Shown here one piece after another: positions 1-64,000 of a stretch of DNA of 64,000 nucleotides (positions are counted from its first letter, which is position 1; each line of letters begins with the position of its first letter). Below the pieces are notes generated by a model, which was not told the DNA's origin, did not search any database, and saw only the letters and a program-made list of their open reading frames with translations. Source of the stretch: Desulfobacterales bacterium. Lineage in GTDB: Bacteria > Desulfobacterota > UBA8473. The translations under genes and the position numbers were made by a program. The stretch spans positions 1 through 64,000 of the forward strand of contig JACQWO010000068.1 in the NCBI GenBank assembly GCA_016209225.1, in the 5' to 3' direction.

Positions 1-108
1 CCAGTCAATTATCCCGGCAGCACGAAGCAATTCATGCTCCGGATTCAGAACATCCGAAAAAAGGGTCTCATACATCAGAAGTTGCCTCTCTGGAATTTGT
101 ACTTTCAT
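1..108 (-). CDS. Transposase N-terminus, cut by window edge
   Basis: Thirty-six codons read on the minus strand from an ATG at 106-108 and run off the left edge. The peptide begins MKVQIPERQLLMYE and contains NPEHELLRAAGIIDW, which resembles the N-terminal region of IS5/IS1182-type DDE transposases, where a short lead precedes a conserved (I/L)xW. No catalytic residue lies in the window, so the family is inferred from this short stretch only. It lies just downstream of the mannoside operon, so an insertion sequence probably borders that operon. Confidence 0.5.
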   Translation of the reverse strand, partial: MKVQIPERQLLMYETLFSDVLNPEHELLRAAGIIDW

Positions 109-216
109 ATCAATAGCTTATAGCATAAATCCCAGATAAAAACAACTAAAATCCACAACTTTCTTCAGTTTTCAAAGAACAGTATCAATGTTTACGCGGG
201 TTTCATGCCGCATTTT

Positions 217-1707
217 TCAGGGGGAACTAATTAGTATCTTATGCATGCAGTTAATTAAATCCTTTACTCCAACGGTTGCTATGCCGGTCATGGTATCAGA
301 TATGCCATAGGGAATTACCAGCTCGTCATTATGGATGATCGCGCCGCAGGTATAAACGACATTCGGAACATACCCATCCCGAGCTCCCTCATGTGGCTCA
401 AGTAAAGGCTCTTCCAGGTGGGCGATGATCTTTGCCGGGTTTTTAAGATCGAGCAGTATAGCTCCGATGCAATACCTTCGCATGGGCCCCACGCCGTGGG
501 TGAGGACTATCCAGCCTTCATCCGTTTCCAGGGGTGAGCCGCAGTTGCCGATTTGAAAGAATTCCCAGGGACGTGTTGGCTTCTGGATGATTTCGGACTC
601 GTGCCAGAAATGGATATTGTCTGAGAACATGATATGATTATTTTCACCGTCCTGGCGTGAGAGCATGACATAGCGACCGTCAAGTTTACGCGGAAAAAGT
701 GCTATGCCCTTGTTTTGTACGCATTTGCCGTTGATGGTTATAACTCTAAATTTGATAAAATCCTTTGTTTCAATAAGCTGCGGAAGAATTCTAACGCTGT
801 TATATGCCGTATAGGTCGCATAATAGGTAATCTCACCATTGTCATCAATAAATTCCACGAATCTGGCGTCTTCCATGCCCCTGCATTCGTTTTTCGAAAC
901 AGGGAAGATAACCCGTTCGGATATTCGGTGATCGGGTCGGAAATTCACCTCATAATTGGAGTTGGCAAGCCAGCAAATGATCTTAAAGGTTTCGTTTTGA
1001 CGCTCCTCAGAGAAAACGGTTTTTCCACGAAGCGCTTTAATTTTCTCTATTAATTCATTATAGGTGAAATCCTCGGGCAGCTGGCCAAAAATATGAGCGG
1101 TTACCTCGTTGCATGCCTCCATTTCGTTGAGCTTCAACTCGAAGGTATGCCGGTTGTATGTCGGATTTAAATGAACGTCCGGCGTTTCAACATATTTGCT
1201 GATCGGGTCGAAGTGAAACGTATTGTGTTGGTCAAGGACGCCGCTGCGAAACACCATAGAGGAGACATGGCCTTCGCCTGTTGCCCGCAGACTCATGATA
1301 AAGCGCAAGCTGCCTTCGTTCAGATGGCTTTGATCAGGGTGGGGCACTATTGAAGGGTTGAAAAGGGCAGCCGATTCAATGGAGTATTCCATGGTAAAAT
1401 AGGCCCCAATCAGAGCCCTTTTGGTCTCGCTGAGCACGGTATCCCTAGGAACACAATCTTTTACCTCATTCAGGTGACACTCAAAAACGCGTCTGATGTG
1501 TTTGTGCCGCTTTGAAAAATCAAGCATTATTTTTTTAAGAAGATTTTCGGCCGTCGTATCAGGCAAGTCCACTATGCGTTGAATGATTTTAGGTATGCGC
1601 TGCATGTCCTGAGGAATATGAAGTCGGGTTATAACACGTGAAGTGTCCCTCAGAATTTTTTTCTTTTTCCTTTTTACTTTCAGCTTTAGATACTTTTTTG
1701 CGTCCAT
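217..1707 (-). CDS. GH130-family glycoside phosphorylase, long form
   Basis: This 496-residue protein is a five-bladed beta-propeller of glycoside hydrolase family 130, whose known members phosphorolyse beta-mannosides to mannose 1-phosphate and a shortened acceptor. The family motif with the catalytic acid Asp is seen as GMEDARFV near residue 279, with GNCGSPLETDEGW and GYVPNVVYTCG further on. It carries about 95 extra N-terminal residues, starting with a very basic stretch (KLKVKRKKKK), not present in the 313-residue paralogue next to it. There is no signal peptide, so it should act in the cytosol. It is the last gene of a four-gene operon with a second GH130 and two glycosyltransferases. 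The preferred linkage (beta-1,2 or beta-1,4) cannot be read from the sequence. Confidence 0.85.
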   Translation of the reverse strand: MDAKKYLKLKVKRKKKKILRDTSRVITRLHIPQDMQRIPKIIQRIVDLPDTTAENLLKKIMLDFSKRHKHIRRVFECHLNEVKDCVPRDTVLSETKRALIGAYFTMEYSIESAALFNPSIVPHPDQSHLNEGSLRFIMSLRATGEGHVSSMVFRSGVLDQHNTFHFDPISKYVETPDVHLNPTYNRHTFELKLNEMEACNEVTAHIFGQLPEDFTYNELIEKIKALRGKTVFSEERQNETFKIICWLANSNYEVNFRPDHRISERVIFPVSKNECRGMEDARFVEFIDDNGEITYYATYTAYNSVRILPQLIETKDFIKFRVITINGKCVQNKGIALFPRKLDGRYVMLSRQDGENNHIMFSDNIHFWHESEIIQKPTRPWEFFQIGNCGSPLETDEGWIVLTHGVGPMRRYCIGAILLDLKNPAKIIAHLEEPLLEPHEGARDGYVPNVVYTCGAIIHNDELVIPYGISDTMTGIATVGVKDLINCMHKILISSP

Positions 1708-1729
1708 ATCACTGTGTCCTTAATGTCGT

Positions 1730-1829
1730 GTAAATACTCAGGTGTTTAGGCTGAAGGCTGTAGTAGGCTAATAGTCTACAGGCTAATAGTCTATAGCCTA
1801 AACTTCAGTCTATCCACCCGAGTATTTAC
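1730..1829. repeat. Palindromic intergenic element, GTAA(A/C)TACTCAGGT-ended
   Basis: The left end GTAAATACTCAGGTG (1730-1744) is mirrored by CACCCGAGTATTTAC (1815-1829) with one mismatch. The interior is made of short words (aggctgaaggct, ctaatagtct) that also pair across the element. It lies between two GH130 genes and shares ends and filler words with elements at 22794, 38877 and 40913. Confidence 0.75.
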
Positions 1830-1898
1830 CATCAATTCATGAAACTTATTGCGGATTTCCTGATTTGCAACAAGCTGGTTATGATATATGATAATAAG

Positions 1899-2840
1899 CT
1901 ACAGCGGCGGCCGGGAATCGGACAAACAAAGTTGAACCAGGTCATCAATCAATGCCGTGCCGGCGCACATAACCGTATCAGCGCCGCCCCAGTATATTTT
2001 TACCGTTCCGTCGTCTTCAGGAACAGCACCGCATGTAAAAACAACATTGGGCACATAGCCGCTCACCTCCCAGGGATCCTCGGGTTGCAGTATCCACTGA
2101 TCGGAAACGCCGATGATTTTTGCCGGATCATTAAGGTCGTGCAGGGCCGTGCCAAGGCGATACACCGCGCCAGCCATGGTCTTAAACACTCCATGGTAAA
2201 TATGCAGCCAGCCCTTGTCGGTTTTGAAGGGCGGTGCGCCGGGCCCGATTTTCATTTCATCCCAGTGATAGGGAACCGGCTTCATAATCACCCGTGAATC
2301 GCCCCAGTGAACCAGGTCAGGGGAATAGGAAATCCAGATCGACCAGGGTGAAATTTCTGAATGGGGCCGGTCAAGACGCGCATACCGGCCACCGAACTTT
2401 ACGGGAAAAATGACCACGTTGCGAAGGTCGGCCTGGGTTATTAGCGCAATGCGTTCAACTTTTCTGAAATCCTTGGTGCGCGCAAGGGCAATCCGAACGC
2501 CGTGACGGGAATAAACGCTGTAGGTAAGCAGGTAGTCGTCCTCTACCGGGCAGATCCTCAGGTCTTCGATCCCAAACTCCTCATATTCCGCAAAAATGCC
2601 GTCCTTTGCCGGTGTGAGAAAGGGTTCGGAATGAACCGTGAAGGAAAAACCATCATCGCTGTCTGCCCTGCCAATGATCGAGCGCCCGTTGTGCCTGTGG
2701 GATCTGAAAAGCATAATGTAGCGGCCGCCATGCTTGACGATGCCGGCATTGTGGACCGTGGCTACAGGGTAAGGGACATCGTCTTTTGTGAGAATGGGGT
2801 TTTTTTTATAACGTTTTATGATAGAGCCTTTATTAGTCAT
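1899..2840 (-). CDS. GH130-family glycoside phosphorylase, short form
   Basis: A 313-residue GH130 five-bladed propeller without the N-terminal extension of its downstream neighbour. GIEDLRI near residue 91 carries the presumed catalytic acid Asp. KIGPGAPPFKTDKGW, HIYHGV and GYVPNVVFTCG are further family signatures. Enzymes of this size phosphorolyse mannooligosaccharides, or run in reverse to build them from mannose 1-phosphate. No export signal is seen. Two divergent GH130 proteins in one operon suggest different chain lengths or linkages of one mannoside. The start is the ATG at 2838-2840. A palindromic element separates it from the next gene. Confidence 0.87.
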   Translation of the reverse strand: MTNKGSIIKRYKKNPILTKDDVPYPVATVHNAGIVKHGGRYIMLFRSHRHNGRSIIGRADSDDGFSFTVHSEPFLTPAKDGIFAEYEEFGIEDLRICPVEDDYLLTYSVYSRHGVRIALARTKDFRKVERIALITQADLRNVVIFPVKFGGRYARLDRPHSEISPWSIWISYSPDLVHWGDSRVIMKPVPYHWDEMKIGPGAPPFKTDKGWLHIYHGVFKTMAGAVYRLGTALHDLNDPAKIIGVSDQWILQPEDPWEVSGYVPNVVFTCGAVPEDDGTVKIYWGGADTVMCAGTALIDDLVQLCLSDSRPPL

Positions 2841-2907
2841 AGTATCGTGTTGTGGTTCAAGGGTTATTAATATAAGCGGTTAAGCCACGGAAAGCTGGTC
2901 CGTTGCT

Positions 2908-4260
2908 TTAGGTTCTTTCGAAATCATCCTCAAAGCGTTCGATATCATCCTCCCCGAAATAATCGCCGGTTTGCACTTCAATGAAGCGCACATTTTCAGA
3001 ACCCTGGTTAGCGATTCTGTGCAGGACGCCCTTGGGGATGTCTACGGACTGCCCCGGCTTAACAGCAACCGTTTTATCATCAACAGTTATTTGTGCCCTG
3101 CCCTCAATGATATACCAGTGTTCGGACCGATGGCGATGCCGCTGCAGGCTCAGACGCTTGCGGGGGAAAACAACGATTTCTTTGCTTTTGTAAGTATCAT
3201 TATCCGCCAGGATTTTATAATATCCCCAGGGTCGGTGCTCTTCGGGTTTTGTCTTTTCCAGAACCGTTTCATAGACCTGAATATATTCTTCAACCATGCG
3301 GTTGACTGTAAAATGCTGTTCAACATGGCTGCGGCAGCATGCTCGGTCAATATCTTTTATATGTGCAACAGCGTCTATCGCCTCATCCACAGTTGTTACA
3401 AGAAAACCGTTTCTGCCGTCTTCGATAATTTCGGGCATGCTCCCCTTGTTAAAGGCGATCACCGGGGTACCGCAGGCCATGGACTCTATAACGGACAGGC
3501 CGAAAGGCTCATTGAAGTTTATGGGATGCAGAAGGGCGTATGCCTTTCCAAGCAGATGGTTGCGCTGATCCGGTCCGACGCTGCCCACATAGACCGCATT
3601 GTTGCTGTCCAGGTGCGGTTCGACGTACTGGTGATAGTAGGCTTCATCCTGGATGATTCCCGCCAATATCAGCTTTTTATTGCATGCCTTGGCAATTTCA
3701 ATGGCATCCCGTGCGCCTTTGTCATGGTGGATGCGCCCGAAAAAGAGCAGATAGTCTTCCGGCTCAGGCTGAAAATCAAACTGCTTTATATCAATACCGT
3801 GATGGATGGTTTTGATATAGTCAATATCCGGAGACCGGTCGGCATCGCTGATGGAAACATAGAACACTTTGCCATTGTATTTTTTGTAAACCGGCAGAAT
3901 CCCGGGCGATGAAAAGCCGTGAATGGTGGTGACAAACGGGGTAGTGATAAGGCCGGTATAGGTCAAGGGCAAAAAGTCAAAATTGTTATGGATAATGTCA
4001 AAATCTTCCGCATGCTCAAACAGTTCCGAAATGTGCAGGCACTCCCATACTTTTGGCATAATGGAGCGGTCTTCTTCATAACCCCGGCCGCAAACGGCAT
4101 GCAGTTTGCCGCTTGTTTTTGAATCACCGGTCGCAAAAAGGGTAACATTATAGCCTCGCGATACCAGCCCCTCGGTCAAAAGGGAGACCACGCTTTCCCA
4201 CGGACCATAGTGTCTCGGCGGCGTGCGCCAGGCAATAGGCGAGAGCACTGCAATGCGCAT
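2908..4260 (-). CDS. GT4 glycosyltransferase fused to a mannose-6-phosphate-isomerase-type cupin
   Basis: Residues 1 to about 335 are a GT-B glycosyltransferase of family 4: an N-terminal half with PPRHYGPWE and a nucleotide-sugar half with FGRIHHDKGARDAIEIA and EPFGLSVIESMACGTPV. Residues about 340-445 are a cupin of the type II phosphomannose isomerase family, beginning RPWGYYKIL and containing LSLQRHRHRSEHW and VDIPKGVLHRI. That cupin usually ends ManC/GMP proteins that make GDP-mannose. Joining it to a glycosyltransferase is unusual and links sugar supply to transfer, but isomerase activity is inferred. The gene starts 2 bp after the upstream glycosyltransferase stops, so the two are probably co-translated. 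Confidence 0.82.
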   Translation of the reverse strand: MRIAVLSPIAWRTPPRHYGPWESVVSLLTEGLVSRGYNVTLFATGDSKTSGKLHAVCGRGYEEDRSIMPKVWECLHISELFEHAEDFDIIHNNFDFLPLTYTGLITTPFVTTIHGFSSPGILPVYKKYNGKVFYVSISDADRSPDIDYIKTIHHGIDIKQFDFQPEPEDYLLFFGRIHHDKGARDAIEIAKACNKKLILAGIIQDEAYYHQYVEPHLDSNNAVYVGSVGPDQRNHLLGKAYALLHPINFNEPFGLSVIESMACGTPVIAFNKGSMPEIIEDGRNGFLVTTVDEAIDAVAHIKDIDRACCRSHVEQHFTVNRMVEEYIQVYETVLEKTKPEEHRPWGYYKILADNDTYKSKEIVVFPRKRLSLQRHRHRSEHWYIIEGRAQITVDDKTVAVKPGQSVDIPKGVLHRIANQGSENVRFIEVQTGDYFGEDDIERFEDDFERT

Positions 4261-4262
4261 AT

Positions 4263-6584
4263 CTAATCCTTTACCCTAACCGGTTGATTGGGAGACGATG
4301 ATTGTTTTAAAATCTCGTCGGCATAAAGCTTTTGCAATGTCAAAAGCGAAAGCAGCCAGGCAAGGGTCGACTCGGCGCCTTCATTCTGGTTTATACCATC
4401 AGCCATCAGACCGTCTCGGCAGCCGCCGGTCTTGGGATCATAAAGCGGCATATTCAGGTCGTTGTGTCCGAGAAACCAGTTAAAGCACATGACCGCATTA
4501 TCGAACCATGTTTTGTCCCGGGTAATGTTAAAGGCTTCGACACAGGCTTCGATCATAGCATTGGCCTCGATGGGCTGCTGGTCGAAACGGGCCTTGGGGC
4601 CGCTTTGTTCATACCATCCGTTACTGCCGATGGGCACAAAGTGGCCGTCTTCGGTCTCGATGGTGAGCAGCCACTTGAGTGACCTGAGTCCCATATCGAT
4701 CATATCGCTGCGCTGCATCCATTGGCCGGACAGGAGCAGGGCATGGGGCAGCTTGCCGTTATCATAGTTTAAAGAGTTTTCAAGCCAGGGCCAGCTTTCT
4801 GTTGCATTGTTCCTGAACTGATTGAAAAGCCTGTTGGCAAGGATTTCACGCACCCTGCGCACTTCACTGTCGCCTGAAAATTTATCCAGATAGGCATGAA
4901 TGCCTACCAGGGCAAAGGCGATGGCTCGGGGCGAAAAAAAGTGCTCGACAGCCTTCAGTGCCTGGTTAAAGAGCGTAGTGCTCATTAGCAACTGTCCGGA
5001 ATCGTCAAGAAGTGCCACAGCCTTGCCAAGGCTCCAGAGTACCCTGCCGTGAGCATCTTCTGATCCCACCTCTTCAGTCCATTGCCTGGCATAGGTCATA
5101 AAATCACGAAACCGTCCTGTTTCCACATTGAAGGCATGCCGTAGGAAGCTGAGATAATGGCTGCTGAGGGAATCAAAGCCTATGCCGGCCGTAGACAGGT
5201 GTTTCCTGACCATGTCGGCAACCATCAGCGCTCTCGCATTATCATCAATGCAGTAGCCATGATCGCGATTGGGGATGGTATAGGTGGCATGCTGCAAAAT
5301 ACCCGTATCATCGGTAAGGATTCTCAGGTGATCAAACTTCATTTCAGGAAGCTCGAAATTTGTTATGGATTTGATATTTTCAACATATAAGTGCCGGGGG
5401 CGGGGACACCGGGTACGTTCGAGCTTAACCTCGCTGAAAACCTCAAGATATCTTCGGGATATCTCCTTCCAGATTGCCTCGCGACAAAATGTATAGGCTT
5501 TTTTGCGTATCGTATGCCGGTTAGTATCGTTGTCCAGAAGGTTGATGATTTGTTCCGCTATGGCATCAGGGTTGTTGAAGGGAACAATTATTCCCCGTCC
5601 TTCGGCAAGCATCTCGCTCGCATACCAGTATGGGGTTGAAATCACTGCTTTGCCGGTCCCCATAGCATAGGCGAGGGTCCCGGAAGTAATCTGTGCTTCT
5701 TCAAGATAAGGGGTTATATATATATCAGCGGTGCCGAGAAATTCACATAATTCTTTAATCTCCACAAAACGGTTTTGAAAAATGACATGCTCGCTGATAC
5801 CTAGTTTGCGTGCGAGCTGCTGCAGGCTGATACGGTATTCATCCCCATGCGCCTTCAAAATATGCGGATGTGTTGCTCCCAGGATAATATAGGTAACATC
5901 AGGGTGTTTTTTGATGACGGCCGGAAGCGCTTGCAGGACGTTTTCAATGCCCTTATTGGGGGAAAGTAGGCCGAATGTGAGAAGCACCTTTTTGCCTTCC
6001 ACTCCGAACTGATCTTTGTAGAAGTTGGGATCCATAAAAGGCGTATCCGGAATACCGTGATGGATAAAGGCAATTTTTTCTTCCGGCACTGCATAGATAT
6101 CTTTGAGAAAATCAACAGCCTTGTGGCTCATCACGATGAGTTTGTCGGACAGATCAGACAGCCTGCGCATGACTTCACGATATTCCGGGGCTGGATCTCT
6201 CAGAATCGTGTGCAGGGTTGTTACGACCGGCATGCGAAGCTCTCCTAAAAGTTTCAGGAGATGACTCCCGGCCGGGCCGCCATAAATGCCGTATTCATGC
6301 TGCACGCAGGCAATATCAACCTGGCTGATATTGAGAAACTCCGATGCAACAGTGTAATCGGCAAGTTTGTTCTGATTGATCTCAAATCGCACTTTTTCAG
6401 GATATGGATATCCCTCGGGTTTATCGTTCATAACTACTGCCGAGCAACTTATGTCAGGCGCTTCCGTCGATAAAGCCTCAACGAGATCAGTAGTGAATGT
6501 TGCAATACCGCATAGGCGGGGTAAATAGTTACCGATTACGGCAACCGAGTCGATTCCCTCATAATACTTAATAACAGATGCCAT
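4263..6584 (-). CDS. GT4 glycosyltransferase with C-terminal helical-barrel domain
   Basis: This 773-residue protein opens with a GT4 domain (residues about 12-390) showing YLPRLCGIATFTTDL, VACVQHEYGIYGGPAG-like acceptor-side motifs and FGLLSPNKGIENVLQALP in the donor half. From about residue 400 a second domain with HGYCIDDNARALMVADM and repeated helical hairpins resembles six-hairpin (alpha/alpha) glycosidase folds. No membrane segment or signal peptide is present. It is the first gene of the mannoside operon. The start ATG is preceded by GGGAGG, a 22-bp hyphenated palindrome and a near-consensus promoter. Acceptor and product are unknown. The second domain could trim, bind or hold the growing chain. 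Confidence 0.8.
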   Translation of the reverse strand: MASVIKYYEGIDSVAVIGNYLPRLCGIATFTTDLVEALSTEAPDISCSAVVMNDKPEGYPYPEKVRFEINQNKLADYTVASEFLNISQVDIACVQHEYGIYGGPAGSHLLKLLGELRMPVVTTLHTILRDPAPEYREVMRRLSDLSDKLIVMSHKAVDFLKDIYAVPEEKIAFIHHGIPDTPFMDPNFYKDQFGVEGKKVLLTFGLLSPNKGIENVLQALPAVIKKHPDVTYIILGATHPHILKAHGDEYRISLQQLARKLGISEHVIFQNRFVEIKELCEFLGTADIYITPYLEEAQITSGTLAYAMGTGKAVISTPYWYASEMLAEGRGIIVPFNNPDAIAEQIINLLDNDTNRHTIRKKAYTFCREAIWKEISRRYLEVFSEVKLERTRCPRPRHLYVENIKSITNFELPEMKFDHLRILTDDTGILQHATYTIPNRDHGYCIDDNARALMVADMVRKHLSTAGIGFDSLSSHYLSFLRHAFNVETGRFRDFMTYARQWTEEVGSEDAHGRVLWSLGKAVALLDDSGQLLMSTTLFNQALKAVEHFFSPRAIAFALVGIHAYLDKFSGDSEVRRVREILANRLFNQFRNNATESWPWLENSLNYDNGKLPHALLLSGQWMQRSDMIDMGLRSLKWLLTIETEDGHFVPIGSNGWYEQSGPKARFDQQPIEANAMIEACVEAFNITRDKTWFDNAVMCFNWFLGHNDLNMPLYDPKTGGCRDGLMADGINQNEGAESTLAWLLSLLTLQKLYADEILKQSSSPNQPVRVKD

Positions 6585-6601
6585 ACTATCTGCCTCCCAA
6601 T

Positions 6602-6623
6602 AGTTCTATCATCTGATAGAACT
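6602..6623. promoter_or_regulatory. 22-bp hyphenated palindrome in mannoside-operon leader
   Basis: The ten-base arms AGTTCTATCA and TGATAGAACT are exact inverted repeats around a 2-bp centre. The site lies between the -10 box (6641-6646) and the Shine-Dalgarno of the first gene, within the predicted 5' leader. It fits an operator bound by a dimeric repressor, or an RNA hairpin that could occlude the ribosome site. Confidence 0.65.
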
Positions 6624-6640
6624 TCCTCTCTGACAGGTCA

Positions 6641-6669
6641 AGTATAGGGAAAAGCTTCTTGTGTGTCAA
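6641..6669 (-). promoter_or_regulatory. Sigma-70 promoter of mannoside operon
   Basis: Read on the minus strand, TTGACA (6664-6669) is followed after exactly 17 bp by TATACT (6641-6646). A second TATTGACAC copy lies about 28 bp upstream. This is the best promoter match in the first 10 kb and directs transcription into the glycosyltransferase at 6584. Confidence 0.75.
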
Positions 6670-6820
6670 TAAATAAACAAATAACTGTGTCAATAGCATT
6701 TCAAGATGTCCGGTTTTTATAGCAAGTGAAATGCCAGGTTTGGTAATTAAATTCCTTGCATCAGATCGAAATATTTAGTAGATTAGTACGCAAATGATAT
6801 TATGCAAAACGAGGGACACT

Positions 6821-8161
6821 GTGAAGAAAATAGGAATCGGATTGGTAGGTTTTGGGACTGTAGGTACTGGTGTAGTAAAGATTCTTCAAGAAAATAAGGA
6901 GGTTATTGAAGGCCGTCTTGGAGCTTCTATTCTTCTGAAGAAGATCGCAGACCTGGATATTACAACGGACCGAGGGATAAAAGTAGACAGGAAACTCTTA
7001 ACCACAGATGTTCAGGAATTAATTGACGACCCGGAAATATCCATTCTTGTTGAACTAATTGGCGGATATGATGTGGCCAAGGAAATCATTTTAAAGGCCA
7101 TCAAGAAGAAAAAGCACATAGTTACTGCAAACAAGGCTCTGCTGGCAGTTCATGGTGCGGAGATATTCAGAGAGGCTTACAAAGAAAAGGTGGACATCGG
7201 CTTTGAGGCAAGTGTTGGTGGTGGCATCCCTATCATCCGCTCTATCAAAGAGGGGTTGGCTGCCAACAACATTAGGGTTATTTTTGGGATTTTGAACGGC
7301 ACATCCAACTATATCCTTTCAGAAATGACCAGTAGAGGCAAAGAATTCATAGATGTTTTGAAGGAAGCTCAGGACAAGGGTTATGCAGAAGCAGACCCTA
7401 CCCTTGATATTGAGGGGATAGATACAGCCCACAAATTGGCCATACTGTTGTCCCTGGCTTATGGGATTAAGGTGGAACTTAACGATATCTATGTCGAAGG
7501 GATTTCCAGGGTTACCCCTCTTGACATAGAATTCGCAAGAGAGCTGGGCTATACAATAAAACTACTGGCTATAGCCAAAGAAGAGAACAAACAGATTCAA
7601 GCCCGGGTTCATCCCACCCTTCTGCCCAGTAGCCACCTTCTTTCTATGGTCAACGGAGTGTACAACGCTATATTTATCAATGGAGATGCAGTAGGCAAGA
7701 CCATGTTTTATGGAAAAGGGGCAGGAATGATGCCCACAGGAAGTGCCGTAATAAGTGATATCATGGAAATCTGTCGTAATGTTATAAAGGACAGCAGTCA
7801 GAGGGTACCTTCCCTTTCTTTTCAATATAAAAATATAAAAGAACAGAAAATCAAGAACATGAATGATATTACAAGCAGGTATTACCTGAGATTTTATGCT
7901 AAAGACAGGCCGGGGGTACTCTCAAAGATCTCAGGGATCCTGGGCAATATGGATATCAGCATTTCATCGGTCATCCAAAAGGGAAGAGAGATTGAGGGAG
8001 CAGTGCCGATCTTTATGCTAACCCATGAAGCCAAAGAGGCCAATATTCAGAAGGCATTAAAAGAGATAGATGACATCCCAATAACCGTTGATAATACTGT
8101 ACTAATTAGAATAGAGGACAAGGAGTCAACTTCAGAGGGTGATACATTATGGAAGGAATAA
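6821..8161 (+). CDS. hom: Homoserine dehydrogenase
   Basis: Reduces aspartate semialdehyde to homoserine with NAD(P)H, the branch step toward threonine and methionine. The N-terminal Rossmann motif reads [12 protein letters not shown]. The catalytic domain has [23 protein letters not shown] and [19 protein letters not shown]. The last 80 residues form an ACT domain ([17 protein letters not shown]), the usual site of threonine feedback. I choose the GTG at 6821, preceded by GAGGG at proper spacing, giving 446 residues. The ATG at 6794 would add nine residues with no alignable sequence. The gene overlaps thrC by 13 bp, so the two are coupled. Confidence 0.95.
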
Positions 8162-9198
8162 TCAAAAAATACAGGGAGTTTCTGCCTATAAAGGACGATT
8201 CCAAGATTATCACCCTAAATGAGGGTAATACACCTCTTATCAGGACCAGCAGACTAAGGGACTATATAAATAGAGGAATTGACCTCTATTTAAAGTACGA
8301 GGGACTCAATCCATCAGGTTCTTTCAAAGACAGGGGAATGACCGTTGCTATATCCAAGGCATTAGAAGAAGGAAGCAAAGCGGTCATTTGCGCCTCAACG
8401 GGGAACACCTCTGCCTCCGCTGCTGCTTATGCAGCAAAGGGAGGATTGAAGGCTTATGTGCTCATCCCAAAGGGGAAGATCGCCCTTGGGAAACTCTCTC
8501 AGGCTATGATGCATGGCGCTGTGGTAATTCAATTGGATGGGAATTTCGATGAGGCACTAAAAATTGTAAGAGATGTGTCAGGAAAACGTCCCATTACAAT
8601 GGTAAATTCCTTAAACCCATATCGGATAGAAGGGCAAAAGACAGCCGCTTTTGAAATCTGTGATCAGTTGGGTTCTGTCCCTACATTCCATTCCCTGCCG
8701 GTAGGTAATGCCGGCAATATAACCGCTTACTGGAAAGGATTTAAGGAATATAAGTCTTGTGGAAGAATCAGTTCTTTACCTAAGATGATAGGTTTTCAGG
8801 CAGAGGGGGCTGCGCCTATAGTCAGAGGGAAAATCATAAAAGCACCTGAAACTGTAGCAACAGCCATCAGAATAGGCAATCCGGCAAGCTGGAAACAGGC
8901 AGAGGCCGCCAGGGATGAATCAGGAGGAACCATTGATATGGTGTCAGATGAAGAGATCATCAACGCGTATCAGTTAATAGCCAGATATGAAGGGATATTC
9001 TGCGAACCCGCATCGGCAGCCTCAGTGGCAGGAGTCATTAAATTGAACAAAGAAGGCTATTTTAAAAAGGGAGACAGTATTGTCTGCACATTAACAGGGC
9101 ATGGCCTGAAAGACCCGGAAAGTGCCATAAAGATATCCGGTGAACCGATAACACTCCCGCCAGAGGTAGATAAGATATTAGAAATACTAGAGCTTTAA
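8149..9198 (+). CDS. thrC: Threonine synthase
   Basis: Pyridoxal-phosphate enzyme that converts O-phosphohomoserine to threonine. The PLP lysine lies in [10 protein letters not shown] (near residue 60), the phosphate-cradle loop is [16 protein letters not shown], and the late TGHGLKD is typical. At 349 residues it is the short, plant/archaeal-like class found in many anaerobes. Its start codon lies inside the end of hom. The proposed homoserine kinase follows 205 bp downstream, after a repeat element, completing the path from aspartate semialdehyde to threonine. Confidence 0.95.
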
Positions 9199-9207
9199 GT
9201 CAACTAC

Positions 9208-9227
9208 CATCCCGACTTGTCGGGATG
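9208..9227. repeat. Perfect short hairpin after thrC
   Basis: CATCCCGAC and GTCGGGATG are exact inverted arms with a TT loop, 9 bp after the thrC stop. There is no T-tract, so it is not a standard intrinsic terminator. It may protect the mRNA 3' end or belong to a dispersed repeat class. Confidence 0.6.
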
Positions 9228-9233
9228 GCTTGA

Positions 9234-9403
9234 GTGGCCCAGGATTCGAGGAGTCAAGGGGTCAAGTGAAAACAGCTATCCATTCTTATCCTTGAACCCT
9301 TGAATCCTGGACCCCTTGAACCCTTGTGGCCCAAAAAAGATCAAACTAAAGTCTTCACCTGAAAACGAGGGTTTTTCTCCGATTCCCCGAGTGGGACAAT
9401 GAG
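9234..9403. repeat. Inverted-repeat element with conserved 60-bp tail, copy 1
   Basis: The arms AGGATTCGAGGAGTCAAGG (9241-9259) and CTTGAACCCTTGAATCCT (9291-9308) are imperfect inverted repeats made of the words ggattcaagg/ggttcaagg, bordered by two GTGGCCC heptamers. From 9344 to the apgM start runs a tail (AACTAAAGTCTTC, then CGAGGGTTTTTCTCC, then CGAGTGGGACAAT) found again at 25743-25803. The tail directly abuts the apgM start codon, where no good Shine-Dalgarno is visible. Confidence 0.65.
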
Positions 9404-10612
9404 ATGAAATATATCATACTAATCGGCGATGGAATGGCAGACTATCCTGTTCCAGAACTTGGAGGCAGAACACCTCTTGAGGTAGCCGACATACCAAACA
9501 TGAATATAATAGCTCAAAAGGGAAAGCTTGGCATGGTAAGGACCATACCTCAGGGGGTCTCTCCTGGCAGCGATATTGCGAGCCTGTCTATCCTTGGCTA
9601 TGATCCTGAAAAGCACTATACTGGCAGGGGCCCTTTAGAAGCTGCCAGTATGGGTTTGATACTTGGCCCGGAAGATGTGGCCTTCAGGTGTAATCTTGTA
9701 ACTCTCTCGGTTAGAGATGGCAAGACATATATGGATGATTACAGTGCAGGTCACATATCTACAGAAGAGGCAAAAGAAATCATCCATGAGATTGATCAAG
9801 AGCTGGGAACAAATAAGATCAAGTTTTACCCTGGAGTAAGCTACCGTCACCTTATGATTTGGAAGAATGGGCAGGAAGAACTCAATATGACCCCTCCCCA
9901 TGATATTTCTGGAAAAGCCATAGACCCGTATCTGCCAAAAGGCAAAGGGGAAAAACAAATTCTTCAATTGGTGAATGATTCCCAGACTATTCTTCAAAGC
10001 AGCAATATCAATAAGATAAGGATCAAAAATTCTAAGAAGCCGGCAAACTCCATATGGCTATGGGGGCAGGGTAGGGCACCAAAGATGCCGACTTTATTAG
10101 AAAGATACCGTATTACAGGTTCGGTGATCTCGGCCGTCGATTTGATCAAAGGAATCGGCATCTACGCAGGATTAGAGGTCATTGATGTCCCCGGTGCTAC
10201 CGGATACCTTGACACCAATTACAGGGGAAAGGCAAACTATGCTCTTAGAGCACTGGAGAAAAGAGATTTTGTATATCTTCATGTAGAGGCGCCTGATGAA
10301 GCCTCTCACAGCGGTGATCTTAAAAACAAATTAATAGCCATTGAACGTTTCGATAAAGAGGTTGTTGGAACGATTTTGGATAACATAAATAAATTTCAAG
10401 ACTACAGGATAATGGTTTTACCGGACCACTCTACCCCTTTATCGGTAATGAGCCATACACCTGATCCTGTACCATTTGCTATTTTCTCATCCGACGATAA
10501 AGAAACTCAACCCTCAAAGGATATGGGCTTTAATGAAAAATCAGCCAGGATAAACAATTTGTTTATTGAGGATGGATACAAGCTGTTGCCCTTTTTCTTA
10601 CGAAAAAACTAA
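9404..10612 (+). CDS. ApgM-family phosphotransferase, proposed homoserine kinase
   Basis: The 402-residue protein belongs to the alkaline-phosphatase-like archaeal cofactor-independent phosphoglycerate mutase family. It begins KYIILIGDGMADYP and has PGSDIASLSILGYDP, YTGRGPLEAASMG, LHVEAPDEASHSGD and LPDHSTP, which supply the metal ligands. In bacteria lacking thrB, the subgroup located beside hom and thrC is described as a proposed homoserine kinase. The position here fits that role exactly, and glycolytic mutase activity is the alternative. The start ATG is fixed by the N-terminal strand but has only a weak ribosome site. Confidence 0.8.
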   Translation: MKYIILIGDGMADYPVPELGGRTPLEVADIPNMNIIAQKGKLGMVRTIPQGVSPGSDIASLSILGYDPEKHYTGRGPLEAASMGLILGPEDVAFRCNLVTLSVRDGKTYMDDYSAGHISTEEAKEIIHEIDQELGTNKIKFYPGVSYRHLMIWKNGQEELNMTPPHDISGKAIDPYLPKGKGEKQILQLVNDSQTILQSSNINKIRIKNSKKPANSIWLWGQGRAPKMPTLLERYRITGSVISAVDLIKGIGIYAGLEVIDVPGATGYLDTNYRGKANYALRALEKRDFVYLHVEAPDEASHSGDLKNKLIAIERFDKEVVGTILDNINKFQDYRIMVLPDHSTPLSVMSHTPDPVPFAIFSSDDKETQPSKDMGFNEKSARINNLFIEDGYKLLPFFLRKN

Positions 10613-10619
10613 ATAAGTC

Positions 10620-10649
10620 TTGACAACCAGCCGGGTTATTTTATATTAT
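10620..10649 (+). promoter_or_regulatory. Promoter of initiator tRNA
   Basis: TTGACA (10620-10625) is followed at 16-18 bp by TATATT/TATTAT (10642-10649), ten bases before the tRNA 5' end. Confidence 0.6.
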
Positions 10650-10659
10650 AGCATTCTAT

Positions 10660-10736
<77 letters not shown>

Positions 10737-10746
10737 AAAAAAACGT

Positions 10747-10780
10747 AAGGGGTTGGATGAAAATCTGACCCCTTTTTCTT
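10747..10780 (+). terminator. Intrinsic terminator after tRNA-fMet
   Basis: AGGGGT (10748-10753) pairs with ACCCCT (10768-10773), followed by TTTTCTTT. It ends the tRNA transcript before the next promoter at 10835. Confidence 0.7.
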
Positions 10781-10834
10781 TATCCGGAAAAGTGATTTCC
10801 AATCCTGTTTCCAACCTCTCCAAGCGAAAAAAAC

Positions 10835-10992
10835 TTGACGCCTATTTAATAATTGAGTTATAGGTAAGCGTATGATTTGATGACAGATATAATTTCGTAA
10901 ACCTTAATTAACAAAGGGGTGATTATGAAGGCGTCTTTCTTTAGTTCCTGAGATTACAGGAGCAACGAGAAAGGGCGACTTTTTTTGTTTAA
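10835..10992 (+). promoter_or_regulatory. Structured leader RNA with promoter, copy A
   Basis: A possible promoter (TTGACG 10835-10840, TATAGG 10859-10864) opens the region. From 10850 the sequence matches 35211-35353 block by block at constant spacing: TAATTGAG, GTAAACC 47 bp later, then AGGGGTGATTATGAAG. It ends in a two-level hairpin: outer GGCGTCTTTCT with AGAAAGGGCG, inner GTTCCTG with CAGGAGC, then a T7 run. A minimal reading frame (ATG at 10925, MKASFFSS) lies under a good ribosome site. It could be a riboswitch-like attenuator, a leader peptide or a small RNA. The >300-bp stretch to the SH3 gene otherwise holds only the promoter at 11123. Confidence 0.55.
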
Positions 10993-11122
10993 TGCTGGTC
11001 GTATTAGGTTAAACAACGTCCCCAAAGGTTTAATGGCTTCCAATGTCCTGGTTTTTTCTGTTTCAGTTGAAGCAAGGCTTAGAGTTTGAAGCAGATTACG
11101 TGGATATAACGGTTCTTTTTTC

Positions 11123-11151
11123 TTGACACCTACCTCACTCTTCTTTAAATT
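11123..11151 (+). promoter_or_regulatory. Promoter of SH3-M48-cyclase operon
   Basis: TTGACA (11123-11128), 17-bp spacer, TAAATT (11146-11151). It would give a leader of about 210 nt before the SH3-domain gene. Confidence 0.5.
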
Positions 11152-11369
11152 TTTTTTTAAAAAATCTGTACAGGACAACCTATTTCAACTTTTTTACGAA
11201 AGAACCAATTTTTTCTATGAGCGAAGTGATATTTTGTTATTGCAGTATCTATCATGCGGAAATGGAAACTTTACTTCATTAGTGTGTAATACAAAGCTCG
11301 TTCGATGGAATGTCAGAAAATTTCAAGCCTGCCCCGATGTAGTGCAGGTTCAACAGGAGGTATTAAATC

Positions 11370-11870
11370 ATGAAGCGTGTTCTTATTGCTATGATGCTGT
11401 TGATGCCGGTTGCCTTTTTGATTAATACTGCCTTCACGGCAATGGAAAAGGAGATGAGCATTCAGGTTGACCGTGCGCAATTGCGTTCCAATCCTGCGTA
11501 TTATGGTTCTGTCGTTACTAACGTTAACTATGCCGATCGGGTGAAAATCATCGATTCAAAAGGAGCCTGGGTGAAAGCTTATACCGCCAGGAACAATGCT
11601 ACCGGTTGGATTCATATTTCTGCTCTTACGAGTACGAAACTGGCCCCAAAGTCCGGCGGCAAGAACGCTCCGACCTCGGTATCGGCGGGCGAACTGAGTG
11701 CCGCTGAAAAGGGTTTTACCGAACAGATCGAGCAGGCTTACAGGCAAAAGAACAAAGAGATCGTTTTCACCTGGGTGGATAAAATGGAAAAGATCAAAAT
11801 TTCACTTGAGCAAAGTGTCGCCTTCCTTAAAGAGGGGCAGGTTAAACCTGAGGAAGGAGGTGAACAATGA
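11370..11870 (+). CDS. Exported SH3-domain protein
   Basis: A 166-residue protein with a signal peptide (MKRVLIAMMLLMPVAFLINTA) and one bacterial SH3 domain at residues about 28-92 (VDRAQLRSNPAYYGSVV, WVKAYTARNNATGWIHISAL). A short linker and a helical tail follow. Such domains bind cell-wall or protein ligands in the periplasm. The ATG is preceded by AGGAGG. It overlaps the M48 protease gene by 4 bp, so the two are probably made together, perhaps with the SH3 protein as partner or substrate adaptor. Confidence 0.82.
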   Translation: MKRVLIAMMLLMPVAFLINTAFTAMEKEMSIQVDRAQLRSNPAYYGSVVTNVNYADRVKIIDSKGAWVKAYTARNNATGWIHISALTSTKLAPKSGGKNAPTSVSAGELSAAEKGFTEQIEQAYRQKNKEIVFTWVDKMEKIKISLEQSVAFLKEGQVKPEEGGEQ

Positions 11871-12790
11871 GACGCCCATTCAGATACTTTTTTTTATTGC
11901 TCCTGATGCCGTCGCTCTTGTCTATCCTTCAGGGATGTCAAACGATGGAGGCTGTTACTAAAGCAGGTGCCGATATAGCCACGATGACGGGCACAATTAG
12001 CAGCAAGCAAGCTGAATCGATAAAAAAAGCTTCTAAGGCTGCGAGTAAAGCCTTCGAGGAATTTACACCCGAAAATGAGTACTACATCGGCAGGACCATT
12101 GCGGCTAATATTTTGTCCAAGTATAAGGCCTACCAGAATATGGGTCCAAACCAGTACATAAATCTGGTCGGTCAGACAGTGGCTCGTGCCTCAGACAAAC
12201 CGGAGACATTCAAAGGTTATCATTTTCTGATCCTGGACACTGACGAAATAAATGCTTTTGCAACACCGGGCGGCTTGATTCTTGTGTCACGCGGCCTCCT
12301 GCGTTGTTGCAAATCAGAGGATGCTTTGGCGTCGGTTTTAGCCCATGAAATTGGCCACGTGCAGCTTGGTCACGGCATGGGTGCAATTCGCGGAAGCCGA
12401 TACACCTCTTTGGGTAAAATTGTGGGAGTTGAAATGGCAAAAAATCTGGGAGGGGAGCAGCTTGCCCAGGCTGCCGAAATATTCGATGGAACAGTCGGAG
12501 ATATCATGAAGACGATGGTCGATAATGGGTACCAAAGCAGCCAGGAATATGAAGCCGATAATACAGCCATAATGATACTTAAAAGAGTCGGTTACAATCC
12601 CACAGCCCTTAAAGAGATGCTGGAACAGATGAATGAGCAACTCGGTTCCAGTGTCGGCGGATTTGGAAAAACGCATCCGACTCCGGCGAATCGGCTGCAA
12701 AATATCGAGCCGCTGCTGAAAGGTTTTGGGTCCAGCGGGGAACCAATCGTCCGCAAAACACGATTCAGTAAGGTCATGAGTGGCATTTAA
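11867..12790 (+). CDS. M48-family metalloprotease lipoprotein
   Basis: A 307-residue lipoprotein: the signal peptide ends in the lipobox LQGC (Cys near residue 25). The zinc motif HEIGHVQLGHG lies near residues 163-173 and the third ligand Glu is in YEADNTAI. This matches the BepA/LoiP-type periplasmic M48 proteases involved in outer-membrane quality control. A TPR domain as in BepA is absent, so it is the short single-domain type. It sits between the SH3 protein and a CHASE2 cyclase. Confidence 0.9.
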   Translation: MRRPFRYFFLLLLMPSLLSILQGCQTMEAVTKAGADIATMTGTISSKQAESIKKASKAASKAFEEFTPENEYYIGRTIAANILSKYKAYQNMGPNQYINLVGQTVARASDKPETFKGYHFLILDTDEINAFATPGGLILVSRGLLRCCKSEDALASVLAHEIGHVQLGHGMGAIRGSRYTSLGKIVGVEMAKNLGGEQLAQAAEIFDGTVGDIMKTMVDNGYQSSQEYEADNTAIMILKRVGYNPTALKEMLEQMNEQLGSSVGGFGKTHPTPANRLQNIEPLLKGFGSSGEPIVRKTRFSKVMSGI

Positions 12791-12806
12791 TAATGGATAT
12801 TTACCA

Positions 12807-14942
12807 ATGAAAAGAAAGCTAATGCACGGTATCCTCATAGGATTTGTCTCGGCCGCTCTGGTCTTAATGTTTTATTTCTCAGGCAATCTCAACTGGCTGG
12901 AAAACATAACTTGGGACTTGCGCGCCAAGCTCTATGCCGCTCCCGGGCGGGCGAGCGATCAGATTCGAGTGATCATGATCGACCAGACCAGTCTGGACTG
13001 GGCCAAAGACACCCTGCAGGTGCCGCTTTCCTGGCCTTGGCCGCGGCAGCTCTATAACCCGATCCTGGCCGCTTTGAAGGAGGGTGGCGCGAAGGCTGTT
13101 GCTTTCGATCTTATCTTCACAGAATCCTCTTTTGCCGGTGTTGACGACGATGAATCTTTTGGACAAGCAATTGCATCAACAAAAAATTTCATTGGTACCC
13201 TTAATCTGAGCAATGAGCAGGGTTTGGGCACAACCTGGGACCCCGGTTTTAAGATAAACAATTTCACGATAACCGGGCTGAAGGATTACCTGGCGACGTC
13301 CAAAGGCCTTAATGCAGTTAAAACCCGCGCCTCCTTCCCCGTCCGGCAAGTTGCCGCCAACGCGGCCATCTTGGGCAGCGTGATGATAACGCGGCAGGAC
13401 GCCGATGCCATCATCCGCCGGGCCGTACCTTTTCATGTCTTCGATAACCGCTTCGTCCCTTCCTTAGGTCTGGCTGCATATCTCGGTGCTAATCCGGATG
13501 CCTCTATCGGAATAAGAGATACAATGCTTAAGCTTGGTTCACACCAAGTTCCGTTGGATAAAAATGGCAATGTTATCATGCGCTATCGCGGCAAAAGTCA
13601 GACGCATAAAGCCGTCAACGCTGCTGCGGTCTTGCAGGCGGGCCTGCGGATCATGGAAGGAAAAGCTATCGGCATGGATCTGTCAGTATTTAAGGATGCC
13701 TATGTGTTCCTGGGGGTAACCGCGCCTGGCTTCAAGGACCTCCGCCCAACGCCTCTCCAGCGCGATTACCCGGGAGTGGAATTGCACGCCACCATCCTCG
13801 ATAACCTGCTTTCTGGAGATTTCATGCAGGAAGTTTCGTTGTTCATTGTACTGTTGTTCACCATTGGTCTCTCCCTAACTGCGGGGATATCTATCCGTCT
13901 GCTGGCTAAAGGCCTGCATGATGCCGTCGCCTCCCTGCTATTCCTGACGGTTCCTTTTATTCTCGGCTGCCTTTTTTACACTGAGAATTACTGGTTTCCC
14001 GTCGCCGTTCCTTCGACAGGTGCATTTTTTTCCATTGCTGCGGCTATTGTTGTCAACTATACCCTTGAAGGAAGGCAGAAACGATATATAAAAAATGCAT
14101 TTAAACAATACTTGAGCCCTGCTGTTATCGAACGTCTGGTGGAAAATCCGGATAAATTAACCTTGGGCGGCGAAGTGCGAGAGTTGAGTATATTTTTTTC
14201 CGATGTGCAGGGATTTACAAGTATCTCTGAGCGTCTCAGTCCTCAGGAGCTTACTGCCCTCCTTAACGACTATCTGACTGCCATGACCGACATTATTCTT
14301 TCTGAAGGAGGTACGATCGACAAATATGAAGGCGATGCCATTATCGCCTTCTGGAATGCCCCGCTCGATGTGCCGGACCATGCTATCCGTGCCATCAGAG
14401 CAGCGCTGAGGTGCGGCAGGAAACTGATTGAACTCCGTCCGGTATTCAAGGAACGCGTCGGCAGGGACATTTATGCCCGCATCGGCATCAACACCGGAAC
14501 AGTCGTTGTAGGTAACATGGGATCAAGCCAGCGTTTCGACTATACCTTCCTTGGCGATGCCGGCAACCTTGCATCTCGTCTCGAAGGAATCAATAAGCAA
14601 TTCGGCACTTACGCGATGATGTCGGAATATACCCTGTCCCATATCCATGATGAATTTGCAGCGCGGGAGCTTTCGCGGGTGCGCGTTGTCGGACGCGCAG
14701 AACCTGTCCGCGTCTATGAGCCAATGTTTAAGGATGATTATGAAGCTAAAGCAGAGGTCTTGCGGACATTTGCTGAGGGACTGGAGAAATTTTACGGAGG
14801 CGACTTCAAAGCAGCCTTGACCAGCTTTGAGGTAATCAGCAAGGTCGATACTCCGGCAAAGGTCTATGCCGATAAATGCCGGGCATTGACTGCTAATCCC
14901 CCGCAACAGTGGGATGGCATCTGGGTGATGACTGAAAAATAG
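12807..14942 (+). CDS. CHASE2-domain adenylate cyclase
   Basis: A membrane sensor-cyclase of 711 residues. One N-terminal membrane segment is followed by a periplasmic CHASE2 domain (about 40-330: DQIRVIMIDQTSLDW, KAVAFDLIFTE), two or three membrane helices (about 345-430) and a class III catalytic domain. FSDVQGFTS and YEGDAIIAFW carry the two metal Asp residues. The Lys in TIDKYEGD and Asp in FDYTFLGD favour ATP, and GNLASRLEG carries the transition-state Asn/Arg. A short helical tail ends it. The GTG at 12780 would overlap the M48 stop. I prefer the ATG at 12807, directly before the membrane segment. Product is most likely cAMP. Confidence 0.87.
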   Translation: MKRKLMHGILIGFVSAALVLMFYFSGNLNWLENITWDLRAKLYAAPGRASDQIRVIMIDQTSLDWAKDTLQVPLSWPWPRQLYNPILAALKEGGAKAVAFDLIFTESSFAGVDDDESFGQAIASTKNFIGTLNLSNEQGLGTTWDPGFKINNFTITGLKDYLATSKGLNAVKTRASFPVRQVAANAAILGSVMITRQDADAIIRRAVPFHVFDNRFVPSLGLAAYLGANPDASIGIRDTMLKLGSHQVPLDKNGNVIMRYRGKSQTHKAVNAAAVLQAGLRIMEGKAIGMDLSVFKDAYVFLGVTAPGFKDLRPTPLQRDYPGVELHATILDNLLSGDFMQEVSLFIVLLFTIGLSLTAGISIRLLAKGLHDAVASLLFLTVPFILGCLFYTENYWFPVAVPSTGAFFSIAAAIVVNYTLEGRQKRYIKNAFKQYLSPAVIERLVENPDKLTLGGEVRELSIFFSDVQGFTSISERLSPQELTALLNDYLTAMTDIILSEGGTIDKYEGDAIIAFWNAPLDVPDHAIRAIRAALRCGRKLIELRPVFKERVGRDIYARIGINTGTVVVGNMGSSQRFDYTFLGDAGNLASRLEGINKQFGTYAMMSEYTLSHIHDEFAARELSRVRVVGRAEPVRVYEPMFKDDYEAKAEVLRTFAEGLEKFYGGDFKAALTSFEVISKVDTPAKVYADKCRALTANPPQQWDGIWVMTEK

Positions 14943-15118
14943 GGGCAGTAGGTAGTGCTAACGATAATAACCAAAGGGACATGACAGGGACAGGCAATCT
15001 GTACTGAAATGTTGCTTTTTCGTTGATGCTTGCAAATTACGGGCACAATACTTAATTATTGACAAGGGAGATTTGCGATAGCATTATTTGACTATGGTTT
15101 CAGAGATATTCAGAAGTC

Positions 15119-15871
15119 TTACCTTTGATACTTTACAATCCTTGCAAAATCATCAGCCTTCAAACTTGCCCCCCCGACTAACGCCCCATCTATATTCGGC
15201 TTGGTCATCAGTCCATCTATATTATCGGGTTTTACACTTCCGCCATACAGGATTCTTATACTATCTGCGGTATCTTTATAAATTTCCTTTAAAAGCTTTC
15301 TTATAAAACTGTGAACCTCTTCAGCCTGCTCACCGGTTGCTGTCCTGCCTGTGCCAATAGCCCATACAGGCTCATAGGCAATGATTACATCTTCCATATC
15401 TGAAGCAGAAAGACCGGACAGGCCTCTCCTAACCTGTGTTTCAATTATACTAAAAGTCTCTCCTGCCTCTCTCTGTTGAAGGGTCTCCCCGACGCAAAAA
15501 ATAGGTGTTAGACCATGCTGCAGGGAACTCTGTATTTTTTTATTGACAGTCTCATCGGTTTCACCAAAGTACTGCCTGCGTTCAGAATGACCGATAATGA
15601 CATACTCACATCCAACGTCTGACAGCATTTTTGAAGACACAGCGCCTGTATATGCCCCTTCTTCCTCCCAGAATACATCCTGAGCTGAAACGTGGATATT
15701 GAGACCTTTTACCTCCTGGGCAACATGATAGATTGCTAAAAAGGGCGGAGCAACCACAATCTCCACATCTATAACATCTGCTATTAGACTCTTGAGATCG
15801 GATATTAACTCGACCGACTCAGAAACGGTCTTATTCATCTTCCAATTTCCGGCAATAACTGCTTTTCGCAC
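15119..15871 (-). CDS. tpiA: Triosephosphate isomerase
   Basis: Interconverts dihydroxyacetone phosphate and glyceraldehyde 3-phosphate. NWKMNK near the N-terminus gives the catalytic Lys, IGHSERRQ the His, AYEPVWAIGTG the Glu, and LYGGSV the phosphate loop. The start is taken at the GTG 15869-15871, which puts the conserved KAVIAGNWK at the expected distance and has GGAGG upstream, for 250 residues. The ATG at 15895 would add eight non-conserved residues. It is the last gene of gap-pgk-tpiA, with a small repeat between it and pgk. Confidence 0.96.
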   Translation of the reverse strand: MRKAVIAGNWKMNKTVSESVELISDLKSLIADVIDVEIVVAPPFLAIYHVAQEVKGLNIHVSAQDVFWEEEGAYTGAVSSKMLSDVGCEYVIIGHSERRQYFGETDETVNKKIQSSLQHGLTPIFCVGETLQQREAGETFSIIETQVRRGLSGLSASDMEDVIIAYEPVWAIGTGRTATGEQAEEVHSFIRKLLKEIYKDTADSIRILYGGSVKPDNIDGLMTKPNIDGALVGGASLKADDFARIVKYQR

Positions 15872-15900
15872 TGTTAAACCCAACCTCCAGGACAAGTGTT

Positions 15901-15970
15901 CGGCCTATAGCCGTCAGCTTTCAGCAAAAACTCCTAACCTTGCTGATGGCTGAGTGCTGATTCCTGATCG
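15901..15970. repeat. Imperfect inverted repeat of ctgacggctga words
   Basis: AGCCGTCAGCTTTCAGCA (about 15909-15926) is mirrored by TGCTGATGGCTGAGTGCTGA (15941-15960). The same words occur at 19541-19582. It fills the pgk-tpiA gap right after the pgk stop. Confidence 0.5.
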
Positions 15971-15971
15971 T

Positions 15972-17156
15972 TTACTCTTTCAATGCCTCGATCCCCGGGA
16001 GGGGCCTGCCCTCCAACAAATCTATAAAGGCACCTCCACCAGTGGATATGTAAGACATTTTGCTTAATTCTCCAGCCTTGTTGACAGCCACATCTGTGTC
16101 TCCACCACCAACAATAGTCAGTGCATAAGAATTGGCAACATGACTTACCATTGCAAATGTCCCCCTGCTGAAGGCATCCATCTCAAAGACCCCCATAGGG
16201 CCATTCCAGATAATGGTTTTGGCATCCTGCAGGGCTTGAGCAAAAAGTGTTGTGGTAGCAGGACCAATATCCAAAGCCATCCAGTCTTTAGGGATCTCCT
16301 GGACTGTAGTGATCTTGGTCTCCGCTTCAGAGTCAAACTTGTCTGCAACAACACAATCTACAGGCAGATAGAACTTTACATTCCTTTCCTTCGCAGATTC
16401 CAGAATCTTGTGTGCGGTATCTATTAATGTATCCTCAACCAATGATTTTCCAACATCATATCCAAGGGCTTTAAGAAAGGTAAATGCCATCGCTCCCCCA
16501 ACTATTATCTTATCCACTTTCTTGACAACATTTTCCAACGCAGCCAATTTATTTGAAACCTTGGCACCTCCTATGATAGCCACCAGTGGTCGGGCTGGAT
16601 TCTCCATGGCTCTGGCAAAGTAATTAAGCTCCTTCTTCATCAAAAATCCGGCACCACACACATCGAAGAATCCGGTTACGGCAACCACCGAGGCGTGGGG
16701 CCTGTGAGACATGGCGAAGGCATCATTGATATACACGTCCGCTAACCTGGCTAACTCTTTTGCAAAGCTCTCATCATTTTTCTCTTCTCCGATGTTAAAT
16801 CTCAGGTTCTCCAGGAGGACAACATAATTTGAATTCATATCATCAACAATCTTCTCTACCTCATCGCCAATACAGTCGTTGGCCATAACAACATCTTTCT
16901 TTAATAACCTCCCCAGCCTTCTGGCTACTGGTTCCAAACTCAGTTTTTTATCAACCTTCCCTTTCGGTCTGCCCATATGGGATGCCAGAATCACCTTGGC
17001 CCCTTCATCGAGGGCATAATTTATCGTTGGAAGGACCCCTCTTATCCTGGTATCATCAGTAATGTTACCCATTTCATCAAGGGAGACATTGAAATCGACC
17101 CTTATAAATAATCTTTTCCCACTAATATCCAGATCGTTTATATATTTTATCGACAC
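15972..17156 (-). CDS. pgk: Phosphoglycerate kinase
   Basis: Transfers the acyl phosphate of 1,3-bisphosphoglycerate to ADP. It has [47 protein letters not shown] and the C-terminal GGGDTDVA. Starting at the GTG 17154-17156, which follows GAGGAGG, it is 394 residues, the usual length. The longer reading frame to 17243 would overlap gap. It lies 16 bp after gap and precedes tpiA. Confidence 0.96.
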
Positions 17157-17172
17157 CCCGTCCTCCTCTCTG

Positions 17173-18183
17173 TCAATCCAGCTTCTCTCCCATATAGGCA
17201 GCAAGGTCAACCATTCTGGTAGAAAACCCGCTTTCATTATCATACCATGCCAAAACCTTTACCATGTTTCCGCCCATGACGCCGGTACTTGGTGCATCTA
17301 CAATAGATGAAAAGGTACTGCTTGTAAAATCCACAGAAACCAGTTCCTCATCACAATACAAAAGAATACCTTTCATATCTTCCTCTGATGCCTTTTTTAA
17401 CGCACCATTCACCTCTTCCTTGGTTACGTCCCGACTGAGATCAACTACCAAATCCACCAAGGATACATTTGGTGTAGGCACTCTGATGGCCAGCCCATCC
17501 AGTTTGCCTTTCAATTCGGGTATAACCTGGGCAACTGCCACAGCAGCACCAGTAGTTGTAGGGATCATGGATAAAGCTGCTGCCCTGGCCCTCCTAAGGT
17601 CTTTGTGTGAGCCATCCAGTAATCTCTGATCCATAGTATAGGAATGGATTGTGGTCATTAACCCTTTTACTATACCAAAGTTTTCATGCAAAACCTTTGC
17701 AACAGGAGCCAGACAATTAGTGGTACAGGAGGCATTGGATACCACGTGGTGTTTTAAAGGGTCATAGCTTCTTTCATTAACTCCATATACCAGAGTAGCA
17801 TCAACGCCCTTGCCAGGAGCTCCGATAATTACCTTCTTTGCCCCGGCAACAAGATGTTGTGAGGTGCTTTCTCTGTCTCGAAATTTACCTGTAGTCTCCA
17901 TGACAATGTCAACTCCCAGTTCTTTCCAGGGAAGTTCACTGAGATTACCAGTTACCTTTGTTGTCTTAATCTCTTTACCGTTGACAACAATTGCCTCACC
18001 TTTCTGCTTAATTTCACCAGGGAAAGACCTATGCACTGAATCATATTTAAGAAGATGGGCTATGGATTTGGTGTCACCCCTGGTATTAATAGCAACTATG
18101 TCAACATCATCCCTGTTAACAGCCGCCCTGACAATATATCTCCCTACCCTCCCAAAACCGTTAATGGCTAATTTTACAGTCAT
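17173..18183 (-). CDS. gap: Glyceraldehyde-3-phosphate dehydrogenase
   Basis: Oxidative phosphorylation of glyceraldehyde 3-phosphate. The N-terminal INGFGRVGR binds the dinucleotide, the nucleophile Cys sits in [12 protein letters not shown], and WYDNESGF is near the C-terminus. 336 residues is typical. The loop normally ending in the NAD-selecting Asp reads AINTRGD, so the Asp is Thr followed by Arg. That suggests relaxed or NADP-leaning specificity, to be tested. It is the first gene of gap-pgk-tpiA, with AAGGAGGAC upstream of the ATG. Confidence 0.95.
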
Positions 18184-18341
18184 AGCATAGTCCTCCTCAA
18201 GGAATATATTAAAATTGTTTGGTTCTTGTCCTGAAATTAAATATATAACTTTACTTTCATGTCGCTGGTTGCTTTGAACATTTGAATCTTGGTTTCCTGT
18301 CTAGGAATTCAGGGCTTCGTCTTTAAGTAGATTATTAGATA

Positions 18342-18428
18342 TGGTGCCGAAGAGGGGACTCGAACCCCTACGAGGGAACCCTCACTAGGTCCTGAACCTA
18401 GCGCGTCTACCAGTTCCGCCACTTCGGC
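18342..18428 (-). tRNA. tRNA-Leu (CAG)
   Basis: An 87-nt class II tRNA with encoded CCA, acceptor stem GCCGAAG/CTTCGGC, anticodon loop TTCAGGA (anticodon CAG), a long variable arm (GAGGGTTCCCTC) and T loop GGTTCGAGTCC. It lies divergently before ribF. Confidence 0.95.
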
Positions 18429-18598
18429 ACAGAAGGCATCTTACTAACAAGCGCAGTAACAAGTGAAAGACATTTAATTAGTTGCAAAATCCGTAGTTCT
18501 AACTTATACTTTGTGTCCTTGGAATTGTCAAGCTGATTTTATTTATAGCTTCTGCACGTTAGCCTTACCACCAGGGAAATTCGGAAGGAAAGAACTCA

Positions 18599-19537
18599 AT
18601 GGAAATCATACGAGGAACCGCAAATTTAAAGAAAAAATTTAATACGCCGGTTATAACCATAGGAAATTTTGATGGCATTCACCTGGGACACCAAAAGATA
18701 CTTAAGGATGTAAAACGAAGAAGCTCTGAATTGAAAGGAGATTCAATAGTCTATACTTTTGAACCCCATCCTTTAAATATCCTGTTTCCCCATAAGAAGG
18801 TCCCCTTAATTACCTCCTTTTCAGAAAAAATAAAGTTAATAGAAGAATCGGGGATTGACATCGTAATTTGTGAAGATTTTACTCCTGAATATGCCAACCT
18901 ATCACCAAGACAATTTGTGAAAGATATCCTTCTGGATAAGATTGGGGTCAAGGCCGTCTTTGTCGGTCATGATTATGCCTTTGGCAAAGGAAGAAAAGGG
19001 AATATTGACACATTAAAACAGTTGGGCGAAGAATTAGTTTTTGAAGTACACGTTGTAGATGCCGTCAAAGTGGATGCCATCCTCGTCAGCAGCACAAAAA
19101 TTAGAGATACCATCCAAAAGGGAGATGTAAAAAAGGTTGCCAGCTTCCTGGGAAGAAGCTATTCAATCTCCGGAAAGGTAGAGAAGGGTAAAAGCAGGGG
19201 GAAAGGATTGGGGTTTCCTACGGCAAATCTTAAATCAGTCAAAGAGATCTACCCTAAACCAGGAATATATGTAGTTCATGTATTTTATAGAGATCGTTCT
19301 TATCAGGGGGTTGCAAATATTGGTTTTAACCCTACCTTTAAAGACAAGACTCTTTCCATTGAAGTCTATATCCTGGACTTTAACAAAGACATCTATGACG
19401 AAGATATCAAGATATCCTTCGTGGAAAGGCTGAGAGACGAAAAAGCCTTCGATAGTCCTGAAACACTTGTCGAGCAGATAAAAAAAGATGTGGAAATGGC
19501 AAGAGAGATATTTAAAGAGCTAGCCAAAGATATTTGA
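18599..19537 (+). CDS. ribF: Bifunctional riboflavin kinase / FAD synthetase
   Basis: Converts riboflavin to FMN and then FAD. The N-terminal nucleotidyltransferase domain (about 1-180) has ITIGNFDGIHLGHQKIL and HDYAFGKGRKG. The C-terminal flavokinase domain has GKGLGFPTANLK and GVANIGFNPTF. 312 residues is the family norm. GGAAGGAAAG precedes the ATG. It stands alone, facing away from tRNA-Leu, with a repeat at its 3' end. Confidence 0.95.
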   Translation: MEIIRGTANLKKKFNTPVITIGNFDGIHLGHQKILKDVKRRSSELKGDSIVYTFEPHPLNILFPHKKVPLITSFSEKIKLIEESGIDIVICEDFTPEYANLSPRQFVKDILLDKIGVKAVFVGHDYAFGKGRKGNIDTLKQLGEELVFEVHVVDAVKVDAILVSSTKIRDTIQKGDVKKVASFLGRSYSISGKVEKGKSRGKGLGFPTANLKSVKEIYPKPGIYVVHVFYRDRSYQGVANIGFNPTFKDKTLSIEVYILDFNKDIYDEDIKISFVERLRDEKAFDSPETLVEQIKKDVEMAREIFKELAKDI

Positions 19538-19540
19538 GTA

Positions 19541-19582
19541 TAACCGCTGAGGATAATCCGTCAGCGTTCAGCCGTCAGCTTT
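19541..19582. repeat. Short ctgacggctga repeat at convergent gene ends
   Basis: GCTGA (19546-19550) and TCAGC (19561-19565) pair, followed by gttcagccgtcagc. It shares words with 15901-15970. The last codons of the response regulator (KADG and stop) are read from this repeat. Confidence 0.4.
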
Positions 19583-20290
19583 TAATAAAAAAGAACCATT
19601 CTTTACTTCGTCCACAGGAAGTTCCACTGAAAGGGTAACACCTTTTCCAACATCGGCGATAAGGGTAACCTTGCCTTTTTGCTTCTCGATAGCCCCACTT
19701 ACAATCCTCAACTTGGAACCAATATCGTCTTTTTCTTCTAATATACTAAAGAAAAACTCCATCAGCCGATATATTTCATCTTCCGATAGATTCTTTCGAC
19801 CATTGCAGACCCTGACACCCAACTCTCCAACCTTTTGAAAGGTTTCAAAATTAAATTCCCTGCTTAAGTCGGCTTTCTTCCCTGCCCGGGTAACAATCTC
19901 AGTAAAAACATAAATTACATCTCGCTGCTCAATGGCCAGCCTCACTGCTGCCTTTAGCTGTTCATCGTTCCAGGGCTTGGTAATAAACCTGCATATTCCC
20001 CCCTCGTTGACGGCGGAGATTATCTCCTTGATCTCACTATAACCACTCAAGACCATCCGAATAGTACTGGGGTATTTCTCCTTTATCTCAGAAAGAAGCT
20101 CTACGCCTGTCATCAATGGCATCCTTTGATCAGAGATAATAATATCCACCGGTTTTGATGCCATCTTTTCTAATGCCTCTCCCCCACTGTTGGCCGTGAT
20201 GACCTCATAATTTTCCTTTCTAAACAGTCTGCACAAAGAGCTTAAAACATTCTGTTCATCATCCACGAATAATATACTGTGAGGGCTCAT
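19568..20290 (-). CDS. Response regulator with degenerate kinase-like tail
   Basis: The receiver domain (residues 1-125) has the acidic pair and phospho-acceptor in FVDDEQNVL and IIISDQRMP, LSGYSE, and the conserved Lys in FITKPWND, a form typical of receivers found with HD-GYP proteins. The remaining 115 residues hold no DNA-binding motif. The final part (GKVTLIADVGKGVTLSVELPV) looks like the end of a histidine-kinase ATPase domain without its ATP-binding boxes. The gene overlaps the upstream histidine kinase by 4 bp, so the two form a pair. A role in phosphotransfer or as an adaptor is inferred. Confidence 0.8.
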   Translation of the reverse strand: MSPHSILFVDDEQNVLSSLCRLFRKENYEVITANSGGEALEKMASKPVDIIISDQRMPLMTGVELLSEIKEKYPSTIRMVLSGYSEIKEIISAVNEGGICRFITKPWNDEQLKAAVRLAIEQRDVIYVFTEIVTRAGKKADLSREFNFETFQKVGELGVRVCNGRKNLSEDEIYRLMEFFFSILEEKDDIGSKLRIVSGAIEKQKGKVTLIADVGKGVTLSVELPVDEVKNGSFLLKADG

Positions 20291-22761
20291 TTTAGTTTTG
20301 CCTCCTTAGGCAGCTCTATGCTAAAGGTAGAACCTTCCTCTACCTTACTCTTAACGTAGATTCTTCCACTATGTTTCTTTATAATACCATAGGCTATACT
20401 CAAACCCAATCCAGTCCCCTTGCCTACCTCTTTTGTGGTAAAAAAGGGATCAAACAATTTAGGAATATTCTCCTCTGAAATCCCTTGACCCGTATCACTG
20501 ATCTGAACACATATGTTCCCATTGCTTTCATATGTCTTTATATTTATCTCCCCTTTTTCTTCTATAGCTTGAGCCGCGTTGACTAGAATGTTCATGAATA
20601 CTTGATTAAGCTGCTGTGGATAGCAGTTGAGCTCTGGTATATCACCATAATCCTTGGTAACCGTTGCCTTGTATTTAAGCTCATTCCAAACTATGTTTAA
20701 GGTGCTCTCCAGACCTTTGTTGATATTTGCGTATTTCAACTCTGCTTCATCTACATGGGAAAAATCCTTCAAATTTTTGACTATTTTTGCCACCCTGTCA
20801 GTCCCATCAAGGGATTCCCATATAACCTTTTCAAAATCTGCAAGGATAAAATCAATACCTATCTTCTTTCTTAAATCCTCAACCTCATTATAAAAGGAAG
20901 ATATCTTCTGATCCTTGGAACCTTCAAACAGGTCTCTCGACTCTTCATATTTCCTTATAAGGCTCACAACGTCTTCTATATATTCTCTCATAGTTCCCAG
21001 ATTACTATTGACGAACCCGATGGGATTATTAATCTCATGGGCAAGACCTGCTGCCAATTGTCCAATAGATGCCATCTTTTCCTGCTGGAGCAACTGGGAG
21101 TGGGTTTCTTTCAGTTCTCTGTTTTTCTCCCCAACTTCAGTCAAGGCGATCTCAAGATTGTGATTTAGTTCTGTTATGTAATCATTTCTCGTCTCAAGGT
21201 CGGCTGCCCTTTCTCGCAACAATCTCTGCTTTTCAATCAACTCTTCATTTGCAACCCTGAGCTTCTCTTCCATCCTTACCCTTTCTGTTATATCTTTACA
21301 TACTCCCAAAGTGCCCAGGGCTTTCCCATCTTTATCTCTTAATAAGGAAGTAGATAAGATAGCCGGAAACTCTCTGCCATCTCTTCTCTTCATTACAGTT
21401 TCATAATTTATGATTTTCCCTTTATCCTTCAACCTCTCCATCATTTTCTTAGCCTCTTTTATGCCTCCAGCATAATACCTGGATACATGCGCCCCAACCT
21501 CCTCCTCTTTCTTATAGCCACCCATATCCTCCAGTCCTTTATTGATGAAGGTAATAACTCCTTTGTTGTCGGTTATGACAATAGCATCCAGGGTACTTTC
21601 GATGATGTTCTCCAGGTAATTCTTGGTCTCTAGCAACTCGTTTTCCAGCCTTTTTAAGTCCGTAATATCCTTGCTGATGCCGAGGGTCCCTATTGCCTTT
21701 CCATCTGCATTCCTCATAAGGGATGCAGATACACTTGCCAGGACAGTTCCTCCAGCCTTTTTTATGAATTCCGCTTCGTAATTCTGAACCTGACCCTTTT
21801 CCTTCAACAACCTTGCCAACCCCTTTGCTACCTCAGGACCGCTTGCATAGTATTTTGATGAATGGGTCCCAATTCGTTCTTCCCTGCTAAAACCCATTAC
21901 CTCTTCAGAACATCTGTTTACATAGGTGATTACCCCTTTTTCGTCGGTAACCACTATAGAATTTGGCGAGCTCTCCAGGATATTTTCCAGAAAAGTCTTG
22001 GTTTTTCTTAACTCATCCTCCAACCTCTTTCTTTCGGTTATATCTTTGCATATCCCAAGGGTTCCTATAACTTCTCCTCCCTTATCCCTCAAAAGCGACA
22101 TGGAAACCATGGCAGGCAGCAGACTCCCATCCTTTCTTGTAAATTGAGTCTCATAATTACGTACGATCCCCTTTTCTCCTAGCAACCCCATTATCTTTTT
22201 GCCTTCTTCTTTCCCGCCAGGATAACATATGTGTATAGGCTTTCCTATCACATCTTCCTTCTCGTAACCCACAAGCTCTGTCAGTGCCTGGCTTATATAT
22301 GTAATTATTCCTCTCTCGTCTGTAGTCACTAACGGGTCTGTAATACCTTCCATAATACTTTCAAGGGAGTCTCTGGCTTCTCTTAATTCATCATCCAATC
22401 TCTTTTTCTCTGTGACATCCCTGATTATTCCCAAGGTTCCTGTTACCTCTCCCCTTTTATTCTTTAAGAGGGAAACAGATAAAAGGGCATCGGCCCTTGT
22501 GCCGTCTTTCTTTACGAATGTGGTCTCACAATTGTATAACTTGCCTTGCTCCATTAACGCCTTCATCATCTCATTGGCTTCTTCCATACCAGCAGGATAG
22601 TACTTAGATACGTGCTGCCCAATCTCCTCTTCTCTCTTGTAGCCCCATATATCTTCCATCTCTTGGCTTATAAAGGTAAGGATCCCCTTTTCGTCGGTTA
22701 CAACGATAACGTCTGATAAGCTCTCTACAATGTTTTCAAAAAAACCGTCCCCGTATTCCAT
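20287..22761 (-). CDS. Sensor histidine kinase with four PAS domains
   Basis: An 824-residue soluble kinase. Four very similar PAS/PAC units of about 125 residues follow each other (about 5-120, 130-245, 255-370, 380-495), each with a VTDEKG(V/I)(I/L)T(F/Y) strand and a GTLGI(C/S/I)(K/R)D(I/V)T ending. A coiled coil leads to a HisKA domain with LAAGLAHEINNP (His near residue 580) and an ATPase domain with NILVNAAQA, DTGQGIS and GTGLGLSIAYG. No membrane segment is present, so it should sense a cytosolic cue. It overlaps the response regulator gene by 4 bp. Confidence 0.92.
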   Translation of the reverse strand: MEYGDGFFENIVESLSDVIVVTDEKGILTFISQEMEDIWGYKREEEIGQHVSKYYPAGMEEANEMMKALMEQGKLYNCETTFVKKDGTRADALLSVSLLKNKRGEVTGTLGIIRDVTEKKRLDDELREARDSLESIMEGITDPLVTTDERGIITYISQALTELVGYEKEDVIGKPIHICYPGGKEEGKKIMGLLGEKGIVRNYETQFTRKDGSLLPAMVSMSLLRDKGGEVIGTLGICKDITERKRLEDELRKTKTFLENILESSPNSIVVTDEKGVITYVNRCSEEVMGFSREERIGTHSSKYYASGPEVAKGLARLLKEKGQVQNYEAEFIKKAGGTVLASVSASLMRNADGKAIGTLGISKDITDLKRLENELLETKNYLENIIESTLDAIVITDNKGVITFINKGLEDMGGYKKEEEVGAHVSRYYAGGIKEAKKMMERLKDKGKIINYETVMKRRDGREFPAILSTSLLRDKDGKALGTLGVCKDITERVRMEEKLRVANEELIEKQRLLRERAADLETRNDYITELNHNLEIALTEVGEKNRELKETHSQLLQQEKMASIGQLAAGLAHEINNPIGFVNSNLGTMREYIEDVVSLIRKYEESRDLFEGSKDQKISSFYNEVEDLRKKIGIDFILADFEKVIWESLDGTDRVAKIVKNLKDFSHVDEAELKYANINKGLESTLNIVWNELKYKATVTKDYGDIPELNCYPQQLNQVFMNILVNAAQAIEEKGEINIKTYESNGNICVQISDTGQGISEENIPKLFDPFFTTKEVGKGTGLGLSIAYGIIKKHSGRIYVKSKVEEGSTFSIELPKEAKLK

Positions 22762-22793
22762 ATCTCTTGTCGCCTCTTATTGTTATGCTCATA

Positions 22794-23265
22794 GTAACTA
22801 TTCAGGTAGATAGGCTGAAGGCGGAAGGCTGACGTCTATAAAACATCTAGCAAGGCACGAATCAAGCCATTCAAGACCTTCTCGGTTTCTACGACCTTTG
22901 GTTCAATCAGAGATGAATTCTGAACACACAAGAATCCCAAACGCTTCGACAAATTTAGTTGATAATGCAGTTCCCTCAATGACCCGAAAGCTATATTGAG
23001 AAATCTGAGATAATCTGCCTCGCTGTCACGAGCGCAACCCTCCACGATGTTAGAAGGAATTGAAACTGCTGCCCGCCGTATTTGAGCAGTCAGACCAAAC
23101 AACTCTTCTTTCGGAAACCCTGCGGTTACCCGATAAACCAACATCGCTACTTCATCAGCCAACTCAAATGCCCGAAGTTTTGTGTGATCACGCATGTATT
23201 TCTAAAAGCCTTCCGCCTTCCGCCTTCAGTCTATCTACCTTCAGCCTATCTACCTGAGTAGTTAC
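22794..23265. mobile_element. Palindromic element carrying a four-helix-bundle gene
   Basis: The left end GTAACTATTCAGGTAGATAG then GCTGAAGGCGGAAGGCT (22794-22831) is the inverted complement of the right end (about 23214-23265), which finishes CTATCTACCTGAGTAGTTAC and contains one extra internal word. Between them is one gene for a four-helix-bundle protein. The short elements elsewhere in this window have the same ends without a gene. The element separates two signalling genes that otherwise read as one run, ending 6 bp from the HD-GYP stop. No target-site duplication is evident. Confidence 0.7.
22836..23195 (-). CDS. Four-helix-bundle protein, 23S rRNA intervening-sequence type
   Basis: This 119-residue protein fits the S23/four-helix-bundle family (related to Avd of diversity-generating retroelements). 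It begins LRAFELADEVAMLVYRVT and has FPKEELFGLTAQIRRAAVSI followed by PSNIVEGCAR, the family signature. Members are encoded in 23S rRNA intervening sequences and at scattered loci. Their molecular role is not settled, though nucleic-acid binding is suspected. The ATG has no clear ribosome site, and its upstream sequence is the arm of the palindromic element. It sits on the same strand as the flanking signalling genes. Confidence 0.9.
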   Translation of the reverse strand: MRDHTKLRAFELADEVAMLVYRVTAGFPKEELFGLTAQIRRAAVSIPSNIVEGCARDSEADYLRFLNIAFGSLRELHYQLNLSKRLGFLCVQNSSLIEPKVVETEKVLNGLIRALLDVL

Positions 23266-23271
23266 CTTACT

Positions 23272-24543
23272 TCAACTATATACAGATATCTTACCAACTA
23301 TTGGATCTATTTTGTGAAAGCTAATGACCTTTTCTATATGGTTTTCTTGGATTGGTTCGTTTTTCGCCAGGAGGAGCCTCCCCCTGCCAGTATATAAATC
23401 CCTGGATAGGACCATACCCTTTTTCAGTTCAGAGAGAGAAATTCTAACCTCTGCTTTCGAAGCAACCTCAAAGGCATTAAAAAGATCCAAAAAATTAAAT
23501 ACTACTTCTGGATCAAATCCATACCCACTTTCTTTTTTTATATAAGCAAGGGCATCTTCTTTCGATGATTTATTTTTATTTATTAATTCATCATAAGTAG
23601 AAGCCACTGCTATTATTCTGCTTCCTAAGGGGATCTCTTCATTCTTTAGACCATCTGGATAACCCTTCCCATCGAATTCCTCATGGTGGGATCTAATCAA
23701 TATGCCTGCCTGATGAAGGTTCTTTATAAATGTTATGGCGGATTGACCCACAACAGGATGTTGTTTAACTAAGGTCTCTTCTGGTGGAGTTAACTCGGAA
23801 GAAACCTTATCCAATACATCCTCTGGAACGCCTATAAACCCAATATCATGTAACATGGCTGAGGTCTCTATCAACTCCATGTCATTCTCATCAAGATCAT
23901 ACCTCTTTGCTATAGATATGGAGAGGGAAGCAACCCTTTTAGAGTGCCCCCCAAGCTCTGGGTTATACAACTCCAAAAGACCAACAAATACCTTGATTGT
24001 ATCAAGGAAGTTCTTCTTCAATTCCTTGTAAACAGAGGCCAACTCATTGCTCTTATCTTCTATCTCCTTGGTTCTATTCATGACCTTTTGCTCTAAATTT
24101 TTGTTCAAATCCTTAAGTTCATCATTCTGTTTTATGGTTAAAAAAGTTAATTCTCGATTTTCCTTCTCTAGTTCGTATAGTTTTAGGGCGCGGTTTATGA
24201 TTATCTTCAATTCTAGATCATCCCAGGGCTTAGTTATAAACCTGTAAACCTCGCCTTTATTTATGGCATCCATTGCCGCATCTATGTCTGCGTATCCAGT
24301 GAGTATAATTCTGATGGTATTTGGTGACTTCTTCTTGATCTCATCAAGAAATTCAGTGCCCGTCATCTCTGGCATCCGCTGGTCGGATAAGACTAATGAG
24401 ATCTCATTCTGCATTACCTTCTCAAGACCTTCTTTTGCACTTGTGGCAGTAAAAATTTCATAATCCTCGTTTCTGAATACCCGTGAAAGAGAATTCAATA
24501 CATTCTGCTCATCATCGACGAATAAAAGTGTATGCGTAGGCAT
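23272..24543 (-). CDS. HD-GYP response regulator (variant HDIGF)
   Basis: A receiver domain (1-125; FVDDEQNVLNSL, VLSDQRMPEMTG, FITKPWDD) and coiled coil lead to an HD-GYP domain (about 185-350) predicted to hydrolyse cyclic di-GMP. GHSKRVASL, MLHDIGFIGVPE, HPVVGQSA and HHEEFDGKGYPDGL are present. The usual Lys after HDIG is Phe here (HDIGF), so activity or metal use may be altered. About 70 C-terminal residues form an extra domain (ISLSELKKGMVLSRDLY...) that often follows HD-GYP modules. It lies 12 bp downstream of another HD-GYP regulator. Confidence 0.9.
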   Translation of the reverse strand: MPTHTLLFVDDEQNVLNSLSRVFRNEDYEIFTATSAKEGLEKVMQNEISLVLSDQRMPEMTGTEFLDEIKKKSPNTIRIILTGYADIDAAMDAINKGEVYRFITKPWDDLELKIIINRALKLYELEKENRELTFLTIKQNDELKDLNKNLEQKVMNRTKEIEDKSNELASVYKELKKNFLDTIKVFVGLLELYNPELGGHSKRVASLSISIAKRYDLDENDMELIETSAMLHDIGFIGVPEDVLDKVSSELTPPEETLVKQHPVVGQSAITFIKNLHQAGILIRSHHEEFDGKGYPDGLKNEEIPLGSRIIAVASTYDELINKNKSSKEDALAYIKKESGYGFDPEVVFNFLDLFNAFEVASKAEVRISLSELKKGMVLSRDLYTGRGRLLLAKNEPIQENHIEKVISFHKIDPIVGKISVYS

Positions 24544-24555
24544 TCCGATTCTCCC

Positions 24556-25659
24556 CTAAAAACCCCTTTGAGCGGTCATTAAAAAGCAATCTTTAGCCCT
24601 TTTCCGCCCTTCTTTGATTTCTACGGTTTGTATATTAAAAAACGCATCCAATATTTCGGGATCAAAGGTGCTACCGGAAAGGCTCTTCATTTCATTGAGA
24701 GCCTTTTCCACAGGCCATGCTTTTTTATAAGGTCGCTCATGGGTTAAGGCATCAAAGATATCGGCCACAGTCACAATCCTGGCAGCCAGGGGGATGGCCA
24801 TATCCTTTAATCCATCGGGATAGCCGTTTCCATCCCAGCGTTCGTGATGACTCCGGGCTATATCGCGTGCAACTTGATAATAAGGTTTATTGCCAAGGAT
24901 TTTTTCACCCTCAATGGTATGTGTTTTCATGATATTCCACTCTTCTTTATTGAGAGAGGCTGGTTTTTTCAGAATATTATCCGGGATGTGAATTTTCCCG
25001 ACATCATGCATTATGCTGAAGAATCCAATCTTCTCCGATTCTTCGGGACTCATACCGAACCCCAAACAGATTTTATATGTCATATCATAAATCCTTTGCA
25101 CGTGACCGCCGGTTTGATCATCCTTTGCCTCCGCTGCCAGGGCGAGCATTACAACCCCTTCGCGAACTGTTTCTTCCAACTGTGCGGTCCTTTCCTGGAC
25201 ATTCTTCTCAAGATTGGCATTAAATCGCTTTAGCTCTTGATTCTGTTCATGGGTCAATTTATAAAGGCGTCTGTTCTCCTGTATCATGTCATAATGTTCA
25301 AAAGCCCTTGCAATTGTTCCTTTCAAGATATCAGGCGACCAGGGCTTGGTCAAATATGCGAAGATTTGCGAACGGTTGATTGCGGCTACAGAATTTTCAA
25401 GACTGTTATAGCCTGTAATAATAATTCGCACCACATCCGGCTTTTGTTGCTTGACCGCCTCAAGGAAAGCAACTCCATCCATTTCAGGCATCACCAGATC
25501 TGAAACGACAACCCCTATGTCGTGCTTTTGCAACAGGTCAAGACCGGCATTACCACGGGTATCTGAATAAATAGTGTACCCTTCATGCCTGAGTTGTCGT
25601 TTGAGGCTACTTATCACACTCGGTTCATCATCTACGATCAAAAGGGTTTTATTACTCAT
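24556..25659 (-). CDS. HD-GYP response regulator, RpfG type
   Basis: A receiver domain (IVDDEPSVISSL, VVSDLVMPEMDG, LTKPWSPD) and coiled-coil linker precede a full HD-GYP domain: TGGHVQRI, IMHDVGKIHIPDNIL, MKTHTIEGEKIL, SHHERWDGNGYPDGLK and DIFDALTHERPYKKAW. All expected metal and GYP residues are in place, so it should be an active cyclic di-GMP phosphodiesterase. It is the first gene of the minus-strand signalling cluster, and its ATG is at 25657-25659. Confidence 0.92.
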   Translation of the reverse strand: MSNKTLLIVDDEPSVISSLKRQLRHEGYTIYSDTRGNAGLDLLQKHDIGVVVSDLVMPEMDGVAFLEAVKQQKPDVVRIIITGYNSLENSVAAINRSQIFAYLTKPWSPDILKGTIARAFEHYDMIQENRRLYKLTHEQNQELKRFNANLEKNVQERTAQLEETVREGVVMLALAAEAKDDQTGGHVQRIYDMTYKICLGFGMSPEESEKIGFFSIMHDVGKIHIPDNILKKPASLNKEEWNIMKTHTIEGEKILGNKPYYQVARDIARSHHERWDGNGYPDGLKDMAIPLAARIVTVADIFDALTHERPYKKAWPVEKALNEMKSLSGSTFDPEILDAFFNIQTVEIKEGRKRAKDCFLMTAQRGF

Positions 25660-25687
25660 TTGTCATTACCCATTTGTTTCTTATACT

Positions 25688-25806
25688 TGTTGAACCCTTG
25701 AATCCTTGGCCACTGGAACCCTTTCTGAGACAAGCAAAATCGAACTAAAGTCTTCAGCTAAAGGCGAGGGTTTTTCTCCCATTCCTCGAGCGGGGCAATA
25801 AATGCT
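25688..25806. repeat. Repeat with conserved 60-bp tail, copy 2
   Basis: The segment reads gttgaacccttgaatccttgg, then from 25743 AACTAAAGTCTTC, CGAGGGTTTTTCTCC and CGAGCGGGGCAAT, matching 9285-9403 over about 120 bp. Here it lies upstream of no plus-strand gene. CGAGG/CCTCG could close a small stem in the tail. The left arm seen in copy 1 is missing. Together with the repeat at 25942 it occupies the 25660-26158 gap, where I see no gene. Confidence 0.6.
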
Positions 25807-25941
25807 GAAGGGAAAAGGGATGTTTTTTCAAGGCTCTCAGATTACTCCACTATTTATAGCTTATTATCGGTAAAACTCAAAGAAAACCTTAATTATTAGA
25901 GACTGTTCCGAAAAAAAACTGAAAACCTCACTTTTTATACC

Positions 25942-26053
25942 AAGTTGCAATCATGTCATTCGAGGAGCAAGGCGACGTGGCAATCTAAAAACCGAGATTG
26001 CTTCGCTACGCTCGCAATGACAATTTGGGATAGTAATACTTTGAATGCAACTT
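25942..26053. repeat. REP-like inverted repeat
   Basis: An inner pair TGTCATTCGAGGAGCAAGG.../...CGCTCGCAATGACA (25954-26022), with ggcaatct/agattgc arms around a short loop, is nested in an outer pair AAGTTGCA (25942-25949) and TGCAACTT (26046-26053). The inner words (gattgcttcgctacgctcgcaatgaca) are a very common dispersed repeat in environmental bacterial genomes, as I recall them. Confidence 0.65.
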
Positions 26054-26158
26054 AGTAAATAGGGTAACGGCAGATAAAGAAAGGTAGGGGTTTAACAGGA
26101 AATGAGAGAGACATCTTCATGGCTGTTCAAACGATTTTTTTGTGTGGGTAGAAGCCTC

Positions 26159-26974
26159 TCAATCCTTAACCTTCTCAGGATGTGAATAGATAGTGAAATT
26201 GCCTCCCCGAACATAGCCTACAGCCGTTATACCCATCTCTTTAGCCATAGAAACAGCCAGATTAGTTGAGGCAGAACGGGAGAGCAGGATCGGTATCCCC
26301 ATCTTTCCTGTCTTGATTAGAATTTCGGAGGTAACCCTGCCGGTGGTAAGAAGTATCTTATCATCGAGGTTTATACTCTTTAACAGGCACTCGCCATTTA
26401 TCTTGTCAACAGCGTTATGTCTCCCTATATCCTCTCTAAAGATAAGGATTCTGTCAGGTGTAGCCAGCGCAGAGCTGTGAACCCCTCCAGTAGATTTATA
26501 CAGGTCCGAAAGACTGTGGAGTTTCTTCATCAGACTCAGCACCTGTTTGGCAGATATTTTCAGTTGGGAGTTGATCTTCTTACAATGGATGGAATCCATA
26601 ACACTGTAAAAACTGCTTCCCTTCCCACATCCTGATGTGATAGTCCTTTTCATAAAGAGCTTTTCAGAGATAGGGTTTGGTCTTTGAGTGGCAATCTCGA
26701 CAATTCCCCTTTCTTCGTCTAGGCTAACAGACCTGATCTCATCCGGGGAATTCAGCATGCCTTCGGATTTGAGAAAACCAACCGCCAGCTCCTTTAAGTG
26801 CTCACTGATACATAGAAGGGTAACAATCTCTATACCATTTAAGAAGATGGTTAAGGGTATCTCTCTTATAATGCTTTTTTTGGCGCCAGAAAAAGAACCC
26901 TTAGAATAACTAATAATCTCCAGTCGTTCCGTCTTTGAATCTTGGATCATTGAAGATTCCTTTTTCACCCTCAT
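26159..26974 (-). CDS. fdhD: FdhD sulfur carrier for formate dehydrogenase
   Basis: FdhD passes sulfur from a cysteine desulfurase to the molybdenum/tungsten bis-MGD cofactor of formate dehydrogenase. The protein shows VTLLCISEHLKELAVGFL, TGGVHSSAL, FREDIGRHNAVDKI and GRVTSEILIK. The catalytic cysteine loop reads ITSGCGKGS, with a single Cys rather than the CxxC of E. coli. The ATG at 26974 has AGGAAG close by. The ATG at 26950 with AAGGA is an equally good start. It implies a formate dehydrogenase elsewhere in the genome; moaC at 43270 also serves this cofactor. Confidence 0.92.
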   Translation of the reverse strand: MRVKKESSMIQDSKTERLEIISYSKGSFSGAKKSIIREIPLTIFLNGIEIVTLLCISEHLKELAVGFLKSEGMLNSPDEIRSVSLDEERGIVEIATQRPNPISEKLFMKRTITSGCGKGSSFYSVMDSIHCKKINSQLKISAKQVLSLMKKLHSLSDLYKSTGGVHSSALATPDRILIFREDIGRHNAVDKINGECLLKSINLDDKILLTTGRVTSEILIKTGKMGIPILLSRSASTNLAVSMAKEMGITAVGYVRGGNFTIYSHPEKVKD

Positions 26975-26978
26975 CTTC

Positions 26979-27227
26979 CTAACCCCAAATAAGGGTGATT
27001 ATCAAGCCTACACAAAAAACAGAAATAGCCGGAAGCCACAGCAACCTGTATACCCCGTTTAATCCAGCCTTAAAATAATCCTTTGTCAGAATCAGGCATA
27101 AATGCATGGGGGAGAGGATAACCCCACAATAACCACTGGCATAGGAGAGCATCATATAAGTTAGAAAATGGCCGTCAGAATGGAAGAAGGGTAAGAGTAT
27201 GGGGAAGGTAATCCAATCTTTACAAGA
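26979..27227 (-). pseudogene. Remnant of a DUF401-type membrane protein
   Basis: A minus-strand frame is open from a TAG at 27228-27230 to a TAG at 26979-26981 and reads like the C-terminal end of a membrane protein of the DUF401 family: FPILLPFFHSDGHFL, LSYASGYCGVILSPMHLCLI and LTKDYFKAGLNGVYR. An in-frame stop cuts it upstream and no N-terminal part follows. The first Met codons fall mid-protein. It ends just before the fdhD start, so the two may once have been one operon. The family assignment is from memory of the motif. Confidence 0.5.
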
Positions 27228-27309
27228 CTAGCCATAATTAGTTCACGCTGAAAAATTCCCTTTTCTGCTCTCTATTTTAGCTTGTTTGACCCGTCCAGAA
27301 CTTGTCCTT

Positions 27310-28047
27310 CTACAAGAAAAGCCCGCCATCTACACCAATGAGTTGGCCGGTAATGAAACTGGCATCATCAGATGCAAGAAATATAAAAACCGGCGGGATC
27401 TCCTCTGGCTCTGACATCCTTCCCAGCGCCCTGGCAGCTATTATTTTCTTGAATACTTCTTCAGGAATATTATCGTACATCCTGGTTTTATGGGATGGAG
27501 CTACGGCATTGACTGTAATATTGTGTCTTCCCAGTTCCTTAGCGCATGTCTTGGTAAAGGCAATCACACCAGCTTTGGCAGCGCTGTAATTTGCCTGTCC
27601 CACATTCCCTGCCCTTCCCGCAGCAGAGGCAACATTTATTATTTTTCCGTATCTTTGCTCTATCATATACGTCATGGCTGCTTTGGTGCACGAAAAGACC
27701 CCTTTCAAATCAATAGCTATTACAGAATCCCAATCTTCCTCGGTCATCTTAGCCAGTAATCTGTCTCTTGTAATAGCAGCATTGTTTACCAGGATGTCTA
27801 TTTTTCCAAAATTATCAATGGCTGTCTTGATTATTTTCTGTCCCCCCTCCATAGTGGCAACTGTATTATAGTTTGCGGCTGCCTGTCCACCGAGCGATGT
27901 AATCTCTTTTACCACTTCATCCACTGGCTCAGGGATTGTACCATTTATTACTACTTTAGCTCCTTCTTTTGCCATACCTAGAGCTATTAATCTTCCCATC
28001 CCGCGGCTGGAACCAGTAATTACAGCTACTTTGCCTTTTAACCTCAT
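27310..28047 (-). CDS. Short-chain dehydrogenase/reductase, FabG-like
   Basis: A 245-residue classical SDR with cofactor motif TGSSRGMG, NNAAITRD, and catalytic Ser and Tyr/Lys in NVASAAGRAG and YSAAKAG. It ends ASFITGQLIGVDGGLF, as FabG-type 3-oxoacyl-ACP reductases and related acyl-CoA/alcohol dehydrogenases do. No fatty-acid gene lies nearby, so substrate is open. The residues after the second strand (INGTIPEP) lack an acidic residue, which leans to NADPH. It ends beside a decayed gene and begins after an inverted repeat. Confidence 0.87.
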   Translation of the reverse strand: MRLKGKVAVITGSSRGMGRLIALGMAKEGAKVVINGTIPEPVDEVVKEITSLGGQAAANYNTVATMEGGQKIIKTAIDNFGKIDILVNNAAITRDRLLAKMTEEDWDSVIAIDLKGVFSCTKAAMTYMIEQRYGKIINVASAAGRAGNVGQANYSAAKAGVIAFTKTCAKELGRHNITVNAVAPSHKTRMYDNIPEEVFKKIIAARALGRMSEPEEIPPVFIFLASDDASFITGQLIGVDGGLFL

Positions 28048-28181
28048 GATTCTCCTCCACTGTTTTGGGGTTTACTAATTGGGTTACACTGAAAAATGGG
28101 CTTTTTACAGACTCAACGATGAAATAACCCGTACGTTTTTCAGTATCGGGTTGATTAATTTGTTAGGAGGTTTTATATGAT

Positions 28182-28487
28182 TCAGTTTTTAGTAAACCAT
28201 GTAATAATAATCTGTAATACGATAGCCATAATCGCTATGATTATCGCTTTATATGAAATTCGCAAAGCTTTACGAGAGATAGCCAAATTTTCAGATTCCC
28301 TTGCTTCTCGCCGTGCTTCTCGTGCTTCTTCTCGTTGTTTATCTAACATTGATAACCACAAGAAGGCTGGTTTATAATCGGGGCTAAAAGAATCGCCATA
28401 TCTTCCTGTTGCCAAACGTTCACGAACTTCTTGTTCGCCTAACTTTTCGAACTTTTCGTATTGCTCGGAAAGGTTACTTTTAGTCAT
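28182..28487 (-). CDS. Small coiled-coil membrane protein, unknown
   Basis: About 101 residues, not recognised by name. The N-terminal half (YEKFEKLGEQEVRERLATG) belongs to a widespread type of small proteins with a K(L/I)GxxxVRxxLxxGxY pattern. A charged coiled coil (about 55-75) and one C-terminal membrane helix (AIIIAIMAIVLQIIITWF) follow. The start at the ATG 28485-28487 has AGGTGA upstream. The gene is flanked by the inverted decamers AATTGGGTTA (28077-28086) and TTACCCAATT (28516-28525), as if it were a cassette. No function can be given. Confidence 0.6.
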   Translation of the reverse strand: MTKSNLSEQYEKFEKLGEQEVRERLATGRYGDSFSPDYKPAFLWLSMLDKQREEAREARREARESENLAISRKALRISYKAIIIAIMAIVLQIIITWFTKN

Positions 28488-28518
28488 ATTTTTCACCTAA
28501 CAATTAATATAAGTATTA

Positions 28519-28560
28519 CCCAATTTCCTTCCCGGCAATAAGCTTAGCCGGTAAATTGGG
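28519..28560. repeat. Strong inverted repeat upstream of small membrane-protein gene
   Basis: CCCAATTT...CCGGC (28519 onward) pairs with GCCGG...AAATTGGG (ending 28560) around aataagctta. Part of it also forms the right member of the decamer pair that encloses the 28182-28487 gene. Confidence 0.55.
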
Positions 28561-28588
28561 GGCAATTGTACTGTGATTTATTGTGAAA

Positions 28589-28643
28589 TTCAACTATTAT
28601 TGTTGAAACAATACCTACAATGTGTTTATTATCATAAAACACA
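28589..28643. promoter_or_regulatory. Two tandem palindromes in intergenic gap
   Basis: TTCAAC/GTTGAA (28589-28607) is followed by TGTGTTT/AAACACA (28621-28643). They lie between divergent genes and could be operator sites. The rest of the 28497-28799 gap shows nothing else but the ribosome site GGAGG before 28800. Confidence 0.35.
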
Positions 28644-28799
28644 TAATACCCATAAAATAGTTTTTTTTAACAGGAAACACGTCTAAGAACCGAATGGCCT
28701 GCTGTTTCTTTTCAGGGATGTGTTGAAGATTAATCTTCATGATCTCAGCAAAACAGTGCGCACCAAAAGGGGGAGTTATCCTAAATCCTGGAGGTATAT

Positions 28800-29579
28800 A
28801 TGAGAGAAATGTTGGGAGTTGCTATAGAGGCTGCCAAGGAGGCTGGGAAAATTCTGAAGGAGAACTTAGGGAAGTCTATAGAAATCGGCTTCAAAGGCGA
28901 GATAAATCTGGTGACCGATATTGACCTGAAATCAGAAAATATAATCGTTCAAATTATCAGGAATAAGTATCCGGACCATCAGATATTGACAGAAGAAGGT
29001 GAAGGTCATAAAGGCACCTCCTCTAACAAATGGATCATAGACCCTCTGGATGGAACTACTAACTATGCCCATGGATATCCATGTTTCTGTGTTTCAATAG
29101 CGTTCGAGAAAAATGGAGACATCCTATTTGGTGTTATATACGATCCTGTTTTAGATGAGTTGTTTACGGCAGAAAAGGGAAAGGTGGCATGTTTAAATGG
29201 AAGGAAAATCCGTGTCTCTTCAACTGATAAGTTAATTCACAGTATGCTGGCAACTGGTTTTCCCTATGATTTAAGAGAAAGTCAAAACAACAATCTAATC
29301 CACTTCAACAACCTCATAATGAGTGCTCAGGCAATTAGAAGAGCAGGTTCTGCTGCCCTGGATTTGTGCTATGTTGCTATGGGTAGGTTTGATGGTTTTT
29401 GGGAACTTAAACTATCCCCCTGGGATGTGGCTGCGGGCAGTTTAATCGTTAGGGAAGCAGGAGGGATGGTATCGGATTTTAAAGGTGGGGCATTTGATAT
29501 TTATTCTAAAGAAATCCTTGCCAGTAATGGAAAAATACACTATGAAATGGTTCAAGTATTAAAGAGAGGAATGGTCTAA
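28800..29579 (+). CDS. suhB: Inositol monophosphatase family protein
   Basis: A 259-residue Mg-dependent sugar-phosphatase. Metal ligands are seen in LTEEGEGH (Glu), WIIDPLDGTTNYAHG (two Asp) and LSPWDVAAG (Asp). Family members act on inositol 1-phosphate or fructose 1,6-bisphosphate, or serve as SuhB in rRNA antitermination, and the sequence does not decide among these. GGAGG lies 5 bp before the ATG. A repeat of cgtgaat words follows its stop. Confidence 0.9.
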   Translation: MREMLGVAIEAAKEAGKILKENLGKSIEIGFKGEINLVTDIDLKSENIIVQIIRNKYPDHQILTEEGEGHKGTSSNKWIIDPLDGTTNYAHGYPCFCVSIAFEKNGDILFGVIYDPVLDELFTAEKGKVACLNGRKIRVSSTDKLIHSMLATGFPYDLRESQNNNLIHFNNLIMSAQAIRRAGSAALDLCYVAMGRFDGFWELKLSPWDVAAGSLIVREAGGMVSDFKGGAFDIYSKEILASNGKIHYEMVQVLKRGMV

Positions 29580-29582
29580 ACT

Positions 29583-29660
29583 CGTGAATCGTGAATCGGG
29601 AATGGGTTTTATCCGCCTATGGTGGATTCACGATTCACGACTCTCGATTTACGATTTACG
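29583..29660. repeat. Inverted repeat of cgtgaat words, copy 1
   Basis: CGTGAATCGTGAATCG (29583-29598) pairs with CGATTCACGATTCACG further right, followed by cgatttacgatttacg. The loop-side sequence AATGGGTTTTATCC recurs in the copy at 51349-51416. The last codons of the DUF167 gene (RKS, stop) are read from this element. Confidence 0.65.
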
Positions 29661-29960
29661 AAAAACGATTCGTTCTATTTCATCTGTGGTAACACCTGTT
29701 ACCCTCACCGTCTTTGTTCGCGACTTATGGCCTCCTATAATCTCCACCTGTGATTTGCCAACACCCAATTCCTTTGCCAGAAAATTCATGCAGGCTTTAT
29801 TTGCCCGGCCTTCAACCGGAACAGCAGTTATCCTTACTCTTAAGGCATCTCCTTTCAGGTCTTTGATTTCATTCCTGGCTGATTTGGGCTGCACCCAAAC
29901 CTTAAAGACTACCCCATTGTCAGTTTCATTAATATGCAACTCTTTATCTGTTCCTTTCAT
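29649..29960 (-). CDS. DUF167 (YggU-family) protein
   Basis: A 103-residue DUF167 protein with [54 protein letters not shown] and an alpha/beta fold. Biochemical function is unknown. It overlaps the end of coaX by 17 bp and is the last gene of valS-nadC-coaX-DUF167. Confidence 0.92.
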
Positions 29961-30708
29961 GAAGTATCCTCAGTCCCTCTAAAGTCAGATATTCGTCAAC
30001 CTCACTAATCGTTTCTGATACCGGTGCAATAAGGAATGCCAATCCTCCAGTTGCAATTACCTTGGAATTAGACTTTGCTTCTTTCCTTATCTTGTTTACG
30101 ATTCCATCTACTAAACTCGCATAGCCGAAAATAATCCCTGACTGCATACTGCTTATAGTATCCTTACCGATAACTGACATGGGCTTGATTAATTCTACAT
30201 GGGGCAGTTTAGATGCTCTTTTAAATAAGGCTTCACAAGAGATTGTAATTCCTGGAGCAATTACTCCGCCATGGTATTCACCGTTTGCCGATATATAATC
30301 GAAAGTAGTAGCAGTTCCAAAGTCAACAACAATCAGGCTCTGCTTATGCTTCTCGTATGCAGCCACTGCATTAACTATCCTGTCAGCCCCAACCTCTTTG
30401 GGATTATCATAGTATATGGGCATCCCTGTTCTAACTCCCGGTTCAATAACCAGGGGCTTGATATTGAAGTATTTCTTACATAACTCTTCCAGGGTGACAA
30501 TTAGTGGAGGTACAACACATGAGATGGTTATATCCTTAATGTCCCTTAAGGCTATCTTGCTGGAAAAATAAAGGTTTGTGATTAGAATCCCATACTCGTC
30601 TACGGTATGGTCTTCTTCTGTCCTGATTCTCCAGTCCTGAACCAGTTTATCTCCATCAAAAACCCCCATAACAGTGTGAGTATTTCCGACATCAATAACC
30701 AGTAACAT
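29944..30708 (-). CDS. coaX: Type III pantothenate kinase
   Basis: First step of coenzyme A synthesis: phosphorylates pantothenate. It has the ASKHA fold with [37 protein letters not shown] and GGVIAPGI. Starting at the ATG 30706-30708 gives 254 residues. The longer frame to 30774 would run into nadC. It lies 26 bp after nadC. The birA gene often found beside coaX is absent. Confidence 0.95.
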
Positions 30709-30734
30709 CTCTTCTGGCCTCCTATTATTAAACG

Positions 30735-31574
30735 TTACCCCTTTATTCCTACAATATTCATGCTGATATCGCAAGCCCTTGCTGAGTGGGTGAGAGCCCC
30801 AACCGATATGAGATCAACCCCTGTTTTTGCAACATCTACTATATTATCGAGATTTATTCCTCCCGATGCTTCCACTACAGCTCTCTTATTAATGACCCTG
30901 ACCGCCTTTTCCATCTCTTCAGTATCCATATTATCCAGCATTATAGTTTCAACACCCGACTCAAGGGCTTCTCTCACTTCATCAATATCTTTGGCCTCTA
31001 CTTCAATCTTAAAAGTATGGGGGATATTAGCCCTTGCTTTCTCAACCGCCCGGCGGATTCCGCCACAGGCCTTTATATGGTTGTCTTTTATTAAAATCCC
31101 GTCAAATAGACCACTGCGGTGATTGATCCCCCCGCCTACTTTTACAGCATATTTTTCAAGAGACCTCCAACCAGGGGTAGTTTTTCGCGTGTCTAAAACC
31201 TTAACATTGTAGCCTTTAACCCTGTCTATATATTTGCGGGTTAAAGAGGCAATACCTGATAAACGCTGTAGAAAGTTCAAGGCAACCCTTTCTCCACGAA
31301 GAAGATCAACCACATCACATGAAATCTCGGCAACAGCACTGTTACTATTTATAAAATCTCCGTCTTTAAAAAACTTATTAAATTTTACCTCAGAATTTAG
31401 AAATGTGAATACACTACAGAAGATGTCTATCCCGGCCAGGATCAAATCTTCCTTTGCAATTATTTGGGCATTCCCTTTTATACCAGGGTCAATTACTGAA
31501 GAGGTAGTAAGGTCAGAAGTCCCGATATCTTCATCAAGGGCTAGTCTTATTAACCTGTCAATTTCAAACATCAT
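30735..31574 (-). CDS. nadC: Nicotinate-nucleotide pyrophosphorylase
   Basis: Makes nicotinate mononucleotide from quinolinate and PRPP in NAD synthesis. [49 protein letters not shown] and [12 protein letters not shown] are typical. 279 residues. The ATG overlaps the valS stop. nadA, the preceding pathway enzyme, is at 61900 in the same window; nadB is not seen. Confidence 0.96.
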
Positions 31575-34237
31575 CTCTCCCTTTGCAACTCTTGCATCCT
31601 ATGTATCCCTTCCTCAAATTTTCTCTTTTTTTCAATCAGGTTTATATTTTCAATCCGTTCGTCCTCTATTACATGAGAAGGTGCCTTACTGAGGAAGTCC
31701 TCATTGGACAGCTTTTTATTCAAGAGTATAAGTTTCTTCTCAATCTTATCGCTCTCTTTTTTTAATCTTTTCTCCTCCTCATAAAAGTCAATTATCCCTT
31801 TAAGTGGCACAAATATTTCCACTTTATCTACTACAGCCGTAGCAGAAGATTTGTATTCTTTTTTATTAGAGGAGATAGAAAGGGTCCCGATCCTTGCCAG
31901 ATTTTTGATGTGGTCTTTATTCCTTTCAAGTTTATCGTATGTTTCCTGATCTTCAGTATAAAGAAATGTCTCAACCTGTGTGGCAGGTGGTATGTTCATC
32001 TCTCCTCTGACGTTCCTGATATTTCCAACAATGTCTATAATCAGATTCATCTCAGCCTCTGCCTTCTCATCTATAAGGTTAGAATCTGATTTTGGATATT
32101 GGTGTACAGTAATGCTCCCTTCACTATTCGGTAATTTGCTCCATATCTCTTCTGTTATAAAAGGCATAAAAGGATGGAGCAGACACAATACCGTGTTTAG
32201 TACCCCTAATAGAACATGTTGAGTGTTTAATCTAAGCTTGGAATCTGCCTTGTCGAACAGGTATGGTTTGATGAGTTCAATGTACCAATCACAGAATTCA
32301 TGCCATACGAATTGGTACAATAAATGGGCACCCTCATTGAACCTGTAGTTTTCTAAAGCGTCTCTTGTTTGTTCGATAGTCCTGTTCAATCTGGACATTA
32401 TCCATTTGTCGCTTAGAGTATACTCAATCTTATCCTTATCAATAAGGTTTTCATCGTATCCCTCCATGTTCATTAGTGAAAACCTTGAGGCATTCCATAC
32501 TTTATTGGCAAAGTTGCGATAACCACCGATCCTTTCTTCTGAAAGCTTAATGTCCCTTCCCTGAGCAGCAAATGCCGCCAGAGTAAAACGGAATGCATCC
32601 GCTCCATATTTTTCTATAATCACCAATGGGTCGATAACATTTCCTTTAGACTTGCTCATCTTCTTGCCCTCGATGTCTCGAACCAGGGCATGGATATATA
32701 CATCATTAAAAGGGACTTTACCCATAAATTTTATCCCCATCATTATCATTCTGGCAACCCAAAAGAACAGAATGTCGAAACCTGTCACCAAAACAGATGT
32801 TGGATAGAACAGTTCAAGCTCCTTTGTCTGTTCAGGCCAGCCCATGGTGGAAAAAGGCCACAGGGCTGAGCTGAACCAGGTATCCAGGACGTCCGTTTCC
32901 TGGCTGATATTAGAACTCATACATTTAGTACACTGGGTGGGATCCTCCTTGGATACGATAACCTCTCCACAATCGTTACAGTACCATGCAGGTATTCTAT
33001 GACCCCACCAGATCTGGCGAGAAATACACCAGTCTCTGATATTGTTCATCCATTCAAAGTAGGTTTTCTCCCAGGACGCAGGTATAATCCTGATTCTACT
33101 GTCTTTAACTGCTTCAATAGCCGGCTCTGCAAGAGGTTTTACTTTTACAAACCACTGTTTGGATAAGGTGGGTTCTATGACCATCTTACACCTGTAACAG
33201 TGCCCTATATTATGAGAATAATTTTCTCTTTTCTTTAAAGTCCCGTTTTTTTGAAATTCTTCGATTATCTCCTTCCTGCACCTGAATCTATCCAAACCTC
33301 TATATGGGCCGGCACTGTCATTCATCCTGCCATCTACATCCATAACCCTAATTGCTTCCAGATTATGCCTTAACCCCATCTCAAAGTCATTTACATCATG
33401 GGCTGGCGTAACCTTTACGGCTCCTGTTCCAAAGTCTTTGTTAACATACTCATCTGCTATTACGGGGATCTCCCTTCCCATTATAGGCAAAACAGCCGTC
33501 TTTCCAATCAGTTTTTTGTATCGCTCATCATTTGGATTTACAGCCACCGCAGTATCACCCAACATAGTCTCCGGGCGGGTGGTCGCAACTACAATAAATT
33601 TCTTACTATTATAAAGTGGATATTTGAGGTAATACAGATACCCCTCAGTCTCTTCATGCTCGACTTCCAAATCTGACAGAGCAGTCTGACACCTGGGACA
33701 CCAGTTGATTATATAATCACCACGATAAATCAGTTTTTCATGGTAAAGCTCTACAAAAACCTCTCTAACAGCCATGGACAGTCCTTCATCCATAGTAAAT
33801 CGTTCTCTGCTCCAGTCACAGGAAGCCCCCAGTTTTTTAAGTTGATTTATGATTATCCCTCCAAACTCCTCACGCCACTTCCATATATGTTCAATAAACT
33901 TTTCTCTTCCTAAGGAATGGCGGCTTTTCCCCTTTTGAGCCAGCTCCCTTTCCACAACATTCTGAGTAGCGATTCCCGCATGGTCTGTTCCTGGCATCCA
34001 AAGGACATTAAATCCGTCCATCCTTTTGAATCGAGCCAGGATATCCTGCAAGGTGTTATTCAAAGCATGGCCCATATGGAGAGAACCGGTAACATTTGGG
34101 GGAGGAATAACAACAGAGAAAGTCTTTCTCAGATCATTTACATCAGCCTTAAAGAAACTATTGTTAATCCAATAGCCAGACCATTTATCCTCAACTTTAG
34201 CAGGGTCATAACCTTTTTCCAATACTTCCACAGCCAT
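31571..34237 (-). CDS. valS: Valyl-tRNA synthetase
   Basis: Charges tRNA-Val. The class I motifs are HMGHAL (within PNVTGSLHMGHAL) and KMSKSKGN. The editing domain is present, as are the ALSDLEVEH and WFSSALWPFSTMGWP blocks, and the C-terminal coiled coil (DFYEEEKRLKKE) that grips the tRNA. The start is the ATG 34235-34237 with AAGGAG upstream, giving 888 residues. The TTG 15 bp further up is part of that ribosome site. A terminator-like hairpin lies just upstream, and nadC overlaps the end. Confidence 0.97.
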   Translation of the reverse strand: MAVEVLEKGYDPAKVEDKWSGYWINNSFFKADVNDLRKTFSVVIPPPNVTGSLHMGHALNNTLQDILARFKRMDGFNVLWMPGTDHAGIATQNVVERELAQKGKSRHSLGREKFIEHIWKWREEFGGIIINQLKKLGASCDWSRERFTMDEGLSMAVREVFVELYHEKLIYRGDYIINWCPRCQTALSDLEVEHEETEGYLYYLKYPLYNSKKFIVVATTRPETMLGDTAVAVNPNDERYKKLIGKTAVLPIMGREIPVIADEYVNKDFGTGAVKVTPAHDVNDFEMGLRHNLEAIRVMDVDGRMNDSAGPYRGLDRFRCRKEIIEEFQKNGTLKKRENYSHNIGHCYRCKMVIEPTLSKQWFVKVKPLAEPAIEAVKDSRIRIIPASWEKTYFEWMNNIRDWCISRQIWWGHRIPAWYCNDCGEVIVSKEDPTQCTKCMSSNISQETDVLDTWFSSALWPFSTMGWPEQTKELELFYPTSVLVTGFDILFFWVARMIMMGIKFMGKVPFNDVYIHALVRDIEGKKMSKSKGNVIDPLVIIEKYGADAFRFTLAAFAAQGRDIKLSEERIGGYRNFANKVWNASRFSLMNMEGYDENLIDKDKIEYTLSDKWIMSRLNRTIEQTRDALENYRFNEGAHLLYQFVWHEFCDWYIELIKPYLFDKADSKLRLNTQHVLLGVLNTVLCLLHPFMPFITEEIWSKLPNSEGSITVHQYPKSDSNLIDEKAEAEMNLIIDIVGNIRNVRGEMNIPPATQVETFLYTEDQETYDKLERNKDHIKNLARIGTLSISSNKKEYKSSATAVVDKVEIFVPLKGIIDFYEEEKRLKKESDKIEKKLILLNKKLSNEDFLSKAPSHVIEDERIENINLIEKKRKFEEGIHRMQELQRER

Positions 34238-34270
34238 CAATCTCCTTGCCAATTAGACCTAAAAGTGAAA

Positions 34271-34293
34271 AAGGGGGTTAACATAAACCCCCT
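34271..34293 (-). terminator. Intrinsic terminator before valS
   Basis: On the minus strand, GGGGGTT pairs with AACCCCC around a short loop (34273-34292), followed by TTTTT. It separates the acidic-protein gene from valS and could also act as a valS attenuator. Confidence 0.7.
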
Positions 34294-34366
34294 GATACGT
34301 CAACTTTAGCTTGAATAACCTATATAACATGATCTGGATGTCAAACAGTGAGGCACATAACGACTA

Positions 34367-34978
34367 TTAATCTCCTCCTTCTTTGAGCCTCTCTATCTCT
34401 TCTTTAATCACTTTCTCTGCTATGGGAGGAAAAAGCTCCACGGCTATTCTCTCTATTTTTTCGTTCATAGCCTTAATCACAGCCTCTGTAAGATTAGGGG
34501 TAATCTTCATTGCAACACCCTCTATAACCTCTCGAATAACTTCCCTAATAATTCCCTCAACAGTTTTGGTCTCTAACTCTCCAATCTTTTTTATCTCTTG
34601 GTCATCTGAAGTTTCTTCTGGGATTTCCTGGGTTTGGATTTCTTCCTCTGGAAGCCCAGGGAATTGAACTCCTTCTACATGACCCTTACGGGGCATAGAA
34701 TCTTCATTTGAAGCCCACTCTATTTTCCATTCATCTTGGGGTCCAGGTTCTTTAGTAAAGTCTGTTTCTTCAATATGGAACTTTTCTTCGGGGTACTCTT
34801 TTGTTTCCCCCTCAAAGCTTAATTCTTCCATACCTTCAGGTTCATTAAAAGGGTCAGTTTCTTTGCGGAATTCCTCAAGTTTTTTGAGAGATTTTTCATA
34901 CAATCGAGTTAGCTCTGGACCTTCTTCTACTACATCTACTAATTCGATAATATCTTCATCTTCTTCAGTACTAAGCAT
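34367..34978 (-). CDS. Acidic protein with PopZ-like C-terminus
   Basis: A 203-residue, strongly acidic protein with no catalytic motif. The N-terminus (DEDIIELVDVVEEG) and the amphipathic C-terminus (EGIIREVIREVIEGV and AVELFPPIAEKVIKEEIERL) resemble deltaproteobacterial proteins whose tails recall the PopZ/DUF2497 oligomerisation helices. A disordered Pro/Glu-rich linker joins them. It may organise a pole or signalling complex, but this rests on resemblance alone. It stands upstream of valS, separated by a terminator. Confidence 0.55.
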   Translation of the reverse strand: MLSTEEDEDIIELVDVVEEGPELTRLYEKSLKKLEEFRKETDPFNEPEGMEELSFEGETKEYPEEKFHIEETDFTKEPGPQDEWKIEWASNEDSMPRKGHVEGVQFPGLPEEEIQTQEIPEETSDDQEIKKIGELETKTVEGIIREVIREVIEGVAMKITPNLTEAVIKAMNEKIERIAVELFPPIAEKVIKEEIERLKEGGD

Positions 34979-35195
34979 TATCTCCTCTTATTTGCCTTAC
35001 TCTCTGCTACCCCTCTGTTTTTCACAAACCTTGATTTTCAGAATAACCTATCACTGCGCAATACAGGTGTCAAGGGTTTTTTCTTTCGGAGTTTAAGAGT
35101 CTTCTACCCTCTCGGGTTTGTGATTCAAGCGCAAGGAATAATTTGACGTCATCATCACAGCTTCACAAAAAAAGTTTAAAAAAGATGAAAAAAAA

Positions 35196-35353
35196 CTATA
35201 CGTTACCCGATAATTGAGGTATAGTTAAAAGCATGGTAAGATAGTGTTTATCATTTTGTAAACCCGAATAACATAGGGGTGATTATGAAGACGTTTTTTC
35301 TTTAGCTCTTGAGATTACAGAGAGCAAAGAGAAAAAACGCCTTTTTTTGTTTA
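35196..35353 (+). promoter_or_regulatory. Structured leader RNA, copy B
   Basis: From 35211 this repeats the 10850-10992 element: TAATTGAG, GTAAACC 47 bp later, AGGGGTGATTATGAAG, then a two-level hairpin (CGTTTTTTCTTT with GAGAAAAAACG, inner GCTCTT with AGAGAGC) and T7. An upstream stem differs in sequence but keeps pairing (CCTAT/ATAGG in copy A, ACTATA/TATAGT here). The T-run ends about 8 bp before the GGAGG of the lipoprotein gene at 35373, the normal place for an expression platform. The rest of the 34979-35372 gap has no gene. Confidence 0.55.
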
Positions 35354-35372
35354 AGATGGAGGTAAGAAAAAA

Positions 35373-36589
35373 ATGAGAAAACATCCCTACGTTATCATAG
35401 GCAGTATCATGGCTATTCTCCTCATAGGCTGTCAGGCAACGGTGCCTAAGAAGGCTGAGGAAGCGCCGGAGGTGAAGAGTGTTTTTGTCCTTGCAGCTCG
35501 CCCAGGGGATCACCGATAACAGTTATCTTTTAGAGGGCAAGGAAACCATTTTGAACCAATCCCGAGTGAAGGTCCTGAGAGTTATAGGGAATGAGGTATC
35601 CCTCAGGATTCTCGAAAAATCTCATTCCTTCAAGCCGGGGGAGAAGGTAAAAATCTTTCTGGAAAAGAAGGTGATCGCCATCCGGGATTTTGAGGTAACA
35701 GTAGGGAGAAATTTGGAAGTGGCTAAATACGTCCAGGACGATATAACGACCGCCCTGGTCAATTCGGGGCAATTCCATGTGGTGGAACGGCTAAAACTCC
35801 AATCGGTTTTAGAAGAATTGAAACTGAGCCAGATGGGCTTGATCGATCCCGCCAGCGCCAAACAGGCTGGCAGACTTCTGGGGGCAGACATTATTCTGAC
35901 CGGCACGCCGGCAGCGACCGGAGGAATGGAATGTTAATCTAAGGATGATAAACACCGAGAGCGGCCTCATTACAGCAGCTTTCCACAAAAAGGGTTCCCT
36001 GGAACTAAAACCCGAATCCTTTAAAGAGACTAAAAATATTGACGGGAGTTTTGAACATGAGGGTTCCGATATGGCAGGATGGAGGGAGGGCACAACATTA
36101 AACTTTTTAATGGGCAAGGGTGGGTATCAAAAGGTTTACATCGACAAAAAACAGGGAACCAGCGGGACTAAAAGATCTTTGGCCATGGATTTTAAACTGG
36201 GCTCGGAGAGAGTCGAGCGTTTCAAGAACTACTTCATTAGGGCTTCGATCGGGAATCTGCTTCAGCGGGATATTGGCAACTATTCGGGAATTAAATTTTA
36301 TATTAAAGCTTGGAAAGACCTTACGATTACGTTCGCATTGCAGGATATCGAAAAGGACTCACATAAGGAAGAATTTTGGTTCCGGCGGATATTTGTAACC
36401 CAAGAATGGATGGAAATACATATTCCTTTCAACTCCCTGATCCTGGACAGCTTCACGGCCAAAAGACTCGGGACAGATCGAATTCTTGACCTAAGAAACA
36501 TAAACGGAATTTTTTGGTCGGTACAGGAAATGAGTGTGGCTCTAGGCACAGAAGGGACGATCTGGCTGGATGAGGTTACATTTTATTAA
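35373..36589 (+). pseudogene. CsgG-like lipoprotein with CIA30-like domain, two frameshifts
   Basis: Three consecutive frames make one protein. Frame one (35373-35519) is a lipoprotein signal (AILLIGCQ) and linker. Frame two (about 35482-35937) is a CsgG/FlgO-like domain with GQFHVVERLKLQSVLEEL and AGRLLGADIILTGT. Frame three resumes as WNVNLRMINTESG near 35925 and ends with a CIA30/CBM-like beta-sandwich (FALQDIEKDSHKEEFWF, GTEGTIWLDEVTFY). Each junction needs a one-base shift; the first is near a T5 run. GGAGGT precedes the ATG. It is a decayed gene, or assembly error in an intact one. Homologues are periplasm-facing lipoproteins. Confidence 0.7.
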
Positions 36590-36597
36590 TTTTTTAT

Positions 36598-36685
36598 TGG
36601 TGCCTAGGGCCGGGATCGAACCGGCACGGGGTCAAACCCCGAGGGATTTTAAGTCCCTTGCGTCTACCAATTCCGCCACCCAGGC
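36598..36685 (-). tRNA. tRNA-Leu (TAA)
   Basis: An 88-nt class II tRNA with encoded CCA. The anticodon loop is CTTAAAA (anticodon TAA), with a long variable arm (CGGGGTTTGACCCCG) and T loop GGTTCGATCC. Its 3' end lies 9 bp from the stop of the broken lipoprotein gene, convergently. Confidence 0.95.
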
Positions 36686-36786
36686 ACTCAACACTCCTTA
36701 ATATTAACAAATATAGCGAGAGATTTTAAATAGTATCCTTTTTTGAGAGCTTTGAAAAATTACCCCTTTTCGCTTCAGTGTTGATT

Positions 36787-36815
36787 TTTATAGTATTTTT
36801 AAAAACATTTGTCAA
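36787..36815 (-). promoter_or_regulatory. Promoter of tRNA-Leu(TAA)
   Basis: On the minus strand TTGACA (36810-36815) and TATAAA (36787-36792) are separated by 17 bp, about 100 bp upstream of the tRNA. The rest of the 36686-37084 gap holds only the hrcA promoter and CIRCE. Confidence 0.6.
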
Positions 36816-36984
36816 CCCATTATTTAATAATTAGCGGGATTTAGAATTAAGCATCTGAAACGAAAACACTATAACAACATGACACTTAGGGAGTTCTTGT
36901 AGAAAAAACAAGGACGGATAGAATTATTACCCTTCAATTAAAAATAACATAAAGTAGATCATCGTAAAAACAAAAAATTTTTAC

Positions 36985-37013
36985 TTGACAATAAAGGTAG
37001 TGGTTGTTATTTT
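36985..37013 (+). promoter_or_regulatory. Promoter of hrcA-grpE-dnaK
   Basis: TTGACA (36985-36990), 17-bp spacer, TATTTT (37008-37013), directly upstream of CIRCE, so bound HrcA would cover the start of transcription. Confidence 0.65.
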
Positions 37014-37021
37014 ATTAAATA

Positions 37022-37048
37022 CTAGCACTCTTTCACAAAGAGTGCTAA
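37022..37048. promoter_or_regulatory. CIRCE operator
   Basis: CTAGCACTC, nine bases, GAGTGCTAA: eight of nine positions of the left arm match the consensus TTAGCACTC and the right arm is exact. This is the binding site of HrcA, encoded 37 bp downstream. Confidence 0.95.
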
Positions 37049-37084
37049 CTTTATAAAATATCTTAATTTTAAATAGGTGGGACA

Positions 37085-38122
37085 ATGGCTGAAACATTAT
37101 TAGAGAGAAGCACAAACATCCTACATGCCGTAATTAATGAATACATTTTAACAGGTGAACCGGTGGGTTCTCGTACTATTTCAAAAAAGTATAATCTGGA
37201 TCTAAGCCCTGCTTCTATAAGGAATGCCATGGCAGACCTTGAAGAAATGGGGCTTTTGTCTCAACCTCATACATCAGCAGGGAGAATTCCTACAGATGAA
37301 GGGCTGCGTTACTACGTAGATTCTATTTTAAAAGTCAGAAAGCTTACCAAACAAGAAAAGGAGACTATTAAGAGTCGATATCGACCTTTAAATCTAGAGA
37401 TTACAGATGTCATGAAAGAGACTTCATTGGTTCTCTCTAAAATCTCCCGATATACGGGAATCGTTTTGGCCCCCAAATTTAATAACAGAATCTTTAAACA
37501 TATAGAATTTATTAAACTCAATGAGAATCAGATACTGATTGTCTTTGTTTCGAAAGCAGGGATCATTGATAATAAGGTTATCGAAATAGAAGAAAATCTT
37601 TCTCAAGATGAGTTGTACAAGTTTACCCGATACCTAAATGAAATCTTGACCGATCTAACCTTAAGCGAGGTAAGGGAGAAGATCATCGATGAGATGAAAA
37701 AGGAAAGCAACATGTATGACCGGTTACTCTCAAGGGCTTTAAAAATAAGTCAAAAGGTCTTTGGCAGCTACCCAGAGGATGATATCTATATAGGCGGGAA
37801 GTGTAATATCTTTGAATTCCCTGAATTCTGTGATGTGGAAAAGATGAAAACTATTTTACGTACCTTTGAAGAGAAGAACATCTTGATAAAGTTGTTAGAT
37901 AAAGCAATGGGGGCAGATGGAATCCAGATTTTTATTGGTACAGAAAGTCAATCTCAGGAAATGGAGGGATGCAGTATAGTGATCTCCCCTTATACCTGGA
38001 AAGATTATGCTCTAGGTACCCTTGGGGTAATTGGACCAACCAGGATGAACTATTGTGATGTCGTTCCAATAGTCGATTACACTGCTAAAATGGTCAGTAA
38101 AATAATGGACACGAGATACTAA
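37085..38122 (+). CDS. hrcA: Heat-inducible transcription repressor HrcA
   Basis: A 345-residue repressor that binds CIRCE and is kept active by GroEL. The winged-helix N-terminus has EYILTGEPVGSRTISKKY, LSPASIRNAMADLEEMGLL and QPHTSAGRIPTDEGLRYYVD. The C-terminal domain ends with GPTRMNYCDVVPIVDY. It heads hrcA-grpE-dnaK and so represses its own operon. dnaJ does not follow in this window. Confidence 0.97.
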   Translation: MAETLLERSTNILHAVINEYILTGEPVGSRTISKKYNLDLSPASIRNAMADLEEMGLLSQPHTSAGRIPTDEGLRYYVDSILKVRKLTKQEKETIKSRYRPLNLEITDVMKETSLVLSKISRYTGIVLAPKFNNRIFKHIEFIKLNENQILIVFVSKAGIIDNKVIEIEENLSQDELYKFTRYLNEILTDLTLSEVREKIIDEMKKESNMYDRLLSRALKISQKVFGSYPEDDIYIGGKCNIFEFPEFCDVEKMKTILRTFEEKNILIKLLDKAMGADGIQIFIGTESQSQEMEGCSIVISPYTWKDYALGTLGVIGPTRMNYCDVVPIVDYTAKMVSKIMDTRY

Positions 38123-38163
38123 CCCTCAAGTCAGTTGCTTCGCAACAAATTTGAGAAGTCAGC

Positions 38164-38201
38164 CCCGTTAGAGGCCAATAGAGATCAAGCCTCTAACCGG
38201 G
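38164..38201. repeat. Hairpin between hrcA and grpE
   Basis: CCCGTTAGAGGC (38164-38175) pairs with GCCTCTAACCGGG (38189-38201), preceded by a small GTTGCttcgCAAC hairpin. There is no T-tract; an mRNA processing or stability site inside the operon is possible. Confidence 0.5.
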
Positions 38202-38222
38202 TCAGTAATCAGGAAGGAAGTA

Positions 38223-38918
38223 ATGAATACAAAAGAACCGGGCAGTAGGCCCAAAAAAGGCAAGAAAGTAGAGACAGGGAGTCAGGTTACAAAAGAGGAG
38301 GGAAAAGTTGTAGAGAAAGGAGAAAAGGAGGAAGAGAATGAAGACCGAGAAGAAGAATTAAAAAAACAGCTTCAGGCCAGAGAGAAAGAGGCAACAGAGA
38401 ATTTCGACAGATTGCTGCGAACACAGGCCGAATTTGAGAATTATAAAAAAAGGATGGAGAGAGAGAGGACAGATACAATAAAGTTCTGTAATGGGAACCT
38501 TATAATGGATATGTTGCCTATCGTTGACAACCTGGAGATGGCATTACAGCATGGGGAAAATTCTAGTCCCAATAATTCTCAACCCCTGGTTGAAGGTGTT
38601 GAGATGGTCTTAAACCAATTAATGAAGAGTCTAGAAAAATTCGGTGTTACCAGTTTTTCTTCCGTTGGAGAAAAATTTGACCCCAATCGGCATGAAGCAA
38701 TGATGCAAGTTGAAAGCGATGAGCACGAGGCTAATTTCGTTATTTCAGAGTTCCAGAAGGGCTACTTTTTAAATGATAGGCTTCTTAGGCCGGCAAAGGT
38801 TACAGTTACTGCACCACGTGTAAAATCAGGTACAGAGAATGGGAATATAGTGAATGAGGATAAAACAACAACTAGCGTAACTACTCAGGTAGATAGACTG
38901 AAGGTGGAAGACTGTTAG
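38223..38918 (+). CDS. grpE: Nucleotide exchange factor GrpE
   Basis: Releases ADP from DnaK. The protein has a long charged coiled coil (residues about 25-85), then LLRTQAEFENYKKR and the beta-domain pattern FDPNRHEAMMQ and GYFLNDRLLRPAKVTVT. Its 231 residues run past the normal family end: the last 13 residues (VTTQVDRLKVEDC) are encoded by a palindromic repeat starting at 38877. AAGGAAG precedes the ATG. Confidence 0.93.
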   Translation: MNTKEPGSRPKKGKKVETGSQVTKEEGKVVEKGEKEEENEDREEELKKQLQAREKEATENFDRLLRTQAEFENYKKRMERERTDTIKFCNGNLIMDMLPIVDNLEMALQHGENSSPNNSQPLVEGVEMVLNQLMKSLEKFGVTSFSSVGEKFDPNRHEAMMQVESDEHEANFVISEFQKGYFLNDRLLRPAKVTVTAPRVKSGTENGNIVNEDKTTTSVTTQVDRLKVEDC

Positions 38919-38957
38919 GACACTTCAGCCTTCGGTCTTCAGCCAAACGGCCTGTTT
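38877..38957. repeat. Palindromic element fused to grpE 3' end
   Basis: The left end GTAACTACTCAGGTAGATAG (38877 on) is intact and lies inside the grpE frame. The right side (cagccttcggtcttcagcc, then a degenerate cctgtttatc) pairs with gactgaaggtggaagact. It belongs to the same family as 22794-23265. Confidence 0.7.
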
Positions 38958-39005
38958 ATCAATCAGTTGATGGATATAGCTGCTGAGTGAAGCAAGGAGG
39001 AAAAT

Positions 39006-40922
39006 ATGGGAAAAGTAATAGGGATTGATTTAGGGACCACTAATTCATGTGTAGCTATTATGGAGGGTGGAGACCCCAAAGTTATTACTAATGCAGAAGG
39101 TAGTAGAACAACACCGTCTATGGTTGCATTTACAGACAATGGGGAGAGGTTGGTTGGGCAAATAGCCAAAAGACAGGCAATAACCAACCCTGAAAATACC
39201 GTGTTTGCTGTCAAGAGGCTTATTGGCAGGAAATATGATTCAAAAGAAGTCCAGACGGACATACCCAATCTTCCGTATAAGATTACGAAAGGAAAGAAAG
39301 GAGATGCCCAGGTTAATATAAGAGGCAAAGATTACAGTTCAGCAGAGATATCCGCAATGATCTTACAGAAGATGAAGCAGACAGCAGAGGACTATCTCGG
39401 TGAAAAGGTAACTGAGGCGGTAATTACCGTCCCGGCATATTTTAACGATAGTCAGCGCCAGGACACAAAGGATGCCGGAAGGATTGCTGGATTGAATGTT
39501 TTGAGGATAATAAACGAACCGACCGCTGCATCCTTAGCTTATGGTCTTGACAAAAAGAAGGATGAAAAGATTGCTGTATTTGATCTGGGGGGAGGAACGT
39601 ACGATATATCAATCCTTGAGATTGGGGATGGCGTCTTTGAAGTAAAGGCGACCAACGGTGATACCCACCTGGGTGGAGAGGACTTTGACATCAGAATTAT
39701 TGATTACTTAGCTGCTGAGTTTAAGAAAGATCAGGGGATTGATCTGAGACAAGACAAGATGGCACTGCAAAGATTGAAAGAGGCGGCGGAAAAGGCAAAA
39801 CATGAACTATCCACATCCACGGAGACAGATGTCAACCTGCCCTTTATAACAGCAGATGCCAGCGGTCCTAAGCATCTTAATATTAAACTTACACGGGCAA
39901 AGCTGGAGCAATTAGTGGATGACTTGATTGAGAAGGTAGTACCCCCATGTATGACTGCCTTGAAAGATGCTGGACTAAAACCCTCTGACATCGATGAGGC
40001 TATCCTTGTGGGTGGAATGACCAGAATGCCAAAGGTTCAGCAAAAAGTAAGAGAAATATTTGGCAAGGAGCCTCATAGGGGTGTAAACCCGGATGAAGTA
40101 GTTGCTGTTGGGGCAGCCATACAGGCCGGTGTTCTGAAGGGTGAGGTGAAAGATGTACTCCTCCTTGATGTTACACCTCTTTCCCTGGGTATCGAAACCC
40201 TGGGAGGTATATTCACCAAACTCATTGAGAAAAACACTACCATCCCTACCAAGAAGAGCCAGACCTTCTCTACGGCAGAAGATAACCAACCGGCAGTGAG
40301 TATCCATGTGTTACAAGGGGAGCGTGAAATGGCACAGTACAACAAGACGCTTGGCAGATTTGAATTGCTTGGGATTCCCCCTGCCCCCCGGGGAATGCCC
40401 CAGATCGAGGTAACCTTCGATATCGACGCTAATGGAATCGTCCATGTGTCTGCCAAGGATTTAGGAACCGGCAAAGAGCAATCAATAGAGATTACTGCCT
40501 CCAGCGGACTTACAGAAGAAGAGATCAAGAACATGATAAAAGAGGCAGAGGTACATTCCGAGGAGGACAAAAATAAGAGAGATTTGGCTGAAGCTCGAAA
40601 TCAGGCCGATACCCTTATTTATACTACAGAAAAAACCTTGAAAGAGCATGGAGACAGTGTTGATGCAGCTGAAAAACAAAACATAGAGGACGCTATTGCA
40701 AAAGTAAAGAGAGAGATGGAAGGTTCGGATTCAAATGCCATCAAAAATGCCTGCGAAGAACTAGGCAAAGCATCCCATAAATTGGCAGAAAGTATGTATG
40801 CCAAGGCATCTCAAGCTGCAGGCGCTGATTCCTCAAAAACACAGACTGATGAAGATGCGGGGAAACCCTCAGATGAAAATGTGGTTGATGCCGACTTTGA
40901 AGAGGTAAAGGACGATAAATAG
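39006..40922 (+). CDS. dnaK: Chaperone DnaK (Hsp70)
   Basis: The 638-residue Hsp70 has [56 protein letters not shown], the linker [15 protein letters not shown] and a C-terminal acidic tail ([11 protein letters not shown]). AGGAGG lies before the ATG. It is the last gene of the CIRCE-controlled operon. Its stop codon TAG is shared with the start of a repeat. Confidence 0.98.
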
Positions 40923-40969
40923 GCTGAAAGCTTTTATAGCCTTCAGCCTAAACACCTGAGCTGTTTACT
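40913..40969. repeat. Truncated palindromic element after dnaK
   Basis: TAGGCTGAAAGC pairs with gccttcagccta, and the right end CACCTGAGCTGTTTAC matches the family end. The left terminal motif is lost in the dnaK sequence. The next gene starts immediately after it. Confidence 0.6.
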
Positions 40970-41521
40970 ATGCCTTTGGGGTTAAAAAGAACTTTATCCG
41001 CCGTTGTTGTTATACTACTCACTTTTTTGTTTGCCGGTTCTGCTATAGGGGTAGATGAAACCGATCGTATTAAAATTTACTTTAGCCCTAATGGCAACTG
41101 TGAACAGGCAATAATTGAAGAAATTGGAAGAGCCAAAAGCTATACCCGCATAGCGATGTTTAACTTCACAAACGGCCGCATAGCAAGGGCGCTTGTGAAG
41201 GTCTCCAAACAAGGAATAGACATAAAGGTTATTACGGACATGAAAAGTTCTTTAGATGATCATTCCAAAGGCAGGTTCCTTGAGAATAAAGGTATAAGCA
41301 TTAAATACAGGAAAGGACCCAATAGAAATAATCTAGGCGATGAGACCGGCTTGATGCACAATAAATTTGCCGTCATTGATGGGAAGGCAGTCATTACCGG
41401 ATCTTATAACTGGACAACTTCAGCAGAAAAGTGGAATTACGAAAATTTGCTAATCATACCGTCTGCTAGAGTAGCCGAGCTTTTCGAGAGAGAATTCAAT
41501 AGGCTCTGGATAAAAAAGTGA
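40970..41521 (+). CDS. Secreted single-HKD phospholipase D-type nuclease
   Basis: A 183-residue protein with a signal peptide (about 1-26, ending AGSAIGVD) and one HKD motif, HNKFAVIDGKAVITGSYNWT. Single-HKD enzymes of this size dimerise and act as nonspecific endonucleases (Nuc type) or phosphodiesterases. Location should be periplasmic. The ATG directly follows a palindromic element and has no good ribosome site, so expression may be low. It converges on tatC, 5 bp apart. Confidence 0.87.
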   Translation: MPLGLKRTLSAVVVILLTFLFAGSAIGVDETDRIKIYFSPNGNCEQAIIEEIGRAKSYTRIAMFNFTNGRIARALVKVSKQGIDIKVITDMKSSLDDHSKGRFLENKGISIKYRKGPNRNNLGDETGLMHNKFAVIDGKAVITGSYNWTTSAEKWNYENLLIIPSARVAELFEREFNRLWIKK

Positions 41522-41526
41522 AATGT

Positions 41527-42249
41527 TTAGGATTTTTTCCCAAACACCTTTGCTACCCATATACTCAATTCGTATAACAATAAAAGAGGAATAGCCATCA
41601 TCAACTGGGTTATCGCATCCGGACCTGGAGTAAGTATCGCAGAGACAATAAAGATAAGTACGATAGCATATTTCCTTTGAGAGGTAAGCATCTTTGCATT
41701 AACCACCCCAATCTTTGTTAAAAAGAAGATAAAGAGAGGCAGTTCAAATACAATCCCGAAGGCAAAAAGTAACCTTGTGGAGAAAGAGAGATACTCCCTG
41801 ACAGAGGGCAATGGCCGCATAGCCTCAGTAGCAAAACTCATAAGGTATTTAAAGCTAGCAGGGAAAACCACAAAATAACCAAACAGTGCCCCTCCAACAA
41901 AGAATATTGTTGAAAAGACAACAAAAGGAAAGGCATACTTCTTTTCTCTTTCATGAAGGCCAGGGGAAACAAAAGACCATATCTGATAGAGAACTACCGG
42001 ACTCGCAATAAAGACGCCGGCCAATAACGAGACTTTAAAGTAAATGAAAAAGGCTTCTGTCAACCCTGTAAATATTAACGTGCCTCCAGGTGGCATTGCC
42101 TCCAGCAGAGGTTTCATTAAAACGTTGAATATTCTCTCTGAAAAGGCATAGGAGACAATAAAGCAAATACCTACTGCGATAAAACAGATGATCAACCTTT
42201 TCCTTAACTCTTCAAGATGAGAAGTAAAGGGGAGCTTTTCATCAGCCAC
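41527..42249 (-). CDS. tatC: Twin-arginine translocase subunit TatC
   Basis: Core membrane receptor of the Tat pathway for folded proteins. It begins LPFTSHLEELRKRLII and has GLTEAFFIYFKVSL, SFVSPGLHEREKKY and SAILTPGPDAITQLMMAIPL, with six predicted membrane helices in 240 residues. It overlaps tatA by 8 bp. A Tat system fits the presence of molybdenum cofactor genes. Confidence 0.97.
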   Translation of the reverse strand: MADEKLPFTSHLEELRKRLIICFIAVGICFIVSYAFSERIFNVLMKPLLEAMPPGGTLIFTGLTEAFFIYFKVSLLAGVFIASPVVLYQIWSFVSPGLHEREKKYAFPFVVFSTIFFVGGALFGYFVVFPASFKYLMSFATEAMRPLPSVREYLSFSTRLLFAFGIVFELPLFIFFLTKIGVVNAKMLTSQRKYAIVLIFIVSAILTPGPDAITQLMMAIPLLLLYELSIWVAKVFGKKS

Positions 42250-42586
42250 TTAGCTCTTTACCTCCTGTCCCCTCTTTATCTTCTTCTATCATTTTTTTCT
42301 TTGTCGTCTGAGCTTCCAAAGTTTCTTCCTTATCTTTCGTTTCCCTTACTCCTATCGTTTCTGTAACATTTCTTACTATCTCTTTATAGTCTTTCAACAA
42401 TTCCTCTTTTTGATTAGTTAGTTCCCCCCCAATATCCAACTCCTCTTTAACCTCTTCGGCAGCCCTTTTAAACTCTGTTAACCCCCTTGCTAATGTCCTG
42501 GCTAGATCAGGCAATTTCTTTGGACCTATAAATATCAAAGCAACTATAAAGATTACTATAAGTTCCGGAATTCCAATCCCAAACAT
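42242..42586 (-). CDS. tatB: Twin-arginine translocase subunit TatA/TatB
   Basis: One N-terminal membrane helix in MFGIGIPELIVIFIVALIFI followed by GPKKLPDLARTLARGLTEFK and a charged amphipathic region; 114 residues. The start MFGIG and the long tail lean to TatB, but systems with a single TatA-like subunit exist. It forms a pair with tatC. No second tatA lies nearby. Confidence 0.9.
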   Translation of the reverse strand: MFGIGIPELIVIFIVALIFIGPKKLPDLARTLARGLTEFKRAAEEVKEELDIGGELTNQKEELLKDYKEIVRNVTETIGVRETKDKEETLEAQTTKKKMIEEDKEGTGGKELSG

Positions 42587-42721
42587 CCTTTTATCCTATG
42601 ATATTGGTTTTGCAAACTAACGTACTGATAAGTAATAGAGTTTTTTGTTATAACTGTCAATGATTATTTCCTCACATTTTTATAAATACCAATGGTTAAC
42701 TGCGATTAACAAATTTTAGTC

Positions 42722-42915
42722 GTAACTAATTCAGGCACAAAGAGACAAAGGCACATAGGCACAAAGTTGCGGGAATACGATCGGAATGCAGGACACAACC
42801 TGTCCAAATACCGCTTTGTAAACATCTTATAGGAACTTAAGCAACTCATTCTCTTCATATCTCTCGACTTTGTGCCTTTGGTGCTCTGTGCCTTTGTGCC
42901 TACCTGGGTAGTTAT
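42722..42915. repeat. Palindromic element with ggcacaaa filler
   Basis: The ends GTAACTAATTCAGG (42722) and CCTGGGTAGTTATT (to 42915) match the family. The arms consist of repeated ggcacaaag words (42735-42767, 42868-42901), unlike the ctgaagg words of other copies. About 100 bp of unrelated sequence fills the centre, without a gene. Confidence 0.72.
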
Positions 42916-43269
42916 TTTTAGTCTTATAAAAAAGTTACTTATAACAACCTTGAGATAATTTTAATTTTTTAGCCTTGACTAAAAAAAACTTTTAATATAA
43001 AAATAATTGTAGTTTTTTAACTAAGGGTTTCGTTAATCACAACTTTGGTAAGATTAACAATTACACTTTCATCCCACCTCACTATCTACTATGTTGGTAT
43101 CACATTTAATCTTTTCTACTGCTCACTATGGCCCTGGTAGGATGGGGTAGAGGCTTCTACTTCCCTTTTCGTTTTATTGTAGCTCATTCTTTTTATCCAG
43201 GATAATCCAGGAGATAAAAAACAGCTTTTAACATATTTCAAAAAATTTTAAAGCCTCTGGAGAGAGGGA
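42916..43269. other. Gene-free AT-rich gap upstream of moaC
   Basis: About 350 bp with several A/T runs. AAGATTAA (43050-43057) and TTAATCTT (43106-43113) form a small inverted repeat. No tRNA, clear promoter or molybdenum-cofactor riboswitch pattern was recognised. GAGAGGGA before 43270 is the moaC ribosome site. Confidence 0.4.
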
Positions 43270-43770
43270 ATGCCCCAATTAACCCATTTTGACGATGAAG
43301 GAATATCTAAGATGGTAGATATTACCGAGAAGGCAGTTACCAGGCGTGAAGCAATTGCCTCTGGTACTATAACAATGAAACCAGAGACCTTCCAAATGAT
43401 AGTCAGAAGGGAGATTAAAAAGGGTGACGTCCTAGAGGTTGCTAAAATAGCAGGCATAATGGCAGCAAAAAAGACCAGCAATTTAATTCCAATGTCTCAT
43501 CCCATAAATATAACCACTGTTGATATTCGTTTTTATCCAAACCAGGCAGACAGTAATATCGGAATCGAATCAAAGGTAAGGGTTGTTAGTAAGACGGGGG
43601 TAGAGATGGAGGCCCTTATGGCAGTGTCAGTAACAGCCTTAACTATCTATGATATGTGTAAATCAACAGATCGCGAGATGGTCATTTCAGATATAAAGCT
43701 ACTCAAAAAAAGCGGGGGGAAAAGCGGTGACTATATAAATAGGAAGATACCTAAGGGAGAGAAAGAATGA
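43270..43770 (+). CDS. moaC: Cyclic pyranopterin monophosphate synthase
   Basis: Second step of molybdenum cofactor synthesis. MVDITEKAVTRREAIASG, AGIMAAKKTSNLIPMSHP, KTGVEMEALMAVSVTALTIY and DMCKSTDRE carry the family pattern. 166 residues. Its stop overlaps the start of the next gene (ATGA). Together with fdhD it implies molybdo- or tungstoenzymes. Confidence 0.97.
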   Translation: MPQLTHFDDEGISKMVDITEKAVTRREAIASGTITMKPETFQMIVRREIKKGDVLEVAKIAGIMAAKKTSNLIPMSHPINITTVDIRFYPNQADSNIGIESKVRVVSKTGVEMEALMAVSVTALTIYDMCKSTDREMVISDIKLLKKSGGKSGDYINRKIPKGEKE

Positions 43771-44636
43771 AAGATTTGTCCAAAGAGAACCAAGGGAACT
43801 TTCAAGAGACCTTAAGAATAAACGCTTTGCTGGAAATAAGCAAGGCTTTAAGCTCATCTCCGGACATAAAGATGTCGCTCAATAAAGTAATGAATACCCT
43901 TGCTTTATGTCTGACCATGAGCCAGGGTTCTTTGATACTGTTGGATTCAGAGACAAAGGAGCTGATTATGGAAGTTGTCTATGGACCTGGCAAACAAGGG
44001 ACAGAAGAGAGAGACATTCACAAAAAGGTCATTGAAAGTGGATTGCCGGTAGCTGTCTCCAGCTTTGGTGGAACTCCCTTGTTTTTGGATAGTTCAAAGA
44101 TGCCAGACATAAAAAAGCAGGATATCTCCTATTTATGCGTACCGATGAAGACCGAAGATACGGTTGTGGGGGTACTTACAGTAGACCGCCTTTTCGATGA
44201 TAGTGTGGCATTTGGTGAGGACTTAATTTTACTAAACAGCATCACATCCATTATTGCCCGAACAATAAAGATTTGCAATACAGTAGAAAAGGAACGGAAA
44301 GACCTCATTAGAGAGAACAAACTCCTCCGTCATGAGCTGGAAAAACTAAAGGGAGTCAACCCCATAGATAGACATGAGTTGAAAACAAATCCACAAAAAC
44401 AACTCTCCATAGAAAAGGTTTTAGAAAAGAAACTGGATGAGATAATAACAGTACTGGACGTAAAGACTGAAGGCAAGAGAAGATTATATGCCGATATTAT
44501 ATCCAATGTAGAGAAGATATTAATAAAATTGGCACTTAATAGAACAAAGAGCATAAAATATGAGGCGGCTCGTTTTCTAGGGATTAACAGGAATACTTTA
44601 CATAAAAAGATGCATGATTTAAATATTTCAGTTTAA
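43767..44636 (+). CDS. GAF-domain regulator with Fis-type helix-turn-helix
   Basis: A 289-residue protein with a GAF domain (about 25-175: GSLILLDSETKEL, LCVPMKTEDTVVGVLTVDR), a charged helical linker, and a C-terminal Fis-type HTH (about 240-288: SIKYEAARFLGINRNTLHKKM). The AAA+ domain of sigma-54 activators that would lie between is absent, so it is a GAF-HTH two-part regulator. GAF may sense a small molecule. It overlaps moaC by 4 bp, which suggests a link to molybdenum cofactor supply. Confidence 0.8.
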   Translation: MKDLSKENQGNFQETLRINALLEISKALSSSPDIKMSLNKVMNTLALCLTMSQGSLILLDSETKELIMEVVYGPGKQGTEERDIHKKVIESGLPVAVSSFGGTPLFLDSSKMPDIKKQDISYLCVPMKTEDTVVGVLTVDRLFDDSVAFGEDLILLNSITSIIARTIKICNTVEKERKDLIRENKLLRHELEKLKGVNPIDRHELKTNPQKQLSIEKVLEKKLDEIITVLDVKTEGKRRLYADIISNVEKILIKLALNRTKSIKYEAARFLGINRNTLHKKMHDLNISV

Positions 44637-44727
44637 AAGGATTGTTTGGCAAGGTTCCCTTTACTTTAGGTTTTCAAAACAACCTTTACCCAAGTTACAA
44701 AAATACTGATACTTGAGAAGCAAAAAT

Positions 44728-44750
44728 AGCCCCTTAGGGCTTTTATTTTT
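44728..44750 (+). terminator. Intrinsic terminator after GAF regulator
   Basis: AGCCC, CTTA loop, GGGCT, then TTTATTTTT. It lies between the GAF-HTH gene and glyQ. Confidence 0.75.
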
Positions 44751-44798
44751 GTCTGCTACCTGCTGCTGATCGTTGACCATAAGTTGGGGTAACACAAC

Positions 44799-45671
44799 AT
44801 GATGAATTTTCAAGAAATCATACTATCACTTCAAAGGTTCTGGTCTGACAGGGGTTGCGTCATTCAGCAACCCTATGGTATTGAGGTTGGAGCAGGAACA
44901 TTCAACCCTGCCACCTTTCTTCGGGTTATAGGCCCTGAGCCATGGAATGTGGCATACGTTGAACCCTCCCGCCGACCTACCGACGGCAGGTATGGAAAAA
45001 ATCCAAACCGTCTTCAACATTACTATCAATTTCAGGTAATAATGAAACCTTCCCCAATGGATATCCAGGATATCTATCTAAAGAGTTTAGAAGAACTTGG
45101 CATAGACCTATTAGCCCATGATATAAGGTTTGTTGAAGATGATTGGGAGTCCCCTACACTTGGTGCCTGGGGTTTGGGCTGGGAGGTCTGGTTGGATGGA
45201 ATGGAAATAACTCAGTTCACCTATTTTCAGCAGGCTGGCGGCATAGACCTCAAACCTGTTTCTATTGAGCTGACATATGGACTTGAAAGGATTGCCATGT
45301 ACCTCCAGGGGATAGATAACGTATTTGATCTTAAATGGGCAGGGAAGATAAGATACGGGGATATACATCACCAAAGTGAGGTAGAATTCTCTGTCTATAA
45401 TTTTGAGCTGGCTGATGTGGCTATGTTGTTTAATCTGTTTGACATGTATGAGAAAGAATCTTTAGAACTGATTAATAAGGGCTTGGTATTGCCGGCTTAT
45501 GAATACTGTTTAAAATGCTCTCATACCTTTAACCTGCTGGATGCAAGAAAGGCTATAAGTGTAACTGAAAGAACGAGTTTTATAGGCAGGGTGAGAAACC
45601 TTGCAGGATTATGTGCAAAGGGTTATCTTAAACAAAGGGAAGATATGGGGTTCCCACTGCTTGAAGATTAA
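44799..45671 (+). CDS. glyQ: Glycyl-tRNA synthetase alpha subunit
   Basis: Catalytic subunit of the bacterial alpha2beta2 glycyl-tRNA synthetase. [54 protein letters not shown] and [20 protein letters not shown] are family marks. 290 residues. ATGATG allows two adjacent starts. glyS follows 14 bp downstream. Confidence 0.98.
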
Positions 45672-45685
45672 TTAGGATTAGTACT

Positions 45686-47761
45686 ATGTCAAAAGAGTTA
45701 CTCTTAGAAATAGGAACAGAGGAGATTCCATCAGGGTTTGTACCAAAAGCCTTGAAGGATATGAAGGAACTCATCGAAAAGGAGCTTAAGAACCTTAGAA
45801 TCGGATTTGGAGAGATAAAAACCTTGGGTACTCCTAGAAGGCTGGTACTCTATATTGACCATATGTCGGACAAACAGGAGGATACCTATGTAGAGATAAT
45901 AGGACCGTCAAAAAAGGTGGCTTTCGACGAAAACGGGAACCCAACAAAGGCAGCCATAGGTTTTGCACGGGCACAAGGGGTAAACCCAAGCGATCTCCAA
46001 CAAGTAAGCACCCTTAAGGGAGAATACCTGGCGGTCAGAAAAAAGGAGATGGGCAATGATACAAAAGGGGTTCTATCTTCCATCCTGCCAAGGTTCATTA
46101 CATCCATCCCCTTCCCCAAGTCCATGAGGTGGGGAGACTCGTCAATAAGGTTCGTTCGCCCCATCCACTGGATTCTGTGTATATTTAATGGGGAGATAGT
46201 TCCTTTCAAGATGGATAATATTGAAAGCGGAAACCAATCCTTTGGTCACCGTTTTATGAGCCCAGGTCCATTTAAGGTACAGGACTTTAACCACTATATT
46301 CAGCACCTCAGAGATGCCTACGTTATTATAGATCCAATAGAGAGAAAAGAGAAAATAAAAGAAATAATCTCTCAATCTGTTGCGGCGGTGTCTGGGAAGG
46401 TATTAGAGGATGATGATCTGCTGGACAATGTGACCTATCTGGTGGAATATCCGACAGCAATAGTTGGAAGATTTGAAGAGAGGTTTTTGAATCTGCCTGG
46501 AGAGGTTCTGATTTCCAGTATGAGGGAGCATCAGAAGTATTTCTCTATCGTCGACGATACTGACAGTCTAATACCATACTTTATTGCTGTTAACAATACC
46601 CTGGCAAAAGATCCTGAAATAGTTGTCAGAGGAAATGAAAGGGTCTTGAAAGCCAGACTGTCTGATGCCAGGTTTTTCTTCAAAGAAGACCAAAAGATAC
46701 ATTTTTCAGAGAGGGTTCACCACTTAAAGGAGGTAGTCTTCCAATCAGAATTGGGAACCTTTTATGAAAAGGTTATGAGGTTCCAAAAGATGGCCGAATA
46801 CCTGGCATTGGAGATTAAGCCTGAGCTCAAAGAGACAACTAAAAAGGCTGCCCTTCTTTGCAAAGCCGACCTTACTTCCGGAATGGTTGGAGAGTTCCCA
46901 AAACTTCAGGGGGTTATGGGCAGGGAATATGCATTGCTCTCGGGCGAAGACATGGAGGTGGCCACTGCCATCTATGAACATTACCTCCCCAGATTCGCCG
47001 GAGATGTCCTCCCCTCTAATCATGCAGGAGCCTTTGTTAGCATAGCCGATAAGTTAGATACAGTGGTAGGGTGTTTTGGGGTTGGACTGGTTCCAACAGG
47101 CACATCTGATCCCTATGCCTTAAGACGTCAGGCATTGGGAATTATTAACATCATCCTGGATAAAACATATCCCGTCTCACTTAAGAAATTAATTGAAAGA
47201 AATATAGAATACCTGAATGGTAAGATATCCAGGGATCCCGTTATGGTTAAAGAGGGAGTCCTGGAGTTCTTTAGACTCCGTCTTCAACATCAGTTAACAA
47301 GTCAGGGATACCCTTATGACACAATAGATGCGGTTCTCTCTTTGTACTTCGACGATCTGGCTGATTCTTTTGAAAGGATAAAGGCATTACAAGAGTTGAA
47401 GAATCAGCCCGATTTTAAACCTCTGGCAATAGCCTTTAAAAGGGCTTCCAATATCTTAAGCCAATCGCCTCCAGGGGGAGAGGTCGTCGTCCCATCCTTG
47501 TTCCAGGATTCCGTGGAAAACACCCTTTTTGAGGCATATAAAGAGATCGAAGAATATGTTGTGAAACTGATTGCTAAAAAGAGATACCTTGAGGCTTTGA
47601 TCAAAATGGTTCAACTCAGAAAACCCGTGGATGATTTTTTCGATAACGTCATGGTTATGGCAGAAGATGAGAAGACAAGGAAAAACAGGCTCGCTATACT
47701 TGCCGAAATATCGGGGCTTTTTTTAAGAATTGCTGACTTTTCGAAGATTGTAACCGAGTAG
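45686..47761 (+). CDS. glyS: Glycyl-tRNA synthetase beta subunit
   Basis: The 691-residue beta subunit binds and proofreads tRNA-Gly. It starts LLLEIGTEEIPSGFV and has TPRRLVLYID, RWGDSSIRFVRPIHWI, FGHRFM, MREHQKYF and KARLSDARFFFKED, with an HD-type region (GMVGEFPKLQGVMGREYA) and a C-terminal anticodon-binding helical domain. It follows glyQ in the usual order. Confidence 0.98.
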   Translation: MSKELLLEIGTEEIPSGFVPKALKDMKELIEKELKNLRIGFGEIKTLGTPRRLVLYIDHMSDKQEDTYVEIIGPSKKVAFDENGNPTKAAIGFARAQGVNPSDLQQVSTLKGEYLAVRKKEMGNDTKGVLSSILPRFITSIPFPKSMRWGDSSIRFVRPIHWILCIFNGEIVPFKMDNIESGNQSFGHRFMSPGPFKVQDFNHYIQHLRDAYVIIDPIERKEKIKEIISQSVAAVSGKVLEDDDLLDNVTYLVEYPTAIVGRFEERFLNLPGEVLISSMREHQKYFSIVDDTDSLIPYFIAVNNTLAKDPEIVVRGNERVLKARLSDARFFFKEDQKIHFSERVHHLKEVVFQSELGTFYEKVMRFQKMAEYLALEIKPELKETTKKAALLCKADLTSGMVGEFPKLQGVMGREYALLSGEDMEVATAIYEHYLPRFAGDVLPSNHAGAFVSIADKLDTVVGCFGVGLVPTGTSDPYALRRQALGIINIILDKTYPVSLKKLIERNIEYLNGKISRDPVMVKEGVLEFFRLRLQHQLTSQGYPYDTIDAVLSLYFDDLADSFERIKALQELKNQPDFKPLAIAFKRASNILSQSPPGGEVVVPSLFQDSVENTLFEAYKEIEEYVVKLIAKKRYLEALIKMVQLRKPVDDFFDNVMVMAEDEKTRKNRLAILAEISGLFLRIADFSKIVTE

Positions 47762-47841
47762 TGTTGATACATGTTTGGGATTTAACTAGCTGGTTCTCAA
47801 GTAGATTTACCGGCACATAAAATTACAGGAGGTATGTTCAC

Positions 47842-50604
47842 GTGAAAAAATATGTCTATTTCTTTGGTAGTGGTAAAGCTGAAGGCAATGCAAAAATGAA
47901 GGAACTTTTGGGTGGCAAAGGATGTAATCTGGCAGAGATGGCAAACCTTGGCATCCCGGTTCCTCCTGGATTTACCATAACAACAGAGGTCTGCACCGCA
48001 TATTATGATAATAATGGAAATTATCCTGAAGGGCTAAAGGCTCAGGTTGAAGATAATTTAACCAAGATTGAAACCGCTATGGGGGCAAAATTTGGCAACG
48101 AGGATAATCCGCTTCTGGTATCAGTAAGATCCGGGGCACGGGTATCTATGCCAGGCATGATGGATACGGTACTTAACCTGGGATTAAATGATATGACAAT
48201 TAAGGGTCTCATCAAACAATCCAATGATGAGAGATTTGCTTATGACTGTTACCGCAGGTTTGTACAGATGTACGGAGATGTAGTGTTAGACCTTAAACCG
48301 GTAGAGAAGGATGAAAGGGACCCCTTTGAGGTTATCCTGGAGGCAAAGAAGGAGAAGAAACGGGTTACCTTTGATAATGAGCTAAGCCATGTTGATCTCA
48401 AAGAATTAGTAGCAGAGTTCAAGCTTGAAATCAAAAAGAGACTCGGCGTTGACTTCCCCGAAGATCCCATGGAACAGTTATGGGGAGCAATTGGGGCGGT
48501 ATTCGGTTCATGGAATAATCCCAGAGCGATTGCCTATCGTGAACTCAACAACATACCCGGACATTGGGGAACAGCAGTAAATGTACAGACAATGGTCTTC
48601 GGAAATATGGGTGATGACAGTGGTACAGGGGTCGCCTTCACCCGTGATCCATCTACAGGGACGAATATATTTTATGGAGAATACCTCATGAATGCCCAGG
48701 GAGAAGATGTGGTGGCAGGCATTCGTACCCCAAAACCTATCAACAAAATCCAAAAAGGGGATAGTCCCCTTACCTCTCTGGAAGAAGAACTGCCTGATAT
48801 TTATGGCCAACTGGTCGACATTAGAGATAAACTTGAGAAGCATTATAGAGACTTACAAGACATTGAATTTACCATCCAGAAAGGAAAGCTCTGGATGCTC
48901 CAAACTCGTTCCGGGAAACGTACCGGTTTTGCTGCTCTCCGTATAGCGGTAGAAATGGTGAGGGAAGGATTGATCAAAAAAGAAGAAGCGATTATGAGGA
49001 TAGAGCCTGAACAGTTAACCCAGTTGTTAAATCCTGTTTTCGATCCGGAAGAAAAGAGAAATGCCATAAAGGAAGGGAGACTGTTGGCCAAAGGATTGAA
49101 TGCAGGGCCTGGCGCTGCCTGTGGTAAGGTTGTATTCAACGCTGCAGAGGCAGAGGAGCTTGCCAAAAAAGGTGATAAGGATATTATACTGGTGAGGATT
49201 GAGACATCACCCGAAGACATTAGAGGGATGAATGCAGCCAGGGGTATCTTAACTGCCAGGGGTGGAATGACATCCCATGCCGCCCTGGTTGCCAGACAGA
49301 TGGGAAAGGTTTGTGTGGCTGGCTGTGGAGCATTGGAGATTGACTACACCGCGCAAAAGATGAAAGTTGGGAACAGCACCATAAAAAAGGGAGACTATAT
49401 CTCTATTGATGGCACCCTTGGAGAGGTTATCCTCGGTAAAATCCCCACCAGTCCCTCAGAAACTCTACGGGTAATGATAGATAAAACTTTGAAACCGGAA
49501 GACTCACAGACGTATCAGATATATGCAGAGATAATGTCCTGGGCCGATAAGATCAGAGCTTTAGGGATACGCACCAATGCGGACAAACCCGATCAGGTTA
49601 GCATTGCCATAAGTCTTGGCGCTGAGGGCATAGGACTTTGCAGAACTGAACATATGTTCTTTGAAGGAGATCGTATAGACTCGGTCCGAGAGATGATCCT
49701 GGCCGATGACAGGGCAGGAAGGGAAAAGGCATTGGGAAAACTTCTGCCAATGCAGAGGGAAGACTTTGCGAGTATCTTCAGGCTGATGAACGGGATGCCG
49801 GTCACCATCCGAACCCTTGATCCTCCCCTTCATGAATTCCTTCCTAACAGTCCAAAAGAGATTGATGCACTGGCTAAAAAAATTGGGGTCTCCAAAAAAA
49901 AGTTGACCTCCAAGATAGAAAGCCTGCATGAGACCAATCCTATGCTTGGCCATAGGGGATGCCGTCTAGGCATAGTCTATCCGGAGATCACCGAGATGCA
50001 GGCAAGGGCAATATTTGAAGCGGCGTGCCAGGTGGCAAAAGAGGGCATCAAGGTTGTTCCTGAAGTAATGGTACCCCTTGTAGGGCATGTAAAGGAATTG
50101 ATGATGCAGAAAGAGGTAGTGGACAGGGTTGCAAAAGAGGTAATAGGTGCCTATGGAATCGAGTTAGGCTACCTGGTGGGAACAATGATAGAGCTGCCCA
50201 GAGCGGCTATTACAGCGGATGAGATCGCCCAAGTGGCAGAGTTTTTCTCCTTTGGAACCAATGATCTCACTCAGATGACCTTTGGATTGAGCAGGGATGA
50301 CGCAGGTAAATTCCTGCCCGACTATGTCAGAGAAGGTATACTGGAGAAGGATCCGTTTCAACAATTGGATCAAGGTGGGGTTGGAAAGTTAGTCGAGATG
50401 GGTGTTGAGAGGGGTAGAAAAACAAAACCCACCCTGAAGGTAGGTATATGTGGAGAACATGGTGGAGACCCCAGTTCCGTAGAGTTTTTCCATAGAACAG
50501 GCTTGAATTATGTCAGCTGTTCCCCTTACCGTATTCCCATAGCAAGACTGGCAGCGGCACAGGCGGTATTGAGGGATAAGGTGGCAGCAACAAAGGGTGA
50601 GTAG
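47842..50604 (+). CDS. ppdK: Pyruvate, phosphate dikinase
   Basis: Interconverts pyruvate, ATP and phosphate with PEP, AMP and pyrophosphate. The nucleotide-binding half has [31 protein letters not shown] and the phosphohistidine loop [15 protein letters not shown]. The pyruvate half has LRTEHMFF-like [35 protein letters not shown] and CGEHGGDP. 920 residues. The GTG start follows AGGAGG with 9-bp spacing. In anaerobes it serves gluconeogenesis or pyrophosphate-based glycolysis. Confidence 0.98.
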
Positions 50605-50612
50605 CCAGGGAT

Positions 50613-51356
50613 ATGGTGGCAAATAAGAAAGAACGCCTTGACAAACTATTGGTTGATCGAAGCTTAGTCCAGAGCAGGGGAAGGGCAAGCGCCCTAATTA
50701 TGGAAGGTAAGGTCTCTGTAAATGGTATCAGGGTTGATAAGGCAGGCACAAAGGTATCAACTGATTCTTCCCTGAAATTAAAAGAGAATGACATACCCTA
50801 CGTGAGTCGTGGGGGAGTAAAGTTAGCCTGTGCCCTGGATGAATTTAAGCTGGAGGTAAAGGACAAGGTAGCCCTTGACATAGGGGCTTCTACCGGGGGT
50901 TTTACTGACTGTTTATTGCAGAGGGGGATTAAAAAGGTCTATGCCGTTGACGTAGGCTATGGACAACTCGCATGGAAAATAAGGCAGGACCCCCGGGTGG
51001 TTAGTCTGGAACGCAGGAATATTCGTTATCTGGATACAAAAGAGATCGATGAAAAAGCCGATCTCGCTGTAATAGACATCTCATTCATATCCCTCACCAA
51101 GGTACTAACCAAAGTAACTGAACTGATAAAAGAAAAAGGCTATATGATAGCCTTAATCAAACCCCAATTTGAAGCAGAAAAGGGGGAAGTAGGTAAAGGT
51201 GGAATAGTTAAGAACCCTGAAAAACATAGGCAGGTAATTGAAAAGATAGAAGGATTCGCCTCCCTTCATGATCTAAAGGTACTAGGACTTATTGAGTCCC
51301 CTATATTGGGAGCCGATGGAAATAAAGAGTTTCTGATATACCTAGCTAAATCGTAA
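50613..51356 (+). CDS. tlyA: TlyA-family rRNA methyltransferase
   Basis: An N-terminal S4 RNA-binding domain (ERLDKLLVDRSLVQSRGRAS) and an FtsJ-like methyltransferase domain with the SAM motif ALDIGASTGGFTDCLL, then LAVIDISFISL and LIKPQFEAEKGEVGKGGIV. 247 residues. TlyA 2'-O-methylates rRNA cytidines and affects capreomycin sensitivity in other bacteria. The start is 8 bp after ppdK. Its last residues (AKS, stop) are encoded by a repeat. Confidence 0.95.
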   Translation: MVANKKERLDKLLVDRSLVQSRGRASALIMEGKVSVNGIRVDKAGTKVSTDSSLKLKENDIPYVSRGGVKLACALDEFKLEVKDKVALDIGASTGGFTDCLLQRGIKKVYAVDVGYGQLAWKIRQDPRVVSLERRNIRYLDTKEIDEKADLAVIDISFISLTKVLTKVTELIKEKGYMIALIKPQFEAEKGEVGKGGIVKNPEKHRQVIEKIEGFASLHDLKVLGLIESPILGADGNKEFLIYLAKS

Positions 51357-51416
51357 GTCGTAAGTCGTAAATATCGTAAATAGGATAAAACCCATTTACG
51401 ATTCACGATTCACGAA
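51349..51416. repeat. Inverted repeat of cgtaaat/cgtgaat words, copy 2
   Basis: TCGTAAGTCGTAAGTCGTAA (51351 on) pairs with TTTACGATTCACGATTCACG (ending about 51415). The centre GGATAAAACCCAT is the reverse complement of the centre of copy 1 at 29583-29660. Confidence 0.65.
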
Positions 51417-51439
51417 GTCCCAATTGAGGAAGCAAAAAA

Positions 51440-53176
51440 ATGCGTGTAAGACTGGCCAAGACCGCAGGGTTCTGCATGGGTGTCAGGAGAGCCATAGATA
51501 TTGCATTAGATGCCATAAACGGAGAAGGCAATATATACACCTATGGTCCCTTGGTCCACAATCCCCAGGCCATTGAGATGCTTGAGAGCAAAGGTGTAAA
51601 GGTTCTTGATGGACTAAATGGGACGTTATCAGGAACTGTGGTTATAAGGGCTCACGGAATCAGTCCTAAAGAACAAGCAGAGATTAAACAGAAAGGCTTA
51701 AAGATTCTCGATGCCACCTGCCCCAGGGTAATAAAAGTCCAATCTATAATAAAAAGACAGGCAAAAGAAGGATATTATATTGTAATTGTTGGGGATAGGG
51801 AACATCCTGAGGTAGTGGGGCTCCTGGGATTCTCTTTGAATAAGGGGATGGTAGTAAGTACCATAGAAGAGGTTGATCAGTTACCGGCAGATATGGAAAA
51901 GGTTTGTGTTGTGGCCCAGACAACCCAGGACACCTCAAAATTCACAAAGATTTCTGAGAAGATCCAGGAGAGATTTCCTGAAACGGTGGTGTTCAATACC
52001 ATCTGTGACTCTACCTCAAAAAGGCAAAAGGAAGCAATCCATCTGGCAAAAAAGGTAGATGGCATGGTGGTCATCGGGGGGCGAAATAGCGGTAACACCC
52101 GGAGATTAGCAGAGATCTCAGAATCCACCGGCATCCAAACCTTCCATGTGGAGACAGAAGAAGAGCTTGATCCGAATAAACTAGCTGATTGCCATACCAT
52201 AGGGGTTACAGCAGGGGCATCAACCCCAAACTGGATGATAAACAGGATAGTTGACAGGATAGAGAGCCTTCAAAAGAAGCAGAGTTCAGTCTTTTCAAGG
52301 CTCTGGTCAGACTCTCTGGGATTTCTTGTGAAGAGCAACATATATGTTGCCTTTGGTGCGGGTTGTCTCAGTTATGTCAGCTGTTTACTACAGGGCATTA
52401 CCCCGAGGTTATCCTATTTTCTTATTGCCGGCTCCTATGTATTTTCCATGCACATCCTCTATTATTTTATAGATAAGGAGGCTGCAAGATATAACGACCC
52501 GGGCAGGGCAGAGTTTTATGAAAGACATGAGGGAATCTTTATTACCCTTATCATCCTCTCTGCATTTACATCCCTCTTTCTCTCATTTGAGATGGGGAGG
52601 GGCGTTTTTGTTTTCCTTATAATCATCTCTCTTCTAGGATTGATATACGGCATTAAAATAATCCCCAAAAGCCTGTGGAATATGTTTCAATACAAGAAGT
52701 TAAAGGACATACCGGGTTCAAAAACTGTATTTGTAGCCCTTGCATGGGGGACGGTTATTTCAATCCTGCCAGCCCTAACGGCCAACCGCAGGATTGATGT
52801 GTCCACAGTTATAGCCTTCTTATTTGTCGTTATCCTGGTATTTGTTCGGTCGGCTCTATTTGATATTATGGACATCCAGGGAGACCGAATCGTAGGCAAA
52901 GAGACTATCCCAATTATAATAGGAGAAAATAAAACCAGGCTTGTACTGAAGTTGTCGTTAGGGATTCTATCCTTAATCCTCTTATCTTCGTCTCTATTAG
53001 GCATGACACCATCTTTAGGCTATCTCCTTTTGGTGTGTACCATCTATGCTTACAGTTACCTGTTTATTTACGAAAGGAAGAGAATATCCCATAGTGTTTT
53101 GCTGGAAGGCATGGTGGAGAGTAATTTTGTCCTTGGATGGTTAGTTTCTCTAATCTGGTTGTTTCTGTTGTCTTAG
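51440..53176 (+). CDS. ispH: IspH fused to a UbiA-family prenyltransferase
   Basis: Residues 1-283 are 4-hydroxy-3-methylbut-2-enyl diphosphate reductase, the last enzyme of the MEP pathway. The three iron-sulfur Cys are in AGFCMGVRRA, DATCPRVIKV and NTICDSTSKRQ, with VGDREHPEV and VTAGASTPNW. Residues about 295-578 are a polytopic UbiA-like membrane domain with eight or nine helices. It carries DIMDIQGDRIVGKETIP as the second Asp motif, and YYFIDKEAARYNDPGR near the place of the first. The fusion ties isoprenoid precursor synthesis to a membrane prenyl transfer, whose acceptor is unknown. Its ATG lies after a palindromic repeat. Confidence 0.92.
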   Translation: MRVRLAKTAGFCMGVRRAIDIALDAINGEGNIYTYGPLVHNPQAIEMLESKGVKVLDGLNGTLSGTVVIRAHGISPKEQAEIKQKGLKILDATCPRVIKVQSIIKRQAKEGYYIVIVGDREHPEVVGLLGFSLNKGMVVSTIEEVDQLPADMEKVCVVAQTTQDTSKFTKISEKIQERFPETVVFNTICDSTSKRQKEAIHLAKKVDGMVVIGGRNSGNTRRLAEISESTGIQTFHVETEEELDPNKLADCHTIGVTAGASTPNWMINRIVDRIESLQKKQSSVFSRLWSDSLGFLVKSNIYVAFGAGCLSYVSCLLQGITPRLSYFLIAGSYVFSMHILYYFIDKEAARYNDPGRAEFYERHEGIFITLIILSAFTSLFLSFEMGRGVFVFLIIISLLGLIYGIKIIPKSLWNMFQYKKLKDIPGSKTVFVALAWGTVISILPALTANRRIDVSTVIAFLFVVILVFVRSALFDIMDIQGDRIVGKETIPIIIGENKTRLVLKLSLGILSLILLSSSLLGMTPSLGYLLLVCTIYAYSYLFIYERKRISHSVLLEGMVESNFVLGWLVSLIWLFLLS

Positions 53177-53264
53177 AGAGAGCTTTGGGAAACATTAAAT
53201 ACTTTCGTAAACCCAGACCCTTCCACTTTCCCTTGTCTCTTCAATCCTTTTCACCAGTCGTTTC

Positions 53265-53435
53265 TTATGGAGATTCAAAAGTCCGGTACCACTTGTTTGC
53301 TAAATCAAGCGCCTGCCGCATGTTTTCGGGCAGTGCCTTACATGCAGCATCAAAACTAGTCTTTGTTTCCCGGGCGGATTGATAAAACTGTTTGAACACA
53401 GTAACTACTTTTATTTGATAGTTTTTAAGAAACAT
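53265..53435 (-). CDS. Small ORF downstream of HEPN toxin, unknown
   Basis: A 56-residue frame starts 3 bp after the HepT stop on the same strand, ATG at 53433-53435, stop TAA at 53265-53267. The peptide begins MFLKNYQIKVVTVF and continues KTSFDAACKALPENMRQALD and ANKWYRTFESP, helical and protein-like. AAAGAATAAGCC before it is a weak ribosome site, so translational coupling to HepT would be needed. It may be a third component of the toxin-antitoxin module or a remnant of another gene. I do not recognise the family. Confidence 0.5.
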   Translation of the reverse strand: MFLKNYQIKVVTVFKQFYQSARETKTSFDAACKALPENMRQALDLANKWYRTFESP

Positions 53436-53438
53436 GGC

Positions 53439-53783
53439 TTATTCTTTCAGTTCGGCGAAAATCTTCTCAAGTTGAGAGCGCAGAACAGGGTAATCATCTT
53501 TAACGGCTTTCCAAATAATTTTGTAGTCTATACCCATGTAAAAATGAATGGCCAGATCCCGCATACCCGCCATTGCTTTCCAAGGGACTTCGGGGTATTT
53601 CTGGCGTAGTTCCGATGGAAGGTTTTTTGCCGCCTCCCCTATGATTTCTATGCAACGGACAACAGTGTAATGTTTTTCCTTAACCGAAACGAACGTTGTA
53701 TAATCGATGTCTGCTGTGATGTTTTCCGCAAGACGCATATTTTCGAGTATGTCGCCGATGAATAATTTAATCTTGCGCTTCAT
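53439..53783 (-). CDS. hepT: HEPN-domain toxin, HepT type
   Basis: A 114-residue HEPN RNase-type protein with the motif RDLAIHFY, which fits Rx4HxY near residue 76. It opens with KLFIGDILENMRLAENIT and VVRCIEIIGEAAKNLP, typical of HepT. Known HepT toxins are RNases, controlled by an MNT-domain partner that AMPylates the Tyr of this motif. The gene overlaps the antitoxin gene by 4 bp. Confidence 0.92.
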   Translation of the reverse strand: MKRKIKLFIGDILENMRLAENITADIDYTTFVSVKEKHYTVVRCIEIIGEAAKNLPSELRQKYPEVPWKAMAGMRDLAIHFYMGIDYKIIWKAVKDDYPVLRSQLEKIFAELKE

Positions 53784-54073
53784 ACCGGCACCGCCTCCGC
53801 AAATATTATGTCCTTAAGTTCTTCCCTTATACTACGGCGAAGCACTACATCCACTTTCGCACCAATCTGTTCAGAGAGGTAAACTTGAAGGGCAGCAACA
53901 TCCAAAAGCGACACCTCCCGGTTAAACTCAACAAGCACATCAATATCGCTGTTTTCGCGCTGTTCACCGCGTACAAGCGAACCGAAAATCTCTATGCGGC
54001 TTACCCCGTATGAATTGTGCAATTCGGTTTTCAATTGACTGATTTGGGTTTTAATCTCTTTCAATGATTTCAT
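53780..54073 (-). CDS. mntA: MNT-domain antitoxin, minimal nucleotidyltransferase
   Basis: 97 residues with the nucleotidyltransferase signature GSLVRGEQRENSDIDVLVEF, where GSxxRG and DxD are intact, and VDVVLRRSIREELKD. By analogy with MntA it would AMPylate the HepT toxin. GGAG precedes the ATG and overlaps the TAA of a possible upstream reading frame. Antitoxin first, toxin second is the usual order. Confidence 0.92.
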   Translation of the reverse strand: MKSLKEIKTQISQLKTELHNSYGVSRIEIFGSLVRGEQRENSDIDVLVEFNREVSLLDVAALQVYLSEQIGAKVDVVLRRSIREELKDIIFAEAVPV

Positions 54074-54085
54074 GGCGAATGCTCC

Positions 54086-54271
54086 TTACGAGTTATTCCT
54101 TTTGAACAGATTGTATGGAATTCCTACGAACTCAATGTTCTTCTCCTGCAAATATTCCTCTTCAAGGAAACATGCCGGAGCATGGAGCTCTCGTTCAATT
54201 GAATCAACGGCAATTGAAACACAAGAAAATAAATTTGCCAAGAAAAAAACACACATTACTGGGAAAATCAT
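54086..54271 (-). other. Possible small upstream ORF of the toxin-antitoxin module
   Basis: A 61-codon frame ends in TAA right at the mntA ribosome site. It starts with a hydrophobic stretch (MIFPVMCVFFLANLFSC) and ends IEFVGIPYNLFKRNNS. The C-terminal half looks protein-like. There is no ribosome site at its ATG and no family is recognised, so it may be a gene remnant. Confidence 0.25.
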
Positions 54272-54292
54272 TTGTGGATTATTTGTAAATAT

Positions 54293-55210
54293 TCACCTTA
54301 ATCTCAGCAGAGAAAAAGGATCAACCCTGGCGTCGTGTAAACGTACCCCCCAGTGGAGGTGGGGACCGGTTGACCTGCCGGTGGAACCTGCAAGACCTAA
54401 AATTTCCCCCTTTTTAACCCGTTGCCCTTCTTCCACATCAATTCTGGACAGATGAAAGTACATGGTATAGAGCCCTCTCCCATGATCCACAATAACTGTC
54501 TCCCCGCTGAAATACAGTTCACCTGCAAATACAACAATTCCAGCATTTGAGGATCGTATATCTTCTCCCATTCCTGCTTCCAGATCAACTCCACTATGGG
54601 GATTTCTTGGCAAATCATTGAGAATACGCCTTACCCCGAAGGGGCTTATAATCTCTCCGTCTAAAGGCTTAATGAACTTCCCACGCCAAATCCTATCACT
54701 TCTCTCTTTCGTCCATATCTCTTTTACCTTTTCCCCTTCCTCCTCCACCTGCTTTAAAGTATCCTCATCCAACTCGACCATCTCTTCCGGCAAGGTTATT
54801 CTCTGCTCGCCGAAATCCCTCTTTTTTATCCTTATACGATACCTGCCCCTTACAGCCTTACCTGAACGGCTTTTTGCCGATATTACCAGTTGATAGGTTC
54901 CGGGATCGGTTTCCATATCTATACCAATAAGAGTTCGAAATAACCTACCCTTCTTTACTTTATAAAAGGAGAGGGCTTTACCCTGAAACTCTCCTGTGAG
55001 TGAACGAGCACCTTTGGCAACAAGCACATTAACCACATATATATCACCCTGCTCTACCTTCCTGGGGAACCAACCTACCTTAAGGGAAACCTCTTTCTGT
55101 TTTGCGAAAGCAGTCCCCGATAAAAAAAGGATGGAGAGGAAAAGGGGAAGCAATCCATAGAGTAAAAAGCAAACCTTAAATTTAGTGTTTTTCAAACCTC
55201 TCTTCCCCAA
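54293..55210 (-). CDS. M23-family metallopeptidase, exported
   Basis: A 305-residue protein with an N-terminal membrane/signal segment (about 11-36) and a beta-sandwich region. At about residues 190-300 lies an M23 (LytM/lysostaphin) domain with NPHSGVDLEAGMGEDI, YTMYFHLSRIDVEEGQ and GPHLHWGVRL, giving the zinc His/Asp/His set. It should cut peptidoglycan cross-bridges in the periplasm. No ATG is near: the TTG at 55208-55210, or a second TTG five codons later, is the likely start. It lies 4 bp after xseA. Confidence 0.9.
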   Translation of the reverse strand: MGKRGLKNTKFKVCFLLYGLLPLFLSILFLSGTAFAKQKEVSLKVGWFPRKVEQGDIYVVNVLVAKGARSLTGEFQGKALSFYKVKKGRLFRTLIGIDMETDPGTYQLVISAKSRSGKAVRGRYRIRIKKRDFGEQRITLPEEMVELDEDTLKQVEEEGEKVKEIWTKERSDRIWRGKFIKPLDGEIISPFGVRRILNDLPRNPHSGVDLEAGMGEDIRSSNAGIVVFAGELYFSGETVIVDHGRGLYTMYFHLSRIDVEEGQRVKKGEILGLAGSTGRSTGPHLHWGVRLHDARVDPFSLLRLR

Positions 55211-55214
55211 GGTA

Positions 55215-56555
55215 TCAAGTCCCCTCTATAAGTTCTTTAATTTGCCCTATTATCTCCCCCTGGTGCAATTTGACATTTATACTGTCGCCAACCTTCAACC
55301 CCTTCACATCTTTCAAGATATTATAGTTGGGCAGAGATCTGGTTATGCTGTAACCCCTTCGTAGAACGTTCAAGGGACTTAACCTATCCAGCCCCTCCAG
55401 TGACCTCTCAAACCTGTGCCTTTGATTTCCGAGATAATGCGTTATATGGACATCTATCTCTTTATTCAGTTGAGAAACAAGGTTCTTTAACTCCCCTGTC
55501 CTTCCTTTCGGACTTCTGAAGATAAGGGCGTCTTTCTTCCTCTCAAACTGTTCAGCCTTTCGTCGTAACAGATTGAATGTGTAGACAGATAGACGATTGA
55601 AAATATCATCAACCCTTAACCTGAAATCGTCTATTCTTCTTCTCGGATCTAATAGTCTCTTTTCAAGGAAATCCAGTTTATTACGATTGGATTCAAGAAA
55701 TTGGTATACAAGATTTTCCAGTCTTCCCATCCAGTGTTTCAGGGAACTTACAAGTTCAGACTTATTGGGCACTAGCAATTCTGCGGCAGCAGAAGGTGTA
55801 GGGGCACGGAGGTCTGCTACAAAATCCGAAATTGTAAAGTCTATTTCATGCCCAACCGCAGAAATTACAGGAATATCTGAGTGGTAGATTGCTCTTGCAA
55901 CAATCTCTTCATTAAAAGCCCAGAGGTCCTCCAGGGACCCTCCCCCTCTTCCCACAATCATCACATCAACCCCGGATATTTTGTTGAGTTCTTCTATAGC
56001 GTGGGCTATCTCGGAAGATGCCCCTTCTCCTTGAACCCGTACAGGGAAGATAAGAATCCCTGTATTGGGAAATCGGCGGAGGATGATATTTATCATGTCT
56101 TGAACAGCGGCCCCTGAAGGAGAGGTAACCAATCCTATCTTTCCGGGTAACAGGGGTAATGGTTTTTTATGAGAATTATCAAAGAGCCCTTCACTTTTTA
56201 GCCTCTCTTTCAATTGTTCATAAGCCAGTTGAAGGGCACCAACCCCCTTTGGCTCTATATAATCGATTATCAACTGATAATCGCCCCTGGGTTCATAGAC
56301 ACTGACTCTACCTCTGGATATTACCTGAATGCCATCCTTTATCTCGAATTTGAGGAATCTCATATGGGATCTGAAGACTACTGTTTTGATCCGGCTATTT
56401 TCGTCTTTGAGGGTAAAGTATAGATGGCCTGAAGAAGGGGATCTGAGATTGGATATTTCACCTTCTACCCAGACACTATCGAAATTGGATTCCAACTGAA
56501 GCCTTATCTGCTGGGTAAGCTCTGAGACGGTTAAGATATCCAGGCTTTTGGTCAT
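55215..56555 (-). CDS. xseA: Exodeoxyribonuclease VII large subunit
   Basis: 446 residues with the OB-fold N-terminus (VWVEGEISNLRSPSSGHLYF), PLPLLPGKIGLVTSPSGAAVQD, DVMIVGRGGGSLEDLWAFN and VGHEIDFTISDFVADLRAPTPSAAAE, and a coiled-coil C-terminal half. The small subunit gene xseB does not follow, where it is usually found; an M23 peptidase takes its place. The start overlaps the upstream MetE-like gene by 4 bp. Confidence 0.97.
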   Translation of the reverse strand: MTKSLDILTVSELTQQIRLQLESNFDSVWVEGEISNLRSPSSGHLYFTLKDENSRIKTVVFRSHMRFLKFEIKDGIQVISRGRVSVYEPRGDYQLIIDYIEPKGVGALQLAYEQLKERLKSEGLFDNSHKKPLPLLPGKIGLVTSPSGAAVQDMINIILRRFPNTGILIFPVRVQGEGASSEIAHAIEELNKISGVDVMIVGRGGGSLEDLWAFNEEIVARAIYHSDIPVISAVGHEIDFTISDFVADLRAPTPSAAAELLVPNKSELVSSLKHWMGRLENLVYQFLESNRNKLDFLEKRLLDPRRRIDDFRLRVDDIFNRLSVYTFNLLRRKAEQFERKKDALIFRSPKGRTGELKNLVSQLNKEIDVHITHYLGNQRHRFERSLEGLDRLSPLNVLRRGYSITRSLPNYNILKDVKGLKVGDSINVKLHQGEIIGQIKELIEGT

Positions 56556-57664
56556 TGGGATATTAAGTATTCCTTCCTTATTTTATCGGAAACCTCTCTG
56601 GTAAGTGACAGGGTTTTCTCTGCCAATTCCAGACTGAGTGACCCGGCTCCGCAACTGGGGGTAATCAAGGATTGTCTCAATAGCCTTTCAAATTCAATCC
56701 CCTTCGCTGTCAACCTTCGAATGCCATGTTTCCACTTTGATACCAAAGAGTCGCCGGTCTCTCGTGACAAAAGATCAGAGTCATGGGTGGGGACGATGCC
56801 CCAGGCAATGATGCCCCCCCGTTCGATAAATCCCCTTAACTCCTTTTCGTATATAAGCAGATTATCAAAGAATCCATAAGCATCAAAACTGAGGATATCT
56901 ATATCGGTATTTAGGAGCAATGCCCAGTCAGTATTTTCACAGCAATGGGTAGCCGCTATCCCCTCCTCTTTGTGAATAACCCCGATTATCTCCCCCAGGG
57001 ATTCCTGTATATCCTCTTTTGATACACTTATGAAGATTGACGACCCATAACCCACCAGGCCAGGCTCATCAATTGAGATTATCACCGGCACCCCAAAAGA
57101 TTTAAATTTTTTAACCTGCCACTTGGCCTTCATAGCCAAACTCTTTACTATTATATCCTTAAGGGTTGGATCGTAATAGGCATATCGCTTTGTTTTATCT
57201 CTTAAACCCGTCCCCAAAGTAAAAGGTCCGGTAATCTGGCCTTTAATAGCAAAAGGCAAAGGTGAATGGGCTTTCAATGCATCAATCAACGCATATAATC
57301 CTGAAGCATACTCAGGAGAGACAGCAAATCTTTTTTCTAAATGAGTTAATGATGCCTTCTCTGTAACAGAGAGATAGTCTTCATAAAACTCAAGCACTGC
57401 CCCTTCAAACTCTGATCCTTCATTCATGAAATGGGGGCTTCCTTCCTGCCATACCAGCCCTGGTATGCCTTCGGTAAACTGGGTTAGCATATCCTCTTTA
57501 GGGAGTTTGGGCATCTGAACCCATGCAGGGATATGGGGAGTATATCGGAGCATCAATTGGGTAGACTCTCCGGCATCCATATAGGGCAGGCTCCCTATGG
57601 TTGTTGGTAAACAGTTACCTAAAAATTCCATCGCTACCATCCTTGTTCCTCGAGAGAGTTCCAT
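56552..57664 (-). CDS. MetE-like (core) methionine synthase family protein
   Basis: A 370-residue single TIM barrel of the UROD/MetE superfamily. It starts LPTTIGSLPY and has AIKGQITGPFTLGT, SIDEPGLVGYG, THCCENTDW (His and Cys zinc ligands) and TPSCGAGSL (late Cys ligand). It matches the C-terminal half of MetE only. Such short core MetE proteins use a methylated corrinoid protein rather than methyl-folate as donor in the described case. A link to the downstream xseA is only genomic. ATGs at 57640 and 57631, each after AAGGA-like sites, are alternative starts. Confidence 0.75.
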   Translation of the reverse strand: MELSRGTRMVAMEFLGNCLPTTIGSLPYMDAGESTQLMLRYTPHIPAWVQMPKLPKEDMLTQFTEGIPGLVWQEGSPHFMNEGSEFEGAVLEFYEDYLSVTEKASLTHLEKRFAVSPEYASGLYALIDALKAHSPLPFAIKGQITGPFTLGTGLRDKTKRYAYYDPTLKDIIVKSLAMKAKWQVKKFKSFGVPVIISIDEPGLVGYGSSIFISVSKEDIQESLGEIIGVIHKEEGIAATHCCENTDWALLLNTDIDILSFDAYGFFDNLLIYEKELRGFIERGGIIAWGIVPTHDSDLLSRETGDSLVSKWKHGIRRLTAKGIEFERLLRQSLITPSCGAGSLSLELAEKTLSLTREVSDKIRKEYLISQ

Positions 57665-57703
57665 TTATTGATCGATTCTTCATGTTGCCAGTCGATTGAC
57701 ATC

Positions 57704-57754
57704 AGGGACATCCCTTTCCGCGACGAGAGCATGAGAGCTTTGAAGAATGTCCCT
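57704..57754. repeat. Inverted AGGGACAT repeat
   Basis: AGGGACAT (57704-57711) and ATGTCCCT (57747-57754) are exact inverted octamers 35 bp apart, just after the stop of the 57757-58197 gene. They may be a hairpin or the tips of a small transposable element. Confidence 0.35.
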
Positions 57755-57756
57755 CT

Positions 57757-58197
57757 TTATTCCCCCGTGCTCTGTTCATCCCAATTTGCGAAACCAATAG
57801 GCCGCTTGGGCTGGAAAGGATCTTGCCTTTTCACTTTCAACAGCAGAATACTGATTTGTGAGACATGTTGGATTAACTCGACAGGCTCACTTTGCTCGGT
57901 GTAGCCAGAAAATGAAATAAGCGATGGGTTCCAATAACCAATATCTCGCAGATGGAAGGTTACAGCCTGACCAAAATTGACTAATCGAACTCCAACTTCA
58001 TGGTCTTGGTCGAGGCTTTTGTCAAAATCGTTGACCCATTCCACAAGCCGCTTATAAAATTCGCTTGCTAAATTGGGATCGGTAGGAATTTGGATCTTTG
58101 GTAGTTTTGGCATCGCAGGCGTTACAAATCCTTTGACGATATCATTTAACGGATTGCGTATGCCTTCGAGAGCCTTCTTTAGTTCGTCGCTTGCCAT
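57757..58197 (-). CDS. DUF6173-like protein, unknown
   Basis: A 146-residue protein without signal or membrane segment. The central pattern EFYKRLVEWVNDFDKSLDQD, EVGVRLVNFGQAVTFHLRDI and EPVELIQHVSQISILLLKVK resembles what I recall as DUF6173, found scattered in proteobacteria. No catalytic residues are evident; the beta-rich core suggests a binding protein. It lies alone between MetE-like and ruvB genes. Codon use and the ctgttgattatc-rich flank give no clear sign of transfer. The 58198-58404 gap holds nothing I can name. Confidence 0.6.
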   Translation of the reverse strand: MASDELKKALEGIRNPLNDIVKGFVTPAMPKLPKIQIPTDPNLASEFYKRLVEWVNDFDKSLDQDHEVGVRLVNFGQAVTFHLRDIGYWNPSLISFSGYTEQSEPVELIQHVSQISILLLKVKRQDPFQPKRPIGFANWDEQSTGE

Positions 58198-58404
58198 AGT
58201 TGCTCCTGTTAAAAACCCAACGTTGAGTTCACCGGCGGCCGATAGAAGGCAAAAACTTTCAAAATGCTATTGAATTTGTTGATAATCAACGCCTACCAAA
58301 ATGCACCGGCATACAGCCGTCCAAGTGAAACGATTTATTCTCCGGCAAGTCGTTATACTGCGACAGGAGTGAGAGTAAAAATGCGAGCAAATCGTGCCGC
58401 ACAA

Positions 58405-59424
58405 TTAAAACAACCTTCCCTGTAGGCCCTCTTTGAAATCCCTTCCAAAGTGTTTAAATGCCTGTTCTGTAGCTACCCTGCCCCTTGGGGTACGAGAGAG
58501 ATACCCTTCCTGGATTAAAAAAGGCTCATAAACATCCTCAATGGTATCTTTTGCCTCATTAACAGCGGCAGACAGGGTGTCAACCCCTACAGGGCCTCCA
58601 CCAAACTTATCGATTATGGTCAAAAGGATCTTTTGATCCATCTTGTCAAATCCCTTATGATCTACCTCAAGCATATCCAGGGCTTCATTTGCCACCTCTT
58701 CGGTGATTACTCCATTTGCCCTTACCTGAGCATAGTCTCTAATCCTTCGAAGTAGCCGGTTGGCTACCCTTGGCGTCCCTCTGGATCTTTTGGCTATCTC
58801 TACAGCACCGAGAGGCTCAATCTTAATATTCAGAATTCTGGCTGAACGGTCGATGATGGTTTGAAGCTCATCAGGTGAATAAAAATCAAGTCTTGCAACT
58901 ACTCCAAATCTGTCTCTCAGTGGAGAGGTAAGCAACCCTGCTCTTGTTGTTGCCCCTACGAGGGTAAATCTGGGGATATCCAGCTTTATAGACCTGGCAC
59001 TTGGACCCTGCCCGATAATTATATCCAGTTTATAGTCTTCCATGGCAGGATAAAGAATCTCCTCAACTACATGGTTCAGGCGGTGTACTTCGTCGATAAA
59101 CAGCACATCATGCTCCTGAAGATTGGTAAGGATAGCTGCCAAGTCTCCTGGACGCTCAATTACCGGGCCCGACGTAGCCTTGATATTGGCATTCAATTCC
59201 TCGGATATTATATAAGCCAGGGTAGTTTTACCCAGTCCCGGAGGTCCGCAGAACAGTACATGATCCAAAGCTTCGCCCCTCTCCTTCGCTGCCTGAATAA
59301 ATACCCTGAGGTTTTCCTTGATCTTTTCCTGACCTATATATTCATCCAGCAGTTTAGGCCGAAGGCTAGTGTCGTAATACACATCATCTTCATGAGGTTC
59401 CGGGGTAACATCCCGTTTTGTCAT
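58405..59424 (-). CDS. ruvB: Holliday junction DNA helicase RuvB
   Basis: AAA+ motor of branch migration. It has [18 protein letters not shown], Walker [12 protein letters not shown], Walker [11 protein letters not shown], the sensor region [11 protein letters not shown] and arginine-finger region TSPLRDRFG, and a winged-helix C-terminus ([17 protein letters not shown]). 339 residues. Separated from ruvA by 147 bp with repeat-like filler. Confidence 0.98.
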
Positions 59425-59531
59425 ATAAATACTCGATTCCTTGAACCCTTATCTTAAGACTTCTGCCAAACCTTTAATTCTTTGTAATTTTTAGGCATTT
59501 CGCTCGAATCCTTAACCCCTTGAATCCTTTT
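59425..59531. repeat. Repeat-word filler between ruvB and ruvA
   Basis: TAAATACTCGATTCCTTGAA (59424 on) and cgaatccttaaccccttgaatcc (59503 on) use the same words as the repeats at 9234 and 25688, here as direct copies without clear inverted arms. The family end motif is only partly kept. Confidence 0.35.
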
Positions 59532-59571
59532 CATCGATCAACTCTTTGGGAGATGAACCATATATAAGACG

Positions 59572-60177
59572 TTATTTTGATAACACCCTTAATGCCTCTT
59601 TTAACAAGTCCTCAAGGACTGAGGTATCGGTTTTTAGGGTATTTTTAGCCATTTCCAGGGCATTTTCTGCCACCGCCTTTTTATAACCCAGGTTTATTAG
59701 TGCCGAGATAACATCTCTCTCAACCTCTCCCCTGTCTGCTTCTGCCGCAATTGGAGGTTTTTCTGAAAAGGGTATCGTCCCGATTTTATCTCTAAGCTCT
59801 AATACCATTCTCTCTGCCGTCTTTCTTCCAACCCCTGGAGCAGCACTTAACCTACTTGCGTTTCCCTCTGATAATGCCTTACAGATGTCCCCCACTGGAA
59901 TTCCTGAAAGGATATTAATAGCTAACCTGGGTCCTATACCGGAGACGCCTATTAAGAGCTGAAAGATGTCCCTCTCTTGCCTGGTAAGAAAACCATACAG
60001 ATGGAGAAGGTCTTCCCGAACATGGGTATACGTGTTTAGTTTAACAGTGCTATCTATTTCAGGAAGTTGATAAAAGGTAGAAAGGGGGATATGAACTTTA
60101 TAGCCTACACCGTTAACGTCAACGATTAGATGATCGAGGGACTTATGAACCAATATTCCATGAATCTGAGCAATCAT
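59572..60177 (-). CDS. ruvA: Holliday junction DNA helicase RuvA
   Basis: Tetrameric junction-binding subunit. The OB-fold N-terminus (MIAQIHGILVHKSLDHLIVD), the helix-hairpin-helix region (LLIGVSGIGPRLAINILSG, AAPGVGRKTAERMVLELRDK) and the small C-terminal domain III (ISALINLGYKKAVAENAL) that contacts RuvB are all present. 201 residues. Overlaps ruvC by 4 bp. Confidence 0.98.
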   Translation of the reverse strand: MIAQIHGILVHKSLDHLIVDVNGVGYKVHIPLSTFYQLPEIDSTVKLNTYTHVREDLLHLYGFLTRQERDIFQLLIGVSGIGPRLAINILSGIPVGDICKALSEGNASRLSAAPGVGRKTAERMVLELRDKIGTIPFSEKPPIAAEADRGEVERDVISALINLGYKKAVAENALEMAKNTLKTDTSVLEDLLKEALRVLSK

Positions 60178-60668
60178 ATCGACTTTTTTAAGGCTTCCCT
60201 CATATTTGTAGAGTGTATATGGCAGATGGCCACAGCGAGAGCATCGGAGGGATCAAAGGAAACAATCTCAGGAAGGTTCAGGAGTTCTTTCACCATTATC
60301 TGTATTTGATCCTTAGTGGCCCTTCCATAGCCGACTACTGCCTGTTTTATCTCCATGGGACTGTATTCATACACATCCAGCCCAGCATTAAGGGCTGCTA
60401 AGATGGCTATTCCACGGGCATGTCCCAACTTTAGCGCTGTCTTTACGTTTTTGTGGAAAAACAGGTTTTCGATGGCCATAACATTGGGGGAGTAATCGGA
60501 GATAATCTTTTCTAAACCAGCATAAATCTCCTTTAAACAGTAAGGGAATGAATTATTTAAGGAAGACGATATGCCCCCATTATAAATATGGAGAAGCCTG
60601 CCCCCAAGTTCTTCAATTATCCCATAACCGGTAACCGAAACTCCCGGGTCAATACCCAATACCAGCAT
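60174..60668 (-). CDS. ruvC: Holliday junction resolvase RuvC
   Basis: Endonuclease that resolves Holliday junctions. The acidic residues lie in LGIDPGVSVTGYG (Asp7), AIENLFFHKN (Glu) and SFDPSDALAVAICH (two Asp). 164 residues. Gene order yebC-ruvC-ruvA-ruvB is a common bacterial arrangement. Confidence 0.97.
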   Translation of the reverse strand: MLVLGIDPGVSVTGYGIIEELGGRLLHIYNGGISSSLNNSFPYCLKEIYAGLEKIISDYSPNVMAIENLFFHKNVKTALKLGHARGIAILAALNAGLDVYEYSPMEIKQAVVGYGRATKDQIQIMVKELLNLPEIVSFDPSDALAVAICHIHSTNMREALKKSI

Positions 60669-60733
60669 ATTACTCCCTGTCTTAATGTATCGGGATTTCT
60701 ATAACTACTTGAAATTAGGAAAGGGGTCAGGAG

Positions 60734-61486
60734 CTAAGAAGTGCTTAACTTTTCCATAATCTTATCTGGGATATCAAAGTTGGAGTAAACCCTTTGAACG
60801 TCATCACTTTCTTCCAGCATTTCCATAAGCCTGAGTATCTGTTGGGCATTTTTCTCATCCAACTTAACTGTATTCTTTGGAACCATACTGATCTCGGCCA
60901 GCTCATAATTCAAGTTTGCCTTATCAATGGCCTCTTTCACTTTTTCAAAGTCTCCTGATGCCATTATGACATCATACTCGTTTTCTCCTTCTTGTACGTC
61001 CTCTGCACCGGCTTCAAGGGCTAAATCTATCAGTTTGTCTTCTTCTACCTTGTTTTTGTCGAATACTATTATCCCTTTTTTATCGAAGACCCATGCTAAA
61101 CTCCCTGTTTCTGCCAAGTTCCCGTTATTTTTAGAGAATGCATGCCTTATATCTGCTACTGTCCTATTTTTGTTGTCAGTCAATATATCTACCAGCACGG
61201 CAGCCCCTCCAGGGCCGTATCCCTCGTATGTAAGCTCTTCATAATTAACGCCTTCTAATTCCCCGGTACCTCGTTTAATGGCTCTCTCTATGTTTTCTGT
61301 AGGCATATTCTGAGTTTTAGCATTGGCAATGGCAGTTCTCAAACGAGGGTTCCCTTCGGGGTCACCTCCTCCGGTTTTAGCGGCGACACTTATTTCCCTT
61401 ATAAATTTTGTAAATATCCTTCCCCTCTTTGCATCCTCTTTACCCTTCTTACGTTTGATGGTACTCCATTTTGAATGTCCAGACAC
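60734..61486 (-). CDS. yebC: YebC/PmpR-family protein
   Basis: 250 residues beginning [21 protein letters not shown], with [37 protein letters not shown] and [19 protein letters not shown]. YebC proteins act as DNA-binding regulators (PmpR) or help ribosomes through difficult sequences, and this one cannot be sorted from sequence alone. It is the first gene of the ruv cluster. Confidence 0.97.
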
Positions 61487-61503
61487 TGAAGCCTCCTAAA
61501 CTT

Positions 61504-61617
61504 TAACTACTTAGGTTCAAAGTTCCAATGTTCACGGTTCAAGGTTAGAGAGCGATGAAGATGAAGAGCACAAAGTAGCCAGCCGTGAACCGTTGAACCT
61601 GACAACCTGAGTAGTTA
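61504..61617. repeat. Palindromic element with ggttcaa filler
   Basis: TAACTACTTAGGTT (61504-61517) mirrors AACCTGAGTAGTTA (61604-61617). Inner words (gttcacggttcaagg with cgtgaaccgttgaacc) pair too. It lies between the divergent yebC and nadA genes. The rest of the 61487-61899 gap shows nothing recognisable apart from the nadA ribosome site. Confidence 0.75.
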
Positions 61618-61899
61618 CCTTTATTGAATACAAGTATATATATCACAGAATCTTGTGTTTTAAAAGAAAAAACATTTGGATACTATCACTCGAAAGGAGG
61701 GGGAAGTCAGTAGAACTGATTAAGACAGAACTCCTTATCCAGGGCTTCGGAGTTTTTGAATTGACAAAAGCCCGTATTTAAGATAACTTTAACTTGATGG
61801 TACAGGATTTCCATTTTTAAATAACTTTAGGCACTTAACTTGATTTCAGAATACCACACTAATCCTGATGATGGACCACAGACAAATAGAGGGAGTAGG

Positions 61900-62814
61900 T
61901 TGGAAAATATTGAGCTGCAAAGGGAGATAAAACGACTCTTAAAAGAGAAAAACGGTATTTTGCTGGCCCATAATTATCAGAGGGATGAAATTCAAGAACT
62001 GGCTGATTTTACAGGTGATTCTCTGGGCTTAAGTATAGAAGCTGCTAAAACGGATTGTGATGTTATAGTCTTCTGTGGCGTCCATTTTATGGCTGAAAGC
62101 GCTTCTATTCTATCTCCTGACAAAACAGTAATCCTCCCCAGACTTGATGCAGGATGTCCCATGGCAGATATGATTTCTGCCGATATTCTTGTAGCTAAAA
62201 GGAGAGAAAACCCTGAAGCTGCCGTTGTTACCTATGTCAATTCGTCGGCTGAGGTAAAGGCCGAAAGTGATATCTGCTGCACGTCCGCTAATGCTGTCCG
62301 CGTAGTGAACTCTGTAAAAAGTGACACGGTATTGATGACCCCTGACAAGAACCTGGCAAAATACGCATCAAGGTATACCGACAAAAAGGTTCTTTGGTGG
62401 GAAGGCTATTGCCCGACTCACGATCGCCTCAAGGTGCAGGAAGTATTGGAAGTTAAAGCAAAACACCCCAGTGCCCTGTTTGTGGCTCATCCAGAATGCA
62501 GGCCTGAGGTACTTGAGCTGGCGGATCATATATGCAGTACCTCAGGTATGTATGAATATGCTAAAAAGACAGACAATGAAGATTTCATAATAGGTACTGA
62601 GATGGGAATACTATACCGATTAAAAAAAGATAACCCTGAGAAGAAGTTCATTCTTGCCTCAAAAAGCTTGATCTGCCCAAACATGAAATTAACTACCCTG
62701 GAGAGTGTTTTAAATGCCATAGTAGAGATGAAGAACGTGGTTAGGGTTCCGGAAAAGATAAGGGTCCCTGCTAAGGAAGCCCTTGATAGGATGCTGGCCG
62801 TCCCTCGAGACTAG
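61900..62814 (+). CDS. nadA: Quinolinate synthase A
   Basis: Condenses iminoaspartate with dihydroxyacetone phosphate to quinolinate. The three cluster Cys are in [21 protein letters not shown] and [20 protein letters not shown] and [11 protein letters not shown] are family marks. I choose the TTG 61900-61902, which follows GAGGGAG and gives 304 residues. The TTG at 61840 would add 20 residues without a ribosome site. With nadC (30735) the NAD pathway is present except for nadB. Confidence 0.95.
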
Positions 62815-62833
62815 GTCTTAATGGAATAGGAGT

Positions 62834-63712
62834 ATGTTTAAGAGCGATATTATTTATTATTCTAGAAGCTTCCGGGATATAATTATGGAATCCTTTCGAT
62901 CCTACAGACTAAACGGGGGGTTAAACCTGTCGGCTGCCATAGCCTTCTATTCAATCCTATCCTTGATCCCTTTCTTTTTTCTGCTCTTATCATTGACGGG
63001 ATATATACTTGGTTCCTCGGAAGAGGTATACAGGGCTGCTGTGTCTTTTATCAGAGAGCTTATTCCACAAATAGATACGATGGTTTTCGAGGAGACAAAA
63101 AGGATAATGAATAAAAGTGAAGTGCTGGGTTGGGTTGGAGTCCTGTCTCTAATTTGGACAGCCAGCCTAATATTCACCTCACTGGAGTTTGCATTGAATA
63201 CTATATTCAAAGTAAAGAAGAAGAGGCACTTTTTTTATTCAAAACTATTGGCATTTACAATGATACCCGTTGGCTGTGTTATCCTGACCACTTCAATACT
63301 AATAACCACCTTAGGAAAGGCTTTAGAGAAGGTAGATACCTTTATTGTATTTGGAACTGACCTGCATATCCTTTTTGCCGGTAGTGCGCTTATCAGGTAC
63401 GTATTCCCATACTTGTTAATAGCTTCTGCCTTTATCTTGGTATTTAAAGTTATTCCCAATACCAGGATTCCCTTTAAGTACTGTGTGGTTGGAGGAACCT
63501 TATATGCCTTCCTATGGGAGGTTGCCAAATACATATTAGCATGGTATCTAGGCAGAAATCCCAATTATGGGATAGTTTATGGATCACTTGAAGCTATGAT
63601 AATTTTAATATTATGGGTATTTTACTCTTCGTGCATTCTACTATTCTGTGCCGAACTGGTTTCAGCATATTATAGAAGGGATGTTACATTACTAAAGAAG
63701 GCATTCGTATAA
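62834..63712 (+). CDS. YihY/BrkB-family membrane protein
   Basis: A 292-residue inner-membrane protein with six helices and the YihY signature: NGGLNLSAAIAFYSILSLIP, GWVGVLSLIWTASLIFTSLE, NTRIPFKYCVVGGTLYAFLW and NPNYGIVYGSLEAMIILILW. Members were once called RNase BN, which is wrong; transport or envelope roles are suspected. It starts 19 bp after nadA. Confidence 0.92.
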   Translation: MFKSDIIYYSRSFRDIIMESFRSYRLNGGLNLSAAIAFYSILSLIPFFFLLLSLTGYILGSSEEVYRAAVSFIRELIPQIDTMVFEETKRIMNKSEVLGWVGVLSLIWTASLIFTSLEFALNTIFKVKKKRHFFYSKLLAFTMIPVGCVILTTSILITTLGKALEKVDTFIVFGTDLHILFAGSALIRYVFPYLLIASAFILVFKVIPNTRIPFKYCVVGGTLYAFLWEVAKYILAWYLGRNPNYGIVYGSLEAMIILILWVFYSSCILLFCAELVSAYYRRDVTLLKKAFV

Positions 63713-63718
63713 GGGTTG

Positions 63719-64000
63719 ATGAAAGACAAAAAGACCAATCTACAAAATCAACTATTCCGAAAATTTGGGGGAAGTTTTCCTAAAGGGACTTTCCTTTTTA
63801 GGGAATCAGAATCTGGTAAAGAGATGTACATTATTCAATCTGGGAAAGTGAAGATAACAAAAAAAGCAGGAGGCGCAGACAGGATTCTGACTACACTATC
63901 CAGTGGAGATTTTTTTGGAGAGATGGCCATACTAACCGATGGCCCTCGTTCAGCAACAGCAGAGGTAATTGAAGATAGTGAGATATTGGTTATTAACCCT
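63719..64000 (+). CDS. Crp/Fnr-family protein, cut by window edge
   Basis: Ninety-four codons of a cyclic-nucleotide-binding domain run off the right edge. FPKGTFLFRESESGKEMYII, LSSGDFFGEMAILTDGPRSA and TAEVIEDSEILVI match the CAP_ED beta-roll; the FGEMAILTDGPRSAT phosphate-binding cassette is intact, including the Arg expected to contact cAMP. That makes it a plausible receiver for cAMP from the CHASE2 cyclase at 12807. Whether an HTH follows is not visible. AAGGG precedes the ATG, 6 bp after the YihY gene. Confidence 0.88.
   Translation, partial: MKDKKTNLQNQLFRKFGGSFPKGTFLFRESESGKEMYIIQSGKVKITKKAGGADRILTTLSSGDFFGEMAILTDGPRSATAEVIEDSEILVINP

Follow-up and report, generated by a model that had tools for sequence, protein, structure and literature searches.

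Four-helix-bundle proteins of the S23/IVP family have long been known only from inserts in rRNA genes, and the mobility of those inserts and the role of the protein have been an open question since the early 1990s (PMC4990558). The locus described here raises that question in another setting, with an S23/IVP gene lying inside a dispersed intergenic palindrome of a Desulfobacterales genome. Is the gene a passenger of the palindrome, its motor, or part of a unit of its own? We find that the S23/IVP gene sits between inverted heptad arms in bacteria and archaea, and that here it is also enclosed in transposable palindromes. Throughout, the window denotes the whole stretch of 64,000 nucleotides that was analysed.

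The gene-carrying element and its relatives in the window

The element at 22794..23265 (minus strand) is a gene-carrying member of what we call family A, with IS66-type ends, GCTGAAG arms and an IVP gene. Its left end, GTAACTATTCAGGT (22794..22807, plus strand), differs at one position from the family end GTAACTACTCAGGT, which returns exactly on the minus strand as the right end (23252..23265). The left arm consists of the words GATAGGCTGAAGGCGGAAGGCTGA (22804..22846, plus strand; inverted repeats I1, I3 and I14), the right arm carries the same words inverted (23198..23251, minus strand), and the only ORF enclosed by the ends encodes 119 aa (22836..23195, minus strand). As RNA, the element folds at -171.5 kcal/mol (z -6.0). 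The first-pass annotation had assigned the enclosed gene to the S23 family, and profile searches make that membership clear, with scores of 110 bits against PF05635 (cut-off 33.8) and 111.8 bits against TIGR02436, "four helix bundle protein" (cut-off 24), both over the curated cut-offs; PDB 2GSC is a related structure (E 1.7e-24). The protein also has weak profile similarity to Avd of diversity-generating retroelements (NF033474, E 7e-6), a homology noted previously (PMC10053308). That score of 26.3 bits is far below the cut-off of 80 and no reverse transcriptase was seen near the element, where the flanking ORFs are, by reading of their translations, a PAS/histidine-kinase-type gene and a response-regulator-type gene; the protein does not classify as the retroelement accessory protein Avd.

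Among the closest known systems are the rRNA intervening sequences (IVSs) with S23 ORFs, whose ends form a stem, which RNase III excises, and for which mobility, and a role of the ORF in it, are open hypotheses (PMC4990558). The 23S rRNA IVSs of Salmonella, Leptospira and Coxiella share with the present elements the gene family, the complementary long-stem arms, the occurrence with or without the ORF, and a mobility long suspected (PMC4990558), and IVP ORFs have likewise been reported in 16S and 23S inserts of CPR bacteria (PMC11270868). Stem-forming complementary arms surround the S23 ORF of the window element as well. As far as the gene family is concerned, the earlier link to stem-flanked intervening sequences holds. 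The differences lie in location and anatomy: the present units are intergenic rather than at rRNA helix tips, with no rRNA gene at any of 40 IVP loci checked (the window locus included), their arms are tandem heptads, and in this genus their ends are of the IS66 or ISL3 type and their duplications 8 bp long.

Matches to GTAACTACTCAGGT with up to three mismatches number nine in the window, against 3.16 +/- 1.61 expected and above all 100 shuffles. The six loci that had been listed as sharing all or part of the ends, with arms of tandem words differing between copies, are borne out. Besides the gene-carrying copy, they comprise a gene-less element with both ends and the GCTGAAG word (1730..1829); an element with the same word whose right end is lost (38877..38952, plus strand), present in two sister species (G002 and G003) and absent from two others (G001 and G004); a degraded GCTGAAG remnant (40913..40968) with a degenerate right end, ACCTGAGCTGTTTAC, at about 40954-40968; a gene-less element of the GCACAAAG word with both ends in degenerate form (42722..42915); and a gene-less element of the GGTTCAA word with both ends (61503..61618), which retains a remnant of the IVP gene start, agagcgATGAAGAT, comparable to that of locus L013 below. 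The remnant at 40913 was rejected as a clean empty-site case because a neighbouring start codon is also missing in the sister species. Three further palindromes had escaped the first list. Two are GTRARTC heptad palindromes, at 29583..29660 (without A ends) and 51352..51414, and the third, at 9233..9316, is built of GGATTCAAG, the word of an ISL3-type family B, although no B ends were found there.

Mobility and the IS66- and ISL3-type ends

Pattern searches, on which all genome-wide copy counts rest, returned 196 matches to GTAACTACTCAGGT with at most one mismatch in the 3.1-Mb genome (96 forward, 100 reverse), and none for a reversed-pattern control. Fetching the stretches around these matches and pairing the ends found there yielded 63 distinct family-A elements. 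When k flanking bases were compared on either side of them, the sole strong excess was at k = 8, with a mean of 4.21 matching positions against 2.67 +/- 0.17 (z 9.1); the duplication is perfect in 15 of the 63 and agrees at seven or more of eight positions in 19. No duplication is recognisable at the window element itself (flanks tgctcata and cttacttc). Its gene has a 94.6% relative at a different, non-orthologous place in sister species G003.

Nine elements have exact empty sites, detected when their flanks, fused around a single duplication copy, were looked for in four species of the same genus. For example, the site of the element at 333 in L032 is empty in G001 (99% over 212 bp), and further cases are L217 (in G002 and G004), L195 (in G001) and L222 (in G002 and G003). 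Family-A copies have thus transposed with 8-bp target duplications, and the mobility proposed for them from the window alone stands.

The ends point to the enzyme that would have moved them. An IS66 transposase gene in G128 (L459) is flanked by GCAACTACTCAGGTCA and GTAACTACTCAGGTCA, which match GTAACTACTCAGGT with 0 and 1 mismatches, and two further IS66 elements, L455 in G211 and L456 in G164, have GTAACTATTCAGC ends and perfect 8-bp duplications. Because its terminal repeats match those of autonomous IS66-family elements elsewhere in the phylum, family A is an IS66-type miniature family. Within this genus we found no intact IS66 element with exactly the family-A ends. The one IS66 copy of the genome itself (L042, G000:C7, about 1223-3049) has a single ORF, ends GTAACTTCTCACGAATTTGAAG and a diverged end sequence, GTAACTTCTCACGA; as a single copy with only 11 of 14 end positions like those of family A and no visible duplication, it is a doubtful candidate for the partner. 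An IS200/IS605-like TnpA gene lies near this element. Among pattern-positive loci of G018, G024 and G055, the ones read in search of an autonomous element proved to be GGTTCA-word family-A palindromes with no transposase.

In their GTAACTAYTCAGG ends, 8-bp duplications and missing transposase gene, family-A elements resemble known IS66-family (ISBst12-like) miniature elements. They differ in that they carry IVP genes, or descend from carriers, and in an interior of heptad arms whose several unrelated words have been exchanged at fixed ends. REP and REPIN sequences, which depend on RAYT transposases, are likewise dispersed short intergenic palindromes reliant on a protein-coding relative; the present elements are distinguished from them by DDE-type ends, 8-bp duplications, and a gene that is located within the palindrome and encodes no Y1 transposase.

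Family B tells a parallel story with other ends. L032, L034 and, in G016, L075 carry IVP genes between GGATTCAAG arms, with outer ends GGTTCATCTCCCAAAGAGTTGG and GGTTCTTCTCCCAATTAGTTGG (end form GGTTCTTCTCCCAATTAGTTG), and the 8-bp duplications of L032 and L034 are perfect (AAATTAAT and ATATTTTT). These ends match those of an ISL3-family element in G003 (L338; ends GGTTCTTCTCCGAATTAGTTG and GGATCATCTCCAAATTAGTTG, duplication ATAAATTT). Family B is therefore an ISL3-type miniature element, with both ISL3 terminal repeats and the 8-bp duplication present. It shares these traits with other ISL3-family miniature elements and differs from them in carrying a full-length IVP gene between GGATTCAAG arms.

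Gene loss within elements can be followed at single sites. The L034 site is gene-carrying in G000 (the genome of the window) and exactly empty in G002, and in G001 it holds a copy of 97 bp that lacks the gene but shares the duplication; at the L032 site, the copy in G003 measures 167 bp and again shares the duplication but lacks the gene. Similarly, most family-A copies are without a gene and many short ones hold gene remnants. The short GGTTCA copies L013 and L006 keep the first IVP codons (ATGAAGATTGAACGGTTTGAAG...) followed by a deletion, which identifies them as decayed relatives of gene-carrying copies, in agreement with the earlier proposal that the short copies are non-autonomous kin.

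It is very improbable, in our judgement, that the palindromes are host RNA structures, that is, selected intergenic terminators or RNase III sites that are exchanged since any strong hairpin would serve, with IVP as an RNA-binding host factor. Their intergenic positions and strong RNA folding would fit such a function, as would the replacement of one heptad palindrome by an unrelated one at the same spot (the L206, L374 and L384 sites). The exact empty sites in healthy sister species, the target duplications and the residence of a gene inside the element all argue against it.

Heptad arms and IVP genes across phyla

If the ends belong to transposases, what belongs to the gene? The first-pass annotation expected these ends to mark four-helix-bundle genes, an expectation that has to be given up. 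The genome has 11 PF05635 matches, two of them weak, and A ends enclose the window copy (L035) along with two truncated genes, L036 and L038; most IVP genes lie between other arms, an outcome that the annotation itself had named as telling against its view of the ends. The family-A interiors themselves fall into three main word classes, GGTTCA, GCTGAAG and GCACAAAG, each with its own IVP lineage: L036 for GGTTCA, the window gene and L038 for GCTGAAG, and a partial gene in G003 (L153) for GCACAAAG. Proteins of different classes are only about 27-45% identical in full-length comparisons, inside identical ends.

To score arms, the upstream and downstream flanks of each gene were compared as inverted repeats, with position-matched intervals of the same loci as controls. 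In a set from the phylum, 75 of 92 IVP genes exceed the 95% level of the controls and 66 the 99% level (medians 36.5 versus 19). An independent set gave 60 of 73 above the 95% level and 55 above the 99% level; it derives from 80 loci retrieved by a conserved IVP motif as the best matches to one query, and is thus biased to one half of the family. Its loci come from Bacteroidota, Desulfobacterota, Nitrospirota, Acidobacteria, Planctomycetota, Verrucomicrobia, Chloroflexi, Clostridia, Cloacimonadota, Proteobacteria, Nomurabacteria and Methanophagales archaea, among others. Together, 135 of 165 IVP genes are armed relative to position-matched controls, and the best internal period of the arms is 7 in 103 of these (56 of 75 in the phylum set, 47 of 60 in the independent one) and 8 in most others; the controls have no period-7 preference. 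Heptad arms are, accordingly, general anatomy of the S23/IVP gene family in many phyla, and it is the inverted heptad arms, not the ends, that go with the gene.

The arm words vary between elements (GTAAATC, GTTAGCT, AGTGACT, AGTCCAA, GTGAGAA, GTTGCTT, TTTAGGG-like and others), and both arms of one element share them. Words are common to 27 of 38 protein pairs that are at least 60% identical and to about 1% of more distant pairs, which argues that word and gene are inherited together. On the strand reading inward, G exceeds C in 109 of 118 IVP units, with a mean skew of 0.48. For IVP pairs at least 79% identical, mostly at non-orthologous places, dN/dS is 0.02-0.14 (counting method, own script); the protein is under strong purifying selection and is therefore functional.

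These data bear on a simpler account, in which IS66- and ISL3-type miniature elements captured IVP genes by chance, the arms are products of palindrome decay, and the gene is a passenger with a host function. Ends and duplications suffice for mobility, most copies are gene-less, and purifying selection on the IVP proteins would be expected of such a passenger. We consider this account doubtful, as no fewer than three IVP lineages would have had to be captured separately in A ends, and another in B ends. In many phyla, moreover, IVP genes that lack these ends are flanked by heptad arms of the same kind; the arms therefore belong to the gene unit and not to the miniature elements.

In the literature that we searched, which was that available without subscription, no description was found of heptad-armed IVP units or of IVP elements outside rRNA. 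Heptanucleotide repeats are the commonest class of 5-11-nt repeats in many genomes, reported with no link made to IVP (PMC4679880), and 18 IVP genes have been recorded near cas genes (PMC3936711). The heptad-arm rule provides a concrete anatomy for most IVP genes tested, in many bacterial and archaeal phyla, and predicts the binding target of the protein; it also ties a very common, unexplained annotation ("four helix bundle protein") and the unexplained heptanucleotide-repeat excess of bacteria to one kind of element.

Individual loci add some detail. One 2.1-Mb genome (G010) has fourteen mostly broken or partial IVP genes and looks like a burst followed by decay. In L128 (G036:C3:197099-200413), an IVP gene with a broken reading frame is accompanied by two sets of GTTTTGA heptad arms, either nested or in tandem. 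The IVP-unit arms of L151 (G003:C124) read AAACCCTAAACCCTAAACCC, the plant-type telomere repeat, which is probably a coincidence of the heptad rule.

Flips, swaps and a proposed two-layered reading

In this genus, single sites can be found occupied, gene-less, inverted, swapped or empty, which amounts to a set of natural experiments. A third family is formed by the GTRARTC heptad palindromes, with 79 pattern matches at about 30 places (control 0), no known outer ends and, in a sample read by eye, no evident target duplication. The one at 29583-29660 occupies the same site in four species and is absent from two species of another genus; its heptads differ between species and its arms match within each, so that these arms evolve in concert. 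Another, L031, carries an IVP gene. At the same site in G003 (L071, where an N gap adjoins the element on one side) lies a unit 94% identical and inverted relative to both flanks, and at that exact point G001, G002 and G004 have a mini heptad palindrome, ATCGTGAGTCGTACTTACGA, which is either an insertion target or a deletion remnant.

Interiors also differ within fixed boundaries. The L188 site, with the duplication AGATAAAC throughout, has a GGTTCA interior in G000 and G002 and a GCACAAAG interior in G003 and, in the opposite orientation, in G004. The L190 site, where the duplication is likewise shared by the swapped copies, has GCTGAAG in G000 and G001, GCACAAAG arms with CAGTTAC arms nested in them in G002, and is empty in G004. 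L112 (G016) and L149 (G053) also share a site. The IVP unit of L112 has GTTCGGC arms and is itself enclosed by arms of GCGGATTTCGG, which is the word found at L149, where the IVP belongs to another lineage; L351 is among the nested-arm cases. Direct evidence of IVP units inserted at palindrome centres amounts to three or four cases. Such observations suggest, short of proof, an entry of IVP units into palindromes already in place and an exchange of interiors from one hairpin to another. The swaps could instead be repeated insertion at hot spots, and the main caveat, above all for flips and swaps, is that the comparisons rest on metagenome-assembled genomes of varying quality.

We propose that these are transposable palindromes of two layers, a reading to which, with all its steps, we give a probability of roughly 60%. 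The outer layer would be the IS66-type terminal repeats (GTAACTAYTCAGG, 8-bp duplication), moved in trans by an IS66 transposase located elsewhere or formerly present. The inner layer would be the IVP unit, an S23/IVP gene between inverted tandem-heptad arms that can turn every strand, DNA or RNA, into a hairpin. IVP units may settle in the middle of palindromes that were there before, namely miniature elements with IS66 or ISL3 ends, heptad palindromes of other kinds and, outside this genus, the tips of rRNA helices; this would explain how one set of ends comes to enclose different IVP lineages. Within and between the hairpins, slippage during replication and template switching may then keep the arms matched, invert the unit, swap interiors and delete the gene, and deletion would leave miniature copies for the transposase to spread. 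The IVP protein putatively binds its own G-rich/C-rich heptad stem, favouring persistence or copying of the unit. Mobilisation in trans by IS transposases is the well-supported part of this scheme; entry at palindrome centres and a putative cis-acting, hairpin-binding role of IVP are its least certain parts. The gene-carrying, gene-less and empty states at the one L034 site count in its favour, and the lack of an exact-end IS66 in the genus and of a visible duplication at the window gene copy count against it.

The protein had earlier been cast as the mobility factor. The data do not support this role: the ends and the 8-bp duplications are those of IS66- and ISL3-type transposases, and gene-less copies predominate. 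A fuller version of that idea, in which IVP is an autonomous IVS-like element whose protein would bind to the heptad hairpin and guide the unit into hairpin tips, by way of DNA or of an RNA/cDNA intermediate, with the IS ends secondary, strikes us as quite unlikely. It would accommodate the tight gene-arm linkage in many phyla, the co-inheritance of word and gene, the strong purifying selection, the weak relationship to Avd, and the mini palindrome that alone occupies the exact L031 position in three species. A four-helix bundle has no known catalytic activity, however, the gene-less IS-ended families clearly use 8-bp-duplicating transposases, and units with arms alone yielded neither a duplication nor a defined target. 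More broadly, and tentatively, IVP with its heptad arms might constitute a distinct class of mobile hairpin across Bacteria and Archaea, in which putative recognition of the G-rich/C-rich hairpin by the protein would drive copying into other hairpin tips without a transposase, and rRNA IVSs would be copies that landed in rRNA helices; we hold this to be a minority possibility beside the two-layered reading.

Finally, other repeats occur at or near some of these sites. L358 (G003:C217:1200-1630) is a long direct array of GTCAGTG heptads that is not palindromic, at a spot that has a family-A element in G000 and a GTGAATC palindrome in G002, an intergenic hot spot for heptad repeats. The flanks of L392 and L397 (query 1150-1200 and 1600-1717) contain one more dispersed repeat, about 50-60 bp long and present in many copies in G001-G004, that has no relation to the heptad palindromes.
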